A program made the position numbers and the translations under genes. DNA of 64,000 nt from the NCBI GenBank assembly GCA_029782025.1, contig JAKOVR010000119.1:1-64000 (forward strand), read 5' to 3'. The notes below the pieces were generated by a model. It ran no database searches. It was not told where the DNA came from and worked only from the letters and a program-made list of their open reading frames with translations. Source of the DNA: Actinomycetes bacterium (GTDB taxonomy: Bacteria > Actinomycetota > Acidimicrobiia > Acidimicrobiales > Acidimicrobilacustridaceae). Positions 1-64,000 of the stretch are shown here, piece by piece. Each line of letters starts with the position of its first letter. The first letter of the stretch is position 1.

Positions 1-88
1 TCCGCGTCCCCTAACAAGGCGCACCCACGGGACGTCACGGGAAAACGGCAGGTCAGGGGGGATGCAGAGGGGTGCGGGGCGGGGCCGC

Positions 89-94
89 TAGGGT
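89..94 (+). promoter_or_regulatory. candidate -10 box (TAGGGT) upstream of smc
   Basis: TAGGGT lies about 80 bases before the smc start. No clear -35 is seen. The first 175 bases of the window otherwise hold no gene I can support. Confidence 0.25.
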
Positions 95-175
95 CGGCGG
101 GGTCGAGCGGAGCGGCCACGGGTCGCACGCGCTCGGGCCCAACGCAGCTGTTCGCACCACCTCGGAGTACCACGG

Positions 176-3100
176 GTGTACCTCAAAGCGCTGACCCTCA
201 AGGGGTTCAAGTCGTTCGCCGAGCCCTCCACCCTGGCGCTCGAGCCCGGGGTCACCGTGGTGGTCGGCCCCAACGGGAGCGGCAAGTCCAACGTGGTCGA
301 CGCCATCGCCTGGGTGCTGGGTGCGCAGGCACCGTCGTCAGTGCGGTCGCAGAAGATGGACGACGTGATCTTCGCCGGCACGGCCAAGCGGCCGGCGCTG
401 GGCCGGGCCGAGGTGTCGCTGGTGATCGACAACACCTCGGGCCTGCTGCCCATCGAGTTCACCGAGGTCACCATCACCCGCACGCTGTTCCGCACCGGTG
501 AGTCGGAGTACGCACTGAACGGCGTGCCCTGCCGGCTCCTCGACATCCAGGAGCTCCTCTCCGACTCGGGCGTCGGCCGCCAGCAGCACATCATCATCAG
601 CCAGGGCCAGATCGACGCCGTGCTCAACGCCAAGCCCGAGGACCGGCGGGCGGTCATCGAGGAAGCGGCCGGCGTGCTCAAGTTCCGCAAGCGGCGGGAG
701 AAGAGCGAGCGCCGGCTCGCCGCCACCGAAGCCAACCTCACCCGGCTGCAGGACCTGCTCCGGGAGGTCCGACGCCAGCTCCGCCCGCTCGAGCGGCAGG
801 CCGACGCCGCCCGCCGCCACGGTGACCTCGTGGCCGAGCTCACGGCCCTCCGCATCTACGTGGCCGGGCGGGAGCTGTCGGCGCTCCAGGCCCGCCTCGG
901 CACCATCTCGGCCACCAAGGTTGACCTCGGGCGTCGGGAGGGCGAGCTCAAGTCGGCGCTGGCCCAGCTCGACGCCAAGGTCATCGCCACGGAGTCCAAG
1001 CTCACGGCCATGGGCGGCGGCGACCTCGGCGACGACCTCGCCGCCTTCGAGTCGCTCTACGAGAAGGGCCGCGGGTTCGTGAACCTGCTGGCCGAGCGTC
1101 GGCGGGGGCTCGAGCGTGAGCGCGACGCCTTCATCGACCAGGCGGTCGTGGCCACCCTCGAAGCCGAGGCGGCTCAGCTCGCGGCCGAGCTGGCCGAGGC
1201 CGATGTCGAGTTCGGGGCGCTCGGGCCGCAGGCCGAGGCCCTGGCGGCGGCCGAGGCCGCGCTCGCCGACGCCCGGGCCCGGTTCGAGGCTGATTGGGCC
1301 GACGGCGTGGCCGCCCCGAGCGGAGAGGCGGCCGAGGTGCGGGGCGAGCTGGCGGCCCTCCGGGGTGCGGTCGAGCGGGGCCGGGCCGAGCTGGCCCGGG
1401 TGCAGCGGCGCCTCGAGGCCCTCGACGAGAAGCAGCGCCGGTTGGAGGAGGAGGCCGAGCGGCTGCGCGGCGAACTGGCCGAGGCCGAGCAGAGCGAGCT
1501 CCCGTTGGTGGAGTCGCTCGACGGGGCCGAGCAGTGGCGGGCCGACGCCGAAGCGGCGCTCGAGGCCGCGGCCGATGCCGTGCGGGCCGCCGAGTCCGAT
1601 CACCACGCCTGGGTCGCCCGGGCCGAGGCGCTGGCCCTCGCCCTCGACGAGGCCCGGGCCCGCGCCGGGGCCCAGCGCCTCGAGCAGGTCCATGGCGTGC
1701 TCGGCACGGTGCTCGACCTCGTCGACGTCGACCCGGGGTGGGAGGTCGCCTTCGAGGCCGCGGTCGGGGAGGCCCTCGCCGCCGTCGTCGTCTCGAGCAC
1801 CGGTGCGGCCCGCGAGGCCCTCCAGGCGCTGGCGGCCGAGGACATGAGCGGCGCCGTGCTCGCCCTCGACGCCACCCGCCGCCTGGCCATCGTCTCGCCG
1901 GGGTCGGGGGACCCCGTCCGACGCCACGTCCGGGCCCGCTCGGGCCACGTCGCCCACGCCGAGATCGACCACCTGCTCGACAGCCTCCTGGCCGGGGCCG
2001 TCGCCGTCGAGGGGGGCTGGGCCGCGGCGGTCGACGTCGCCCTCGCCAACCCTGACGCCGTCGTGGTCACCACCGACGGCAACCGCTTCGGTCCCACCGG
2101 GTGGCGCCTCGGCAGCGGCGGGGCCGGCGCCACCGGCGCGGCGCTGGAGGAGGCCCAGCAGCGCACGGCCGACACCGCGGCGGCGCTCGAGGTCGGCCGG
2201 CGCCGCCACCAGGAGGCCCGGGCCGCGTTGGAGGAGGCCAAGCGGGCCGAGGGCGACCTGTCCCGCCAGCTCGACGCCAACGACGGTCGCCTGTCGGCCG
2301 CGGGCGACAGCCTGCAGCGGGTCGAGACCGAACGGCGCGACGCCGCCACGGAGGCCGACACCCAGCGGGCGCATCTGGCCGAGCTCCAGGAGCGCCTGGC
2401 CCGCGAGGAGGGCCGCATGGGCGAGTTGGACGCGCAGCTCCCCCTCCTCGAAGCGGCCGAGCGCGACACCCTGGAGCGGGGCCGGGCCATGGGCGACGCC
2501 CGCACCGAGCTCGAGGAGCAGGCCGCCGCGGTCGGGGCCATGCGCACCGACCTCGACGTGCGATCGGTCGGCGTCGTGGAGCGCCGGCAGTTCCTCTCCC
2601 GTCGGGTCGAGGAGATCGAGCAGCGGCTCACCCAGTTCACCCAGGAGCGGGTCGAGGCCGAGCGCCGTCGCGTCGACCTCGGCCGCCGGATCCTGGCCGT
2701 GGAGCGGCTGGCCCGCTTCAGCGGGGAGCGGGTGGAGGAGATCGAGGTCGTGCTCACCGACCTGCGGGAGCAGCGCCGGCGCCAGTCGGAGGCGGCGCGG
2801 GCGGTGGCGGCCGAGCTCGAGGCGTTCCGCAAGGAGCGCGCCATCGAGGAGCGCAACCTCGGTGAGGTGCGGGAGCGGCTGCAACGGGCCGAGGTCGACG
2901 ACGCCGAGACCCGCCTGCGCATCGAGAACGCGGTGGAGGCGCTGCGCCACGAGCTCGACACCGAGCCCGACACCGCCATGGCGGCCGAGGCCCCCGAGGT
3001 CGCCGGCGGCGCTTCGCCCCAGAGCCGCATCCGGGAGCTCGAGCGCGAGCTGCGGATCATGGGGCCGATCAACCCCCTCGCCCTCCAGGAGTTCGAGGAG

Positions 3101-3673
3101 CTCCAGGAGCGCCACGAGTTCCTCCAGCAGCAACTCGACGACGTGAAGGAGGGCCGGCGGGAGCTCCACAAGATCATCCGGGCCATCGACGAGGAGATCG
3201 TGTCGGTCTTCGCCTCGGCCTTCGCCGACGTGGCCCAGAACTTCGAGCACCTCTTCGGCACGCTGTTCCCCGGCGGTGAGGGCCGGCTGCGGCTCACCGC
3301 GCCCGACGACCTGCTCAACACCGGCATCGAGGTCGAGGCCAAGCCGTCCGGCAAGAACGTCAAGAAGCTGTCGCTGCTCTCGGGCGGGGAGCGGTCGCTC
3401 ACCGCCCTCGCCTACCTCTTCGCCGTGTTCCGCAGCCGCCCCTCGCCGTTCTACGTGATGGACGAGGTCGAGGCCGCGCTCGACGACGTCAACCTCCACC
3501 GGTTCCTCGGCCTCGTCGAGGAGTTCCGCACCGAGGCCCAGCTCCTCATCGTGAGCCACCAGAAGCGCACGATGGAGTGTGCCGACGTGCTCTACGGCGT
3601 CACCATGCAGCCCGGCGGCTCCTCGCGCGTGGTGAGCGAGAAGGCGTCGACGGCCATGGCCGCGGCTGGCTGA
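176..3673 (+). CDS. smc: chromosome segregation ATPase SMC
   Basis: This is the 1165-residue bacterial SMC, the ATPase of the condensin complex that works with ScpA/ScpB to compact and separate chromosomes. Walker A GPNGSGKSN is at residues 31-39. Two long Ala/Glu/Arg-rich coiled coils flank a hinge domain at roughly residues 500-650. The C-terminal head has the ABC signature LSGGE at 1068-1072 and Walker B FYVMDE ending at 1097. Length is normal for the family. GTG is chosen as start because the protein then opens with MYLKALTLKGFKSFA, the usual SMC N-terminus; no strong Shine-Dalgarno precedes it. The next gene begins 8 bases after the stop, suggesting cotranscription. In other actinobacteria smc is followed by ftsY and ffh; here about 8 kb of accessory genes separates smc from ftsY. 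Confidence 0.97.
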   Translation: MYLKALTLKGFKSFAEPSTLALEPGVTVVVGPNGSGKSNVVDAIAWVLGAQAPSSVRSQKMDDVIFAGTAKRPALGRAEVSLVIDNTSGLLPIEFTEVTITRTLFRTGESEYALNGVPCRLLDIQELLSDSGVGRQQHIIISQGQIDAVLNAKPEDRRAVIEEAAGVLKFRKRREKSERRLAATEANLTRLQDLLREVRRQLRPLERQADAARRHGDLVAELTALRIYVAGRELSALQARLGTISATKVDLGRREGELKSALAQLDAKVIATESKLTAMGGGDLGDDLAAFESLYEKGRGFVNLLAERRRGLERERDAFIDQAVVATLEAEAAQLAAELAEADVEFGALGPQAEALAAAEAALADARARFEADWADGVAAPSGEAAEVRGELAALRGAVERGRAELARVQRRLEALDEKQRRLEEEAERLRGELAEAEQSELPLVESLDGAEQWRADAEAALEAAADAVRAAESDHHAWVARAEALALALDEARARAGAQRLEQVHGVLGTVLDLVDVDPGWEVAFEAAVGEALAAVVVSSTGAAREALQALAAEDMSGAVLALDATRRLAIVSPGSGDPVRRHVRARSGHVAHAEIDHLLDSLLAGAVAVEGGWAAAVDVALANPDAVVVTTDGNRFGPTGWRLGSGGAGATGAALEEAQQRTADTAAALEVGRRRHQEARAALEEAKRAEGDLSRQLDANDGRLSAAGDSLQRVETERRDAATEADTQRAHLAELQERLAREEGRMGELDAQLPLLEAAERDTLERGRAMGDARTELEEQAAAVGAMRTDLDVRSVGVVERRQFLSRRVEEIEQRLTQFTQERVEAERRRVDLGRRILAVERLARFSGERVEEIEVVLTDLREQRRRQSEAARAVAAELEAFRKERAIEERNLGEVRERLQRAEVDDAETRLRIENAVEALRHELDTEPDTAMAAEAPEVAGGASPQSRIRELERELRIMGPINPLALQEFEELQERHEFLQQQLDDVKEGRRELHKIIRAIDEEIVSVFASAFADVAQNFEHLFGTLFPGGEGRLRLTAPDDLLNTGIEVEAKPSGKNVKKLSLLSGGERSLTALAYLFAVFRSRPSPFYVMDEVEAALDDVNLHRFLGLVEEFRTEAQLLIVSHQKRTMECADVLYGVTMQPGGSSRVVSEKASTAMAAAG

Positions 3674-3681
3674 GCCCGCCC

Positions 3682-5295
3682 GTGGACGAGGAGCGGCCGC
3701 CGGCGCGCTCCCCGGTGACCGCCGCCTTGGTCGCGTCGGCCGCGGTGGCGGCGGGTGCGGTCCTGGTGCGGGCCGTCGCCACCCGGTGGTACCCGGCCAG
3801 CGACGACGCCATCATCCTCTCCCAGGTCCACGACGTGGGCGGGTCCACGCCGCTGGTCGGCGTGTACTCCCGGTTCGGGTGGCGCCATCCGGGCCCGTGG
3901 CTCTTCTACGTGCTGGCCCCGCTCTACCGGGCCAGCGGCGCGTGGCCCAACGCCGCCCTCGTCACCACCGCGCTCCTCAACGCCGGGTCGGCGGCCGCTG
4001 CGGTCCGCATCGCCTGGCGGCGGCGGGGCCGGCGCTTCGGCGTGCTGACCGGCGTGGCCCTGCTCCTCCTGTGCCGCTCGTTCGGGGTCACCGCCCTCAT
4101 GGACCCGTGGAACGCCTGGGTGCCGCTCCTGCCCTTCACCTGGCTCCTGTTCGCGGCGTGGGATCTCGTGGCCGGGCGGAGGTGGGCGTTGCCGATCGTG
4201 GTGGGGGTCGGGTCGTTCGTGGTGCAGAGCCACGTGTCGTACGGGCCGGTGGTGGGCGCCCTCGGGCTGTGGGGGATCGGGGCGGCGCTCCGGTCGTGCC
4301 CTCGGCCGAGGGCGTGGGCGGCACCGGCCCTGGCGGCGGCGGCGGTGGGCGCGGTGCTCTGGGCCCCGGTGGCGGTCGAGCAGATGCGCAACGACCCGGG
4401 CAACCTCACGCTGCTGGCCGACTTCTTCCTGCACGGCCGCACGGGGCCGCTGGCCGGCGTGGCCCCCACCCCACCGATCGGGCCGGTCGCCGCCGCGGGG
4501 CTGCTGGCCCGGGAGCTGGTGGGGGGCCCGTGGCTGGGAGGGCCCGAACCGGTGGCGCTCTTCAGCGTGGCCCCGCTGCCGGGCTGGCTGCTCGTGGTGC
4601 CGGTGGGCCTGCTCGGCCTCCTCGGCGCCGGCACCATCCGGCGGGGCGAGCGGGACCTCACCCTCGCGCTGGCGACGGGGGCGGTGGCCCTCGGCGCCGG
4701 GTTCGTGGCGTTGGCGCGGACGGTGGGCGACACCGGCGACTGGATCCTCCGCTTCAGCTGGGGCATCGCCGCCTTCCTGGCCGCCGTCGCCGTCGAGGCC
4801 GCCATCGTCGTGGTGGGCGACCGTGTACCCCGACGGGCCCGGATGGCGGCGGCGAGGGTCGGTCCGTGGGGGGCGGTGGCGGCGATCGTGGTGCCCGCCG
4901 CGCTCCTCGTCGGCGGGGCCCTCCGATCGGCTCAGCCCTGGGCCGACGACGGGGCGGCCATCGAGACCGTGTCCGACGGCCTCGACGCCTGGTTGCGGGC
5001 GCACGGCGCCACCACGCTCACGATCCTCGGCGCCGGTGCCGGGTCGGGACCGGTCGACGCGGGCGTGACCTACGAGCTGGCCCGCCGGGGCTTCGACACC
5101 CGCGTCGGCGGGATCTACCGGGGGAGCTGGCCGGCGTCGCGCCGGGTCGAGGCGTCGGTTGGAGCCGAGGTGGTGGTGGTCACCGGCCCCGACGCCCTCG
5201 TGGCCTTCGACGGGCGGGCCGATGTCGAGCCCGTCGTGCGGTTCTCCGGGGGCCGCGCCCCGGTGGCGGCCTATGCCGTCAGGGCAGGCGGTTGA
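3682..5295 (+). CDS. polytopic membrane protein, GT-C glycosyltransferase-like
   Basis: The product is a 537-residue integral membrane protein with about ten hydrophobic segments. After the first membrane helix (about residues 12-35) comes a short segment with the acidic pair in WYPASDDAII, then YSRFGWRHPGPWLFY. An acidic motif in the first external loop followed by many helices and a C-terminal soluble domain (from about residue 430) is the layout of GT-C enzymes, which move sugars from polyprenyl-phosphate carriers outside the membrane. That assignment is inference from architecture; I do not recognise a specific family. GTG at 3682 is chosen because upstream codons belong to smc. The 3' end overlaps the convergent vWA gene by 17 bases, so no terminator lies between them. 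Confidence 0.7.
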   Translation: MDEERPPARSPVTAALVASAAVAAGAVLVRAVATRWYPASDDAIILSQVHDVGGSTPLVGVYSRFGWRHPGPWLFYVLAPLYRASGAWPNAALVTTALLNAGSAAAAVRIAWRRRGRRFGVLTGVALLLLCRSFGVTALMDPWNAWVPLLPFTWLLFAAWDLVAGRRWALPIVVGVGSFVVQSHVSYGPVVGALGLWGIGAALRSCPRPRAWAAPALAAAAVGAVLWAPVAVEQMRNDPGNLTLLADFFLHGRTGPLAGVAPTPPIGPVAAAGLLARELVGGPWLGGPEPVALFSVAPLPGWLLVVPVGLLGLLGAGTIRRGERDLTLALATGAVALGAGFVALARTVGDTGDWILRFSWGIAAFLAAVAVEAAIVVVGDRVPRRARMAAARVGPWGAVAAIVVPAALLVGGALRSAQPWADDGAAIETVSDGLDAWLRAHGATTLTILGAGAGSGPVDAGVTYELARRGFDTRVGGIYRGSWPASRRVEASVGAEVVVVTGPDALVAFDGRADVEPVVRFSGGRAPVAAYAVRAGG

Positions 5296-6256
5296 ACCAC
5301 ACCATCGACATCGTGGACGTCAGCAGGAAGAGCACGAGCGCGCCCCCGATGAACCACGTGGAGATCTCACGCTCCTCGTTGACGTAGCCCACCGACGAGC
5401 CGATGTCGGCGTAGACGTCCTTGAGCTGTCCCTCCGAAGCGGCGGCGAAGTAGGTGCCGCCGGTCTGCTCGGCCAGCGCCTTCAACGCGTCGCGGTCGAC
5501 CGGCACGGGCACCCGGCGCCCGCTGACCGGGTCCTGGATGATCCCGCCGTCGGTCCCGAAGGCGATGGTCGACACCGGGATGTTGAGGTCGCGGGCCACA
5601 GCGCCGGCGTCCTCGTTGGGGCGGCCGGAGGTGGTGTGCCCGTCGGACATGAGGACGATCCGGGCCGGAGCGGTGGTGCCCTGCTCGTCGGGGGGCACGC
5701 TGCGGATGGCGTCGATGCTGGCGTAGACGGCCTCCCCGATGGCCGTGCGCTCGCCCAGCTCGAGGTCGGCGATGCCCTGCTTCAACCGCTCGTGGTCGGT
5801 GGTGGGCGGGACCTTGAGGATGGCGTTGCCGGAGAACGCCACCAGCCCGACGTTGAGCTTCGGGGGCAGCAGGTCGACGAACGAGGACGCCGCGACCTTG
5901 GCGGCGTCGATCCGGGAGGGCGACACGTCGGTGGCGTCCATGGAGAGCGACACGTCGAGGGCCATGATCACGGTGGCCCGCTCCCGGGGGACCCGCTCCT
6001 GGTGGACGGGGCGGGCGAACCCCACCACCAGGGTCCCGAGCGCCAGCAGGAAGATGATGGCCGGCAGGTGCCGGCGCCACCCGGGGCGCTTGGGGGCGAT
6101 CGACGCCAGCAGGTCGACGTTGGTGAAGCGGACGGCGTAGGTGCGGCGCCGGCCCTGGAGGACCATGTAGACCGCCGCCAGCGCGACCACGGCGAGGAGG
6201 AGGCCGAGGCGCTCGGGGTTGAGGAAGCCGCTGAGGGTGCTGTCGAGCCAGCTCAT
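5279..6256 (-). CDS. von Willebrand factor A domain membrane protein (BatA-like)
   Basis: This 325-residue protein has two N-terminal membrane helices (about residues 13-31 and 61-80), a vWA domain and a C-terminal helix, the layout of BatA/BatB-type proteins. The metal-ion-dependent adhesion site is visible as ALDVSLSMD (DxSxS) with a later threonine and the MSDG motif. Such domains bind protein partners through a divalent cation. The start is the ATG that overlaps the DUF58 stop in an ATGA, giving tight translational coupling; an upstream in-frame ATG would run into DUF58 and is less likely. It is the last gene of the moxR-DUF58-vWA operon. By analogy the MoxR ATPase would act as a chaperone remodelling this vWA protein; the substrate here is unknown. 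Confidence 0.88.
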   Translation of the reverse strand: MSWLDSTLSGFLNPERLGLLLAVVALAAVYMVLQGRRRTYAVRFTNVDLLASIAPKRPGWRRHLPAIIFLLALGTLVVGFARPVHQERVPRERATVIMALDVSLSMDATDVSPSRIDAAKVAASSFVDLLPPKLNVGLVAFSGNAILKVPPTTDHERLKQGIADLELGERTAIGEAVYASIDAIRSVPPDEQGTTAPARIVLMSDGHTTSGRPNEDAGAVARDLNIPVSTIAFGTDGGIIQDPVSGRRVPVPVDRDALKALAEQTGGTYFAAASEGQLKDVYADIGSSVGYVNEEREISTWFIGGALVLFLLTSTMSMVWFNRLP

Positions 6257-7230
6257 GCCCGCGCCCTCCCCAGCGCCTCGATCCGTTCCCGCCGCCACGT
6301 GACGAACCGGGCGAGATCGAGGAGCCAGTCTCGGTCGGTGCGCAGCACGAGGTGGTCGGAGCCGGCACCCCGGATGGAGGAGGCGATCCGGTCACGCTGC
6401 TCGGCCGCGGCGGCGGCGAAGCGCTCCCGCACCCCCGCGTCGGAGGTCTGGATCTCGAGGATCCGGCCGCTCTCGGGATCCTCGAGGCTCACCACGCCCA
6501 CGTCGGGCAGCTGGAGCTCCCGCGGATCGACCAGCTCGATGCACACGGTCTCGTGCCGTGTGGCGAGGGCCCGCAGGGGGAGCTCCCAGGCCGACCGGTC
6601 GAGGAAGTCGGAGATGATCACCACCAGCCCCCGGCGGCGGGCCGTGCCGTGGATGCGACGGAGCCCGTGGGCGAGGTCGGTGGCGCCGTGCGCGTGGCGC
6701 GCCCCTTCGACGAGGCGGTGGAGCAGGGCGTGGAGGTGCATGCGTCCCTGCCGGGCGGGGACGATGAACTCGTCGGCCCCGCCGAGCCCGACGGCGCCGA
6801 CGCGGTTGCCGGTGCGCTGGGTGAGGAAGCCGACGGCGGCGGTGGCGGCGACGGCGAGGTCCCGCTTCTCGCACAATGCGGTGCCGTAGCCCAGGCTGCC
6901 CGAGAGGTCGGCCAGCACCCACGTCTCGAGCTCCCGGTCGGCGATGGTGGTGCGCACGTAGGGATCGACCGAGCGGGCGGTGACGTTCCAGTCGATGCGC
7001 CGCACGTCGTCGCCGGCCACGTAGGGCCGCGCCTCGCCGGCGTCGGAGCCGTGGCCGGGGACCAGGCCTCGGTAATCGCCCTGGAGCATGCCGTCGAGCT
7101 TGCGGGTGACGGCGAGCTCGAGCCGGCGCAACACCTCGCCGGTGGGTCCCACCATGAGGTTGGGCGGGGTGTTGGTGATGCCCCGGAGCGCGGTGTTGCG
7201 TCCGGTGTGCCCGCGCAGGTCGGTGCTCAT
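6253..7230 (-). CDS. DUF58 domain protein of the MoxR/vWA operon
   Basis: A 325-residue soluble protein with the DUF58 signature RPYVAGDDVRRIDWNVTAR about one quarter in, followed by a degenerate vWA-like fold that starts VLADLSGSLGYG. DUF58 proteins almost always sit between moxR and vWA genes, as here. Six bases separate its ATG from the moxR stop and its own stop overlaps the vWA start, so the three genes form one transcript. The molecular role of DUF58 is not established; partner or adaptor of the MoxR ATPase is the usual inference. Confidence 0.9.
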   Translation of the reverse strand: MSTDLRGHTGRNTALRGITNTPPNLMVGPTGEVLRRLELAVTRKLDGMLQGDYRGLVPGHGSDAGEARPYVAGDDVRRIDWNVTARSVDPYVRTTIADRELETWVLADLSGSLGYGTALCEKRDLAVAATAAVGFLTQRTGNRVGAVGLGGADEFIVPARQGRMHLHALLHRLVEGARHAHGATDLAHGLRRIHGTARRRGLVVIISDFLDRSAWELPLRALATRHETVCIELVDPRELQLPDVGVVSLEDPESGRILEIQTSDAGVRERFAAAAAEQRDRIASSIRGAGSDHLVLRTDRDWLLDLARFVTWRRERIEALGRARA

Positions 7231-7236
7231 GGGCGA

Positions 7237-8478
<1,242 letters not shown>

Positions 8479-8546
8479 GCGGTGGGCGTCCTCGGGAGGG
8501 GTCGAAAGCGGCGCGGGGGTCAGGTGACCACCGGCGACCGAAGAGC

Positions 8547-8552
8547 AGCGTA
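8547..8552 (-). promoter_or_regulatory. candidate -10 box (TACGCT) for the moxR-DUF58-vWA operon
   Basis: Read on the minus strand, TACGCT follows a TT and lies 68 bases before the moxR ATG. It is the closest TANNNT to that gene, and the intergenic region is shared with the divergent response regulator. Confidence 0.35.
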
Positions 8553-8624
8553 AAGCTTTCGCCCCTGCTTATGGCGCGCGAGGGATACCGGTCCCGTGTC
8601 CGGAGTGCCGTCGCCTTCCGCCGC

Positions 8625-8630
8625 TAGCGT
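8625..8630 (+). promoter_or_regulatory. -10 box (TAGCGT) placing the response-regulator start at +1
   Basis: TAGCGT ends 7 bases before the ATG at 8638 and there is no Shine-Dalgarno. The spacing predicts a leaderless mRNA starting at or next to the ATG. Confidence 0.6.
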
Positions 8631-8637
8631 CGCGCCC

Positions 8638-9351
8638 ATGCGTCTCCTGGTCGTCGACGACGAGACCGATCTCGTCGAAGCCCTGGCGCGGGGCCTTCGC
8701 CGCGAGGGCTATGCGGTCGACACGGCCACGTCGGGGACGGAGGCGCTCGACAAGGTGGCGATCACGGCCTATGACCTCGTGTGCCTCGACATCACGATGG
8801 CCGGGGTCGACGGGCGCCAGGTGTGCCGGCAGATCCGCGGCGGGGCCTTCGCCGGTGACGTTGCACCCCGGATCATCTTCCTCACCGCCCGGGACGCCAT
8901 CGAGGATCGCGTGGCCGGGCTCGACGAAGGGGCCGACGACTACCTCGTCAAGCCCTTCGCCTTCGCCGAGCTGGCGGCCAGGGTCCGCACCCTGCTCCGA
9001 CGCGACACCTCGGCCACCGACGCCGTCCTGCGGGTGGCCGACGTCGAGCTCGACGCCGCCCGCCACCTCGCCACGCGCAACGGGCGGGTGCTCGACCTGA
9101 CGGCCAAGGAGTTCGCCCTGCTCCGCTACTTCATGACCAACGCCGGCCGGGTGCTCTCGCAGGAGACCCTGCTCGAACACGTGTGGGACGAGCACGCCGA
9201 TCCGTTCACCAACACCGTGCGGGTCACGGTCGGCACCCTCCGCAAGAAGCTGTCCGTGGAGAACGAGGCCCAGCTGATCGAGACGATCATCGGCAGCGGC
9301 TACCGCATGATCGACGACCGCCCCGTCCCGCCGGCATCGGTGCCGACATGA
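8638..9351 (+). CDS. OmpR/PhoB-family response regulator
   Basis: A 237-residue two-component regulator. The receiver domain shows the acidic pair D7-D8, the phospho-acceptor D51 in CLDITMAG, the conserved T in FLTARD and K in YLVKPFAF. The C-terminal half is a winged-helix DNA-binding domain ending in TVRVTVGTLRKKL and IETIIGSGYRM, diagnostic of the OmpR class. The start at 8638 gives the family N-terminus MRLLVVDDE and agrees with the leaderless promoter just upstream. Its stop overlaps the kinase start (ATGA). With the kinase and downstream HtrA gene it resembles MprA of the mycobacterial MprAB-PepD envelope stress system; that functional match is inference. Confidence 0.95.
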   Translation: MRLLVVDDETDLVEALARGLRREGYAVDTATSGTEALDKVAITAYDLVCLDITMAGVDGRQVCRQIRGGAFAGDVAPRIIFLTARDAIEDRVAGLDEGADDYLVKPFAFAELAARVRTLLRRDTSATDAVLRVADVELDAARHLATRNGRVLDLTAKEFALLRYFMTNAGRVLSQETLLEHVWDEHADPFTNTVRVTVGTLRKKLSVENEAQLIETIIGSGYRMIDDRPVPPASVPT

Positions 9352-10616
9352 GCGCCACGACGGCGGACGGCGCCCGCATTCGCCGAGCCGAGCACGCGGC
9401 CGGGCGGATGCCGTCGTGGATGGGGTCGATCCGGTTCCGGCTCGCCGTCGTGTACTCGAGCGTCCTGTTCGGATTGGCCGCGATCGTGGTGTCGATCATC
9501 TACCTGGCCCTGGCCACCCAGCTCAACAACGAGGTCATGTACCGCGAGTACCCGGTCACGCGGCTCACCCAATCGGCGTCGGGCGCCATCGTCATCGAGC
9601 AGCAGCAGGTGCGCGAGGAGTTCCGGACCTTCGAGCACGACGTCAACGCCGCCGCCCTCACCACTCTGCGACGCTTCTCCTTCAGCGCCCTCCTCGCCCT
9701 CTTCCTCTGCAGCCTCGGCGTGGGGTGGGTGGTGGCCGGCCGGGCCCTCGCGCCCATCGAGCAGATCACCGCGGTCGCCGAGGAGATCACGGCCACGGAT
9801 CTCTCGCGTCGCATCGAGCTGGGCGGGCCCCACGACGAGCTCCGTCACCTGGCCGACACCTTCGACGCCATGCTGGGGCGCATCGACGGCGCCTTCGAGG
9901 AGCAGCGCGCCTTCATCCACGAGGCGTCCCACGAGCTGCGCAACCCGTTGGCGGTGATCCGCACGACGGTGGACGTCACCCTCGCCGATCCGGCCGCCGA
10001 CGACGCCGAGCTCCGCCAGGCCATGACCGTCGTCCAGCGGTCCTCGGAGCGGATGTCCCGACTCGTGGACGACCTGTTGATGTACGCCCGGCAGGGGACG
10101 ACGGCGCGGGAGATGGCGCCGCTCGATCTCGGGGTGCTCGTCCGCGACGGGGCCGAGGAGTTCCGGGTGCCGGCCGAGGCGAAGGGACTCGCCCTGCAGA
10201 TCGACAGCCCGCCCGGCGCCGAGGTGGTGGGCGACCCGGTCGCCCTCCGCCAGGCGCTGGCCAACCTCCTGGCCAACGCCGTGCGGCTCGCCCCCGGCGG
10301 GACCACGCTGACCGTGCGGAGCGGGACCGAGGGGCCGTGGGCCTGGATGGCGGTCGCCGATCAGGGCCCGGGCATCGCCCTCGAGGACCACGAGCGGGTC
10401 TTCCAGCGGTTCTACCGGGGCGACGGGCCAGCCGCCAACGGCCAGGTCCGCAGCGGCCTGGGCCTCACGATCGTCCGGCAGATCGCCGAGGCGCACGGCG
10501 GGGAGGTCAAGCTGGTGAGCGCACCGGGCGAGGGCGCCACCTTCGCCATGTGGGTGCCGCGGGTGCCCGTGGCGGACGCCACACCGGCCTCGCCGGTCGC
10601 TTCACCTGCGCTTTAG
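9348..10616 (+). CDS. sensor histidine kinase, HAMP-HisKA-HATPase
   Basis: A 422-residue membrane sensor kinase. It has a first membrane helix at about residues 26-50, a short extracytoplasmic domain of about 55 residues, a second helix, a HAMP linker (APIEQITAVAEEI onward), a dimerisation/phosphotransfer domain with H195 in EASHELRNP, and an ATPase domain with N, G1 (DQGPGIALED) and G2 (SGLGLTIV) boxes. The small sensor loop suggests it detects a membrane or periplasmic condition. ATG overlaps the response-regulator stop by ATGA, so the two are coupled. The htrA-like gene starts 23 bases after the stop. Confidence 0.94.
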   Translation: MSATTADGARIRRAEHAAGRMPSWMGSIRFRLAVVYSSVLFGLAAIVVSIIYLALATQLNNEVMYREYPVTRLTQSASGAIVIEQQQVREEFRTFEHDVNAAALTTLRRFSFSALLALFLCSLGVGWVVAGRALAPIEQITAVAEEITATDLSRRIELGGPHDELRHLADTFDAMLGRIDGAFEEQRAFIHEASHELRNPLAVIRTTVDVTLADPAADDAELRQAMTVVQRSSERMSRLVDDLLMYARQGTTAREMAPLDLGVLVRDGAEEFRVPAEAKGLALQIDSPPGAEVVGDPVALRQALANLLANAVRLAPGGTTLTVRSGTEGPWAWMAVADQGPGIALEDHERVFQRFYRGDGPAANGQVRSGLGLTIVRQIAEAHGGEVKLVSAPGEGATFAMWVPRVPVADATPASPVASPAL

Positions 10617-10627
10617 CTGCGCTCCGG

Positions 10628-10633
10628 TAGCTT
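10628..10633 (+). promoter_or_regulatory. -10 box (TAGCTT) for the htrA-like gene
   Basis: TAGCTT ends 6 bases before the ATG at 10640 with no ribosome binding site between, predicting a leaderless transcript for the protease even though it follows the kinase closely. Confidence 0.55.
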
Positions 10634-10639
10634 GCCCGT

Positions 10640-11902
10640 ATGAGCGATCCCTGGCAGCCGAGCGGTTGGTCCCACGAGCCGCCGACCGCCCCTCCCTTCG
10701 CCACGCCCCCGGCGGGAACGCCCGCCTACGGCGGCTCCCTCCCTCCCACCCCGCCCCGTTCCCCTTGGGGAGCAGGGGCACCGCCCACGCCCCCGACCCC
10801 GCCTCCCTCCTCTCCTCCCGCCCGACGCGGGGTCGGCGGGCGTGTGGCCATCGCCGTGCTGTCGGCGACCAGTCTCGTTGGTGTGGGCTGGATCGCCCAC
10901 GATCTGTCGTCCCCCGCCGCCACCACCACGCCGGTGTCGGCGGCCAACAGCAACAACAGCACCACCGCCATCCCGGCGCAGCAGCCCGGGGTCCAGACGC
11001 CGGTGATCAACGTCACGGGCGACGAGCCGGCCGAGGCCGTCGCCCAGGCCCTCTCGCCGGCGGTGGTGCAGATCGAGAACGACGAGGGCCTCGGGTCCGG
11101 TGTGGTCTACGACCAGGGCGGGTTGGTCATGACCAACGCCCACGTCGTGGGCACGAGCACCACGGTGACCGTCCGGTTCTCCGACGGCAACCAGACCGAC
11201 GGCACCGTCGTCGGCAGCGATCCGTCCTCGGACATCGCGGTCGTGAAGATCGAGTCGATGGACCACGTGAAGGTCGCCCGCCTGTCGGCGGAACCGGCGA
11301 AGGTCGGGCAGATGGCCATCGCCCTCGGCAGCCCCTTCGGCCTGTCCCAGAGCGTGACCGCCGGCATCGTCAGCGCGGTCGACCGGCCGGTCACCGACCA
11401 GCAGACGCGGGGGGCCAGCTCCCGGTCCGCCATCGCCATCAACATGATCCAGACCGACGCGCCCATCAACCCCGGCAACTCCGGCGGCGCCCTGGCCAAC
11501 CGCAACGGCGAGGTCATCGGCGTCAACACCGCGATCTTCAGCCAGACCGGCGAGAACAACGGCATCGGCTTCGCCATCCCGATCCAGACGGCCAAGAACG
11601 TCGCCGACAAGATCGTGAAGGGCGAGTCGCTCGACAAGGGCTACCTCGGGGTCACGGCCAAGACCCCGACGACCGGTGACGCCGGGGCTCAGCTGGTGAC
11701 CGTCGAGGCCGGCAGCCCGGCCTCCAAGGCAGGGCTGAAGCGGGGCGACATCATCCAGTCCATCGACGGCCAAGCGGTGAAGGGGAGCCTCGAGCTCAAC
11801 GCCGCGATCGCGGCCCATGCCCCCAACGATGTGATCAACCTGCAGATCCTGCGGGGGAGCGAATCGCTGACCATCGAGGTCACCCTCGGCAAGAAGAGCT
11901 GA
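10640..11902 (+). CDS. HtrA/DegP-type membrane-anchored serine protease with PDZ domain
   Basis: A 420-residue HtrA-family protease. Residues 1-65 are a proline-rich cytoplasmic tail, followed by one membrane helix (about 67-90) and a Ser/Thr/Asn-rich linker. The trypsin-like domain has the triad H168 (TNAHVVG), D198 (SSDIAVV) and S281 (GNSGGAL). A single PDZ domain occupies about residues 330-415. The layout matches mycobacterial PepD/HtrA, which degrades or refolds damaged envelope proteins. Position directly after a two-component pair supports an envelope-stress module. It has its own predicted leaderless promoter, so it may also be expressed independently of the kinase genes. Confidence 0.93.
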   Translation: MSDPWQPSGWSHEPPTAPPFATPPAGTPAYGGSLPPTPPRSPWGAGAPPTPPTPPPSSPPARRGVGGRVAIAVLSATSLVGVGWIAHDLSSPAATTTPVSAANSNNSTTAIPAQQPGVQTPVINVTGDEPAEAVAQALSPAVVQIENDEGLGSGVVYDQGGLVMTNAHVVGTSTTVTVRFSDGNQTDGTVVGSDPSSDIAVVKIESMDHVKVARLSAEPAKVGQMAIALGSPFGLSQSVTAGIVSAVDRPVTDQQTRGASSRSAIAINMIQTDAPINPGNSGGALANRNGEVIGVNTAIFSQTGENNGIGFAIPIQTAKNVADKIVKGESLDKGYLGVTAKTPTTGDAGAQLVTVEAGSPASKAGLKRGDIIQSIDGQAVKGSLELNAAIAAHAPNDVINLQILRGSESLTIEVTLGKKS

Positions 11903-11915
11903 GGCCTCGGCGGGG

Positions 11916-11921
11916 TAGGCT
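11916..11921 (+). promoter_or_regulatory. candidate -10 box (TAGGCT) for ftsY
   Basis: TAGGCT lies 9 bases before the ftsY ATG in the 28-base gap after the protease gene. No Shine-Dalgarno is present, so a leader of only a few bases is predicted. Confidence 0.5.
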
Positions 11922-11930
11922 CCCGCCCCG

Positions 11931-13205
11931 ATGTCCGCATTCCTGCTGTTCCTGGTCTTCGCCGTCGTCGGCATCGGCGTCGGGGTGTCGATCGGCCTGG
12001 TGGCCGCCCGTCGCCGTTCCCGGGGGACGATCCCGCTCGAACCCCCGCCCGAGCGCCCCCGGATCTCCGACGAGATCCGTGAGGACGTGGAGCGCCGTCG
12101 GGCCGAGTTCCTCGACCGGCTCGATCGCGAGATCGCCGAGGCCCAGAGCGAAGGCGCGGCGGTCTCGGCCGAGGACCTCGTCAACCGCACCAAGGCCGGT
12201 CCATCCGGCGACGCGACAGCGGTGGAGGCGCCCGAGGCCGAGGTGGCCGAGGAGGAGCTGGTCGAGGCCGAGACGCTGGTGCCGGTGGTCGAGGCACCTG
12301 TCCGGCCCCGGTTCCGCGATCGGCTCACGAAGGCCCGCGAGAAGCTCTCGGGCGCGTTCGGCGCCCTTCGCCGGGCCAAGATCGACGACGACACCTGGGA
12401 GGAGCTCGAGTACGCGCTGATCGGCGCCGACGTCGGGCTCGAGGCCACCGGTGAGCTCCTCGACCACTTGCGCGAGCGCGTCGCCGCCGAAGGCCTCACC
12501 GATGGCGAGCAGCTCCTCGAGGCACTCAAAGTGGAGATGAAGGCCCGGTTGGCCCGCTCCTCGGGGAACATCGACCTCGCCTATGCCGCCACCGCCCCTA
12601 CCGTCTGGCTCTTCGTCGGGGTCAACGGCGTGGGCAAGACCACCACCATCGGCAAGGTGGGCAAGCGCGAGGTCGAGGCCGGTCGTCGGGTGGTGATGGC
12701 GGCCGGGGACACGTTCCGGGCCGCGGCGGCCGAGCAGCTCGAGACCTGGGCCGAGCGGGTCGGGGCCGACTGCGTGCGGGGGACCGAAGGGGGCGATCCG
12801 AGCGCGGTCATCTACGACGCCATCGAGTCGGCGGCGGCGAAGGGGGCCGATCTCGTGCTGGCCGACACGGCCGGTCGGCTCCACACCAAGGTGAACCTGA
12901 TGGAGGAGCTGGGCAAGGTCCGCCGCGTGGCCGACAAGGGAGCGGGGACGGTCACCGAGGTGCTGCTCGTCCTCGATGCGACGGTCGGCCAGAACGGGCT
13001 CCAGCAGGCCCGGCAGTTCACCGAGGCGGTCGAGCTCACCGGGGTGGTGCTCACCAAGCTCGACGGCTCCGCCAAGGGCGGGATCGTCTTCGCGATCCAG
13101 AACCAGCTCGGCATCCCGGTCAAGCTGGTCGGGCTGGGCGAGACGGCCGATGATCTGATCCCCTTCGACGCCGACGAGTTCGTCGACGCCCTCTTCGCCA
13201 CCTGA
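11931..13205 (+). CDS. ftsY: signal recognition particle receptor FtsY
   Basis: FtsY docks SRP-ribosome complexes at the membrane and hydrolyses GTP together with Ffh. The 424-residue protein begins with a membrane helix (about residues 3-27, followed by AARRRSR), the anchor seen in actinobacterial FtsY, then an acidic A domain to about residue 120. The NG domain contains G1 GVNGVGKTTTIGK, the DTFRAAA motif, G3 DTAGRLH, G4 TKLDGSAKGG and the closing GLGETADDL. Its partner ffh is encoded about 6.7 kb downstream, beyond a sugar-modification region that appears inserted between the two. It converges with the DUF2079 gene across a 30-base gap. Confidence 0.97.
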   Translation: MSAFLLFLVFAVVGIGVGVSIGLVAARRRSRGTIPLEPPPERPRISDEIREDVERRRAEFLDRLDREIAEAQSEGAAVSAEDLVNRTKAGPSGDATAVEAPEAEVAEEELVEAETLVPVVEAPVRPRFRDRLTKAREKLSGAFGALRRAKIDDDTWEELEYALIGADVGLEATGELLDHLRERVAAEGLTDGEQLLEALKVEMKARLARSSGNIDLAYAATAPTVWLFVGVNGVGKTTTIGKVGKREVEAGRRVVMAAGDTFRAAAAEQLETWAERVGADCVRGTEGGDPSAVIYDAIESAAAKGADLVLADTAGRLHTKVNLMEELGKVRRVADKGAGTVTEVLLVLDATVGQNGLQQARQFTEAVELTGVVLTKLDGSAKGGIVFAIQNQLGIPVKLVGLGETADDLIPFDADEFVDALFAT

Positions 13206-13235
13206 TCACGCCGGTTCCAGCCGGGGACGTGCCCC

Positions 13236-14720
13236 TCAGCTGTTCGGCTTCGGGCAGGGCTGGTCGGGCCCGCGTTCGCCGACCCTCCGCCACACCGCAC
13301 CCACCTCGTTGCTCCACTCCACGGTGTAGCCGAGGGCTGGGAGAGCCGAGACGGGACTGTCGGACGGCTCCCCGCGGTCGGTCGTGTCGACCACCACGTA
13401 GTCGGGCCGGAACCGGTTCAGCCCGATGAGGCCGACGGTGCAGATCAACGGCGTCGGGAGGGAGTAGATGCGCTCCCGTCTGGCCAGATGCGCGACGAGC
13501 GTCTCCGACGCCGCCACCTCCACTCCGTCGGGGGTGTGGGCGATGACCGCATCGAGGGCGGTGCGGTCGCGCGCGGAGAAGATGCCGCGGAACGTGGCTG
13601 ACGCATCCGGATCGCCGAGCGGGGGTCCGATGGAGATGAACACGGTTGCCGCGATGGCGATCGCCGCCGTCCGGATCACGCGGGACGGGGCGCCCGGACG
13701 CTGGAGCACCCCTCGGAGGGCGTGGAGCGCTCCCCAGACAAGGAACGGAAGGGCCGGCGCGTAGTACTGGAAGTTGATCGACCGCACCGGCTCGCTGTCG
13801 GCGAGGAGGTTCACGACCATGAGGCCGAGACCGGGCCAGGACCGGCGCCAGCCGGCCAGCGGGAGGAACAGCATGGGTGCGAGGATGCCGACGTAGGCGC
13901 CGATCGCCCAGCCGTCGGTGAGGCGCTGGAAGACCAGTCCGAGGTGGGACGGCAGACCCGTGATCATCGCCCCAGGTGTCTGGCCGAAGGATCCGTAGCG
14001 GAGGGCGTAGGTGTAGCCGGGCCCGAAGAGCCTGGTGCCCAGGGCGACGTAGCCGACCGGGATCGAGGCCGCGACGGCGAAGAGCACCAGCAGGTCCCTG
14101 CGTCGGTGCTGCACCGCGCCGGCCAGGATGACGAGGGCGCCGAGCAGCGCCACGTCCTCGCGCAGGAGCACGAGGACCAGCTCGGCGGCGACGATGGTCC
14201 CGAGGCCGGCCGAGCGTTCGACCAGGAGGCAGAGCTGGAGCAGGACGGGCACGGCGGCGACGGAGGGATGGAAGTCGAACAGCGTCGCGAACCACAGCGT
14301 CGCCGACGTCGCATACCACACCACCGCCAACTCCCCTCCGAGGCGGCCGGCGAGCCGGTCGCCGAGCCGGAAGGCGGGGAGCACCCCCCACCCGACCACG
14401 GCGGCCTGGCCCACGAGGACGAGGACGGTGGAACCGGGGAGCAGCATCACCACGCCGAGCGGGATGAGCACCGGTGACAGGTGATCGGCGAGCACGTGGT
14501 AGCCGCCGAGGCTTCCGTTCCAGCGGCCGTGAGCGATCTGCCAGCTGTTGTGGATGTAGAAGCCGAGGTCGAAGCCCCCGCTGAGGTACAGACGATGGCG
14601 GGTCACCGAGAGGAGCGCCAAGACGACGGCCATCCCGAGCGCGGTGCCGCGGACCCAGCGAGCCTCGGCCGGACGCGTCCAGGCCTCATCTCCGGTCGGG
14701 GCGGTGGCGATCCGCGGCAT
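13236..14720 (-). CDS. DUF2079 polytopic membrane protein
   Basis: A 494-residue membrane protein with about ten helices. After the first helix it shows FDLGFYIHNSWQIAHG and then LADHLSPVL, motifs typical of DUF2079 proteins, which are thought to be GT-C-like enzymes using polyprenyl-phosphate sugars; this activity is not proven. An aspartate in the first external loop (FDLG) and an Asp-His pair in the next (ADHLSP) fit catalytic or carrier-binding roles. It is transcribed away from the aminotransferase-glycosyltransferase-FdtD genes, with which it shares an 82-base promoter region. A plausible role is transfer of the cassette's sugar to an envelope polymer. Confidence 0.82.
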   Translation of the reverse strand: MPRIATAPTGDEAWTRPAEARWVRGTALGMAVVLALLSVTRHRLYLSGGFDLGFYIHNSWQIAHGRWNGSLGGYHVLADHLSPVLIPLGVVMLLPGSTVLVLVGQAAVVGWGVLPAFRLGDRLAGRLGGELAVVWYATSATLWFATLFDFHPSVAAVPVLLQLCLLVERSAGLGTIVAAELVLVLLREDVALLGALVILAGAVQHRRRDLLVLFAVAASIPVGYVALGTRLFGPGYTYALRYGSFGQTPGAMITGLPSHLGLVFQRLTDGWAIGAYVGILAPMLFLPLAGWRRSWPGLGLMVVNLLADSEPVRSINFQYYAPALPFLVWGALHALRGVLQRPGAPSRVIRTAAIAIAATVFISIGPPLGDPDASATFRGIFSARDRTALDAVIAHTPDGVEVAASETLVAHLARRERIYSLPTPLICTVGLIGLNRFRPDYVVVDTTDRGEPSDSPVSALPALGYTVEWSNEVGAVWRRVGERGPDQPCPKPNS

Positions 14721-14729
14721 GAGCGCCGG

Positions 14730-14735
14730 AGTCTA
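14730..14735 (-). promoter_or_regulatory. -10 box (TAGACT) for the DUF2079 gene
   Basis: On the minus strand TAGACT lies 9 bases before the ATG at 14720, with no ribosome binding site in between. Confidence 0.5.
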
Positions 14736-14765
14736 GGTTGTCGTTCCTCGGGGAAGGCGAGCGGC

Positions 14766-14771
14766 TACCAT
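14766..14771 (+). promoter_or_regulatory. candidate -10 box (TACCAT) for the amino-sugar cassette
   Basis: TACCAT is 31 bases before the TTG start of the aminotransferase and divergent from the DUF2079 promoter. AAGG at 14788-14791 could serve as a weak ribosome binding site. Confidence 0.4.
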
Positions 14772-14802
14772 CCTCGAACCTCCTCGCAAGGTCCGCACGC
14801 CT

Positions 14803-15894
14803 TTGGTCCCGTTCAACGATCTGCGTCGTCACCATGCCTCGCTCGCGACGGAGGTCGAAGAGGCCGTGCTGCGTGTCGTGCGATCCGGCTTCTACGTCCT
14901 CGGCCCCGAGACCGAGCGGTTCGAGGCGGAGTTCGGTGCGTTCTGCGGAGCAGGCGCCGGTGCCGTCGGCGTCGCCTCCGGAACGGACGCGCTCGAGATC
15001 GCGCTCCGGGCCGTCGGGGTCTCCGCCGGCGCGGAGGTGATCACGGTTCCCAACGCCGGTGGGTACACCACCGGGGCGGTGCTGGCGATCGGCGCGACCC
15101 CGGTGCTCGTCGACGTCGATGCACGCTCGCTGCTGATCGACCCCGAGCGGTGCGCCGCCGCAGTCACGTCTCGCACGGCGGCGATCGTGGTCACCCACCT
15201 CTACGGCTCTCCGGCATCGGTGCGATCGCTGCGGGAGTGGCTCCCGCCCGGCCTCCCGGTCGTCGAAGACGCCGCCCAGGCGCACGGCGCGGTCGCCGAT
15301 GGACAGCGCGTCGGGGTCCTGGGTGACGCCGCCGCCTTCAGCTTCTACCCGACCAAGAACCTCGGCGCGATCGGCGACGGTGGTGCGGTGGTGAGTCGCG
15401 ACCGGGCGATCCTGGACAGGGCGAGGATGCTCCGCCAATACGGGTGGAGCGAGCGCTATGTGGCGTCGGTCGGCGGTGGTCGCAACAGCCGGCTCGACGA
15501 GATCCAGGCCGCCGTGCTCCGGGTGAAGCTCCCGCACCTCACGACGTGGAACGACGCCCGTCGAGCGATCGCGAGGCGGTTTCTCGACGCGGTGTCGGAC
15601 CGCGTCGAGTTCGTCACTCGGGCGGACGCGTCCAACGTCGTCCATCTCTGCGTCGCCCGTCATCCCGAGCGCGACGCGCTCCGCGATCGGCTCTCGGCGC
15701 TGGGCGTGGGGACCGCCGTGCACTTCCCGGTGCCCGACCACGCACAGACCGCCTTCGCCGGACGCGTGCGGGTGCCCGAACCCACGCCGTGCGCCGATCG
15801 GGCCTGCGCGGAGGTGCTGAGCCTTCCGTGCTTCCCCGAGTTGACCGAAGCCGAGCTCGAGTCCGCCATCTCGACGGTGCGGGAGGCGTGGTGA
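14803..15894 (+). CDS. DegT/DnrJ/EryC1-family sugar 3-aminotransferase (FdtB/QdtB-like)
   Basis: A 363-residue PLP-dependent aminotransferase of the sugar type. The PLP lysine is K185 in FYPTKNLGAIGDGG; GTDALEIAL, VEDAAQAHGA and a C-terminal CFPELTEAEL helix are family hallmarks. Enzymes of this branch convert dTDP-3-keto-6-deoxyhexose to the 3-amino sugar using glutamate. The choice of FdtB/QdtB rather than a 4-aminotransferase rests on the neighbouring ketoisomerase/acetyltransferase fusion, which supplies the 3-keto substrate and acetylates the product. The start is TTG (VPFNDLRRHH follows), matching the family N-terminus; no better start codon is available. The stop overlaps the glycosyltransferase start in a GTGA. 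Confidence 0.88.
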   Translation: MVPFNDLRRHHASLATEVEEAVLRVVRSGFYVLGPETERFEAEFGAFCGAGAGAVGVASGTDALEIALRAVGVSAGAEVITVPNAGGYTTGAVLAIGATPVLVDVDARSLLIDPERCAAAVTSRTAAIVVTHLYGSPASVRSLREWLPPGLPVVEDAAQAHGAVADGQRVGVLGDAAAFSFYPTKNLGAIGDGGAVVSRDRAILDRARMLRQYGWSERYVASVGGGRNSRLDEIQAAVLRVKLPHLTTWNDARRAIARRFLDAVSDRVEFVTRADASNVVHLCVARHPERDALRDRLSALGVGTAVHFPVPDHAQTAFAGRVRVPEPTPCADRACAEVLSLPCFPELTEAELESAISTVREAW

Positions 15895-16832
15895 CCGAGG
15901 TCGTGCACAGTCTCGTGGTGCCGGTGTACCGGAACGAGGAGACCATCCCCGAGCTCCTCGACGCCATCGAGGAGATCCGAGGTGCGCTCGACGGCGAGCT
16001 CGAGGCCGTCTTCGTGGTGGACGGCAGCCCGGACAACTGCGAGGCGCTCCTCCGGAGTCAGCTTCCCGATCAGCGGTACCCGTCGCTGCTCATCGTCCTC
16101 TCGCGCAACTTCGGCTCGTTCGCCGCGATCCGGAGCGGGCTCGAGGCCGCCCGCGGACGCTTCTTCGCCGTCATGGCGGCCGACCTGCAGGAGCCCCCGG
16201 ACCTCGTCGTCAGGTTCTTCGAGCTCCTCGCCGCCGATGAAGCCGATGTGGTCGTCGGGGAACGCCGGGAGCGCGCCGATCCAATGGCCTCGAAGCTCGG
16301 GTCGTCGTTGTTCTGGCGCTTCTACTGCCGGTTCATCCAGCCGGAGATGCCGGCGGGCGGCATCGACGTCTTCGGCTGCTCAGCGGTGGTTCGTGACGCC
16401 CTGGTCAGCATGCGGGAGTCCAACAGCTCGCTCGTCGGGCTCCTGGTGTGGTCGGGCTATCGACGCGAGGGCGTTCCCTACGACCGTTTGCCGCGCGCGG
16501 TGGGCACGAGCGGATGGACGTTCCGGAAGAAGGTGCGGTACATGTTCGACAGCGCCTTCTCCTTCACGGACCTCCCGATTCGGATGTTGCTCGCCATCGG
16601 CGTCGTCGGCGTCGTCTTGTCGACCGCGATCGGTGTCGGTGTGTTCGGCGCCTGGTTGTTGGGCCGCATCGACGTGCCTGGGTACACGCCGCTGATGCTG
16701 GTGGTCCTGTTCGTCGGCGCGCTGACGGTGTTCGGTCTCGGGGTGATCGGCTCGTACGTCTGGCGGGCGTACGAGAACACCAAGCAGCGTCCGCTCAGCC
16801 TGGTGCGCAGCGCCGATCGTTACGGAGGTTGA
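15891..16832 (+). CDS. family 2 glycosyltransferase with two C-terminal membrane helices (GtrB/DPM1-like)
   Basis: A 313-residue GT2 enzyme. The N-terminal GT-A domain begins [14 protein letters not shown], with [23 protein letters not shown] and the DxD-region AADLQEPPD. Two membrane helices at about residues 229-256 and 264-287 place it with GtrB, ArnC and DPM1-type enzymes, which load a sugar from a nucleotide donor onto polyprenyl phosphate at the inner face of the membrane. It starts with a GTG overlapping the aminotransferase stop. Lying inside the amino-sugar cassette, it probably makes the undecaprenyl-phosphate form of that sugar; donor specificity is inference. Confidence 0.88.
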
Positions 16833-16840
16833 CCGCAACA

Positions 16841-17806
16841 ATGGCCGGTGACGACCCGTTCATCCACCACCTGGCGCTGTGCGAGACCGATCAGATCGGA
16901 CCTCGATCGCGCGTGTGGGCCTTCGCCCACCTCCTCCCCGGCGCACGGGTCGGGGCCGACTGCAACATCTGCGACGGGGTGTTCGTCGAGGGAGACGTGA
17001 CGATCGGGGATCGCGTCACGGTGAAGTCCGGGGTCCAGCTGTGGGATGGCGTCCGCTTGGCCGACGACGTCTTCGTCGGCCCCAACGCCACCTTCACCAA
17101 CGACCGCTTCCCTCGGTCGGGCCAGCACCTGGACAGCTACCCAACCACCCTCGTGGAGAAGGGAGCGTCGCTGGGCGCGAACTGCACGGTGCTGCCCGGC
17201 CTGCGCATCGGTCGTTACGCCATGGTCGGGGCCGGCGCAGTGGTCACGAAGGACGTACCACCGAACGCCATCGTCGTCGGCAACCCGGCCAGGATCGTGG
17301 GCTACGTGGGGGCGGCCCATGCGTCGGTCGGAGCCACCGACGCCTCGGTCGCCGCCGAAGCCACGGAAGCGCACGGCGAAGCCGTCGCAAGCGGCGATCT
17401 GGGCGTCGGCTCGGTGCGGGTGATCGAGCTGCCGTCGTTCGAGGACATGCGGGGATCGCTGACGGTGGCCGACCTGGGCACCCACGTGCCGTTCCCGGTC
17501 CGTCGCTTCTTCCTCGTGTACGGCGTTCCCGGGCGCGAGGTCCGGGGAGAGCACGCCCACCGCACCTGTCACCAGTTCCTCGTGTGCCTGCACGGTTCGG
17601 TCCACCTGCTCGTCGACGATGGCACCCAGCGGGCCGATGTCGAGCTCTCCTCGCCGTCGATCGGCGTGTACGTTCCCCCGCTGGTGTGGGGATCGCAGTT
17701 CAACTACAGCCCCGACGCCGTGCTCGGGGTGTTCGCCTCCCACCCCTACGACAACGATGACTACCTGCGGACCTACGAGGAGTTCATCGCCGCCCTCGAG
17801 GGCTGA
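16841..17806 (+). CDS. fused N-acetyltransferase / dTDP-4-keto-6-deoxyhexose 3,4-ketoisomerase (FdtD/WxcM-like)
   Basis: A 321-residue two-domain enzyme. Residues 1-155 form a left-handed beta-helix acetyltransferase of hexapeptide repeats (for example [20 protein letters not shown], then [15 protein letters not shown] and [14 protein letters not shown]). An Ala/Glu-rich linker of about 30 residues follows. Residues 190-321 are a cupin ketoisomerase of the FdtA/QdtA type with the active-site histidine motif [12 protein letters not shown] and [12 protein letters not shown]. FdtA-type enzymes move the keto group from C4 to C3 of dTDP-4-keto-6-deoxyglucose; the acetyltransferase half acts two steps later on the 3-amino product. 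Fusions of this kind are known (FdtD, WxcM). GGAGG lies 12 bases before the ATG. Whether the product is Fuc3NAc or Qui3NAc cannot be read from the sequence. Confidence 0.88.
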
Positions 17807-17867
17807 ACGGGGGACGCGGTTCGCTCGGACGGCACGAACCGTCGTCCGAAGGGTGCGTCTCGGCGGC

Positions 17868-17873
17868 TAGGAT
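17868..17873 (+). promoter_or_regulatory. candidate -10 box (TAGGAT) upstream of the small membrane protein
   Basis: TAGGAT follows GGC, the context seen at many start-proximal boxes in this window, but lies 161 bases before the next start. The 228-base gap between the FdtD-like gene and the small ORF otherwise shows no gene. Confidence 0.25.
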
Positions 17874-18034
17874 CCGGCTCCGCCCGCGGCTGCAGGCCTC
17901 GGCCGGTTCGACGGCTCGTCCGCCGGGCCGCGCGGCGGAGCGGCTCGCCGAGATCGCGCGTCGACGACGTCATCTCGCCGGCGCAGCCTGCCGGTGCCAT
18001 GACCCAACCGCTGCCCGTCCCTCGAAGGAGTGCC

Positions 18035-18313
18035 ATGGTCCGTCTGCTGCTCGCCCCGTTCCGCATCGCTCTCCAACTGCTGCGGGGAGGCTTTCGGGCC
18101 GGCTATGTGGTGGCGCGCGTCCCCGTGCGAACCACGGGACGGATCGTCCGCGTGGCTGGCGCGGCCAGCACGGTCGCCTTCCTGATCGGCGTCGCCGTCG
18201 GTGTCCTGCTGACCCCGGTCCCCGGGGCCCGGGCCCGGGCCGCCCTGCTGCGGCGGGTGGGCCGGGGAGCGGCGGCGCCCGCAGCGACGGCCGACGACAC
18301 GCACACCGGCTGA
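18035..18313 (+). CDS. small membrane-associated protein, unknown function
   Basis: A 92-residue basic protein. An amphipathic Arg-rich N-terminal half is followed by a hydrophobic stretch AFLIGVAVGVLLTPVPGA near residues 48-65 and an Arg/Ala-rich tail. The helix-then-LTPxPG pattern recalls YtxH-like short membrane proteins, but the match is weak. The start at 18035 is preferred because GAAGGAG sits 5 bases upstream; an upstream in-frame ATG at 17999 lacks such a site. It stands alone between the amino-sugar cassette and the next glycosyltransferase. Confidence 0.55.
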   Translation: MVRLLLAPFRIALQLLRGGFRAGYVVARVPVRTTGRIVRVAGAASTVAFLIGVAVGVLLTPVPGARARAALLRRVGRGAAAPAATADDTHTG

Positions 18314-18433
18314 CCGCGAGTCGGCGGGGCCCACGGCCACGGACGCGCCCCCGGCCGGCCTCGCTGGCGCTCAACTTGGGCCCTGCTGCTGCCGACAGGT
18401 CACCATGGTGCGCACGTCGGGATGGGGGTGGTG

Positions 18434-25748: not shown

Positions 25749-27308
25749 ATGTTCGCCAGCATCCCCTCGGCGTCCCTGCTCGGCGCCGACGGCTACGCCG
25801 TGTCCGTGCAGGTCCACTGCGGCCCCGGCCTGCCCGGCTTCACCATGATCGGGCAGCCCGATGCCGCCTGCCGGGAGGCGCGCGACCGGGTGCGCTCCGC
25901 CATGCTCGGCGTGGGGCAGTCGTGGCCGTCCCGCCGCATCACCGTGAACCTGGCGCCCACGGGCCGCCGGAAGGCGGGGTCGAGCCTCGACCTCGCGATG
26001 GCCGTCGCGCTGTTGGTGGCGTCGGAGGTGTTCAGCGCCTCGGCGATCGAGGGGTTGGCGTTCGTCGGAGAGCTCGGCCTCGACGGCAGCGTCCGGCCGG
26101 TCCCCGGCATCCTGCCCATGGTCGCGGCCATCCGGGCGCCGGAGGTGGTCGTGCCCCGCGCCGCCTACCACGAGGCCTGCCTGCTCGGCCGGGCGAAGAT
26201 GCGCCCGATCGCCCACCTGCGGGAGCTGATCGAGATCTTCGGGAGCGACGAGGCCAGGGGGAAGCTGGCCGACGGCCCCCCACCACCGCCGTCGGGGTGG
26301 CCGCCGGCGCCTCCCCACGACCCGCCGGTCGAGGAACCGGCCCGGGTCGACCTCGCCGACGTGCGGGGGCAGCTCGTCGCCCGCCGCGCGTTGGAGATCG
26401 CCGCCGCCGGCGGGCACCACCTCCTCATGATCGGCCCGCCCGGCGCCGGCAAGACCATGCTGGCCCGCCGGCTCCCCACGCTGCTCCCGCCCCTCGACAC
26501 CGCCACGGCGCTCGACACCACCCGCGTGCACTCCGCCGCCGGGCTGTCGCTCCCGCGCAGCGGGCTGGTCCGTACCCCGCCGTTCCGCGCCCCGCACCAC
26601 ACCGCCAGCGCGGTGGCCGTGGTGGGCGGCGGGGGGAGCTGGTTGCGCCCGGGAGAGATCAGCCTCGCCCACGGCGGCGTCCTCTTCCTCGACGAGCTGG
26701 CCGAGTTCGCCCAGGATGTCCTCGAGTCGCTGCGCCAACCCCTGGAGGACGGGTTCGTCTCGGTGGTCCGAGCCCAGTACCGGGTGGTGTTCCCGGCGTC
26801 GTTCCTGCTGGTCGGGGCCATGAACCCGTGCCCCTGCGGCGCGGAAGGGGCGCCGGGGAGCTGTCGGTGCGCGCCGGCGGCGTTGGCCCGCTACTCGCGC
26901 CGGCTGTCCGCCCCCCTGCTCGACCGGTTCGACCTGTGCCTCGAGGTCGGGCGTCCGGAGCCGGGGCAGCTGCTCGCCGGCACGCCGGGCGAGGGGTCGG
27001 CGCTGGTGGCGGCGCGGGTGGCCGCCGCCCGGGCCCGGGCCGAGGGGCGGGGGCTGCGGGCCAACGTCGAGCTCCGGGGCGCGGCGCTCGAGCGCACGGC
27101 GCCCCTCGACCCGGCGGCCACGGCCGTGGTCGAAGCCCGCCTGCGGGCCGGGCAGCTCACCGGCCGCGGGCTCGAGCGGATCCGCCGCGTCGCGCTCACC
27201 ATCGCCGACCTCGAGGGCCACGAGGGGCCGCTCACGGCCGAGCAGGTGGGGGAGGCCCTGGTGCTGCGCACGCCACCGTCGTTCCTCCGGGATCGGGTGG
27301 CGTCGTGA
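25749..27308 (+). CDS. YifB/ComM-family magnesium-chelatase-like AAA+ ATPase
   Basis: A 519-residue YifB-family protein, related to ComM, a helicase that helps integrate DNA during natural transformation. The N-terminal Lon-like ChlI domain starts FASIPSASLLGADGYAV and has PTGRRKAGSSLDLAMA; the AAA core has Walker A IGPPGAGKTMLA and Walker B VLFLDELAEF; MNPCPCGAEG and a second CxC (CRCAP) form a zinc-like insertion. ATG at 25749 is preferred since GGAGG is 6 bases upstream; an ATG at 25743 would abut it. It is coupled to dprA by a GTGA overlap, supporting a role in DNA uptake or recombination. Confidence 0.93.
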   Translation: MFASIPSASLLGADGYAVSVQVHCGPGLPGFTMIGQPDAACREARDRVRSAMLGVGQSWPSRRITVNLAPTGRRKAGSSLDLAMAVALLVASEVFSASAIEGLAFVGELGLDGSVRPVPGILPMVAAIRAPEVVVPRAAYHEACLLGRAKMRPIAHLRELIEIFGSDEARGKLADGPPPPPSGWPPAPPHDPPVEEPARVDLADVRGQLVARRALEIAAAGGHHLLMIGPPGAGKTMLARRLPTLLPPLDTATALDTTRVHSAAGLSLPRSGLVRTPPFRAPHHTASAVAVVGGGGSWLRPGEISLAHGGVLFLDELAEFAQDVLESLRQPLEDGFVSVVRAQYRVVFPASFLLVGAMNPCPCGAEGAPGSCRCAPAALARYSRRLSAPLLDRFDLCLEVGRPEPGQLLAGTPGEGSALVAARVAAARARAEGRGLRANVELRGAALERTAPLDPAATAVVEARLRAGQLTGRGLERIRRVALTIADLEGHEGPLTAEQVGEALVLRTPPSFLRDRVAS

Positions 27309-28456
27309 CCGGCACCGACCTCGCTGGCGACTCCGACGCCGATCTGGCGTGCCTGGTGGCCCTGGCCGGGCTCGAGCAGGTGGGCCCGAGCCGCCTGGCC
27401 GGCCTCCTCGAGGGCCGCACCGCGCAGGACGCGTGGGCTGCGGTCTGCCGCGGGTGGGTTCGCCAGCCGGGTGTCACCGCCGCGCTGGGCGCCGCGTGGG
27501 CGGCGGCCGCCCGCGCCACGGAGCCGGCGGCGCTCCTCGACGCCCACCGGGCCGCCGGGGTGGCGGTCCTGCGTCCCGACGACCCGCGGCTCGGCGGCGC
27601 CTTCGACGACGACCCGCTGCCGCCCCCGGTGCTCTTCGCCCTGGGCGACCCGGGCGTCGTCCGCGGCGCCGCCGCCGCCGTGGTGGGCACGCGCGACTGC
27701 ACCAGCTACGGGGAGGGTGTCGCCGAGGAGTTGGGCCGGGAGTTGGCGGCCGCCGGCGTGGCCGTCGTGTCGGGGCTGGCCCTCGGGATCGACGGGCGGG
27801 CTCATCGGGGTGCCCTCGCCGCCGCCGGCGCACCGCCGATCGGCGTGGTCGGCTCGGGGCTGGACCGGCCCTACCCGCCCCGCCATCGGCGGCTGTGGGA
27901 CGAGGTGGCCGACGCCGGGCTGCTCCTCAGCGAGCACCCGCTCGGCACGGGCGTCCGGGCGTGGCACTTCCCGGCCCGGAACCGGCTCATCGCCGGGCTG
28001 GCCGACGTGGTGGTCGTGGTGGAGTCCCACGAACGGGGCGGTTCTCTGTCCACCGTCACCGAAGCCCTGGCCCGGGGCAAAGACGTGCTGGCCGTGCCCG
28101 GCTCGGTTCGCAGCCCGGCCTCGGCCGGCACCAACCGGCTCCTCTACGACGGTTGCGGTATGGCCCGCGGGGCCGACGACGTGCTGTTCCGGCTCGGCCA
28201 GGTCCCCGGCGTGCGGGCGTCGCGCCCGGTGCCGGCCGGGCCAGGCGCAGGTCGGCGGGCGGCTCCGGCCGACCCGGACGCGGTCGCAGTGCTCGACGCC
28301 GTGGGATGGGAGCCGGCGTCCCTCGAGCAGGTGGTGCACCGCACGGGCCAGCCCATCCCCACGGTGGCGCGCCTGCTGGCCGCCCTCGAGGCGGGCGGGT
28401 GGGTGGTCGCCACCGGTGGCTGGTACCAGCGGGCCACCCTCGGCGGTGGGCGGTGA
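27305..28456 (+). CDS. dprA: DNA processing protein DprA
   Basis: DprA loads RecA onto incoming single-stranded DNA. The 383-residue protein has an N-terminal helix-hairpin-helix-like region, the Rossmann-like core (VVGTRDCTSYG, VSGLALGIDGRAHRGAL, GSGLDRPYPP, ARNRLIAGLADVVVVVE, SPASAGTNRLL) and a C-terminal winged helix (about residues 320-380). GTG overlaps the yifB stop. yifB and dprA together form the usual recombination/transformation pair; no other competence genes are in the window. Confidence 0.95.
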   Translation: MTGTDLAGDSDADLACLVALAGLEQVGPSRLAGLLEGRTAQDAWAAVCRGWVRQPGVTAALGAAWAAAARATEPAALLDAHRAAGVAVLRPDDPRLGGAFDDDPLPPPVLFALGDPGVVRGAAAAVVGTRDCTSYGEGVAEELGRELAAAGVAVVSGLALGIDGRAHRGALAAAGAPPIGVVGSGLDRPYPPRHRRLWDEVADAGLLLSEHPLGTGVRAWHFPARNRLIAGLADVVVVVESHERGGSLSTVTEALARGKDVLAVPGSVRSPASAGTNRLLYDGCGMARGADDVLFRLGQVPGVRASRPVPAGPGAGRRAAPADPDAVAVLDAVGWEPASLEQVVHRTGQPIPTVARLLAALEAGGWVVATGGWYQRATLGGGR

Positions 28457-28476
28457 GGCCCGCGGTGGGCCGGCGG

Positions 28477-29892
28477 TCAGTCGAGCCCGGCGAGCCGGCG
28501 GGCGTAGCCCATGGCCGGCCGGGGGTCGTAGCTCCGGAAGGTCTGCAGCTTCTCGGCCTCCACCGAGCCCTCGGCGTGCACGGCCAACACGGCGTGGTAC
28601 CCGCCGAAGTCGCGGGCCGTCAGGTCCGAGATGAGGTGGAGCATCCGGAGCCGGTCGTTGGCCGGTGCCGCCGCGGCGTAGTACTTCTCGAGCACCGGGC
28701 GCACCTCGTCCGAGGCCCAGTCGTCGCCCCCCGGCCCGGTCACGAGCAGACCGCCGCTGCAGTCCTGCACGAGCTCGAGGGCTTGGTGGTAGTTGGTGGC
28801 GAAGGTGTACTTGGCCATGTTCGTGGTCATCGGATCGGGGTAGGCGATGCCACGGTCGTCGATGCGGGCCCGGCTGGCCGCCATCTCGGTGAGGGCGCGC
28901 ACCGTCTCGGCGTACATGATCAGGTGCGTGAGCTTGTCGCGGATGTGGCCGGCCTTGATCACCCCGTTCATCTGGGCGATCTCGCCTGCCGCCCCCACGA
29001 GCAGATCCACCAGCGGGAGCTTGTAGCTCACCGCGGTGAAGCGGTGGTACTCCACGAAGGTGAGGGCGAGCTGCCCGGCCTTCTCCGGCTCCCGGGCCAT
29101 GAACACGTGGCTCCACGGCACGAACACGTCGTCGAACACCGTGAGGGTCTCGAGCATCTTGTGCTTCGACGACAGCGGGAACTCGAACTCGTTGCGGTCG
29201 CCGGCCGAGTACGAGGAGATGTACATCTTGAGCCCCGGCGCGTTGGTGGGCACGGCGAAGGCCACGGCATAGTCGGCGTCGGCCTCGCCCATCGCCCGGG
29301 TCGGGAACACGATGACGTAGTCGGCGTTGGTCGAGATCGAGGTGTGGCACTTCGCCCCCCGCACCACGATCCCGTCGGCGTTCTGGTCGACGATGTGCAC
29401 GTAGACGTCGGGATCGTCCTGCTGGTGCGGGGCCTTCGACCGGTCGCCCTTCACGTCGGTCTGGGCCACGGCCACGGCCAGGTCGTTGTCGCGGCAGTGC
29501 TGCCAGAAGGCCGTGGCCCGCTCGAGCGCCTCGCCCTCGCACACCCGCAGGAGCGCGAACAGCCCGTCGGAGCCGATCTCCTTGATGAGGGTCACCATGG
29601 TGCCGCCGAGGCTGGTGCAGGTCTCGATCAAGCGGCTCCGCTCCAGCAGGTCCTCGGCCGAGCGGGGGACGTGGTAGTAGCGGCTGTACTCCTCGCCCGA
29701 GTCGGGGTCGGTCATCACGGCGAGATCGCGGTAGGCGGGGTCCTCCGCCACCCGGTAGTCGATCGCCGCGTGCTCCACGGCCACCCGCAGTTCCGGATCG
29801 GCCAGCAGGTCGTCGACCCGCCGGCCCTTGTAGTAGAGCTCCCGGCCGTCGGTGAGGGAGGCGAGGTAGTCGTCGGGGGTTCGCAGAGCCAT
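28477..29892 (-). CDS. 4-hydroxyphenylacetate 3-hydroxylase (HpaB)-family flavoprotein
   Basis: A 471-residue acyl-CoA-dehydrogenase-fold protein of the HpaB/4-hydroxybutyryl-CoA dehydratase family: MALRTPDDYLASLTDGREL, AQTDVKGDRS, DPDVYVHIVDQNADGIVVRG, AGHIRDKLTHLIMYAE. The dehydratases of this family bind a [4Fe-4S] cluster through three cysteines and a histidine; the cysteine pair expected near residues 100-105 is absent (region GGTMVTLIKEIGSDG) and the late cysteine is a histidine here. That points to an FADH2-dependent monooxygenase needing a separate flavin reductase, none of which is adjacent. ATG is set by a TACGCT box 7 bases upstream. Substrate is unknown. Confidence 0.82.
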   Translation of the reverse strand: MALRTPDDYLASLTDGRELYYKGRRVDDLLADPELRVAVEHAAIDYRVAEDPAYRDLAVMTDPDSGEEYSRYYHVPRSAEDLLERSRLIETCTSLGGTMVTLIKEIGSDGLFALLRVCEGEALERATAFWQHCRDNDLAVAVAQTDVKGDRSKAPHQQDDPDVYVHIVDQNADGIVVRGAKCHTSISTNADYVIVFPTRAMGEADADYAVAFAVPTNAPGLKMYISSYSAGDRNEFEFPLSSKHKMLETLTVFDDVFVPWSHVFMAREPEKAGQLALTFVEYHRFTAVSYKLPLVDLLVGAAGEIAQMNGVIKAGHIRDKLTHLIMYAETVRALTEMAASRARIDDRGIAYPDPMTTNMAKYTFATNYHQALELVQDCSGGLLVTGPGGDDWASDEVRPVLEKYYAAAAPANDRLRMLHLISDLTARDFGGYHAVLAVHAEGSVEAEKLQTFRSYDPRPAMGYARRLAGLD

Positions 29893-29899
29893 GGGCGGC

Positions 29900-29905
29900 A
29901 GCGTA
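29900..29905 (-). promoter_or_regulatory. -10 box (TACGCT) for the HpaB-like gene
   Basis: On the minus strand TACGCT ends 7 bases before the ATG at 29892, with no Shine-Dalgarno. Confidence 0.55.
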
Positions 29906-29957
29906 ACGACCGCCGCCCGGGTGAGCCGGAGAACACGTTCTCGTGGGCGGCGGTCGC

Positions 29958-29963
29958 TACCGT
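29958..29963 (+). promoter_or_regulatory. -10 box (TACCGT) for xerC
   Basis: TACCGT lies 8 bases before the xerC ATG and 52 bases from the divergent HpaB-like box. Confidence 0.5.
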
Positions 29964-29971
29964 CTGGGCCC

Positions 29972-30856
29972 ATGGGCGTTCCGGATGCGGCGCCGGCCTG
30001 GCGCATCGAGGAGTTCCTGGCCTCCCTCACGGCGTGCGCGCCCAACACCGTCGCCGCCTACCGCCGCGACCTGCAGGCCTTCGCCGACTGGTGCGACCGG
30101 CTGCCCCTCGACAGCCCGGGCGCGGTCACCCGCCGCACGCTCCGGCGCTATCTGGCCCACCTCACCACCCGAGGGATGGCGTCGAGCACGATCGCCCGCC
30201 GGGCGTCGGCCCTTCGGCGCTACTTCGGGTGGCTCCGCCGCACGGGCCTGGTGACGGCCGACCCTTCGGTGGGCCTGCACGCGCCCACGGGCGGGGGCCG
30301 GCTGCCGCGGGTCCTGCACGACGTCGAGGTGTCGACGCTGCTCGACGACCCGGGTCCGACCGTCGCGGGGGATCCGCCCGAGCGCCGGACGCGCGACGAC
30401 CTGGTCCTCGAGCTGCTCTACGGGAGTGGGCTGCGGGTCAGCGAGGTCTGCACCCTGCGGGTCGAGGATCTCGACCTGGCTGCGGGCACGGTGCGGGTGT
30501 GGGGCAAGGGGGGCAAGCAGCGGATCGTCCCGATGAGCGGGCCGGCGTGCCGGGTGGCGGTCGCCCATCTGGCCCACATCGGCGCCGACCCGGGCCAGGC
30601 CCTGTTCTGCAACCAGCGGGGCAACCCGCTCACCCCGCGCGACGTCCGCCGCCTGGTCGACCGCCGCGCCGCGGCGCCGACCCATCCCCACGCCCTGCGC
30701 CACACCTACGCGACGCACCTGCTCGACGGGGGTGCCGACCTGCGCGTGGTGCAGGAGCTGCTGGGTCACAGCGACCTCGCCACGACGCAGCGGTACACTC
30801 ACGTCAGCAAGGAGCGCCTGCGCCAGGTGCTCGATGCCACCCACCCTCGGGCCTGA
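29972..30856 (+). CDS. xerC: tyrosine recombinase XerC/XerD family
   Basis: A 294-residue site-specific recombinase that resolves chromosome dimers at dif. The N-terminal SAM-like core-binding domain (SLTACAPNTVAAYRRDLQAF) is followed by a catalytic domain with R155 (SGLRVSE), K179 (GKGGKQR), H240 and R243 (HALRHTYATHLL), H266 (LLGHSD) and Y275 (TQRYTHV). All catalytic residues are present. Location next to dprA and whiG and the lack of phage genes favour a housekeeping Xer rather than an integrase; XerC versus XerD cannot be settled here. Confidence 0.92.
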   Translation: MGVPDAAPAWRIEEFLASLTACAPNTVAAYRRDLQAFADWCDRLPLDSPGAVTRRTLRRYLAHLTTRGMASSTIARRASALRRYFGWLRRTGLVTADPSVGLHAPTGGGRLPRVLHDVEVSTLLDDPGPTVAGDPPERRTRDDLVLELLYGSGLRVSEVCTLRVEDLDLAAGTVRVWGKGGKQRIVPMSGPACRVAVAHLAHIGADPGQALFCNQRGNPLTPRDVRRLVDRRAAAPTHPHALRHTYATHLLDGGADLRVVQELLGHSDLATTQRYTHVSKERLRQVLDATHPRA

Positions 30857-30864
30857 GGCCCGAG
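30846..30864 (+). terminator. hairpin with the xerC stop codon as its loop
   Basis: CTCGGGCC and GGCCCGAG pair perfectly over 8 bases with the TGA stop as the 3-base loop. There is no U-run. It may terminate or attenuate reading into whiG, 32 bases on. Confidence 0.4.
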
Positions 30865-30895
30865 CGGGTACGGACCACCTCCCGAAGGGACCTAC

Positions 30896-31678
30896 GTGGA
30901 CGAACGCGGCGAAGGTCAGATCGAGCGCCTGTGGGGCGAGTACAAGGCCTCGCCCTCGCGGGAGCTGCGGGATCAGCTCATCGTGCACTACTCGCCCCTG
31001 GTGAAGTACGTCGCCGGGCGGGTGGCCGTCGGCCTGCCCCAGAACGTGGAGCAGTCCGACCTCGTGAGCTACGGGATCTTCGGGCTCATCGACGCCATCG
31101 AGAAGTTCGATCCCGGCCGCGGGTTCAAGTTCGAGACCTACGCCATCGCCCGGATCAAGGGGGCGATCCTCGACGAGCTCCGCAGCATCGACTGGGTGCC
31201 GCGGTCGGTCCGGGCCAAGGCCCGGTCGTTGGAGAAGGCCTTCGCCAAGCTCGAAGGCGAGCTGCACCGCAGCCCGTCCGACGAGGAGCTGGCCCAGGAG
31301 CTCGGCCTGTCCGACGATCAGCTGCAGCAGACGCTCAACCAGATCTCCTTCGTCGGCCTGGTGGCCCTCGACGAGATGCTCTCCGTCGGCGGCGACCGCG
31401 GCGAGTCGATCTCGCTCGGCGACACCATCGCCGACGCCGGCGAGGGGCCGGTGGCGGCCTACGAGGTCGAGGAGATGCGGCACATCCTGGCCGAGGCCAT
31501 CAACCGGATGGGGGAGCGGGAGAAGATCGTGCTCACCCTCTACTACTACGAGGGCCTGACCCTCGCCGAGATCGGGCAGGTGCTCGGCGTCACCGAGAGT
31601 CGGGTCTGCCAGATCCACACCAAGGCCGTGCTCCAGCTGCGGTCGCGCATCCTCGCCTCCGAGCGCGAGCCGGCCTAG
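30896..31678 (+). CDS. whiG: WhiG/FliA-type RNA polymerase sigma factor
   Basis: A 260-residue sigma-28-family factor. Region 2 has [42 protein letters not shown] and [17 protein letters not shown]; region 3 follows [12 protein letters not shown]; region 4 has [15 protein letters not shown] and [15 protein letters not shown]. The sequence matches actinobacterial WhiG, which starts aerial sporulation in Streptomyces and controls other programmes elsewhere. In Streptomyces whiG also lies by an M23 peptidase gene and rpsB, as here. GTG start has GAAGGGA 7 bases upstream. No flagellar genes are nearby, so its regulon cannot be inferred. Confidence 0.92.
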
Positions 31679-31682
31679 CTCG

Positions 31683-31702
31683 CGGCCGGGGCCGCCCGGC
31701 CG
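31683..31702 (+). terminator. GC hairpin after whiG
   Basis: CGGCCGGG and CCCGGCCG form a perfect 8-base stem with loop GCCG, 5 bases after the whiG stop and 14 bases before the next start. It lacks a U-run. Confidence 0.4.
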
Positions 31703-31715
31703 AGGCGGTGGGGCG

Positions 31716-33251
31716 GTGACCGCCCGCCGGGTCGTCGCCGCGGTGGTCATGGCGGTCGGCGTGATCGCGCTTCCGGCCGTCCCGGCCCACGGCTGGGTCC
31801 CGCCCACCTCGGCGCCGGTGATCGACCGCTTCCGGCCGCCGTCCTCGCCGTACGGCCCGGGCAACCGGGGCTGGGCCTACGCCTCGGTCCCGGGCTCGCC
31901 CGTCGTCGCCGCCGGCGCCGGCGTGGTCACCTTCGCCGGCCCGATCGCCGGGGCGTGGTTCGTCACGGTCGCCCACCCCGACGGCCTGCGGACGAGCTAC
32001 AGCTACCTGCGCGAGGTTCGGGTCCGCGCCGGCGAGACGGTGGCGACGGGCTCGGTGGTCGGCACCGCCACCGACCACCTCCACTTCGGGGTCCGCGATC
32101 CCGACGGGACCTACATCGATCCGGCCCTGCTCCTCTCCGGGCCCGTGGCCGTGGTCGACGGGGCCGTGCTGTTGCCCGACGGAGGCCAGGCCCGAGGGGC
32201 CGGCTCGGCCGCGCCCGGCGAGCCTGGCGAGCCTGGCGAGCCTGGCGCACCCCGCCCCGTCGCCTCGGCCCGGGTCGCCCTCCGGGCGTGGGCCTCGCCG
32301 CCGGGGTGCGTCCCCGCCGGGTCGGAAGGAGCGGGCGGGCCGGAGGGAACCGGGCCGCCTCCCGATCCGCCGGTGCCACCGGCGGAGGTCGCCTCCGTCG
32401 TCGTGCTGGTCGGGGGCCTCGGCTCGACCAGCGAGGTGGCCGGGATCGACCGCGTCGACCTGGCCGGCATCCCGCCCGACCGGATCGTCCGCTTCTCCTA
32501 CGCCGGCGGGCGGGTGCCCGATCCCACCGACGCTCCCGCGCTCCAGGCCGTGCCCGCGCACCCCTACGCCCCCGGCGACACGTTCGGGCCCGTCGACACC
32601 GCCGCCGAACGACTGGCCGACCTGCTCGTGGCCGTGCACGACGCCGAGCCCGGCCGCCCGATCGTGGTGGTGGCCCACAGCCTCGGTGGTGTGGTCGCCG
32701 ACCGCGCGCTCGACCGGCTGCCGCCGGCCCCGGCGGCCTCGGTGGTCGTTCTCGTGACGATCGCCAGCCCGCACCGTGGAGCGCCGCTGGCCGACGCTCT
32801 GCGGCGGGGACGGGCGGCCGAGGTCGACGGGCTGCTGCAGGTGGCCGGGCTCCCCCTCCGGGCCGACGCGCCGGTGCTGGCCGACCTGGCCACCGGCGCC
32901 GCCGATGGTGTCGGCCACGGGCCGACCCCGGCGCGGTCGGGGAGGACCCGGGTGATCGCCATCGCCGGATCGGGCGACCTGGTGGTGCCGGCACGGCGGG
33001 CCACCCTCGACGGCGCCGAGAACGTCATCGTGCCGGTCCACGGGCTGCACGCCCACGACGCCCTGCCGGCCGCGCCGGCCGTGGGCGCCACCGTGCGCCG
33101 TGCCCTCGCCGGGTCGCCCCTGCCCTGTCCCTCGCCGGGCCTCGTCGCCCTCGGCACCGCCGAATCGCTGCTCGTCGAGCGCATCGAGAACCGGGCCGCC
33201 GGCGGGCACGACCCCTGGATTTCGGGCCCGCCGCGCCCTGCCGTACACTGA
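31716..33251 (+). CDS. secreted fusion of a degenerate LytM (M23-like) domain and an alpha/beta hydrolase
   Basis: A 511-residue exported protein. A signal peptide ([17 protein letters not shown]) precedes a LytM-like domain at about residues 38-145 that keeps HLHFG (H121-H123) but has N50 and A54 where M23 peptidases carry the zinc-binding His and Asp (NRGWAYA against HxGxD), and YSYL instead of YxHL. It is therefore probably not a peptidase. A Pro/Gly linker with a GEP repeat leads to an alpha/beta hydrolase (about 225-480) with nucleophile S322 in [17 protein letters not shown] carrying the likely acid, and GLHAHDALP with a candidate histidine. It occupies the slot of the M23 gene normally found beside rpsB. 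Function may be cell-wall binding plus ester hydrolysis. Confidence 0.85.
32217..32243 (+). repeat. three tandem 9-bp units (GGCGAGCCT) in the linker
   Basis: Three perfect copies of GGCGAGCCT encode GEPGEPGEP in the linker between the two domains of the fusion protein. A slippage-prone repeat; copy number may vary between strains. Confidence 0.85.
33244..33249 (+). promoter_or_regulatory. candidate -10 box (TACACT) for rpsB-tsf
   Basis: TACACT ends at the stop codon of the fusion gene and precedes a leader of about 95 bases. The leader contains a perfect 7-base stem, CGCCCGG/CCGGGCG with loop TTC, at 33292-33308, and the imperfect palindrome CCCAAC-C-GTTGGG at 33325-33337 just before the ribosome binding site. 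Confidence 0.45.
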
Positions 33252-33348
33252 CGCCCCCACTACCCATCCTCACCCGCGCCGTTCCCACGGTCGCCCGGTT
33301 CCCGGGCGTTGCGCGCGGGTTTCGCCCAACCGTTGGGAAGGAGAACCA

Positions 33349-34302
33349 ATGGCCCCTGTCGTCACCATGCGCCAGCTGCTCGAGGCCGGTGTCCACTTCG
33401 GACACCAGACCCGCCGCTGGAACCCCAAGATGAAGCGCTTCATCCACGGGGAGCAGAACGGGATCTACATCATCGATCTGGAGCAGACGCTCACCCGGAT
33501 CGAGAAGGCCTACATCTTCATCCGTGACCTCACGGCCAACGGCGGCCAGGTGCTCTTCATCGGCACCAAGAAGCAGGCGCAGGACTCGATCGAGTCCTAC
33601 GCCGAGAAGTGCGGCATGCCCTACATCAACCAGCGCTGGCTGGGCGGCATGCTCACCAACTTCGAGACCATCGCCAAGCGGGTCAACAAGATGAAGGACT
33701 ACCAGCGGATGCGCGACGCCGGTGAGTTCGAGGCGATGCCGAAGAAGGAGGCCCTCCTGGTCCAGCGCGAGCTGGCCAAGCTGGAGAAGAACCTCGGCGG
33801 CATCCGCAACCTCGAGCGGGCGCCCGACGCGGTGTTCATCCTCGACACCAAGAAGGAAGACATCGCGGTCACCGAGTGCAACAAGCTCGGGATCCCGATC
33901 GTCGCCGTCGTCGACACCAACTGCGACCCCGACGTCGTGCAGTACGTGATCCCCGGCAACGACGATGCCATCCGCTCCGGCACCCTGATGTGCCGGATCA
34001 TCGCCGACGCCGTCGAAGAGGGCCGCTACATCTACTCGCGCCGCCAGGGCCAGAGCGCCGGCCCCAACCGCACGCCCGAGCAGGAGGCCGCCGTGGCCGA
34101 AGCCCAGGCCGAGGCCCGCCGGGCTGCGGCCGCCGCCGCCGCCGAGCGCGAGGCCCGCGTGGCCGCAGCCGTGGCCGCCCCCGAGCCCGCGGCCGCTCCC
34201 GAGCCCGTCGCCGCCGCCGAGGCCGTGACCGAGCCCGTGACCGAGCCCGAGTCGGCGGCCGCGCCCGAGTCCGACCCCACTGCCGTCACCGAGGAGTCCT
34301 GA
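33349..34302 (+). CDS. rpsB: 30S ribosomal protein S2
   Basis: The 317-residue S2 begins [20 protein letters not shown], with [20 protein letters not shown] and [11 protein letters not shown]. Residues from about 240 on form an Ala/Glu/Pro-rich acidic tail, about 60 residues longer than in many bacteria. GGAAGGAGAA lies 5 bases before the ATG, a much stronger site than most in this window. It is followed after 3 bases by tsf, the standard pair. The structured leader could mediate S2 autoregulation as known in other bacteria. Confidence 0.97.
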
Positions 34303-34305
34303 TCG

Positions 34306-35100
34306 ATGGCCGAGTTCACCGCCAAAGACGTCCAGAAGCTGCGCCAGGCCACCGGCGCCGGGATGATGGACGCCAAGCGAGCGCTCGAGGAGAACGGCGG
34401 CGACATGGAGGCCGCTGGTCAGTGGCTCCGGGAGAAGGGGCTGGCCAAGGTGGCCAAGCTCTCCGACCGGGAGAACAGCCAGGGCGCCGTGGCCGCCGTC
34501 GTGGACGGCAACGTCGGGGCGATCGCCCAGGTCAAGTGCGAGACCGACTTCTCGGCCAAGGCCGACGACTTCGTCTCCCTGGTGCAGGATCTGGCCGACC
34601 TCGTGGTCAGCAAGGGCACCGAAGCCGCGTCGGAGGTCACCGACCGGCTCGAGGAGATCAAGATCGCCAAGCGCGAGAACATCGAGCTCGGTGAGATCGT
34701 GCGGATGGAAGCGGCCGACGGCAACATCCTCGACTCCTACCTGCACGTGCAGGACGGTCGGGGCGTGAACGCCGTGCTGGTCGAGCTCGCCGGTGGGGAT
34801 CGCGACCTCGCCCACGACATCGCCGTCCACATCGCCTTCACCAAGCCCCCGTACCTCACCCGCGACGAGGTCCCGGCCGCGGAGGTCGAGAAGGAGCGCG
34901 AGAGCCTCCTCGCCATCACCAAGGCCGAGGGCAAGCCCGAGGCGGCCTGGCCCAAGATCGTCGACGGCCGGATCAACGGCTGGTACAAGGACCGGGTGCT
35001 GCTCGAGCAGGCCTACGTCAAGGACGAGAAGCAGACCATCTCCCAGCTCCTCGGCGGGGCCACGCTGGTGCGCTTCGCCCAGGTCTACATCGGGGCCTGA
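34306..35100 (+). CDS. tsf: elongation factor Ts
   Basis: EF-Ts regenerates EF-Tu-GTP. The 264-residue protein has the UBA-like N-terminus [21 protein letters not shown], the [12 protein letters not shown] helix and the [15 protein letters not shown] core motif. GAGGAG inside the end of rpsB serves as its ribosome binding site. The pyrH ATG is 4 bases after its stop. Confidence 0.97.
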
Positions 35101-35104
35101 GCCG

Positions 35105-35839
35105 ATGGCCGACGCCGCCGCCCGCCCCCGCTGGGCCCGGGTCCTGCTCAAGGTGTCAGGCGAAGCCTTCGCCGGCGACACCGGCTACGGCATCGACGGT
35201 GGTGTGGTCGGCAAGATCGCCCGCGACGTGGCCCAGGTCCGGGCCGACTTCGGCATCGACGTGGCCATCGTCGTGGGCGGCGGGAACATCTGGCGGGGGA
35301 TGAGCGGGGCCGGCGCCGGGATGGACCGGGCCCAGGCCGACTACATGGGCATGCTGGCCACGGTCATCAACGCCCTCGCGCTGCAGGACACCCTCGAGCA
35401 GCTCGGCCAGCCCACCCGTGTCCAGTCGGCCATCCACATGGCCCAGGTGGCCGAGCCGTACATCCGGCGGCGGGCCATCCGACACCTCGAGAAGGGTCGC
35501 GTCGTCATCTTCGCCGGCGGGACGGGGAACCCGTTCTTCACCACCGACACCACCGCGGCGTTGCGGGCGGTGGAGATCGAGGCCGACGTCCTCCTCAAGG
35601 GCACCCACGGTGGCACCGACGGGATCTACACCGCCGACCCCCGCACCAACCCCGATGCCACCAAGCTGGTCGAGGTGAGCTACCTCGAGGTGCTGAACCA
35701 GGGGCTGAAGGCCATGGACTCCACCGCCATCACGCTCTGCATGGACAACGATCTGCCGATCGTCATGTTCGACCTGATGGGTGAGGGCAACGTCGCCGAG
35801 CTGCTCGCCGGCGGCGCCGTCGGCACCCTCGTCCGCTGA
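35105..35839 (+). CDS. pyrH: UMP kinase
   Basis: PyrH phosphorylates UMP to UDP. The 244-residue protein contains [44 protein letters not shown], and [17 protein letters not shown], all hallmarks of the bacterial amino-acid-kinase-fold enzyme. Start and order (tsf-pyrH-frr) are as expected. Confidence 0.97.
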
Positions 35840-35847
35840 TCCGGCAC

Positions 35848-35853
35848 TACGGT
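35848..35853 (+). promoter_or_regulatory. candidate -10 box (TACGGT) for frr-cdsA
   Basis: TACGGT in the 50-base pyrH-frr gap; the leader would be about 30 bases and carries GGGAAGGAG before the GTG. Confidence 0.35.
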
Positions 35854-35889
35854 GCTGGAGCAACATCCGCCGACCGGGAAGGAGCCCTG

Positions 35890-36459
35890 GTGACCACCGA
35901 GCTTGCCGACGCCGTCGTCGAAGAGGCCGACGAGAAGATGAAGAAGGCGGTCGAGCGCGCCAAGTCGGACTTCTCGTCCATCCGCACCGGCCGGGCCAGC
36001 CCGGTGCTCGTCGAGAAGCTGGTGATCGACTACTACGGCTCGGAGGTCCCGCTCCAGCAGATCGCCGGCTTCACCGTGCCCGAGGCTCGGCAGCTGATGA
36101 TCAACCCGTACGACAAGAGCACCATCGGGGCCATCGAGAAGGCGATCCTGAACTCCGATCTGGGCCTGAACCCCAGCAACGACGGCGCGGCGATCCGGCT
36201 GAACTTCCCGCCGCTCACCCAGGAGCGCCGCAAGGACCTGGTGAAGGTGGTCAAGGGCATGGCCGAGGAGGGGCGGGTCGCCATCCGCAACTTGCGCCGG
36301 TCCGCCCGTCACGACGTGGAGAGCCTGGAGAAGGACGGCGAGATCTCCAAGGACGACGTGGCCTACTACGAGGACCAGCTCCAGAAGCTCACCAAGACCC
36401 ACGAGGCCGAGATCGACGTTGCGCTCGCCGCCAAGGAGAAGGAGCTCCTGGAGGACTGA
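35890..36459 (+). CDS. frr: ribosome recycling factor
   Basis: RRF splits post-termination ribosomes with EF-G. The 189-residue protein shows RTGRASPVLVEKL, VDYYGSxVPLQQIA-like YYGSEVPLQQIAGF, INPYDKSTIGAIEKAI and NDGAAIRLNFPPLTQERR. GTG start has a strong GGGAAGGAG 7 bases upstream. Its stop and the cdsA start share a TGATG, so translation is coupled. Confidence 0.97.
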   Translation: MTTELADAVVEEADEKMKKAVERAKSDFSSIRTGRASPVLVEKLVIDYYGSEVPLQQIAGFTVPEARQLMINPYDKSTIGAIEKAILNSDLGLNPSNDGAAIRLNFPPLTQERRKDLVKVVKGMAEEGRVAIRNLRRSARHDVESLEKDGEISKDDVAYYEDQLQKLTKTHEAEIDVALAAKEKELLED

Positions 36460-38069
36460 TGGCCGACTCGCTGTTCAACCGGGAACCCCCCGACGACGAC
36501 GGTCCCCCGCGCGGGGTGGGCGACGCCGAAGGCGTGCGCCTGATCGATCCGGCCGAGGCCGCCGCCGCGGTCGAGCGCGGCGCGGCGGCGCGGCGGAAGG
36601 GGAGCGACGAACCCCGGCCCGGCGACCGGCCCGAGCCGCCCGCGGCCCCGGTCACTCCGTCGCTGCGCTTCCCGCTCGGATCCACCGAGGACCCGGCGGC
36701 GATCGAGCGTCCCCGCCCGGCGGCGGGCCCCACCCGCCTGTCGAGCGTCTCGGACGCCACCGGCCAGCACCCGGTGATCTCCATCGGCCCGGCCACGGGC
36801 GAGACCGAGCTCCCGCACTGGACGGCCAGCGCCACGGGCGAGGTCCCGAAGGCCATCGCCGGCGACGCCGACGAGGCCGGCGACGACGCCTGGAGCTCGT
36901 ATGCCGCCGCCGGCCCGCGGTGGCGGGACCAGCACGACGCCTGGGACGAGCAGGGGTTCGCCGACCTGGCCGCCGACTTGGCCGACGACGATTCGGTGAA
37001 GGTCGGGGCCCTGGCCGGCAACGCGCCGCCGGCCGACGGCATCACCCACGACGAGTTCCTGGACTTCGAGGACCTCGACGTCCCCGCCGCCGCACCCCCC
37101 ACCGCCGACCTGTCCCGGGTCACGGCGCGGGGCACCGCCGCCGATCCGATCCGGATCGGCGCCTCGTCGGGCCGTCGGGCCCCGAGCCCGCCCCTTCGCC
37201 CGGCCCCGGCCGCACCGTCCGGCGCCCCCGGCGGCACGGGCGGGCGCGACCTCCGGGCCGCGGTCACCTACGGGCTCGGGATGGCGATCGCCGCCATCGT
37301 CATGTTCCTCATCGGCCCGCTCACCACGATGCTCTACGTGCTCGCGGTGCTCGTCGTGTCGGTCGGCGAGTTCTACGCCGCGGTGCGCAAGAAGGGTTTC
37401 ACGCCCCTCGCGCCCATCGGCCTGGCCGCTACGGTGGCCCTGCCCATCACCACCTACGCCAAGGGCGAAGCCGGCATCCCGATCGTGGTCTTCCTGGCCT
37501 TCGTGGTGGGGGCCATCTGGTACATCACCGGCGTGGCCACCGAGCATCCCATGGCCAACCTCGGCGTCACGCTCTTCGGGGTGGTCTATGTCGGCGTCCT
37601 CGGCTCGTTCGCCTCACTGATGCTCGTCCAGTTCGACAACGTGCCCGGCCACCCCGGCAAGCAGGGCACCAGCGTGTTGCTCCTCGCCGTGCTCGCCGCC
37701 GTCGCCTACGACGTGGGTGGGCTGTTCGGCGGCAGCCGCTTCGGCCGGCGCCCGTTGAGCAAGCACAGCCCCAACAAGACCCTCGAGGGCCTCCTCTGCG
37801 GATGCGCGGCTGCGCTGGTGGTGGTGTTCCTGCTCGGCAACATCTTCGGCCCGCTCCGCGGGGGCGACCTGCTCCTCGTCGCCCTCGCCGGCGCGGTGAT
37901 CGCCCCGATCGGCGACCTGACCGAGAGCCTCCTCAAGCGCGACCTCGGCATCAAGGACTTCAGCGACCTGATCCCCGGGCACGGGGGCGTGCTCGACCGG
38001 TTCGACGGTCTGCTCCTCGTGCTGCCCGCCGTCTACTACACCACCCGGGCGGTCCTCCATCTGATCTAG
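36459..38069 (+). CDS. cdsA: phosphatidate cytidylyltransferase CdsA with long disordered N-terminal extension
   Basis: CdsA makes CDP-diacylglycerol, precursor of all phospholipids. Of 536 residues only about 270-536 are the membrane enzyme, with some seven helices and the signature SLLKRDLGIKDFSDLIPGHG then GVLDRFDGLL. GSRFGRRPLSKHSPNKT is also conserved. The first ~268 residues are acidic and Pro/Ala-rich, without helices, and include DPAEAAAAVERG, LPHWTASATGEVP and DEFLDFEDLD islands. Shorter versions of such tails are known in actinobacteria, but this one doubles the protein. In most relatives rlmN follows cdsA; here dxr follows directly. Confidence 0.94.
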   Translation: MADSLFNREPPDDDGPPRGVGDAEGVRLIDPAEAAAAVERGAAARRKGSDEPRPGDRPEPPAAPVTPSLRFPLGSTEDPAAIERPRPAAGPTRLSSVSDATGQHPVISIGPATGETELPHWTASATGEVPKAIAGDADEAGDDAWSSYAAAGPRWRDQHDAWDEQGFADLAADLADDDSVKVGALAGNAPPADGITHDEFLDFEDLDVPAAAPPTADLSRVTARGTAADPIRIGASSGRRAPSPPLRPAPAAPSGAPGGTGGRDLRAAVTYGLGMAIAAIVMFLIGPLTTMLYVLAVLVVSVGEFYAAVRKKGFTPLAPIGLAATVALPITTYAKGEAGIPIVVFLAFVVGAIWYITGVATEHPMANLGVTLFGVVYVGVLGSFASLMLVQFDNVPGHPGKQGTSVLLLAVLAAVAYDVGGLFGGSRFGRRPLSKHSPNKTLEGLLCGCAAALVVVFLLGNIFGPLRGGDLLLVALAGAVIAPIGDLTESLLKRDLGIKDFSDLIPGHGGVLDRFDGLLLVLPAVYYTTRAVLHLI

Positions 38070-38074
38070 CCCGT

Positions 38075-38080
38075 TAAGGT
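38075..38080 (+). promoter_or_regulatory. ambiguous TAAGGT before dxr (-10 or ribosome binding site)
   Basis: TAAGGT ends 7 bases before GTG at 38088 and could be a leaderless -10 box. AAGGTGG overlaps it and sits at ribosome-binding distance, so the two readings cannot be separated by eye. Confidence 0.35.
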
Positions 38081-38087
38081 GGGTCCG

Positions 38088-39278
38088 GTGAGCGCGGTGC
38101 GAGTCGCCCTGGCCGGATCCACGGGATCGATCGGCACCCAGACCGTCGACGTGGTGGCGGCCGAGGCCGAGAGCTTCGAGCTGGTCGCCCTCGGCGCCAG
38201 CGGCCGCCAGCCCGACGTCCTCGTGGCCCAGTGCGAGCAGGTCCGGCCCAAGGTGCTGGCCCTCGCCGAGGAGGCCAACCGGGCCGACCTGGCCGCCCGC
38301 CTGCCGTGGCTGGAGGTGCGGGCCGGGGCCGGTGCGCTGGCCAGCCTGGCCGAGGAGGCCGACGTCGTCGTCAACGGTGTGGTGGGGTTCGCCGGCCTCG
38401 GCGTCACGCTGGCCACCCTCGAGGCGGGGCGGCGCCTCGCCCTCGCCAACAAGGAATCGCTCATCGCCGCCGGGCCGGTCGTCCAGCGGGCCCGGCGCAC
38501 GCCGGGGGCCGAGATCGTGCCCGTCGACAGCGAGCACTGCGCCGTCCACCAGTGCCTGCGGGCCAACGACCGGGCCGGTCGGGTGCACCGGATCATCCTC
38601 ACCGCCAGCGGCGGCCCGTTCCGGGGCCGCTCCCGGGAGTCGCTGGCGTCGGTCACGGTGGCCGACGCGCTGGCCCACCCGACCTGGAGCATGGGGCCGA
38701 AGATCACCGTCGACAGCTCCACGCTGATGAACAAGGGGCTCGAGGTGATCGAGGCCAACGAGCTCTTCGGGGCCGTGGCGGGGGACCACGGCTGGGGCGT
38801 CGGCTTCGACCAGATCGACGTGGTCGTCCACCCGCAGTCGGTGGTGCACTCGATGGTGGAGTACACCGACGCCGCGGTGATCGCGCAGCTCTCGATGCCC
38901 GACATGCGCCTCCCGATCGGCTACGCCTTGGCCTACCCCGATCGCATCGCCACCCCCTTCGGGCGGGTCGACTTCGCCACGCTGGGCCGGCTCGACTTCG
39001 AGCCGCCCGACCACGACGCCTTCCCCTGCCTGGGCCTGGCCTACGAGGCGGGGCGACGTGGAGAAACAGCGCCGGCCTGGTTGAATGCTGCCAACGAGAT
39101 CGCGGTGGCGTCGTTCCTCGACGGTCGCATCCGGTGGCAGCAGATCCCGGAGGTGATCGCCGGCACGCTCGAGCAGCACGACGGGGCCCCGGCCGACTCG
39201 GTGGACGCCGTCATCGACGCCGATGCCGCCGCCCGCCGGGCCGCCGCCGCGCTGATCGACAGGATGCCCGCCCCGTGA
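38088..39278 (+). CDS. dxr: 1-deoxy-D-xylulose 5-phosphate reductoisomerase
   Basis: Dxr commits carbon to the MEP isoprenoid pathway by making MEP from DXP with NADPH. The 396-residue protein has the nucleotide loop LAGSTGSIGTQT, LANKESLIAAG, PVDSEHCAVHQCL (metal ligands), TASGGPFRGRS and GPKITVDSSTLMNKGLEVIEA. Three in-frame GTGs are possible; 38088 is chosen since AAGGTGG precedes it by 5 bases. The stop overlaps the rseP-like start (GTGA). Confidence 0.96.
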   Translation: MSAVRVALAGSTGSIGTQTVDVVAAEAESFELVALGASGRQPDVLVAQCEQVRPKVLALAEEANRADLAARLPWLEVRAGAGALASLAEEADVVVNGVVGFAGLGVTLATLEAGRRLALANKESLIAAGPVVQRARRTPGAEIVPVDSEHCAVHQCLRANDRAGRVHRIILTASGGPFRGRSRESLASVTVADALAHPTWSMGPKITVDSSTLMNKGLEVIEANELFGAVAGDHGWGVGFDQIDVVVHPQSVVHSMVEYTDAAVIAQLSMPDMRLPIGYALAYPDRIATPFGRVDFATLGRLDFEPPDHDAFPCLGLAYEAGRRGETAPAWLNAANEIAVASFLDGRIRWQQIPEVIAGTLEQHDGAPADSVDAVIDADAAARRAAAALIDRMPAP

Positions 39279-40816
39279 CCCCGCCCCCCGACGCCACCAC
39301 CGCCGAACCCACCGGCACCCCCCTGGGGTACGCCGACTGGGCGTCCCAGTGGGGCGCGGAGACGCCCCCCGGGTCGCCCACGAGCTGGGTCGGGCTGGCG
39401 CTCCTGCTCGGCGCCATCGGCGCCCTCGGGGTGTTCGTGAGCTGGTACATCGTGATCGCCATCCTGGCCATCGTGGTGTCGGTGATCCTCCACGAGGCCG
39501 GCCACTTCATCGCGGCCAAGCGCTCCGGCATGAAGGTCACCGAGGCCTTCGTGGGGTTCGGTCCCCGGATCTGGTCGTTCCGGCGGGGGGAGACGGAGTA
39601 CGGCATCAAGGCCATCTGGGCCGGCGCCTACGTCCGCATCATCGGGATGCACAACCTCGAGGAGGTCGATGCGGCCGACGAGGCCCGCACCTACCGGTCG
39701 AAGAACTACTCCCGCCGGTTGGCCACGATCCTGGCCGGACCGGGGATGAACATCCTGCTGGCCTTCTTCCTGCTCACCGGCTACTACGCCGCCGTCGGGA
39801 GCACCGACAACGCGGTGTGGCCGCTGAAGGAGATCGTCCCCGGGTCGGCGGCCGAGCGGGCCGGGCTCGTTCCCGGCGACCAGATCGTGGCCATCGACGG
39901 CGTGCTCACGCCGACCTACGAGGAGTTCCAGCAGGTGATCCGCCGGGCCGGCACCGGCACCGTCACCATCGACTACGAGCGCGACGACCAGCCCCGATCG
40001 GTGTCGGTGCCCCTCGGGTGGCGGGTCGGCGCGTCGGCTGCGGCCCAGTCGGCGCTCCTGCTCCCCAACGACATCGTGCAGACCGTCAACGGCAGCCCCG
40101 TCGAGTCCTACGAGGCCTTCCGGGCCGCGCTCCGGGCCAGCGGGCCGGTCAAGGTCGTGGTGCTGCGGGGCGACTACGTCTACGAGCTGCCGATGACCGG
40201 GCCGATCGAGCTCCCGGCCGACGGGGCGATGGGCTTCCTCGGCGTGCGGCCGATCCCCACCAGCGAGCGACCCCAGCTGAGCTACTCCCTCCCGGGCGCG
40301 GCCGTGCACGCCGGCCAGGTGATGGGCGAGATCATCCGTCTCAGCGGGAGCGGCCTGGCCCGCTTCTTCAGCACCGACGGGCTCTCCCGCTACGGGCGCG
40401 ACCTCGGTACCGCGGTCGGCACCGGCGGTGAACCCAAGCCCCTCCACCCGGCCGACGGTGCGCCGCCCGGGGCCAAGCCCAACACCTCCACCGTGAGCGA
40501 CGACCGTCCCAACTCCATCATCGGGGGCACCCAAGCCCTCGGCGCCGGTCTGGAGCACGGGGGCCTCGCCGCCTTCGCCTTCATCCTCGCCGTGATCAAC
40601 CTCAGCCTCGGTGTCTTGAACCTGCTCCCGCTCCTTCCCTTCGACGGGGGGCACGCCACCGTGGCCACCTACGAGCGCCTGCGCAGCCGTCGGGGCAGCG
40701 AGTACCGGGTCGACATGGCCAAGCTGATGCCCATCACCTACGCCGTGGTGCTGTTGGTGGTTATCTTCGGGCTCACCTCCATGTTCCTCGACATCAGGAG
40801 CCCGGTGTCCCCATGA
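39275..40816 (+). CDS. rseP: site-2 (M50/RseP) intramembrane metalloprotease
   Basis: A 513-residue membrane protease with zinc motif H73-E74-A75-G76-H77 in the second helix region, a PDZ domain (GSAAERAGLVPGDQIVAIDG), a second degenerate PDZ-like stretch and the C-terminal zinc aspartate D457 in NLLPLLPFDGGH. RseP-type proteases cleave anti-sigma factors or signal-peptide remnants within the membrane. The N-terminal cytoplasmic tail of about 40 residues is longer than usual. It sits between dxr and ispG in the standard actinobacterial order, overlapping both by 4 bases. Confidence 0.95.
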   Translation: MTPPPDATTAEPTGTPLGYADWASQWGAETPPGSPTSWVGLALLLGAIGALGVFVSWYIVIAILAIVVSVILHEAGHFIAAKRSGMKVTEAFVGFGPRIWSFRRGETEYGIKAIWAGAYVRIIGMHNLEEVDAADEARTYRSKNYSRRLATILAGPGMNILLAFFLLTGYYAAVGSTDNAVWPLKEIVPGSAAERAGLVPGDQIVAIDGVLTPTYEEFQQVIRRAGTGTVTIDYERDDQPRSVSVPLGWRVGASAAAQSALLLPNDIVQTVNGSPVESYEAFRAALRASGPVKVVVLRGDYVYELPMTGPIELPADGAMGFLGVRPIPTSERPQLSYSLPGAAVHAGQVMGEIIRLSGSGLARFFSTDGLSRYGRDLGTAVGTGGEPKPLHPADGAPPGAKPNTSTVSDDRPNSIIGGTQALGAGLEHGGLAAFAFILAVINLSLGVLNLLPLLPFDGGHATVATYERLRSRRGSEYRVDMAKLMPITYAVVLLVVIFGLTSMFLDIRSPVSP

Positions 40817-42093
40817 CCGATCCGCCCCTCCCCGAACGGAACCCGCTGTTCGACCGCCGCCCGACCCGCCAGATCATGGTGGGGGGTGTGCCGGTGGGCG
40901 GCGGGGCGCCGATCACCGTCCAGTCGATGACCACGACCAAGACGGCTGACGTGGAAGGGACGCTGGCCCAGATCTACGCCCTGGCCGCGGCTGGCGCCGA
41001 CATCGTGCGCTGCACCTGCAACGAGATCGAGGCGGCGGAGGGCCTGGCCCAGATCGTTCCCCGGAGCCCGGTGCCGATCGTGGCCGACATCCACCACCAG
41101 TACAAGATGGCGCTGGCCGCCCTCGACGCCGGCGTGCACTGCCTCCGGCTGAACCCCGGCAACATCCGTCGGCCCGAGCACATCAAGGCCGTCGCCGAGG
41201 CCTGCAAGGACCAGGGCATCCCCATCCGCATCGGGGTCAACGGTGGGTCGCTCGATCCGTCGCTCTACGAGAAGTACGGCGGGCGGGTCACAGCCGAGGC
41301 CATGGTCGAGTCGGCCCGTCACGAGTTGGCCTTCTTCCGTGAGGTCGGTTTCGACGACGTCAAGATCTCCGTGAAGGCGTCGAGCGTGCCGTTGATGGTC
41401 GAGGCCTACCGCATGTTGGCCGACGACCCGTTCTTCCGCGACGACGAGGGTCGCTCGGTGCCGCTCCACCTCGGTGTCACCGAGGCCGGGCCGCTCCCGG
41501 GCGGGCTCCTGAAGGCCACGGCCGGCATCGCCACGCTCCTCAACGAGGGCATCGGCGACACCATCCGCTACTCGCTCACCGCCGATCCGGTGGAGGAGGC
41601 CCGAGCCGGCCGGCAGCTGCTGGAGTCGTTGGGCCTGCGGGAGCGCAAGGGCCTCGACCTCATCGCCTGCCCGTCGTGCGGCCGGGCCGAGGTCGACGTG
41701 ATCGACGTCGCCACCCGGGCCCAGGAGGCCCTCGACGGCTTGCAGATCCCGATCCAGGTCGCGGTGATGGGGTGCGTCGTCAACGGCCCCGGCGAAGCCC
41801 GCGAGGCCGACCTGGGGATCGCGGCGGGCCGCAAGCGGGGCCACCTCTTCGTCAAGGGCAAGGTGGTGCGGGTCGTCCCCGAATCGGAGATGGTCGAGGC
41901 GCTCGTCGAGTGGGCCAAGAAGATCAACGACGAAGGGATCGACGCCGTCCTCGACCAGGCCGACGAGCACGCGGCGGAGGAGGCGGAGAAGGATCGGTTG
42001 GCCCTCCTCGATGCCAAGGGCGACGACGCCAACCAGGCCGAGCAGAAGATCGATCTGATCCGCAAGCACGTCGGGGCCGGCACCGACGACTGA
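40813..42093 (+). CDS. ispG: 4-hydroxy-3-methylbut-2-enyl diphosphate synthase (IspG/GcpE)
   Basis: IspG is the [4Fe-4S] enzyme converting MEcPP to HMBPP. The 426-residue protein has the TIM-barrel start QIMVGGVPVGGGAPITVQSM and the cluster cysteines in CPSCGRAEVDV and GCVVNGPGEA. It lacks the large central insert of plastid forms, as expected. The last ~40 residues are an acidic tail beyond the usual end. ATG overlaps the rseP-like stop (ATGA). Confidence 0.96.
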   Translation: MTDPPLPERNPLFDRRPTRQIMVGGVPVGGGAPITVQSMTTTKTADVEGTLAQIYALAAAGADIVRCTCNEIEAAEGLAQIVPRSPVPIVADIHHQYKMALAALDAGVHCLRLNPGNIRRPEHIKAVAEACKDQGIPIRIGVNGGSLDPSLYEKYGGRVTAEAMVESARHELAFFREVGFDDVKISVKASSVPLMVEAYRMLADDPFFRDDEGRSVPLHLGVTEAGPLPGGLLKATAGIATLLNEGIGDTIRYSLTADPVEEARAGRQLLESLGLRERKGLDLIACPSCGRAEVDVIDVATRAQEALDGLQIPIQVAVMGCVVNGPGEAREADLGIAAGRKRGHLFVKGKVVRVVPESEMVEALVEWAKKINDEGIDAVLDQADEHAAEEAEKDRLALLDAKGDDANQAEQKIDLIRKHVGAGTDD

Positions 42094-42136
42094 GGGGCGA
42101 GGCCGGCGCGTCGGCCCGCGGGGACGGAGGAGGGCC

Positions 42137-43369
42137 GTGGCGTTCTTCGGGGGGAAGGCGAGGCCCAAAGAGGCCTTCACCCGTGAGGCCGTGAGCCTCC
42201 TCGATCGCATGCCCGGTGTGCGTCGGGTCGAGCGGGTCGGCGAGCTCACCCTCCGCGTGACGGTGGGAGGGGAGACCTCCCCCCACGTCGTCCTGCTCCA
42301 CAATCGCTTCGTCGAGCTGGCGGGGCTGCCCGACGAGGAGCGGCGCGCCCGCCTCGCCTTCTCCCTCCGAGCGCTGCTCGACGACAGCAGTCGTCCCCAG
42401 ACGATGGTCGATGCGTCCGGCATGCTGATGCCATCGCTCCGGACCCTGAGCTACCTCGCCGCCAGCGTCGGTCCGGTCGACGGTGTGGCCGGCCCGATGC
42501 GACCACCGGCCAGCGCCAAGGTGGCACCCATGCTGGTCGAGGTCGTCGCGCTCGATCGCGAGCATTCGATGACGTTCGTCAGCAGCGAGGATCTCGACCG
42601 CTGGCAGGCGTCCTGGGCGGAGGTCGTTGCGGTCGCCCGGGACAACCTGCGAGCGGCGGGAACGCCCCTCACCGCCTCCACCGACGTCCCGGGCGCGTTC
42701 ACCGTGATCGGCCCCGACGCCTACCAGTCGGCGTGGCTCCTCGTGCCGGGCGCGGTCGACCACATGGCGACGGCGGTGGGATTGACGGGATCGACCATCC
42801 TGGCCTTCGTGCCCACCCGTGATGATCTGCTGTTCCTCGACGGCTCGGATCCCGCGCTCACCGCCGCGGCGCTCGCCTGGTCGCTCGAACGCTTCCAGCA
42901 CTCCACGAGGAGCGTGTCCCCCGCGGCCTACGTGGTCGACAGCTCGGGATTCGCGCCCTGGCAGCCTGACCGGCCCCATCCCTGCTTCCCGGCGAGCGAG
43001 CGGGCCCGCCGTGTGCTGCACCTGACCGAGTACACGCTCCAGAAGAACGGTCTCGAGCAGATCTTCGAACGGTCCGGCGAGGACATCTTCGTCGGGAGCG
43101 TCGGGCTCGGGGAACGCCCTGACGCGTCCACGTTCACGTGGGCGGCGTGGGTCGAGGCGGTCGATGCCGGCCTCGTGCCCGAGGCCGATCTGGTGGGAAT
43201 GGTGGGGCGCGATGGCGCGTCGTTCCTCGTCCGGTGGGAGGACGCGCAGCGGGTCGCAGGGGCGTGGATGGAACGCGACCCCATCCTCGACCCCCCTCGC
43301 TGGCGCGTGGCCGGCTGGCCCCCCGGCGATGTGGTGGAGGCGTTGCGTCGCCTCGCCGTGGACCCCTGA
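42137..43369 (+). CDS. unknown 410-residue soluble protein
   Basis: GTG-initiated, no signal peptide, no membrane helices. The N-terminus AFFGGKARPKEAFTREAV leads to VGGETSPHVVLLHNRFVELAGL and ARLAFSLRALLDD, which faintly recalls DUF1444/YtpQ-like proteins; I would not press this. It has two roughly equal halves, the second ending VRWEDAQRVAGAWMERDPIL. Codon use and GC look like neighbours, and GGACGGAGGAGGG lies upstream of the start. It stands alone between ispG and proS, where most relatives have no such gene. Confidence 0.6.
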   Translation: MAFFGGKARPKEAFTREAVSLLDRMPGVRRVERVGELTLRVTVGGETSPHVVLLHNRFVELAGLPDEERRARLAFSLRALLDDSSRPQTMVDASGMLMPSLRTLSYLAASVGPVDGVAGPMRPPASAKVAPMLVEVVALDREHSMTFVSSEDLDRWQASWAEVVAVARDNLRAAGTPLTASTDVPGAFTVIGPDAYQSAWLLVPGAVDHMATAVGLTGSTILAFVPTRDDLLFLDGSDPALTAAALAWSLERFQHSTRSVSPAAYVVDSSGFAPWQPDRPHPCFPASERARRVLHLTEYTLQKNGLEQIFERSGEDIFVGSVGLGERPDASTFTWAAWVEAVDAGLVPEADLVGMVGRDGASFLVRWEDAQRVAGAWMERDPILDPPRWRVAGWPPGDVVEALRRLAVDP

Positions 43370-43412
43370 TCGTCGAACGGAACTGGGTGCGGGTCGGGGG
43401 GCGGCGCGCCAC

Positions 43413-43418
43413 TACGAT
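43413..43418 (+). promoter_or_regulatory. -10 box (TACGAT) for proS
   Basis: TACGAT ends 8 bases before the proS ATG and there is no Shine-Dalgarno. Confidence 0.5.
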
Positions 43419-43426
43419 CCGCCGCC

Positions 43427-44839
43427 ATGGCCAAGGCCCCCGTGCTCACCCCCCAGGCGGACGACTTCCCCCGCTGGTACCAGGACATCATCGCCAAGGC
43501 GGAGCTGGCCGACAACGGCCCGGTCCGGGGCACCATGGTGATCCGGCCCTACGGCTTCGCCATCTGGGAGCGGATGCAGGCCGAGGTCGATCGGCGCATC
43601 AAGGAGGCCGGGGCGCAGAACGCCTACTTCCCCCTCTTCATCCCCGAGTCCTACCTGAAGAAGGAGGCCCAGCACGTCGAGGGGTTCAGCCCCGAGCTCG
43701 CCGTCGTGACGGTGGCCGGGGGCAAGGAGCTCGAGGAGCCGGTGGTGGTGCGTCCCACCAGCGAGACGGTGATCGGCGAGTTCATGGCCAAGTGGACCCA
43801 GAGCTACCGCGACCTCCCCCTCCTCCTCAACCAGTGGGCCAACGTGGTGCGCTGGGAGCTGCGGCCCCGGGTCTTCCTGCGCACCAGCGAGTTCCTGTGG
43901 CAGGAGGGCCATACCGCCCACGCCACCGAGGACGACGCCCGGCGCTACGCCGAGCAGATCCTGCACGACGTGTACCGCGACTTCATGGTCGACGTTCTCG
44001 CCATCCCCGTGGTGGTGGGGCGTAAGACGGCCAAGGAGCGCTTCGCCGGCGCCACCAACACCATGACCCTCGAAGGCATGATGGGCGACGGCAAGGCGCT
44101 GCAGATGGGCACCAGCCACGAGCTCGGGCAGAACTTCGCCAAGGCGTTCGGCATCACCTACCTCGACGCTTCGGGCACCGAGCAGCACGCCTGGACCACG
44201 TCCTGGGGTGTGTCCACCCGCATGGTCGGCGGGCTGATCATGGCCCACGGCGATGACCGTGGCCTGCGCCTCCCGCCCGCGCTCGCCCCCGTGCAGGTCG
44301 TGGTGGTGGCGGTGCGGGACGAGGGCGACGTGGTCGAGCGATGCCGCGCCCTGACCGCGGAGCTGCGGGCGGCCGGCGTCCGGGTCGAGCTCGACGCCCG
44401 GACCGACGGGTCGCTCGGGCGCCGGGTCACCGACTGGGAGCTCAAGGGTGTCCCCGTCCGGGTCGAGGTCGGTCCCCGTGACCTCGCCGCGGGGGAGGCC
44501 GTGCTCGTCCGGCGGATCGAGGGCACGAAGGCGTCCGTCCCGCTGGCCGATCTGGCCCCCGCCGTGGCCGCCGCGCTGACCGAGCAGCAGGCCTCGCTGC
44601 TGGCCGAGGCCACCGCCCGTCGCGACAGCCGCACCGCCGAGGTCGACACGATCGACGAGGCTGTCGAGGCCGCCGGGTCCGGGTTCGCTCGGATCCCGTG
44701 GTCGGCGCTGGCCGCCGGGGGCGAGGAGGCGCTGGCCCAGCACGCCGTCACGGTGCGATGCCTCGAGCGCCCGGACGGCTCCCTCCCGGCCTCCGAGGAC
44801 GAGGCCGACATCGTGGCCACCGTCGCCCGCTCCTACTGA
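43427..44839 (+). CDS. proS: prolyl-tRNA synthetase, archaeal/eukaryotic-type (ProS type 3)
   Basis: The 470-residue class II synthetase charges tRNA-Pro. It has motif 1 (GTMVIRPYGFAIWE region), TSETVI, motif 2 (LNQWANVVRWELRPRVFLRTSEFLWQEGHTAHA in pieces), GRKTAKERFAGA and motif 3 (TSWGVSTRMVGGLIMAHGDDRGLRLPP region). There is no inserted editing domain between motifs 2 and 3, so it is the shorter archaeal/eukaryotic-type enzyme rather than the ~570-residue common bacterial form. An anticodon-binding domain and C-terminal extension follow. Its stop overlaps the convergent merR gene by 7 bases. Confidence 0.95.
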   Translation: MAKAPVLTPQADDFPRWYQDIIAKAELADNGPVRGTMVIRPYGFAIWERMQAEVDRRIKEAGAQNAYFPLFIPESYLKKEAQHVEGFSPELAVVTVAGGKELEEPVVVRPTSETVIGEFMAKWTQSYRDLPLLLNQWANVVRWELRPRVFLRTSEFLWQEGHTAHATEDDARRYAEQILHDVYRDFMVDVLAIPVVVGRKTAKERFAGATNTMTLEGMMGDGKALQMGTSHELGQNFAKAFGITYLDASGTEQHAWTTSWGVSTRMVGGLIMAHGDDRGLRLPPALAPVQVVVVAVRDEGDVVERCRALTAELRAAGVRVELDARTDGSLGRRVTDWELKGVPVRVEVGPRDLAAGEAVLVRRIEGTKASVPLADLAPAVAAALTEQQASLLAEATARRDSRTAEVDTIDEAVEAAGSGFARIPWSALAAGGEEALAQHAVTVRCLERPDGSLPASEDEADIVATVARSY

Positions 44840-45633
44840 GCCGACGGCGTCTCCGGCTCGGGCCGGTCGGACGGAGCCGCCGACCCGGAACGGGCGCGGG
44901 CGCTGTTGAAGACCCCGCCCCGGCTCACCCAGTCGTCCACCGCCCGCTGCATCTCGACCCCGAACGCCAGCTCGACCGCCCGCAGGGTGATGGGCTTGAG
45001 CATGTCGAAGGTCTCGGCCACCACGTCGGGCGACGGCCAGCCCGGCAGGCTGTCGGCCGGACGGCTGGCGTAGAGCTCGACGAGATCCTGGGCCAGCGTG
45101 CCGAGCCGTTGGCGGATCAGTGCCCACGACTCCGACGCCAGGTCGTCGGTGACCCCGACCGAGGTGAGCTGCCCGGCGAGCTGGAGCTGGCCCACGCTGG
45201 CCACGTGCCAACGCGTCGGGGTGGTGTGGGGCAGGCGGACGATCACCTGGTACCGCTCGAGGACGGGGATGGCCCGGGGATCGTCGATGCCGAGCGTGTC
45301 GAGCACCTCGTGCTCGGTGAGGATGGCCTCGCCGTCCTCGATCCACGGCCGGCGCAGCTCGTTGCCGAGCTGGATCAGGTTGGTGAGGGGATGCCGGGAC
45401 CGATCGGGGTCGTCGAGGACGCGGGCGATGGCGTCGAGGCCGAGGCCCTGGGCCCGGAGCCCGGCCACGGTGCGGAGCTGGGCCAGCTGCTCGTCGGAGT
45501 AGAAGGCGTTGCGCCCCCGTCGTTCGGGGGCGCCGATGAGGCCGCTCTGGCGGTAGAAGCGGATGGTCCGGACCGAGATGCCGGTGATCGAAGCCAGCTC
45601 CTCGATGGTGTAGCCGTCGGTGCCGTCCTGCAC
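44833..45633 (-). CDS. MerR-family transcriptional regulator
   Basis: A 266-residue regulator. The winged helix-turn-helix reads YTIEELASITGISVRTIRFY then RQSGLIGAPERRGRNAFYSD and a coiled helix (GLGLDAIARVLDD). The ~170-residue C-terminal part is not a recognisable B12, metal or thiol domain: no CxxC or His cluster is seen, though VLERYQVIVRLPHTT suggests a small-molecule or protein-binding fold. GTG at 45633 is the start since upstream codons are implausible. It is divergent from dxs and the shared 298-base region holds palindromes, so it may control dxs and itself. Confidence 0.87.
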   Translation of the reverse strand: MQDGTDGYTIEELASITGISVRTIRFYRQSGLIGAPERRGRNAFYSDEQLAQLRTVAGLRAQGLGLDAIARVLDDPDRSRHPLTNLIQLGNELRRPWIEDGEAILTEHEVLDTLGIDDPRAIPVLERYQVIVRLPHTTPTRWHVASVGQLQLAGQLTSVGVTDDLASESWALIRQRLGTLAQDLVELYASRPADSLPGWPSPDVVAETFDMLKPITLRAVELAFGVEMQRAVDDWVSRGGVFNSARARSGSAAPSDRPEPETPSAQ

Positions 45634-45686
45634 CCGCCCATCATGCCTGCTCCGAGGCCCGCAAGGCAGCGGCGGGGGCTGAATCT

Positions 45687-45697
45687 CACCAATGGTG
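45687..45697. promoter_or_regulatory. short palindrome CACCA-A-TGGTG near the merR start
   Basis: A perfect 5-1-5 palindrome about 55 bases upstream of the merR GTG; possibly an operator half, low confidence given the short arms. Confidence 0.25.
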
Positions 45698-45749
45698 GTC
45701 GCCGCGGTACCAAGCGCGCGGCATAGCGCCAATTATCACGGGCTGCCCG

Positions 45750-45805
45750 TTGACAGTCGCCACTGGCTGTGACCAGAGTGTCAGTGACACTGGCACTGTC
45801 GCAGT
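45750..45805. promoter_or_regulatory. operator-like cluster with palindrome AGTGTCA-G-TGACACT
   Basis: A perfect 7-1-7 palindrome at 45777-45791 lies within a run of CACTG/CAGTG repeats, enclosed by GACAGT (45752-45757) and ACTGTC (45795-45800). TTGACA at 45750-45755 resembles a -35, but no matching -10 at MerR-like 19-base spacing is seen. The cluster sits about 140 bases before dxs and 145 before merR. It is a candidate binding site for the MerR protein. The rest of the 298-base spacer shows no gene. Confidence 0.45.
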
Positions 45806-45931
45806 TGGCCCCCGGGCCTCGCTGTCAGGGTCGTGCCGGGTCTCCCGTCCGCCGTGCAGGCAGACGACACCCAGCCTCATCACCATCCCAGGCCATCCAT
45901 ATGGCGGGCGTATCCCTCGGGGGGAGCACAG

Positions 45932-47749
45932 ATGGCAATCCAAGCGAGCGGCGGCGTGCTGGCGTCGCTGCGGGGCCCCGAGGAGTTGCGCCGGCTCGGC
46001 CCCGGCGAGCTCGCCGCCCTGGCCGAGGACCTCCGGGCCGCGGTGGTCGACACGGTCACCGCCAACGGCGGCCATCTCGGCTCCAACCTCGGGATCGTCG
46101 AGCTCACCATCGCCCTCCACCGCGTCTTCGAGTCGCCCCGCGACGCGCTGCTCTTCGACACGGGGCACCAGTGCTACCCCCACAAGCTCCTCACCGGGCG
46201 CCTCGCCACGTGGGGCTCGCTGCGCACCGCGGGTGGTCTGTCGGGCTACCCCAGCCGGGACGAGAGCGAGCACGACTGGATCGAGAACAGCCACGCGTCC
46301 ACGGCGCCGGCATACGCCCACGGCTTGGCCGTGGCCCGACGGTGGCGCGGGCAGGCGGGGCACGTGGTGACGGTGATCGGCGATGGCGCCCTCACCGGCG
46401 GCATGGCCTACGAGGGGCTCGCCAACCTCGGCGCCGCCGGCCTGCCGGTGGTGGTCGTGTTGAACGACAACGGTCGCTCCTACGCGCCGACCGTCAGCCC
46501 GCTGCAGCGCGACGCCGGGGCCTGCCGGGGCTTCGTCGAGGCGCTGGGCTTCGACTACGTCGGCCCGGTCGACGGCCACGACATCGCCGCGCTCGAGGTG
46601 GCGCTCCAGTGGGCGGCGGGGACCACCCGTCCCTGCCTCGTCCACGTGCGGACCGAGAAGGGCAAGGGCCACGCACCGGCCGAGCAGGACGCGGTCAAGC
46701 GGCTGCACGACACCTCGACGATGCACCCGGACTCGTTCACGGCCGCGTTCTCGTCGGCCATGGTCGACCTCGGCGCCCGGCGGCCCGACGTGGTGGCGAT
46801 CACCGCCGCCATGCCCGACTCGACCGGGCTGCTGGCCTTCGGTGCCGCCTTCCCCGATCGGCTGGTCGACGTGGGGATCGCCGAGCAACACGCGGTCACG
46901 GCGGCGGCGGGGATGGCGATGGGGGGCCTCGTGCCGATCGTCGCCATCTACGCCACCTTCCTGACCCGGGCCTTCGACCAGGTCTCCTACGACGTCGGCC
47001 TCCACCGCCTGCCCGTGGTGTTCTGCCTCGACCGGGCCGGCATCACCGGCGACGACGGCGCCAGCCACAACGGGGTGCTCGACCTCGTCCTGCTCTCGAA
47101 GGTGCCCGGGATGCGGGTGCTGTCGCCTGCCACGCCGGCCGAGCTCCCGGCCCTGCTCGAGGAGGCCGTCGCCCTCGCCACCGGCCCCGTGCCCGGGCCG
47201 GTGGCCATCCGCTGGTCCAAGGTGGTGCCCGACCCGACGGTGGCGCTGCCCGCCGCCACCGGCTCGTCGCCCCGGCGGCTGCGGCGGGGCGACGACGTGT
47301 GCCTCGTGGCCGGCGGTCATCTCGTGGTCGAGGCGCTCGCCGCCGCCGACCTCCTCGCCGTCGACGGGATCACGGCCACGGTCTGGGACCCGCGCTGCCT
47401 CGCCCCCCTCGACGTCGCCGTGATCGGCGACGCCGCCCGCCACCCGCTGGTGGTCACGGTGGAGGACGGGTACGACGCCGGCGGGATGGGCTCCGCCGTG
47501 GCCCAACGGTTGGCCGCCCTCCCTACGCCGCCGGGCGGGCGGCGGGTGGAGGTGGCCGGCATCCCGCTCCGCTTCCTCGAGCACGACCGCCCGGCGGCGC
47601 TCCAGGCCCGCCTGGGCCTCGACGCCCGGGGCATCGCCGACCGCGTCCGGTCGGCCCTCGCCGCTGACCGCCGCGCGCGGCCGGGCGACGTCATCGATCT
47701 CACCGGCGGGCCCGCCGACCGGTCCCGTCTCGTCTCCATCGGAGGTTGA
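45932..47749 (+). CDS. dxs: 1-deoxy-D-xylulose-5-phosphate synthase
   Basis: Dxs condenses pyruvate and glyceraldehyde 3-phosphate, the first MEP-pathway step. The 605-residue thiamine-diphosphate enzyme has LLFDTGHQCYPHKLLTGR, the TPP motif GDGALTGGMAYEGLANLG ending in NDN, and the pyrimidine-domain GIAEQHAVTAAAGMAMGG. ATG at 45932 is chosen because GGGGGGAG lies 8 bases upstream; an in-frame start 99 bases earlier adds a low-complexity stretch. It is followed by uppS with a strong GGAGG at the junction, tying precursor supply to carrier-lipid synthesis. The upstream region suggests MerR control. Confidence 0.96.
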   Translation: MAIQASGGVLASLRGPEELRRLGPGELAALAEDLRAAVVDTVTANGGHLGSNLGIVELTIALHRVFESPRDALLFDTGHQCYPHKLLTGRLATWGSLRTAGGLSGYPSRDESEHDWIENSHASTAPAYAHGLAVARRWRGQAGHVVTVIGDGALTGGMAYEGLANLGAAGLPVVVVLNDNGRSYAPTVSPLQRDAGACRGFVEALGFDYVGPVDGHDIAALEVALQWAAGTTRPCLVHVRTEKGKGHAPAEQDAVKRLHDTSTMHPDSFTAAFSSAMVDLGARRPDVVAITAAMPDSTGLLAFGAAFPDRLVDVGIAEQHAVTAAAGMAMGGLVPIVAIYATFLTRAFDQVSYDVGLHRLPVVFCLDRAGITGDDGASHNGVLDLVLLSKVPGMRVLSPATPAELPALLEEAVALATGPVPGPVAIRWSKVVPDPTVALPAATGSSPRRLRRGDDVCLVAGGHLVVEALAAADLLAVDGITATVWDPRCLAPLDVAVIGDAARHPLVVTVEDGYDAGGMGSAVAQRLAALPTPPGGRRVEVAGIPLRFLEHDRPAALQARLGLDARGIADRVRSALAADRRARPGDVIDLTGGPADRSRLVSIGG

Positions 47750-47754
47750 TCCCG

Positions 47755-48516
47755 GTGCTCGCACTTCCCGCCACCCCACCCGCGTCGCTGCTCGACGGGC
47801 TCGACCCCCACGGCATCCCCCGGCACGTGGCCTGCGTCATGGACGGCAACGGCCGGTGGGCCGAGCGTCGTGGCCTGGTCCGCACCGCCGGCCACGCCGC
47901 GGGGGAGGAGGCCCTCCTCGACGCGGTGGAAGGGGCGCTGGCCCTCGGCATCGAGTGGCTCACCGTCTTCGCTTTCTCCACCGAGAACTGGAACCGGCCG
48001 GCCGACGAGGTCGCCTTCCTCATGGAGTTCAACCGGGAGGTGCTGGCCCGCCACCGTCACCGCCTCCACGAGCAGGGCGTGCGGGTGCGCTTCATCGGCC
48101 GTCGCGACGAGAAGGTGCCCCCGGCGCTGCTCGACCACATGGACCGCTCCATCGAGCTCACCAGGGACAACACCCGCTGCACCCTCACGATCGCCTTCAA
48201 CTACGGGGGGCAGGCCGAGCTGGTGGATGCCGTGCGGGCGATGGTGGCCGAGGGCGTCGATCCCGACGACATCGACGTCGAACGGATCCGCCACCACCTC
48301 TACGACCCGGAGATGCCCGACGTCGACCTGTTCGTGCGCACGTCGGGCGAGATGCGGATCTCGAACTTCCTGCTCTGGCAGGTCGCCTACAGCGAGCTGG
48401 TGTTCACCGATGCGCTGTGGCCCGACTTCCGCAAGGAGCACCTCGCCGCCGCCGTGGCGGAGTACCAGCGGCGGGAGCGCCGATTCGGCGGGCTGCTGAC
48501 GGAAGCGGCCCCGTGA
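47755..48516 (+). CDS. uppS: cis-prenyltransferase, undecaprenyl diphosphate synthase family
   Basis: The 253-residue enzyme extends prenyl diphosphates to the carrier lipid used for cell-wall and glycan synthesis. It has the catalytic aspartate in CVMDGNGRWAERRG, TVFAFSTENWNRP, and RTSGEMRISNFLLWQVAYSEL. GTG at 47755 has GGAGG 9 bases upstream; a TTG at 47746 abuts that site. Chain length cannot be read from sequence alone. A GTGA overlap joins it to an ABC-transporter ATPase. Confidence 0.94.
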   Translation: MLALPATPPASLLDGLDPHGIPRHVACVMDGNGRWAERRGLVRTAGHAAGEEALLDAVEGALALGIEWLTVFAFSTENWNRPADEVAFLMEFNREVLARHRHRLHEQGVRVRFIGRRDEKVPPALLDHMDRSIELTRDNTRCTLTIAFNYGGQAELVDAVRAMVAEGVDPDDIDVERIRHHLYDPEMPDVDLFVRTSGEMRISNFLLWQVAYSELVFTDALWPDFRKEHLAAAVAEYQRRERRFGGLLTEAAP

Positions 48517-49352
48517 TCCCCGGCGCGGCCCGCCTCCCCGGCCCCCGACCGGCCCCGACCGACGGACCCGTGATCGACCTGCGCGACACGGCCGTGGCTC
48601 GTGGCGGCGCCCGGCTCTTCGCTCCGGTGGTGCTGTCCGTGGAGGGTCTCGGCAAGACCTTCGGGGAGGGCCACACCGCGGTGCACCCGGTGCGCCACGT
48701 GAGCTTCGACGTGCAGGAGGGCGAGATCGTCCTGATCATGGGGCCGTCGGGCAGCGGGAAGACCACGCTGCTGCTCATGCTCGGGGCCATGCTGCGGCCC
48801 ACCGCCGGGGCGGTCCACGTCGGCGGTGTCGACCTGGCCACCGCGCCGGGCCGGGTCCTGCCCCGGCTCCGGAGCCGCCACCTCGGCTTCATCTTCCAGG
48901 ACTTCAACCTCCTCGCCTCGCTCTCGGCCCTGGAGAACGTCGAGTACGCCCTGAACCTGGCCGGAGTCCGGGGACGGCCCGCCCGGGCCCGGGCCGAAGA
49001 CCTCCTCGGGCGGGTGGGGCTCGGCCACCGTCTCGGGGCGCGACCCTCGACGCTGTCGGGTGGTGAGCAGCAGCGCGTCGCCATCGCCCGGGCCCTGGCC
49101 AACGACCCGCCCCTCCTCCTCGCCGACGAGCCCACCGCCAACCTCGACGCCGCCAACGGCCGGTCGATCGGTGCGCTGCTCCGCGACCTGGCCACCGACG
49201 AGGGCCGGAGCTGTGTGATCGTCACCCACGACGAGCGGCTCCGCGGGATCGCCGACCGGGTCCTGTGGCTCGACGACGGCATCCTCAAGCCCACCCCCGA
49301 CGGCGGTCTCCACGCCGACCACGCCCCGCGCCGCCGCGGCGTGCGCGACTGA
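48513..49352 (+). CDS. ABC transporter ATP-binding protein, MacB/LolD type
   Basis: A 279-residue ATPase with Walker A MGPSGSGKTTLL, Q-loop FIFQDFNLLASLSALENV, signature LSGGEQQRVAIA, Walker B LLLADEPT and H-loop VTHDE. The sequence class is that of LolD/MacB/FtsE-like ATPases that energise mechanotransmission rather than import. GTG overlapping the uppS stop gives a 35-40-residue N-terminal extension; GTG at 48570 is an alternative start nearer the family length. Two FtsX-like permeases follow, making a complete exporter. Confidence 0.93.
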   Translation: MIPGAARLPGPRPAPTDGPVIDLRDTAVARGGARLFAPVVLSVEGLGKTFGEGHTAVHPVRHVSFDVQEGEIVLIMGPSGSGKTTLLLMLGAMLRPTAGAVHVGGVDLATAPGRVLPRLRSRHLGFIFQDFNLLASLSALENVEYALNLAGVRGRPARARAEDLLGRVGLGHRLGARPSTLSGGEQQRVAIARALANDPPLLLADEPTANLDAANGRSIGALLRDLATDEGRSCVIVTHDERLRGIADRVLWLDDGILKPTPDGGLHADHAPRRRGVRD

Positions 49353-49353
49353 C

Positions 49354-50475
49354 ATGGCGGCGGTCGCCGTCGGCGGCGCCCGGGTGCCGTTCGGGCGCCG
49401 CACGCTGCTCGCCGACCGCAAGCGGTCGGCCCTGAGCGCCGCGGGGGTCGGCCTCGCCCTCATGCTCGTCCTGCTCCTCTACGGGATCTGGAACGGCATC
49501 GACGACCGTCTCGTCGCCTTCGAGGACCACGCCGGCGCCGCCCTCTACGTGGCCCAGCCGGGCACCACGAGCATGCTGAGCGAGGTGAGCGTCCTGCCCC
49601 GGTCCACGGTGGCGACCGTCACCGCCGATCCCGGCGTGCGCTGGGCCGTGCCCGTGCGCGGGTTCTTCTCCGTCACCCACGTGGGCGACACCCGGGTGCC
49701 GACCTACGTCGTGGGGACCGAGCCCGGGCGGCCCGGCGGGCCGTGGGAGCTGGCCGCCGGGAGAGCACCCGCCGCCGATGACGAGGTCACGGTGGGGCAG
49801 CTCTTCGCCCGCCGCGCCGGGGTCGCCCCGGGGAGCCGGCTGTCGATCCTCGGTGCGGAGTTCACCGTGGTCGGCATCGCCCGGGATGCCGACATGTTCA
49901 TGGCGTCGTTCGCGTTCATGACCCATGCCGCCACCGACCGGCTCGTCCATTCCGACGCGACCACCTCCTTCGTGCTGGTCGGCACCGACGAGCCGGCGGC
50001 GGTGCAGGCCCGCCTCGCCGCGGCAGGGCTCAACGTCCTCACCCGCGACCAGATCGCCGCCAACGACCAGGCCCTCAAGTCGCAGGCCTACACCGCCGGG
50101 ATGAAGGCCATGCTGGTCGTGGCGTTCGGCATCGGCGCCCTCGTGGTCGCCCTCACCACCTACACCGGGGTGGTCGAGCGGCGCCGTGAGTACGGGATCG
50201 TCAAGGCCCTCGGCGCCACCAAGCCGAGGCTCCTCGGGATCGTGGTGGGCCAGTCGGTGGTGCTGGCCGGTCTCGGCTTGATCGTCGGCGTGGTCCTCTA
50301 CGGGGCCGGTCGGCGGGCCCTCGAGGCCGTCCGCCCGGAGTACGCCGTCTCGCTGAGCCCCGGCGCGCTGCTCCGCACCGCGGTCGCCGCCATCCTGATG
50401 GGGCTCGTGGCCTCGGCCGTCCCGGCCCACCGCCTCGCCGCCATCGAGCCCGCCGTCGCGTTCGGGGGCGGGTGA
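49354..50475 (+). CDS. ABC transporter permease, FtsX/MacB-like (first)
   Basis: A 373-residue permease: one N-terminal helix (about residues 28-50), a large extracytoplasmic domain (about 50-240), and three C-terminal helices starting AMLVVAFGIGALVVALTTY, with the FtsX motif VERRREYGIVKALGATKPRLLGIV. This is the MacB/LolC/FtsX topology. The ATG starts one base after the ATPase stop. It pairs with the next permease, so the exporter is probably a heterodimer. Likely tasks are export or membrane extraction of lipoproteins, peptides or lipids. Confidence 0.9.
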   Translation: MAAVAVGGARVPFGRRTLLADRKRSALSAAGVGLALMLVLLLYGIWNGIDDRLVAFEDHAGAALYVAQPGTTSMLSEVSVLPRSTVATVTADPGVRWAVPVRGFFSVTHVGDTRVPTYVVGTEPGRPGGPWELAAGRAPAADDEVTVGQLFARRAGVAPGSRLSILGAEFTVVGIARDADMFMASFAFMTHAATDRLVHSDATTSFVLVGTDEPAAVQARLAAAGLNVLTRDQIAANDQALKSQAYTAGMKAMLVVAFGIGALVVALTTYTGVVERRREYGIVKALGATKPRLLGIVVGQSVVLAGLGLIVGVVLYGAGRRALEAVRPEYAVSLSPGALLRTAVAAILMGLVASAVPAHRLAAIEPAVAFGGG

Positions 50476-51590
50476 TGGGCCGGGTCGTCCCCCTCGCCCG
50501 GCACAGCCTGTTCCACGACCGCCGCCGGGCCCTCCTCGCCGTCGGCGGCATCGCCGCCGGGTTGTTGCTCGTCCTGTTGCTGAGCGGCATCTTCTCGGGG
50601 TTCCGCCGCCAGGCCAGCGAGTACGTCGACCGCTCGCCCGCCGCCCTGTTCGTGTCGCAGGCCGGCGTCAAGACGATGCACATGTCGGTGTCCTCGCTGC
50701 CCGACGGCACGGTGGACCGGGTGCGGTCAGTCCCCGGCGTGGCCTGGGCCGAGCCGCTGCGCTACACGGGCGCGCTCGTGCACGGCAACGGGGCGAAAGC
50801 CATGAGCTACGTCATCGCCTGGGGGGAGGACCAGCGGGTCGCCGGGCCCCGAGAGCTGGTGCGGGGTCGGCGCCCAGGGGCCGGTGAGGTGGTCCTCGAC
50901 GAGGCGGCGGCGGCGACCTTCCGGGTCGACGTGGGCGGCACGGTCGACGCCTTCGGCACCTCGTTGCGGGTGGCCGGGGTGTCGCGCGGGGGGACGATGG
51001 CCATGAACACCACGGTCTTCGTCGGTGTCGACGAGTTCGTGCGGCTCACCACCGGCACGGTCAACTTCGTGCTGGTGGGGTTGGCCTCCGGCGTGGACCC
51101 GGCCGTCGTCACGCCCGCCGTGGCGGCCGCAGCACCGGGCACGACCGTGCAGACGAGGGAGGCCTTCGCCCAGCAGGAGGCGGAGGTCATCGACGACACG
51201 TTCACCGACATGACCCGGGTGATGGTCGGGATCGGGTTCGTGGTGGCGATGGCCCTGATCGCCCTCACCCTCACGACGGTCACGATGTCGAACCTCCGGG
51301 AGTTCGGGGTGGTGAAGGCCCTGGGGGGCTCCCGGCGGGCCGTGCTCGGCGTCGTCGTGGGCCAGGCCCTCTGGGCCGTGGCCGCGGCCTCGGTCGTCGC
51401 CGTCGCCCTCGCCGTGGCGCTCGCCGCCGCCATTTCGGCGCGGGCCGCCTCGCTCCAGGTGGTGTTGGAGCCGGCGTCGGTGGCCCGGACCTTGCTCTAC
51501 GCCCTCGTCGTGAGCCTCCCGGCGGCTGCGCTGCCCATGCGGCGGGTGCTCCGGGTCGAGCCGGCCGAGGTGTTCCGGACCCGGACCTGA
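50475..51590 (+). CDS. ABC transporter permease, FtsX/MacB-like (second)
   Basis: A 371-residue paralogue of the preceding permease with the same topology: N-terminal helix GIAAGLLLVLLLSGIFSG, extracytoplasmic domain, and C-terminal helices with MSNLREFGVVKALGGSRRAVLGVV. GTGATG at the junction offers two starts; ATG is chosen, sharing TGATG with the previous stop. It ends the uppS-ABC operon; a TATACT promoter and a hairpin follow. Confidence 0.9.
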   Translation: MGRVVPLARHSLFHDRRRALLAVGGIAAGLLLVLLLSGIFSGFRRQASEYVDRSPAALFVSQAGVKTMHMSVSSLPDGTVDRVRSVPGVAWAEPLRYTGALVHGNGAKAMSYVIAWGEDQRVAGPRELVRGRRPGAGEVVLDEAAAATFRVDVGGTVDAFGTSLRVAGVSRGGTMAMNTTVFVGVDEFVRLTTGTVNFVLVGLASGVDPAVVTPAVAAAAPGTTVQTREAFAQQEAEVIDDTFTDMTRVMVGIGFVVAMALIALTLTTVTMSNLREFGVVKALGGSRRAVLGVVVGQALWAVAAASVVAVALAVALAAAISARAASLQVVLEPASVARTLLYALVVSLPAAALPMRRVLRVEPAEVFRTRT

Positions 51591-51592
51591 GC

Positions 51593-51598
51593 TATACT
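51593..51598 (+). promoter_or_regulatory. -10 box (TATACT) for rimP-nusA
   Basis: TATACT, the best -10 match in the window, begins 3 bases after the permease stop. The transcript would start near 51605 and have a leader of about 95 bases. Confidence 0.55.
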
Positions 51599-51630
51599 CG
51601 CCCGTCGCAATCCATCGAGTCGTTCGAAGG

Positions 51631-51657
51631 AAGGCGTGGGCTTCGTTCCCACGCCTT
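51631..51657 (+). terminator. strong hairpin between the ABC operon and rimP
   Basis: AAGGCGTGGG and CCCACGCCTT form a perfect 10-base stem with a 7-base loop, followed by TTCGTTTCGTTCC. It can end the ABC operon, or act as an attenuator in the rimP-nusA leader because the TATACT promoter lies upstream of it. Confidence 0.6.
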
Positions 51658-51698
51658 TCGTTTCGTTCCGGCCCTTTTCCGCCGAGGAGGTGAGGAGC

Positions 51699-52286
51699 AT
51701 GAGCACAGTGGCCGACACGGTCCGCTCCCTGGTCGCGCCCCTCCTCGCCGCTCACGGCCTCGAGCTCTTCGACGTCGACTACGGGGGTGGCCGGCTCGTG
51801 ATCACCGTCGATCGGGAGGGCGGGGTCGACGTCGACGGCATCACCGAGGCCACCCGCACCATCTCGCGGGCGCTCGACGCCCACGACGTCGTCCCCGGCC
51901 ACTACACCCTCGAGGTGTCGAGCCCGGGGCTCGAGCGACCGCTGCGCACGCCGGAGCACTTCGCCTGGGCGGTCGGACGCGACGTCACCGTGAAGCTGGT
52001 GCCCGGGGTCGACGGGGAGCGTCGCCTCACCGGCGCCCTCCTGCGCTTCGAGCCCGGTGAGCGCCCCAATGCCGGGCGGCTCACGTTGCGGCTGACGGAC
52101 CCGCCAGCGGGGGAGCGCACGCTCGAGCTGGCGGAGATCGACAAGGCCCGCACGGTGTTCGTGTGGGGGCCGGCGCCCAGACCAGGCGGGAAGACCAAGC
52201 GACAGCAGGGCCAGGACCGAGGGTCCGGCAAGGGTGCACCTGCTGCGATCGACGATGCATCCGCGGAGAAGAGAGCGACTGCCTGA
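51699..52286 (+). CDS. rimP: ribosome maturation factor RimP
   Basis: RimP helps 30S maturation. The 195-residue protein has LAAHGLELFDVDYGGGRLVITVD, GITEATRTISRALD, YTLEVSSPGLERPL and an SH3-like C-terminal domain, then a Lys/Gly tail. GAGGAGGTGAGGAG precedes the ATG, so this gene has a real ribosome binding site. Its stop overlaps nusA by TGATG. Confidence 0.95.
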   Translation: MSTVADTVRSLVAPLLAAHGLELFDVDYGGGRLVITVDREGGVDVDGITEATRTISRALDAHDVVPGHYTLEVSSPGLERPLRTPEHFAWAVGRDVTVKLVPGVDGERRLTGALLRFEPGERPNAGRLTLRLTDPPAGERTLELAEIDKARTVFVWGPAPRPGGKTKRQQGQDRGSGKGAPAAIDDASAEKRATA

Positions 52287-53476
52287 TGCCCAAGAACCCT
52301 GATTTCCTCGATGCGCTGGCGGCCCTCGCCGCCGACAAGGGCGTCTCCATCGACACGCTGTTCGGCGCCCTCGCCGACGCCCTCGAGACGGCCTACAAGC
52401 GCATGCCCGGCGCCCACGAGTACGCGTGGGTGGTCATCGACCCGGACGCCGGCGAGTTCCGCGTCCTCGCCCAGGAGCTCGACGAGGACGGCGAGCCCTA
52501 CGGCCCCGAACTCGACGTCACGCCCTCCGACTTCGGGCGCATCGCCGCGCAGACGGCCAAGCAGGTCATGAGCCAGCGCATCCGCGAGGCCGAGCGGGAG
52601 ATGAAGTACGAGGAGTACGCCGGCCGCGAGGGCGACATCATCACCGGCATCATCCAGCAGAGCGACAGCCGCTACACGCTGCTCGACCTCGGCCGGGTCG
52701 AGGCCCTGCTGCCCCAGGCCGAGCAGGTCCAGTACGAGCGCCCCGAGCCCGGCGCCCGGGTGAAGGCCTACATCGTCGAGGTCCGGCGCACGGCCAAGGG
52801 CCCCCAGATCGTCGTGAGCCGGACCCACCCCGGCCTCATCAAGCGCCTGTTCGAGCTCGAGGTGCCCGAGATCGCCGACGGCGTCGTCGAGATCAAGGCC
52901 TGTGCCCGTGAGCCCGGGGCCCGCACCAAGATCGCCGTGTGGTCCAACGACAACAACGTCGACCCGGTCGGCGCTTGCGTCGGTGCCCGCGGCGCCCGCG
53001 TGCGGATGGTGGTCACCGAGCTCCGGGGCGAGAAGATCGACATCGTCCCCTTCTCCGACGACCCGGCCGACTTCGTGGCCAAGGCCTTGTCCCCGGCCAA
53101 GGTCAAAGAGGTGCTGATCGACGAGGTGGTGGGCACGGCCACGGTCGTGGTCCCCGACTACCAGCTGTCGCTGGCGATCGGGAAGGAAGGGCAGAACGCC
53201 CGCCTCGCCGCCCGCCTCACCGGCTGGCACGTCGACATCAAGAGCGAGACCCAGATGGCCGAGGACGCCGCCGGTGGCGGCGAGGACTGGGCCGCGGGCG
53301 AGTGGATCGTCGATCCGGCCACCGGCGAGCAGCTCTGGCAGCCGGCCGAAGGCGGCCCGGCCATGTCGGTGGCCGAGTGGAACCAGGCTGCTGCCGCCCA
53401 GACCGCGGCGGTCGACGGCGCCGAGGCGCCGCCCCTCCCGAAGCCACCGGCCGGCGCCGAACCAGACCCCACCTGA
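52286..53476 (+). CDS. nusA: transcription termination/antitermination factor NusA
   Basis: A 396-residue NusA with N-terminal RNAP-binding domain (DALAALAADKGVSID, ALADALETAYKR), S1 domain (GDIITGIIQQSDSRYTLLDLG), and two KH domains (VGACVGARGARVRMVVTEL, LAIGKEGQNARLAARLTG). About 70 residues of Ala/Pro-rich tail follow. The acidic repeats of enterobacterial NusA are absent, as is usual in actinobacteria. The expected ylxR gene does not appear between nusA and infB. Confidence 0.96.
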   Translation: MPKNPDFLDALAALAADKGVSIDTLFGALADALETAYKRMPGAHEYAWVVIDPDAGEFRVLAQELDEDGEPYGPELDVTPSDFGRIAAQTAKQVMSQRIREAEREMKYEEYAGREGDIITGIIQQSDSRYTLLDLGRVEALLPQAEQVQYERPEPGARVKAYIVEVRRTAKGPQIVVSRTHPGLIKRLFELEVPEIADGVVEIKACAREPGARTKIAVWSNDNNVDPVGACVGARGARVRMVVTELRGEKIDIVPFSDDPADFVAKALSPAKVKEVLIDEVVGTATVVVPDYQLSLAIGKEGQNARLAARLTGWHVDIKSETQMAEDAAGGGEDWAAGEWIVDPATGEQLWQPAEGGPAMSVAEWNQAAAAQTAAVDGAEAPPLPKPPAGAEPDPT

Positions 53477-53599
53477 CCCCCCGCACCATCGACGTTTCGC
53501 GTTCTCGCACCCGGTGTGCGAGGATGGAGGGCCGATTTTGGCGCTACCCGGCCGACCGGGAGCAGCGTCGCGGCGATCGAGAGAAGAGAACCCCCACAC

Positions 53600-56455
53600 G
53601 TGGCCAAGAGCATTCGCGTCTACGAACTCGCCAGAGAACTCGGGCTGACCAACCCCGAGTGCCTCGACCTGTGCAAGGACCTCGGCATCGACGTCAAGAG
53701 CCATTCCTCGGGCATGGTCGAGGCCCAGGCCGACCGGGTGCGACGCAAGGCCGAACGTGAGGGGCTGATCCGCGACCAGCAGCCCGAGGAGCCCAAGCCG
53801 GTCAAGAAGGCGGCCAAGAAGTCGGCGGCCAAGGCCGAGCCGGACGGGGCCGCCGAGCCCGAGACCGCGGCCCCGGTGGCCGAGGAGTCCGCCGCTCCGT
53901 CGGAGCCGGCGTCCGCCCCGGCCCCCGCCGCCGTTCCGGCCCCGGTGCCGTCGCCGACCCCCGACGAGGTCCCGGCGGTCATCGAGCTCGACGAGGAGCC
54001 CGCCCGGCCCCGCCGGATGATCTCGTCGTCGGGCAGCGAGCACCCGCCCCGCCCTCCCCGTCCGGTCGACGTGCCCGCCGCGGGGAGCCCCTCGGTCCCC
54101 CCGCCGGGGGTCGCCCGACCGCCCGTGCCCGGGCCTCCCGGCGCACCCGGTGCCCCAGGTGGGCCCGGTGCTGCCCGTCCCGCCTCCGGTCCCTCGGTCC
54201 CCGCCGCTCGGGCCCCCGGTGCCGGCCCAGGCGCCGCGCCCCCGCGCCCGACGTCCTCGACCGGCCGGCCCATCCCGCCGCCGCCCCGTCCGCCGGTCTC
54301 GTCGGTCACGGGCAAGCCGATCCCGCCGCCCCCCGGGGCTCGTGGACCGGGCCGTCCGCCCGTCGGGCCGCCCATGAACCGTGGCGCCCGCCCCGCCGGT
54401 GCCGGTCCCCGGCCCGGTGGCTCCGGTGGTCCCGGTGGTCCCGGCATGGGGCGCGGCCCGTCGATGCCGGGTGGTCCCTCGTTCGGCCGTGGTGGTCCCG
54501 GTGGCGGTCCGGGTGGCGGTCCCGGCGGTGGTCCCGGTGGCCGGCCCGGTGGGCCGGGTCAGCGTCGCCAGCCGCGGCGCAAGGGCGGAGGTCGTCGTCG
54601 CAAGCGGGACGAGCTCCAGCCGATGGACATCCAGACCTACACCCCGGCCACCGCCCCGGTGCCCGAGGGTGTGGTCGTCGTCGAGCGGGCCAGCACGGCC
54701 CAAGAGCTCGGCCCGAAGCTCAACCGCACCGCGGCCGACGTGGTCCGGTTCCTGCTCCAGCAGGGCGAGATGGTCACCGCGACCCAGTCCCTCAGCGACG
54801 ACCTCATCGAGCTGTTCGCGGCCGAGGTCGGCGCCGAGCTCCGCCTGGTGGATCCGGGCGAGGAGCAGGAGGTCGAGCTCCTCCGCCAGCTGCAGGTCGA
54901 CGAGGACGTCGACGACGACATCTACGAGTCCTGGCCCGAACGCCCGCCGGTGATCACCGTGATGGGCCACGTCGACCACGGCAAGACCAAGCTGCTCGAC
55001 TACATCCGCCGCGCCAACGTCGTGGCCGGCGAGGCCGGCGGCATCACCCAGCACATCGGCGCCTACCAGGTCCTCCAGGACGGCGAGCCGATCACCTTCC
55101 TCGACACGCCCGGCCACGAGGCCTTCACCGCCATGCGGGCGCGCGGGGCCCAGGCCACCGACATCGTGGTGCTGGTGGTGGCGGCCGACGACGGGGTGAT
55201 GCCCCAGACGCTCGAGGCGCTCGACCACGCCAAGGCGGCCGACGTCCCGATCGTGGTCGCCATCAACAAGGTCGACAAGGAGTCGGCCAACCCCGACCGC
55301 GTGATGCAGCAGCTGTCCGAGCGGGGGCTGGTGCCGGAGGCCTGGGGTGGTGACACCGTCATGGTGCCCCTCTCCGCGCTGACCGGCGTCGGCGTCGACG
55401 AGCTCCTCGCCAACCTGTTGGTGGTGGCCGAGGTCGAGGACCTCCGCGCCAACCCCGAGGGTCGCGCCCGCGGCATCGTGCTGGAGTCGCACCTCGACAT
55501 CGGCCGGGGCCCCGTGGCCACCGTGCTCGTGCAGCGCGGCACCCTCAAGGTCGGCGATCCGGTCGTCGCCGGGTCGGCCTGGGGGCGCGTGCGGGCCCTC
55601 ATCGACGACCGGGGCGAGCAGGTGAAGGAGGCGGGCCCGTCGGCACCGGTCCAGGTGCTCGGCCTCAACGAGGTGGCCGGGTCCGGCGACCGGTTCGTGG
55701 TGGCGCCCGACGAGAAGACGGCGTCGAAGGTGGCGTCCACCCGTGAGCACTGGAAGCGCCAGGCCGCCCTCGGGCGCGAGGCCCATGCCACCGCCGGCGG
55801 CGCCCGGCTCGAGGACATCTTCGAGCAGATCAAGGTGGGCGAGGCGGCCACGCTCAACGTCATCGTCAAGGCCGACGTCACCGGCTCGTTGGAAGCGGTC
55901 ACCGAGTCGCTGCGCAAGCTCGAGCGCAACGACATGAAGCTGTCCTTCGTGAGCCGCGGCGTGGGTGGCATCACCCAGGCCGACATCCAGCTCGCCGCCA
56001 CCTCCAACGCCACGATCATCGGCTTCAACGTGCGACCCGACCGCAAGGCCCGGGAGCTGGCCGAGCAGGAGCACGTCGAGATCCGCACCTACGAGATCAT
56101 CTACAAGCTGATCGAGGACATCGAGGCGGCCATGATCGGCATGCTCGCCCCCGAGTTCGAAGAGGTGGTCACGGGCGAGGCCGAGGTCCGCGAGGTCTTC
56201 CGGGTCCCCCGGGTCGGCGCCGTGGCCGGCTGCATGGTCATCAGCGGCACCATCACCCGTGGCTCGAAGGTGCGCTTCCTCCGCGAGGGCACCGTCATCT
56301 GGAAGGGCGCCATCCAGTCGCTCCGGCGCTTCAAGGACGACGTCCGTGAGGTGGCCACCGGCTTCGAGTGCGGCGTCGGCCTGTCCGACTTCCAGGACCT
56401 CAAGCAGGGCGACATCATCGAGACCTTCGAGGAGCGGGAGATCCCCCGCACCTGA
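53600..56455 (+). CDS. infB: translation initiation factor IF-2
   Basis: IF-2 brings fMet-tRNA to the 30S subunit. The 951-residue protein begins [18 protein letters not shown] (IF-2N), then has a ~320-residue Ala/Pro/Gly/Arg-rich disordered region with PGGPG-type repeats (about residues 60-350), a second IF-2N domain ([18 protein letters not shown]), the G domain with GHVDHGKT near residue 455, DTPGHEAF and NKVDK, and domains II-IV. GTG is the start with AGAGAAGAGAA upstream. The 123-base nusA-infB gap holds no ylxR. Confidence 0.96.
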
Positions 56456-56471
56456 TCGCCCGGGCGGCCGG

Positions 56472-56891
56472 TCAGATGTAGGCCGGGTCGTCGTCGGCGG
56501 CGTACACGAACTCGTGCACCGCTTCGGGCCCGACGAGGCGCTCGAGGACGTTGCCGTCGTGGTCGGCCAAGAGCGTGGTGGGCGCCCGCTTGACCTCGTA
56601 CCGGTCGCCGAGGTCGAGCTCGACGGTGGCGTCGATCGTGCGCACGGCGTGGTGCGGGAAGGCCTCGGCGAGGATGCGCTCGACGTGCTCGCACGACGCG
56701 CACCACGGCGTGGAGAAGATCAGCCAGGTGCACGGGGCGCCGGCGGCCAGGTGGACGGCCGGGACCTCGGGCCAGCAGGTGCCCTCGTTGGCGCCGCCGA
56801 GGGCGGCGTCGGCGGCGAGGCCCCGCCGGTAGCGCAGGGCGAGCACGGCGACGGCGATCCCGAGGATGACGACGATGGCGAGGCGGTCCAC
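56472..56891 (-). CDS. membrane-anchored thioredoxin-like protein
   Basis: A 139-residue protein with an N-terminal signal-anchor helix (LAIVVILGIAVAVLAL) and a thioredoxin fold with the active-site CxxC in STPWCASCEHVERIL, the cis-proline in RAPTTLLAD and a C-terminal helix. It faces the extracytoplasmic or membrane-proximal side if the anchor is N-in. GTG starts 1 base after the DUF4395 stop, so both are cotranscribed. Likely a thiol oxidoreductase; partner unknown. Confidence 0.85.
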   Translation of the reverse strand: MDRLAIVVILGIAVAVLALRYRRGLAADAALGGANEGTCWPEVPAVHLAAGAPCTWLIFSTPWCASCEHVERILAEAFPHHAVRTIDATVELDLGDRYEVKRAPTTLLADHDGNVLERLVGPEAVHEFVYAADDDPAYI

Positions 56892-56892
56892 C

Positions 56893-57333
56893 TCAGGCCG
56901 CCAGCTTCACGCCGGACCGGCGGGCCCACCACAGGTACATCTCGCAGCCCACGCAGATGCCGCTCGACGCGGCCAGGCCGGCCAGGACGGCGACGATCAG
57001 GCTGAGGATCCAGCCCGCCGTGCTGGCGCCGAGCACGAAGGCGACCGTGGCGCTGCCCAGGAAGATCACGCCGACGGTGGCGGCGAAGCGGGGCGGGCGT
57101 GGGTCCTCGAGCTCCTTCGGGGGGCCCAGGCGAGGCTTGACGACCTCGACGTAGAGGCGGAGGAAGGGCCCGTACCGCGGCCCGAACGCGGCGCCGAGGA
57201 ACAGCACGACGGCGAAGACCGGGGCCACGGCCGGCACCTGGAACAGGTAGCCGAGCACCAGCGCGGTGGCGAGCACGCTCTGGTTGAAGCGGGGCCCTCG
57301 CGGGTCGATCGGGGCGGGGGTGCCTTCCTTCAT
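56893..57333 (-). CDS. DUF4395 membrane protein
   Basis: A 146-residue protein with four hydrophobic segments: FNQSVLATALVLGYLFQVPAV region, VAPVFAVVLFLGAAFG, FAATVGVIFLGSATVAFVLG and ILSLIVAVLAGLAASSG. The opening IDPRGPRFNQ and CVGCEMYLWWAR near the end are DUF4395 features. The late CxxC could form or exchange a disulfide with the thioredoxin-like partner encoded downstream. Function unknown. Its ATG lies 6 bases from a TAGACT box. Confidence 0.85.
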   Translation of the reverse strand: MKEGTPAPIDPRGPRFNQSVLATALVLGYLFQVPAVAPVFAVVLFLGAAFGPRYGPFLRLYVEVVKPRLGPPKELEDPRPPRFAATVGVIFLGSATVAFVLGASTAGWILSLIVAVLAGLAASSGICVGCEMYLWWARRSGVKLAA

Positions 57334-57339
57334 GACAGC

Positions 57340-57345
57340 AGTCTA
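57340..57345 (-). promoter_or_regulatory. -10 box (TAGACT) for the DUF4395/thioredoxin operon
   Basis: On the minus strand TAGACT ends 6 bases before the ATG at 57333; leaderless transcription predicted. An IscR-like palindrome abuts it upstream. Confidence 0.6.
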
Positions 57346-57369
57346 AACCCGACTCGTCCGGTCGGGTAT
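57345..57369. promoter_or_regulatory. IscR-type-1-like 25-bp palindrome over the DUF4395 promoter
   Basis: Half sites AAACCCGACT and GGTCGGGTAT are separated by 5 bases. The E. coli IscR type 1 consensus, as I recall it, is ATASYYGACT, five bases, AGTCRRSTAT; two of the 20 half-site bases differ here. The site spans the -10/-35 interval of the minus-strand promoter, where a bound repressor would block it. An Rrf2-family iron-sulfur, NO or redox regulator is the natural candidate; none is encoded in this window. Confidence 0.5.
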
Positions 57370-57421
57370 TCCCGGGCGCGGTCGGGCCGGAATCGGCGCC
57401 GGGACGCGGGGTCGTGGGCGG

Positions 57422-57427
57422 TAGCAT
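57422..57427 (+). promoter_or_regulatory. -10 box (TAGCAT) for ylxP-rbfA-truB
   Basis: TAGCAT ends 10 bases before the ylxP ATG; no Shine-Dalgarno. Confidence 0.5.
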
Positions 57428-57437
57428 CGACGATCCC

Positions 57438-57734
57438 ATGGCTGTGCACGTGCTCGCCCTCACCGTGGACCTGCGCCTGCCGGCCTGCCATTCCTTGAAA
57501 GACAAGCGGGCCGTGGTCCGCACCATCGTGGAGGGTGCTCGCCACCGGTTCTCGGTGGCGAGCGCCGAGACCGGCCACCAGGACTCGTGGCAGCGGGCCG
57601 AGCTCGGCTTCGCCGTCGTGTCCGGCACCGTGGCCGTCGCCGAGGAGGTCATGGCCGCGGTCGACCGGTTCGTGTGGTCGTTCCCCGAGGTAGAGGTCCT
57701 GTCGACCGCCCACCACTGGACCGACACCGGCTGA
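57438..57734 (+). CDS. YlxP/DUF503 family protein
   Basis: A 98-residue protein with LTVDLRLPACHSLKDKRAVV and ARHRFSVASAETGHQDSW, the DUF503 signature. Family members lie between infB and rbfA in many bacteria, as here, and are presumed to assist ribosome assembly, though the role is not proven. Confidence 0.9.
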   Translation: MAVHVLALTVDLRLPACHSLKDKRAVVRTIVEGARHRFSVASAETGHQDSWQRAELGFAVVSGTVAVAEEVMAAVDRFVWSFPEVEVLSTAHHWTDTG

Positions 57735-57790
57735 CCCTCGCCGGTCCTCCCCGCCCATTCCCCGCCGACCCCGCCGACTGGAGCGCCGCT

Positions 57791-58255
57791 ATGGCTCGCC
57801 GCCGATCCCATCCCACCAAGCGCGACTACCCCCGTACGGCGCGCCTCGGCGAGCTGCTGCGGGAGATCCTGGCCGAGGAGCTCACGGCCATCGACGACGA
57901 GCGCATCGACCTGCTCACCGTGACCGGGGTCGAGGTCGATGCCGACCTGAACCGGGCGGTGGTCTTCTTCGACACCCTCGACGGCGACGACGCCGAGGGT
58001 GATGCCGTCGCCATCGCGGTGCTCGGGGAGCACCGCGGACGGTTGAAGGTGGCGATCGGGCGGCAGGCCTACGTGCGCAAGGTGCCCGACCTCACGTTCC
58101 GGCCCGATCCGGCCGTGCGGGCCGGGGAGAAGATCGACTCGCTCCTGCGTGACCTCGGTCCGGCCGGCGAGGTCCACGTGCCCGACGCCTACGTCGCCGG
58201 GGTGGGCATCGAGCCCTCGGCCGACCCTTCCGCCGAGCCCGACCGTGAGCCCTGA
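57791..58255 (+). CDS. rbfA: 30S ribosome-binding factor RbfA
   Basis: The 154-residue RbfA has a KH-like fold: RTARLGELLREILAEELTAI, LLTVTGVEVDADLNRAVVFFD, and YVRKVPDLTFRPDPAVRAGEKIDSLL in parts. It binds the 16S 5' helix during late 30S maturation. ATG is the start. Its last 11 bases overlap the truB start in another frame. Confidence 0.95.
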   Translation: MARRRSHPTKRDYPRTARLGELLREILAEELTAIDDERIDLLTVTGVEVDADLNRAVVFFDTLDGDDAEGDAVAIAVLGEHRGRLKVAIGRQAYVRKVPDLTFRPDPAVRAGEKIDSLLRDLGPAGEVHVPDAYVAGVGIEPSADPSAEPDREP

Positions 58256-59141
58256 CCGGCCCGCGGTCGACGGCGTCGCCGTCGTCGACAAGGAGGCGGG
58301 CTGGACCTCCCACGACGTGGTGGCCAAAGCCCGGGGCATCCTGCGTACCCGCAAGGTCGGGCACTCCGGCACCCTCGATCCGGACGCGACAGGCGTGCTC
58401 GTGCTCGGCCTCGGCCGAGCCACGCGGCTCCTGCGCTACCTGACCGAGCTCCCGAAGCAGTACACGGGCGAGATCGTGCTCGGCACCGCCACGACCACCC
58501 TCGACGCCTCGGGCGAGGTGGTGGCCACGGCCGACATGGGGGGCGTCACGCTGGACCAGGCCCGCGCCGCCGCGGCCACCCTCACCGGGGCCATCCTGCA
58601 GGTGCCCCCGATGGTGTCGGCCGTGCAGATCGGGGGTCGCCGCCTCCACGAGCTGGCCCGGGAGGGGATCGAGGTCGAGCGCGAGGCCCGTCCCGTCACC
58701 GTCCACCGGTTCGAGATCACCGACGCGCGTCCCGGCGATCCGCTCGTGCTCCGGTGCGTCGTCGACTGCTCCTCCGGCACCTACGTCCGGTCGCTGGCGG
58801 CGGATCTCGGCGTCGCGCTGGGCGGGGTGGCCCACCTCCGCAACCTGCGCCGCACCGCGGTCGGCGGGTTCACGCTGGCCGACGCCCGCACCCTCGACGC
58901 CCTCGACGTCGCCCACCTCCTGCCCATCGGCGCCGCCGTCGCCCACCTGGCCCGGCTCGACGTCGATGCCACGGCGGCGGCCGACATCGCCCACGGCAAG
59001 GTGCTCGAGCGAGCCCGGCTCGGCCTCGACCCGGGAGTGGCCGGGCCCTGGGCCGTCTTCGACACCGCCGGCGATCTGCTCGCTGTGTACGAGGCGCACC
59101 GGGGCGGAACGGTGAAGCCCGCATTGGTGATCCCGCGGTGA
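58245..59141 (+). CDS. truB: tRNA pseudouridine-55 synthase TruB
   Basis: TruB makes pseudouridine 55 in the T loop of tRNAs. The 298-residue protein contains VVDKEAGWTSHDVVAKAR, the catalytic aspartate in GHSGTLDPDATGVLVL, KQYTGEIVLGTATTTLD and VDCSSGTYVRSLAADLG. GTG at 58245, inside the end of rbfA, gives the expected N-terminus. Confidence 0.95.
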   Translation: MSPDRPAVDGVAVVDKEAGWTSHDVVAKARGILRTRKVGHSGTLDPDATGVLVLGLGRATRLLRYLTELPKQYTGEIVLGTATTTLDASGEVVATADMGGVTLDQARAAAATLTGAILQVPPMVSAVQIGGRRLHELAREGIEVEREARPVTVHRFEITDARPGDPLVLRCVVDCSSGTYVRSLAADLGVALGGVAHLRNLRRTAVGGFTLADARTLDALDVAHLLPIGAAVAHLARLDVDATAAADIAHGKVLERARLGLDPGVAGPWAVFDTAGDLLAVYEAHRGGTVKPALVIPR

Positions 59142-59149
59142 CCGACCGG

Positions 59150-59155
59150 TAGCGT
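59150..59155 (+). promoter_or_regulatory. candidate -10 box (TAGCGT) for ribF
   Basis: TAGCGT lies 11 bases before the ribF ATG in the 25-base truB-ribF gap; no ribosome binding site is visible. Confidence 0.45.
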
Positions 59156-59166
59156 GGGCGCCCACT

Positions 59167-60132
59167 ATGGAGCTCCTGCGCGACCCGGGCCGCTTCCCCC
59201 ACCTGCCTCGCGGGACCGCCGTCACCATCGGTGCCTACGACGGGGTGCACCGGGGTCACCGGGCCGTGATCGAGCAGGTGCGCCATCTCGCCGCCGAGCG
59301 CGACCTCGCCACCGCGGTGGTCACCTTCGACCGCCACCCGGCCAGCGTCGTCCGTCCCGAGTCGGCCCCCCCGCTCCTCACCGACCTCGATCAGAAGCTC
59401 GAGCTCCTCGCCAGCACGGGCGTCGACTACGCCGTGGTCATCACCTTCGACGAGGTCCGGGCCACCGAGCCGGCGGAGGTGTTCGTGCACGAGCTCCTCG
59501 TCGGCAAGTTGGCCGCCCGGGTCGTGGTGGTGGGGGAGGACTTCCACTTCGGCCACAAGCGGACCGGCAACGTCGCCCTCCTCACCACCCTCGGTGCCGA
59601 CCTCGGGTTCGAGGTGCGGGGGATCGACCTCGTCGGGGTCGACGGCGCGGCGGCGCCGGCCGACGACCAGGTGTCCTCCACCCGCATCCGGACCGCCCTG
59701 CGCCAGGGGGACCTGGAGCAGGCCAACCGCCTGCTGGGCCGACCCCACGAGGTGCGGGGTGTGGTCGTGGGCGGCGACCGCAGGGCGCGAGAGCTCGGGT
59801 TCCCGACCGCCAACGTCAACGTGCCCGACGACATCTGCCTGCCCGCCGACGGCATCTACGCCGGCTGGTTCCGCCGACCCGGCCCCCACGCCGACGAGCG
59901 GATCCCGGCGGCCATCAGCCTCGGCCGCCGGCCCACCTTCTACGACGACCAGCCGTACTCGCTGCTCGAGGCCCACCTGCTGGACTGGACCGGCGACCTC
60001 TACGGCGTCGACGGCCGCGTGGGGTTCGTGGCCCGCCTGCGGGGCGAGGAGCGCTTCGCCTCCGTCGACGACCTGGTGGCCCAGATGGGCCGTGATTGCG
60101 ACCAGGCCCGCCGGATCCTCCTCGGGCCCTGA
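59167..60132 (+). CDS. ribF: bifunctional riboflavin kinase / FAD synthetase
   Basis: The 321-residue enzyme makes FMN and FAD. The N-terminal adenylyltransferase has ITIGAYDGVHRGHRAVIEQV (GxHxGH) and GEDFHFGHKRTGN and SSTRIRTAL; the C-terminal kinase has GDRRARELGFPTANV and a late LEAHLLDWTGDLYG. Length and domain order are standard, and truB-ribF-rpsO is the usual order, here interrupted by a hydrolase gene. Confidence 0.95.
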   Translation: MELLRDPGRFPHLPRGTAVTIGAYDGVHRGHRAVIEQVRHLAAERDLATAVVTFDRHPASVVRPESAPPLLTDLDQKLELLASTGVDYAVVITFDEVRATEPAEVFVHELLVGKLAARVVVVGEDFHFGHKRTGNVALLTTLGADLGFEVRGIDLVGVDGAAAPADDQVSSTRIRTALRQGDLEQANRLLGRPHEVRGVVVGGDRRARELGFPTANVNVPDDICLPADGIYAGWFRRPGPHADERIPAAISLGRRPTFYDDQPYSLLEAHLLDWTGDLYGVDGRVGFVARLRGEERFASVDDLVAQMGRDCDQARRILLGP

Positions 60133-60142
60133 CGCCGGGCGG

Positions 60143-60148
60143 TAGCCT
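60143..60148 (+). promoter_or_regulatory. candidate -10 box (TAGCCT) for the alpha/beta hydrolase
   Basis: TAGCCT after GCGG lies 52 bases before the ATG; the leader carries CGGAGCCGGAGAC about 8 bases from the start. Confidence 0.35.
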
Positions 60149-60200
60149 GGGATCCCCGGGAACGGGAGCTGGTCGACGCCAACGGAGCCGGAGACAGCCG

Positions 60201-61265
60201 ATGTCCGAACTGACGGAGCCCATCACGGGTCCGAGCACGCAACCGCCCGGGAGCCATCCCGTGGCCGCGCCCCGCCTCGCCCGGCACACCTTCACGCTCA
60301 GCGACGGGCACCGGATCGGGCTGGCCGTGTCGGGTCGCGGCGTCCCCCTCGTGGTCGTGCACGGCTTCTCGGCCGAGGGCTTCCTCTACGCCCAGACCCT
60401 CCACCGACTGGTGGGGAAGGGGTTCAAGGTGGTGGCCATCGACATGGCCGGACACGGCGGCACCCAGGGGTTGCCCACCTCCGGCGGGCGCCTCGGCGAC
60501 TACGCCGAGCTGATGAGCCGGGCCACGGCCGAGCTGGGCATCCGGCGGGCCGTGTTCGCCGGCCACTCGATGGGGGGGAGGGTCGTGGCCCAGCTCGCCG
60601 CGTCGCACCCCGAGCAGGTGATCGGCGCCGTGCTCATCGACGCCATCGTCGGCGACGAGTGGGACCGCCTGGTCAACGTGTTCCGGGTCAACCCCCTCCT
60701 GCTCCTGCCCCTGGCCGGGTTCCTCGTCGCCGACACCGCGTCCACCCTCCCCATGTTCCGGGATCCGGTGCAGGCGGCCAAGCTCGGCCGGCTGGTCACG
60801 CCGACCCTGGTGGGCCACGCCCTGCAGCCGTGGCGGATGATCGGCCCGGCGGTGTCGATCCTGCGGTCTCGCGGGAGCAAGAAGATCCTCGAGACCCTGG
60901 CCCGGTGCGAGGTCCCCACCTTCGTCCTCCAGGGCGACTGGGACCTCGTGGTGCCGCCGCCCACGGCGCGCAGCGCGGCCCGGCGGTCCAACGGCCAGCT
61001 CGTCCGGATCCACCGGGCCAGCCACTCCTGGCTCCTCAAGGACCCCGAGACCCTCCCGGCCATCTTCGGCGAGCTGCTCGACGGCCGGCTCGGCCTCGCC
61101 ATCCGCCAGGCCATCACCGCCGCCGGCGCCGGGTCGGTCGACGAGCTCGAGTCCGTGCTCTACGACCCCGACGCCGCCGTGGTCGCGCTCACCCCGGAGC
61201 TGACCTACACCCGGCTGGCCGAGACCCACCGGGCCAGCCGCTACCGCTGGTCGATCCCGGCCTGA
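60201..61265 (+). CDS. alpha/beta hydrolase family protein
   Basis: A 354-residue cytoplasmic hydrolase. It shows the oxyanion region VVVHGFSAEG, nucleophile serine in FAGHSMGGRVVAQLA, an acid in QGDWDLVVPP and the histidine in ASHSWLL. A cap region of about 100 residues (FRVNPLLLLPLAGFL onwards) lies between strand 6 and the acid. About 70 residues follow the catalytic histidine, more than usual. Substrate is unknown. It is inserted between ribF and rpsO, normally adjacent genes. Confidence 0.83.
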   Translation: MSELTEPITGPSTQPPGSHPVAAPRLARHTFTLSDGHRIGLAVSGRGVPLVVVHGFSAEGFLYAQTLHRLVGKGFKVVAIDMAGHGGTQGLPTSGGRLGDYAELMSRATAELGIRRAVFAGHSMGGRVVAQLAASHPEQVIGAVLIDAIVGDEWDRLVNVFRVNPLLLLPLAGFLVADTASTLPMFRDPVQAAKLGRLVTPTLVGHALQPWRMIGPAVSILRSRGSKKILETLARCEVPTFVLQGDWDLVVPPPTARSAARRSNGQLVRIHRASHSWLLKDPETLPAIFGELLDGRLGLAIRQAITAAGAGSVDELESVLYDPDAAVVALTPELTYTRLAETHRASRYRWSIPA

Positions 61266-61300
61266 CGGCGCCCGATTGCCGCGCCGGGTCCGGTCTCGGG

Positions 61301-61306
61301 TAGCCT
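61301..61306 (+). promoter_or_regulatory. candidate -10 box (TAGCCT) for rpsO
   Basis: TAGCCT after CGGG, with TTGCCG about 19 bases upstream as a weak -35. The rpsO leader would be about 115 bases. Confidence 0.4.
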
Positions 61307-61426
61307 GGTGCCTCGATGTGCGCATCCGCGCCATCACGTCATGGCGCTCCCGCCCCGCCAGCCCCGCCCGATCGGCCGGGCAGCGTCCGGGAGGGCCGGG
61401 TCCGATACCCGAACCGAGGAAGACGC

Positions 61427-61708
61427 ATGTCCAACCGGCCACCCAGCAACTTGAAGCCCAAAGCAGACACGATCGCCGAGCACGCCCAGAAGCCGGGCGA
61501 CACCGGCTCGCCGGAAGTGCAGATCGCGCTGCTCACCGACCGCATCAACCACCTCACCGAGCACCTGAAGGTCCACAAGAAGGACCATCACAGCCGGCGA
61601 GGCCTCCTGATGCTCGTCGGGCGACGACGCCGCATGCTCGACTACGTCAAGCAGAACGACGTCGAGCGCTACCGGGCCATCATCTCGAAGCTGGGCCTGC
61701 GCCGCTAG
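61427..61708 (+). CDS. rpsO: 30S ribosomal protein S15
   Basis: The 93-residue S15 has [33 protein letters not shown] and RRRRMLDYV. It binds the central domain of 16S rRNA. The ATG at 61427 has GAGGAAGA 5 bases upstream; an in-frame ATG 110 bases earlier is rejected because it adds non-conserved residues. A terminator-like hairpin follows, then the pnp leader. Confidence 0.96.
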
Positions 61709-61719
61709 GACGGATTCGT

Positions 61720-61744
61720 CGGCGATCCCCTCCGGGGATCGCCG
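61720..61744 (+). terminator. hairpin after rpsO
   Basis: CGGCGATCCCC and GGGGATCGCCG form a perfect 11-base stem with a 3-base loop 11 bases after the rpsO stop. It resembles the rpsO-pnp intergenic stem of other bacteria that terminates part of transcription and stabilises rpsO mRNA. Confidence 0.6.
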
Positions 61745-61820
61745 ATCGTCGTTCTCGGGGCCGGTACGGTCCCGCACACAACACAACCAACCTGCGGACG
61801 CCGATTCGGGTCGTCAGCTG

Positions 61821-61863
61821 CCAGTGGTGAGGGCCGGAGCACGCCTGCGGCCCCCACCACTGG
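61821..61863 (+). promoter_or_regulatory. pnp leader hairpin 1
   Basis: CCAGTGGTG pairs with CACCACTGG and, inside it, GGGCC with GGCCC: an outer 9-base and inner 5-base stem. It lies 65 bases before the pnp ATG and could be an RNase III or autoregulatory site. Confidence 0.55.
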
Positions 61864-61869
61864 GAACTG

Positions 61870-61900
61870 GCGCCACCGGCTGCCGCCGAGCCGGTGGCGC
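61870..61900 (+). promoter_or_regulatory. pnp leader hairpin 2
   Basis: GCGCCACCGGC and GCCGGTGGCGC form a perfect 11-base stem with a 9-base loop, 6 bases after hairpin 1 and 27 bases before the pnp ATG. Confidence 0.55.
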
Positions 61901-61927
61901 GACGCGCCGCCGGGTGAGGAGTTCCCA

Positions 61928-64000
61928 ATGGCTGATGCCATCTCCGTTTCGATCCCCGTTTCGGGGACCGACAAGACCCTGACCCTCGAGACCGGCAAGC
62001 TGGCCGGTCAGGCGGGCGGCGCGGTCACCGTCCGCCAGGGCGACACCGTCGTCCTCGTCACCGCCACGGCCGCCAAGGGCGTCCGCGACGGCATCGACTT
62101 CTTCCCGCTCACCGTCGACCTCGAGGAGCGGATGTACGCCGCCGGCAAGATCCCCGGCTCGTTCTTCCGCCGTGAGGGCAAGTCCTCCGACGAGGCCATC
62201 CTCACGTGCCGCCTCACCGACCGGCCCTTGCGCCCCTGCTTCCCCGACGGCTTCCGCAACGAGGTCCACATCGTGGGCACCGTCGTCGCCGCCGACAAGG
62301 TGAACCGGCACGACATCCTCGTGATCAACGGCGCCTCGGCCGCGCTGGCGCTGTCGAACATCCCGTTCTCCGGCCCGATCGGCGCCGTGCGCATCGCCTA
62401 CAGCACCGAGGGCTCGTGGATCCCGAACCCCACGTGGGAGGAGGGTGAGCAGTCCACCTTCGAGATGGTGGTCGCCGGGCGCGTGCTCGAGAACGACGAC
62501 GTCGCCATCATGATGGTGGAAGCCGGCGGCACCGAGGCCACCTGGCCCGCCTTCGAGGGCGGTGCCCCCAAGGTGACCGAAGCGGTCATCGCCGAGGGCC
62601 TCGAGGCCTCGAAGCGGTGGATCCGCGAGGCGGTCGAGCTCCAGGAGGAGCTGGTGGAGAAGGCCGGCGGCAAGCCGGCCCTCATGGACTACCCCGTGCA
62701 GGCCGACTACTCCCCGGAGATCTTCGACGCCGTGGCCGCCGCCGCGAGCGCCAAGGTGACCGAGGTGTACTCGATCATCGACAAGCACGCCCGTCAGAAC
62801 GCCGAGGACGCGCTCAAGGCCGAGGTCGTCGCCTCGGTCGTGCCCGGGCTCGTGTCCGACGACCTCGACGAGGAGAAGGCCACCAAGCAGGTCAAGGCCG
62901 CCTTCCGCTCCCTCTCGAAGAAGATCGTGCGCGGCCGCATCGTGAACGAGGGCTTCCGCATCGACGGGCGGGGCACCCGTGACATCCGCCCGCTGTCGTC
63001 CGAGGTCTCGGTCCTGCCCTCGGTCCACGGGTCGGGCTTGTTCCAACGGGGCGAGACCCAGGTCCTCAACGTGACCACCCTCGGCATGCCCCGCATGGAG
63101 CAGATGCTCGACACCCTGAGCAACGTCGACCGCAAGCGCTACATGCACCACTACAACTTCCCGCCGTACTCGACCGGTGAGACCGGCTTCATGCGTGGCC
63201 CGAAGCGGCGCGAGATCGGCCACGGCGCCCTGGCCGAGCGGGCCCTCGTCCCCGTCATCCCCCCGTCGCTCGAGTTCCCCTACACGATCCGCACCGTGTC
63301 CGACGTGCTGTCGTCCAACGGCTCCACCTCGATGGGCTCGGTGTGCGGCTCGACGCTGTCGCTGATGGACGCCGGCGTGCCGATCAAGGCGCCGGTGGCC
63401 GGCATCGCCATGGGCCTGGTGTTCCACGAGGGCAAGTACACGACCCTCACCGACATCCTCGGCGCCGAGGACGCGTTCGGTGACATGGACTTCAAGGTCG
63501 CCGGCACGAGCGAGTTCGTCACCGCCCTCCAGCTCGACACCAAGATCGACGGCATCCCGGCCGAGGTCCTGGCCGAGGCCCTCGACCAGGCCAAGGAGGC
63601 CCGCCTCGCCATCCTCGACGTGATGGGCAAGGCGATCGCCGAGCCGCGGCCCGAGGTCGGCGCGACGGCCCCGAAGATCATCAGCTTCGAGATCCCGATC
63701 GACAAGATCGGCGAGGTGATCGGGCCCAAGGGCAAGGTCATCAACACGATCCAGCAGGAGACCGGCGCCGACATCGCGGTCGACGACGACGGCGCCGTGG
63801 GCATCGTCAGCATCGGCGGCACCGATCGTGGCGCCGTGGCCGAGGCCGAGCGCCAGATCCGGCTGATCATCAACCCGCCGTCGGCCGAGGTCGGCGCCGT
63901 GTACATGGGCCGCGTGGTCAACGTCACCAAGTTCGGCGCCTTCGTGAACATCCTCCCGGGCCGGGACGGGCTGCTCCACATCTCCAAGATGGGCGACGGC
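61928..64000 (+). CDS. pnp: polynucleotide phosphorylase, 3' end beyond the window
   Basis: PNPase degrades RNA 3'-5' using phosphate. The 691 codons in view include RNase PH domain 1 (GDTVVLVTATAAKG), the linker helical domain, RNase PH domain 2 with GETQVLNVTTLG, YNFPPYSTGETGFMRGPKRREIGHGAL in parts and FGDMDFKVAGT (phosphate/catalytic region), the KH domain IGEVIGPKGKVINTIQ and the start of the S1 domain (GAVYMGRVVNVTKFGAFVN). About 30-50 residues are missing at the right edge. GAGGAG lies 7 bases before the ATG. The leader has two strong hairpins. Confidence 0.97.
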   Translation, partial: MADAISVSIPVSGTDKTLTLETGKLAGQAGGAVTVRQGDTVVLVTATAAKGVRDGIDFFPLTVDLEERMYAAGKIPGSFFRREGKSSDEAILTCRLTDRPLRPCFPDGFRNEVHIVGTVVAADKVNRHDILVINGASAALALSNIPFSGPIGAVRIAYSTEGSWIPNPTWEEGEQSTFEMVVAGRVLENDDVAIMMVEAGGTEATWPAFEGGAPKVTEAVIAEGLEASKRWIREAVELQEELVEKAGGKPALMDYPVQADYSPEIFDAVAAAASAKVTEVYSIIDKHARQNAEDALKAEVVASVVPGLVSDDLDEEKATKQVKAAFRSLSKKIVRGRIVNEGFRIDGRGTRDIRPLSSEVSVLPSVHGSGLFQRGETQVLNVTTLGMPRMEQMLDTLSNVDRKRYMHHYNFPPYSTGETGFMRGPKRREIGHGALAERALVPVIPPSLEFPYTIRTVSDVLSSNGSTSMGSVCGSTLSLMDAGVPIKAPVAGIAMGLVFHEGKYTTLTDILGAEDAFGDMDFKVAGTSEFVTALQLDTKIDGIPAEVLAEALDQAKEARLAILDVMGKAIAEPRPEVGATAPKIISFEIPIDKIGEVIGPKGKVINTIQQETGADIAVDDDGAVGIVSIGGTDRGAVAEAERQIRLIINPPSAEVGAVYMGRVVNVTKFGAFVNILPGRDGLLHISKMGDG

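Follow-up and report, generated by a model that had tools for sequence, protein, structure and literature searches.

A 25-bp palindrome located directly upstream of a gene pair encoding a DUF4395 membrane protein and a thioredoxin-like protein raises the question of which regulator would bind there, and which genes that regulator would control. The window, i.e., the whole stretch of DNA that was analyzed, covers 64,000 nucleotides of an Actinomycetes bacterium from the order Acidimicrobiales. The original prediction assigned the palindrome to the IscR type 1 operators and linked the gene pair to iron-sulfur (Fe-S), NO or redox sensing. We propose, with a probability of about 0.77, that the palindrome serves as operator for a sulfur regulon which a single Rrf2-family protein (the C28 type) controls, and which is repressed when sulfur is sufficient.

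The palindrome and the DUF4395-thioredoxin promoter

The features of the locus are the following:

57345 to 57369, no strand assigned: operator, a 25-bp IscR type-1-like palindrome and predicted Rrf2 binding site (minus strand ATACCCGACCGGACGAGTCGGGTTT), conserved ahead of 45 of 61 DUF4395 genes
57363 to 57368, minus strand: weak predicted -35 region TACCCG, read from the sequence, within the operator
57340 to 57345, minus strand: predicted -10 element TAGACT, overlapping the operator by a single base, with 6 bases between it and the ATG; the order operator, -10, ATG is repeated in many relatives
56893 to 57333, minus strand: DUF4395 membrane protein, 146 aa, with an invariant C127-x-G-C130 (Pfam PF14340, E 2.5e-39)
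56472 to 56891, minus strand: thioredoxin-like protein with WCASC and a hydrophobic N-terminus (probable anchor), the downstream gene of the pair (Pfam PF00085, E 1.2e-5)

The letters at 57345-57369 are AAACCCGACT-CGTCC-GGTCGGGTAT, with perfect 7-base arms (ACCCGAC/GTCGGGT) spaced by seven bases. When compared to the 25-bp IscR type 1 consensus of PMC3899308 in its printed form, ATASYYGACTRWWWYAGTCRRSTAT, the palindrome agrees at 20 of 25 positions on either strand, the disagreements being two half-site and three spacer positions. It is the best-scoring 25-mer of the window (20, with the runner-up at 17), which places it in the IscR type 1 class; the original prediction had named this class and counted the same two half-site differences. 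Taken alone, the palindrome is not significant, because the GC-rich window contains 24 perfect 7-N7-7 palindromes. Its significance comes from conservation rather than from palindromic form; it is a conserved site, at which a gene regulator probably docks. A CsoR/CstR-type operator, prompted by ATACCC...GGGTAT, was also considered and dropped, as the GAC half-sites, the 25-bp frame and the profile fitted Rrf2.

Reading along the minus strand, 6 bases separate TAGACT (57345-57340) from the DUF4395 ATG at 57333, which makes a leaderless transcript plausible. The operator fills the spacer between the -35 and -10 elements, as originally predicted, and a protein bound at 57345-57369 would occlude the promoter.

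The identity of the gene pair agreed with the prediction: the upstream gene belongs to DUF4395 (135 bits against a Pfam cut-off of 24.5) and its partner carries a thioredoxin domain. Structure prediction gave a confident six-helix model for DUF4395 (pLDDT 92.8). No significant match to this model was found in the PDB, and the likeness to the best entry, CcmC (E 0.17, TM 0.38), was set aside as not significant. Nor did we find a paper on the function of DUF4395 in the open-licence literature, where the family is mentioned only in passing. Two types of DUF4395 protein were recognized (alignment A1; L016, L073, L077), one short, with IDPRGPRFNQ, the other longer, with an additional C-terminal C-x-x-C (VCERCxD), and the operator can occur ahead of both. 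At 56472-57734 of the window, an otherwise plus-strand cluster of translation genes is interrupted by the pair, which lies on the minus strand with infB on one side and a DUF503 gene (ylxP-like) on the other; infB also adjoins DUF4395 in the relatives G004 and G012.

Conservation of the site and the genes behind it

Genomes were scanned by sequence pattern only, using a set of 80 (the window's own genome and 79 relatives). The first pattern, TACCCGACN7GTCGGGTW with at most one mismatch, matched in 17 of the 80 genomes; the site lies directly upstream of DUF4395 in the own genome and in G003, G004, G005, G008, G012, G066 and G074, adjacency being judged against an independent search for the DUF4395 family. 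A degenerate motif, WWWCCYGACYNNNNNRGTCRGGWWW, with at most three mismatches was then applied to 61 DUF4395 upstream regions from the family and the order, and 45 of these contained it, although many of the 45 come from close relatives and are not independent events. The background rate at this threshold was 0.07% in shuffled and 0.33% in random genomic segments. Among the 45 sites, position 4 is always C or G, position 6 always C or T, and positions 7-8 always GA. Across the 80-genome set the degenerate motif found sites in 58 genomes, against none for a reversed-pattern control. These scans demonstrate that the operator is conserved, an outcome on which the original prediction had made itself depend.

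The half-site has drifted in the g12 genus to TTGTCGA or TTGTTGA, while C/G at position 4, GA at positions 7-8 and the spacing were kept; in this clade the outer half-site holds a TTGTCG-like -35 box, better than TACCCG. Most of the nearest named relatives are Acidimicrobiales metagenome-assembled genomes; in these, the site is present in the DUF4395 promoters, either as such or drifted. In a phylum sample of 296 genomes (22 from the window's order and 274 others), exact sites were found in 10, all within the window's order, and neither the 274 other genomes nor the control yielded an exact site.

With at most two mismatches, the own genome contains five sites, compared to zero for the reversed-pattern control:

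Site 1, at 57345-57369: ahead of DUF4395-thioredoxin
Site 2: ahead of cysD, followed by a cysN-like frame
Sites 3 and 4, in tandem at C93:26706-26765 (L168 about 5707-5766): ahead of a ferredoxin-type sulfite reductase gene, followed by cysH
Site 5: ahead of a rhodanese-ThiF (MoeZ-like) gene

A third weak match in the own genome (C164) was set aside, since it seems to fall within a coding region. Over all genomes, 67 of the 73 distinct fetched sites with at most one mismatch (about 90%) stand just before sulfur-assimilation, cysteine/methionine or peroxiredoxin genes, at about -50 to +110 bp; the reference genes were drawn from the same loci, so that this tally is descriptive and its singletons are circular. 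The genes, whose families were identified by Pfam for representatives, are metY-like O-acetylhomoserine sulfhydrylase (17), sulfite reductase (16), rhodanese-ThiF (7), peroxiredoxin (7), cysD (5), DUF4395 (5), cysK/M (3) and TauD (3), with one each for rhodanese, siroheme, cysH and carbonic anhydrase. Two of the six remaining sites precede a TSUP/TauE-like permease (by our own reading of the protein, weakly seen by NCBIfam), and one precedes an amino-acid-type ABC binding protein. Judged by site positions, the genes form a regulon of cysteine and sulfur metabolism, as expected of CymR.

Both the own genome and several relatives (L105, L107, L109, L118, L123, L148) have tandem operators about 35-45 bp apart before sulfite reductase, which suggests cooperative or graded control. 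Peroxiredoxin and carbonic anhydrase genes stand behind the operator in several relatives (L152 1575-2153; L149, L153, L154, L158, L163, L166), a hint that the regulon is connected with redox or bicarbonate. Three good operator matches (L102, L104, L164) have no evident adjacent sulfur gene.

The original prediction expected the motif to recur at suf or other Fe-S genes. It does recur at an Fe-S enzyme, the siroheme-4Fe-4S sulfite reductase behind the tandem sites; the sufB region has no site (best match with 6 mismatches), which sets these genes apart from an IscR regulon with isc/suf control. The proposed link of DUF4395-thioredoxin to Fe-S assembly or NO is not supported, because sufB and the NsrR-like genes lack nearby sites and the targets are genes of sulfate assimilation, cysteine/methionine synthesis and sulfur transfer.

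The candidate regulator and competing readings

The own genome encodes four full-length Rrf2 proteins, a family whose absence would have spoken against the original prediction; two are NsrR-like with three cysteines, by our own reading of the sequences. The likely regulator of the operator is the 145-aa Rrf2 protein encoded on contig C28. This type is found with 65-81% identity across nearly all relatives and in nearly all site-bearing genomes, and it is the only Rrf2 above the Pfam cut-off in ten of the latter (G010, G015, G016, G028, G048, G049, G050, G057, G066, G070). Four genomes (G062, G063, G072, G073) have neither the C28 type nor a site. As exceptions, G031 and G033, both 80-82% complete, carry sites and no C28-type match, and several genomes with the C28 type have no site at one mismatch, partly from motif drift. 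The distribution of the site agrees with that of the C28 type; we infer direct binding, repression and a sensed signal. The three further Rrf2 proteins of the own genome count against this assignment.

The candidate belongs to the Rrf2 superfamily (rrf2_super 114.8 bits against a cut-off of 73.3) and falls below the equivalog cut-offs of both IscR (91 against 207.55 bits) and CymR (87.8 against 195 bits). Its nearest solved structures are those of T. potens IscR (the entry says BadM/Rrf2, which we take to be this protein), B. subtilis CymR and E. coli IscR. The DNA-binding domain is near-invariant and contains YLEQ, as in IscR and CymR. IscR ligates its cluster by three cysteines, together with a histidine; all 30 aligned C28-type orthologues have two invariant cysteines (CDHEGQC) and an invariant Asp8, with no third invariant cysteine. 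In S. coelicolor NsrR, Asp8 serves as a ligand of the cluster (PMC5411485), and this residue and the two cysteines make cluster binding by the C28 type possible. No operator was found at the Rrf2 genes of the own genome or at 30 orthologous C28-type loci, which also speaks against the assignment.

These features bear on an IscR/SufR-type operator of Fe-S homeostasis or NO response, whose regulator would control Fe-S assembly or NO defence including DUF4395-thioredoxin. The 20/25 fit to the type 1 consensus, the IscR structures among the best matches, and the two cysteines with Asp8, as in NsrR (PMC5411485), are in its favor; the genes behind the sites are those of sulfur assimilation, sufB and the NsrR-like genes are bare of sites, and the IscR score is 91 against a rounded cut-off of 208, which makes this reading unlikely. 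Still less probable is that the operator belongs to a second Rrf2 type, C175, which has no paired cysteines. Its gene directly follows DUF4395 on contig C92 of G045 (L093 872-1360, plus strand), and in several g12 genomes about 6 kb separate the two; however, the type is missing in about 17 site-bearing genomes, including the near-complete G016, G048, G049, G050 and G070, and its recognition helix is less IscR-like. It may act as a second, local regulator near DUF4395. A functionless chance palindrome, which the 24 similar palindromes in the window could suggest, has a negligible probability, as position and sequence are kept across families, the controls gave zero matches and the regulon is coherent; conservation already refutes it.

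Under the proposed sulfur regulon, an Rrf2 dimer would sit on the operator when sulfur or cysteine is sufficient, covering the -35/-10 spacer and blocking RNA polymerase. When sulfur runs short, or a signal at the two cysteines is lost, the dimer would leave, allowing joint expression of DUF4395-thioredoxin, cysDN, sulfite reductase-cysH and the rhodanese-ThiF gene for sulfur transfer. Repression by promoter occlusion under sulfur sufficiency is most likely, by analogy with CymR, which works with a partner enzyme (PMC9338935). At the weakest step of the argument, the DUF4395-thioredoxin pair most likely acts in the membrane as a thiol or sulfane-sulfur relay for sulfur assimilation or transfer, because of the thioredoxin partner and of rhodanese neighbors in Propionibacteriales. 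More tentatively, the two-cysteine, IscR-like Rrf2 of Acidimicrobiales, with its invariant Asp8, might control sulfate assimilation from a type 1 operator by sensing thiol state or an Fe-S cluster, with DUF4395-thioredoxin as a membrane sulfur or electron relay of this pathway.

Relation to IscR, CymR and other systems

We found no description of an Acidimicrobiales sulfur regulon, and no paper on Rv1287 together with Rrf2, in the open-licence literature; the sulfur regulon proposed here across the window's order, for which an operator is defined and a single candidate regulator named, is apparently undescribed. In Rhodococcus IGTS8, an Rrf2 protein is annotated as predicted regulator of sulfate adenylyltransferase, with a CymR-like role suggested (PMC8557817). 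Propionibacteriales encode DUF4395 with thioredoxin, rhodanese and DUF1416-like genes (by our own reading of the proteins), a pairing as seen here, whereas Actinomycetota outside the window's order have no exact operator copy in the phylum sample.

The system shares with IscR the 25-bp operator class with its S-Y-Y-GAC half-site, and the C28 type conserves Glu43 and Gln44 as a pair in its recognition helix, as well as the RG..GGY wing. Unlike IscR, it has two cysteines instead of three, scores below the IscR cut-off and would control a regulon other than Fe-S assembly, and no operator was found at its own gene. The C28 type has in common with CymR, the master regulator of cysteine metabolism in Bacillus and Staphylococcus, the Rrf2 fold, the YLEQ recognition helix and a regulon of sulfur, cysteine and methionine genes. 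CymR itself binds DNA in complex with CysK. The C28 type differs by its score below the curated CymR cut-off (88 against 195), its two invariant cysteines in the C-terminal region, and the presence of genes for sulfate reduction (cysDN, cysH, sulfite reductase), of rhodanese-ThiF and of DUF4395 behind its sites. The original prediction therefore named the operator class correctly, and the target appears to be a CymR-like sulfur regulon instead of suf or NO genes, which would place the uncharacterized DUF4395 family and its thioredoxin in sulfur metabolism. Operator class and regulon are separable: naming such sites 'IscR' from the motif alone would mislead, because here a site of the IscR type 1 class goes with sulfur assimilation and not with Fe-S assembly.
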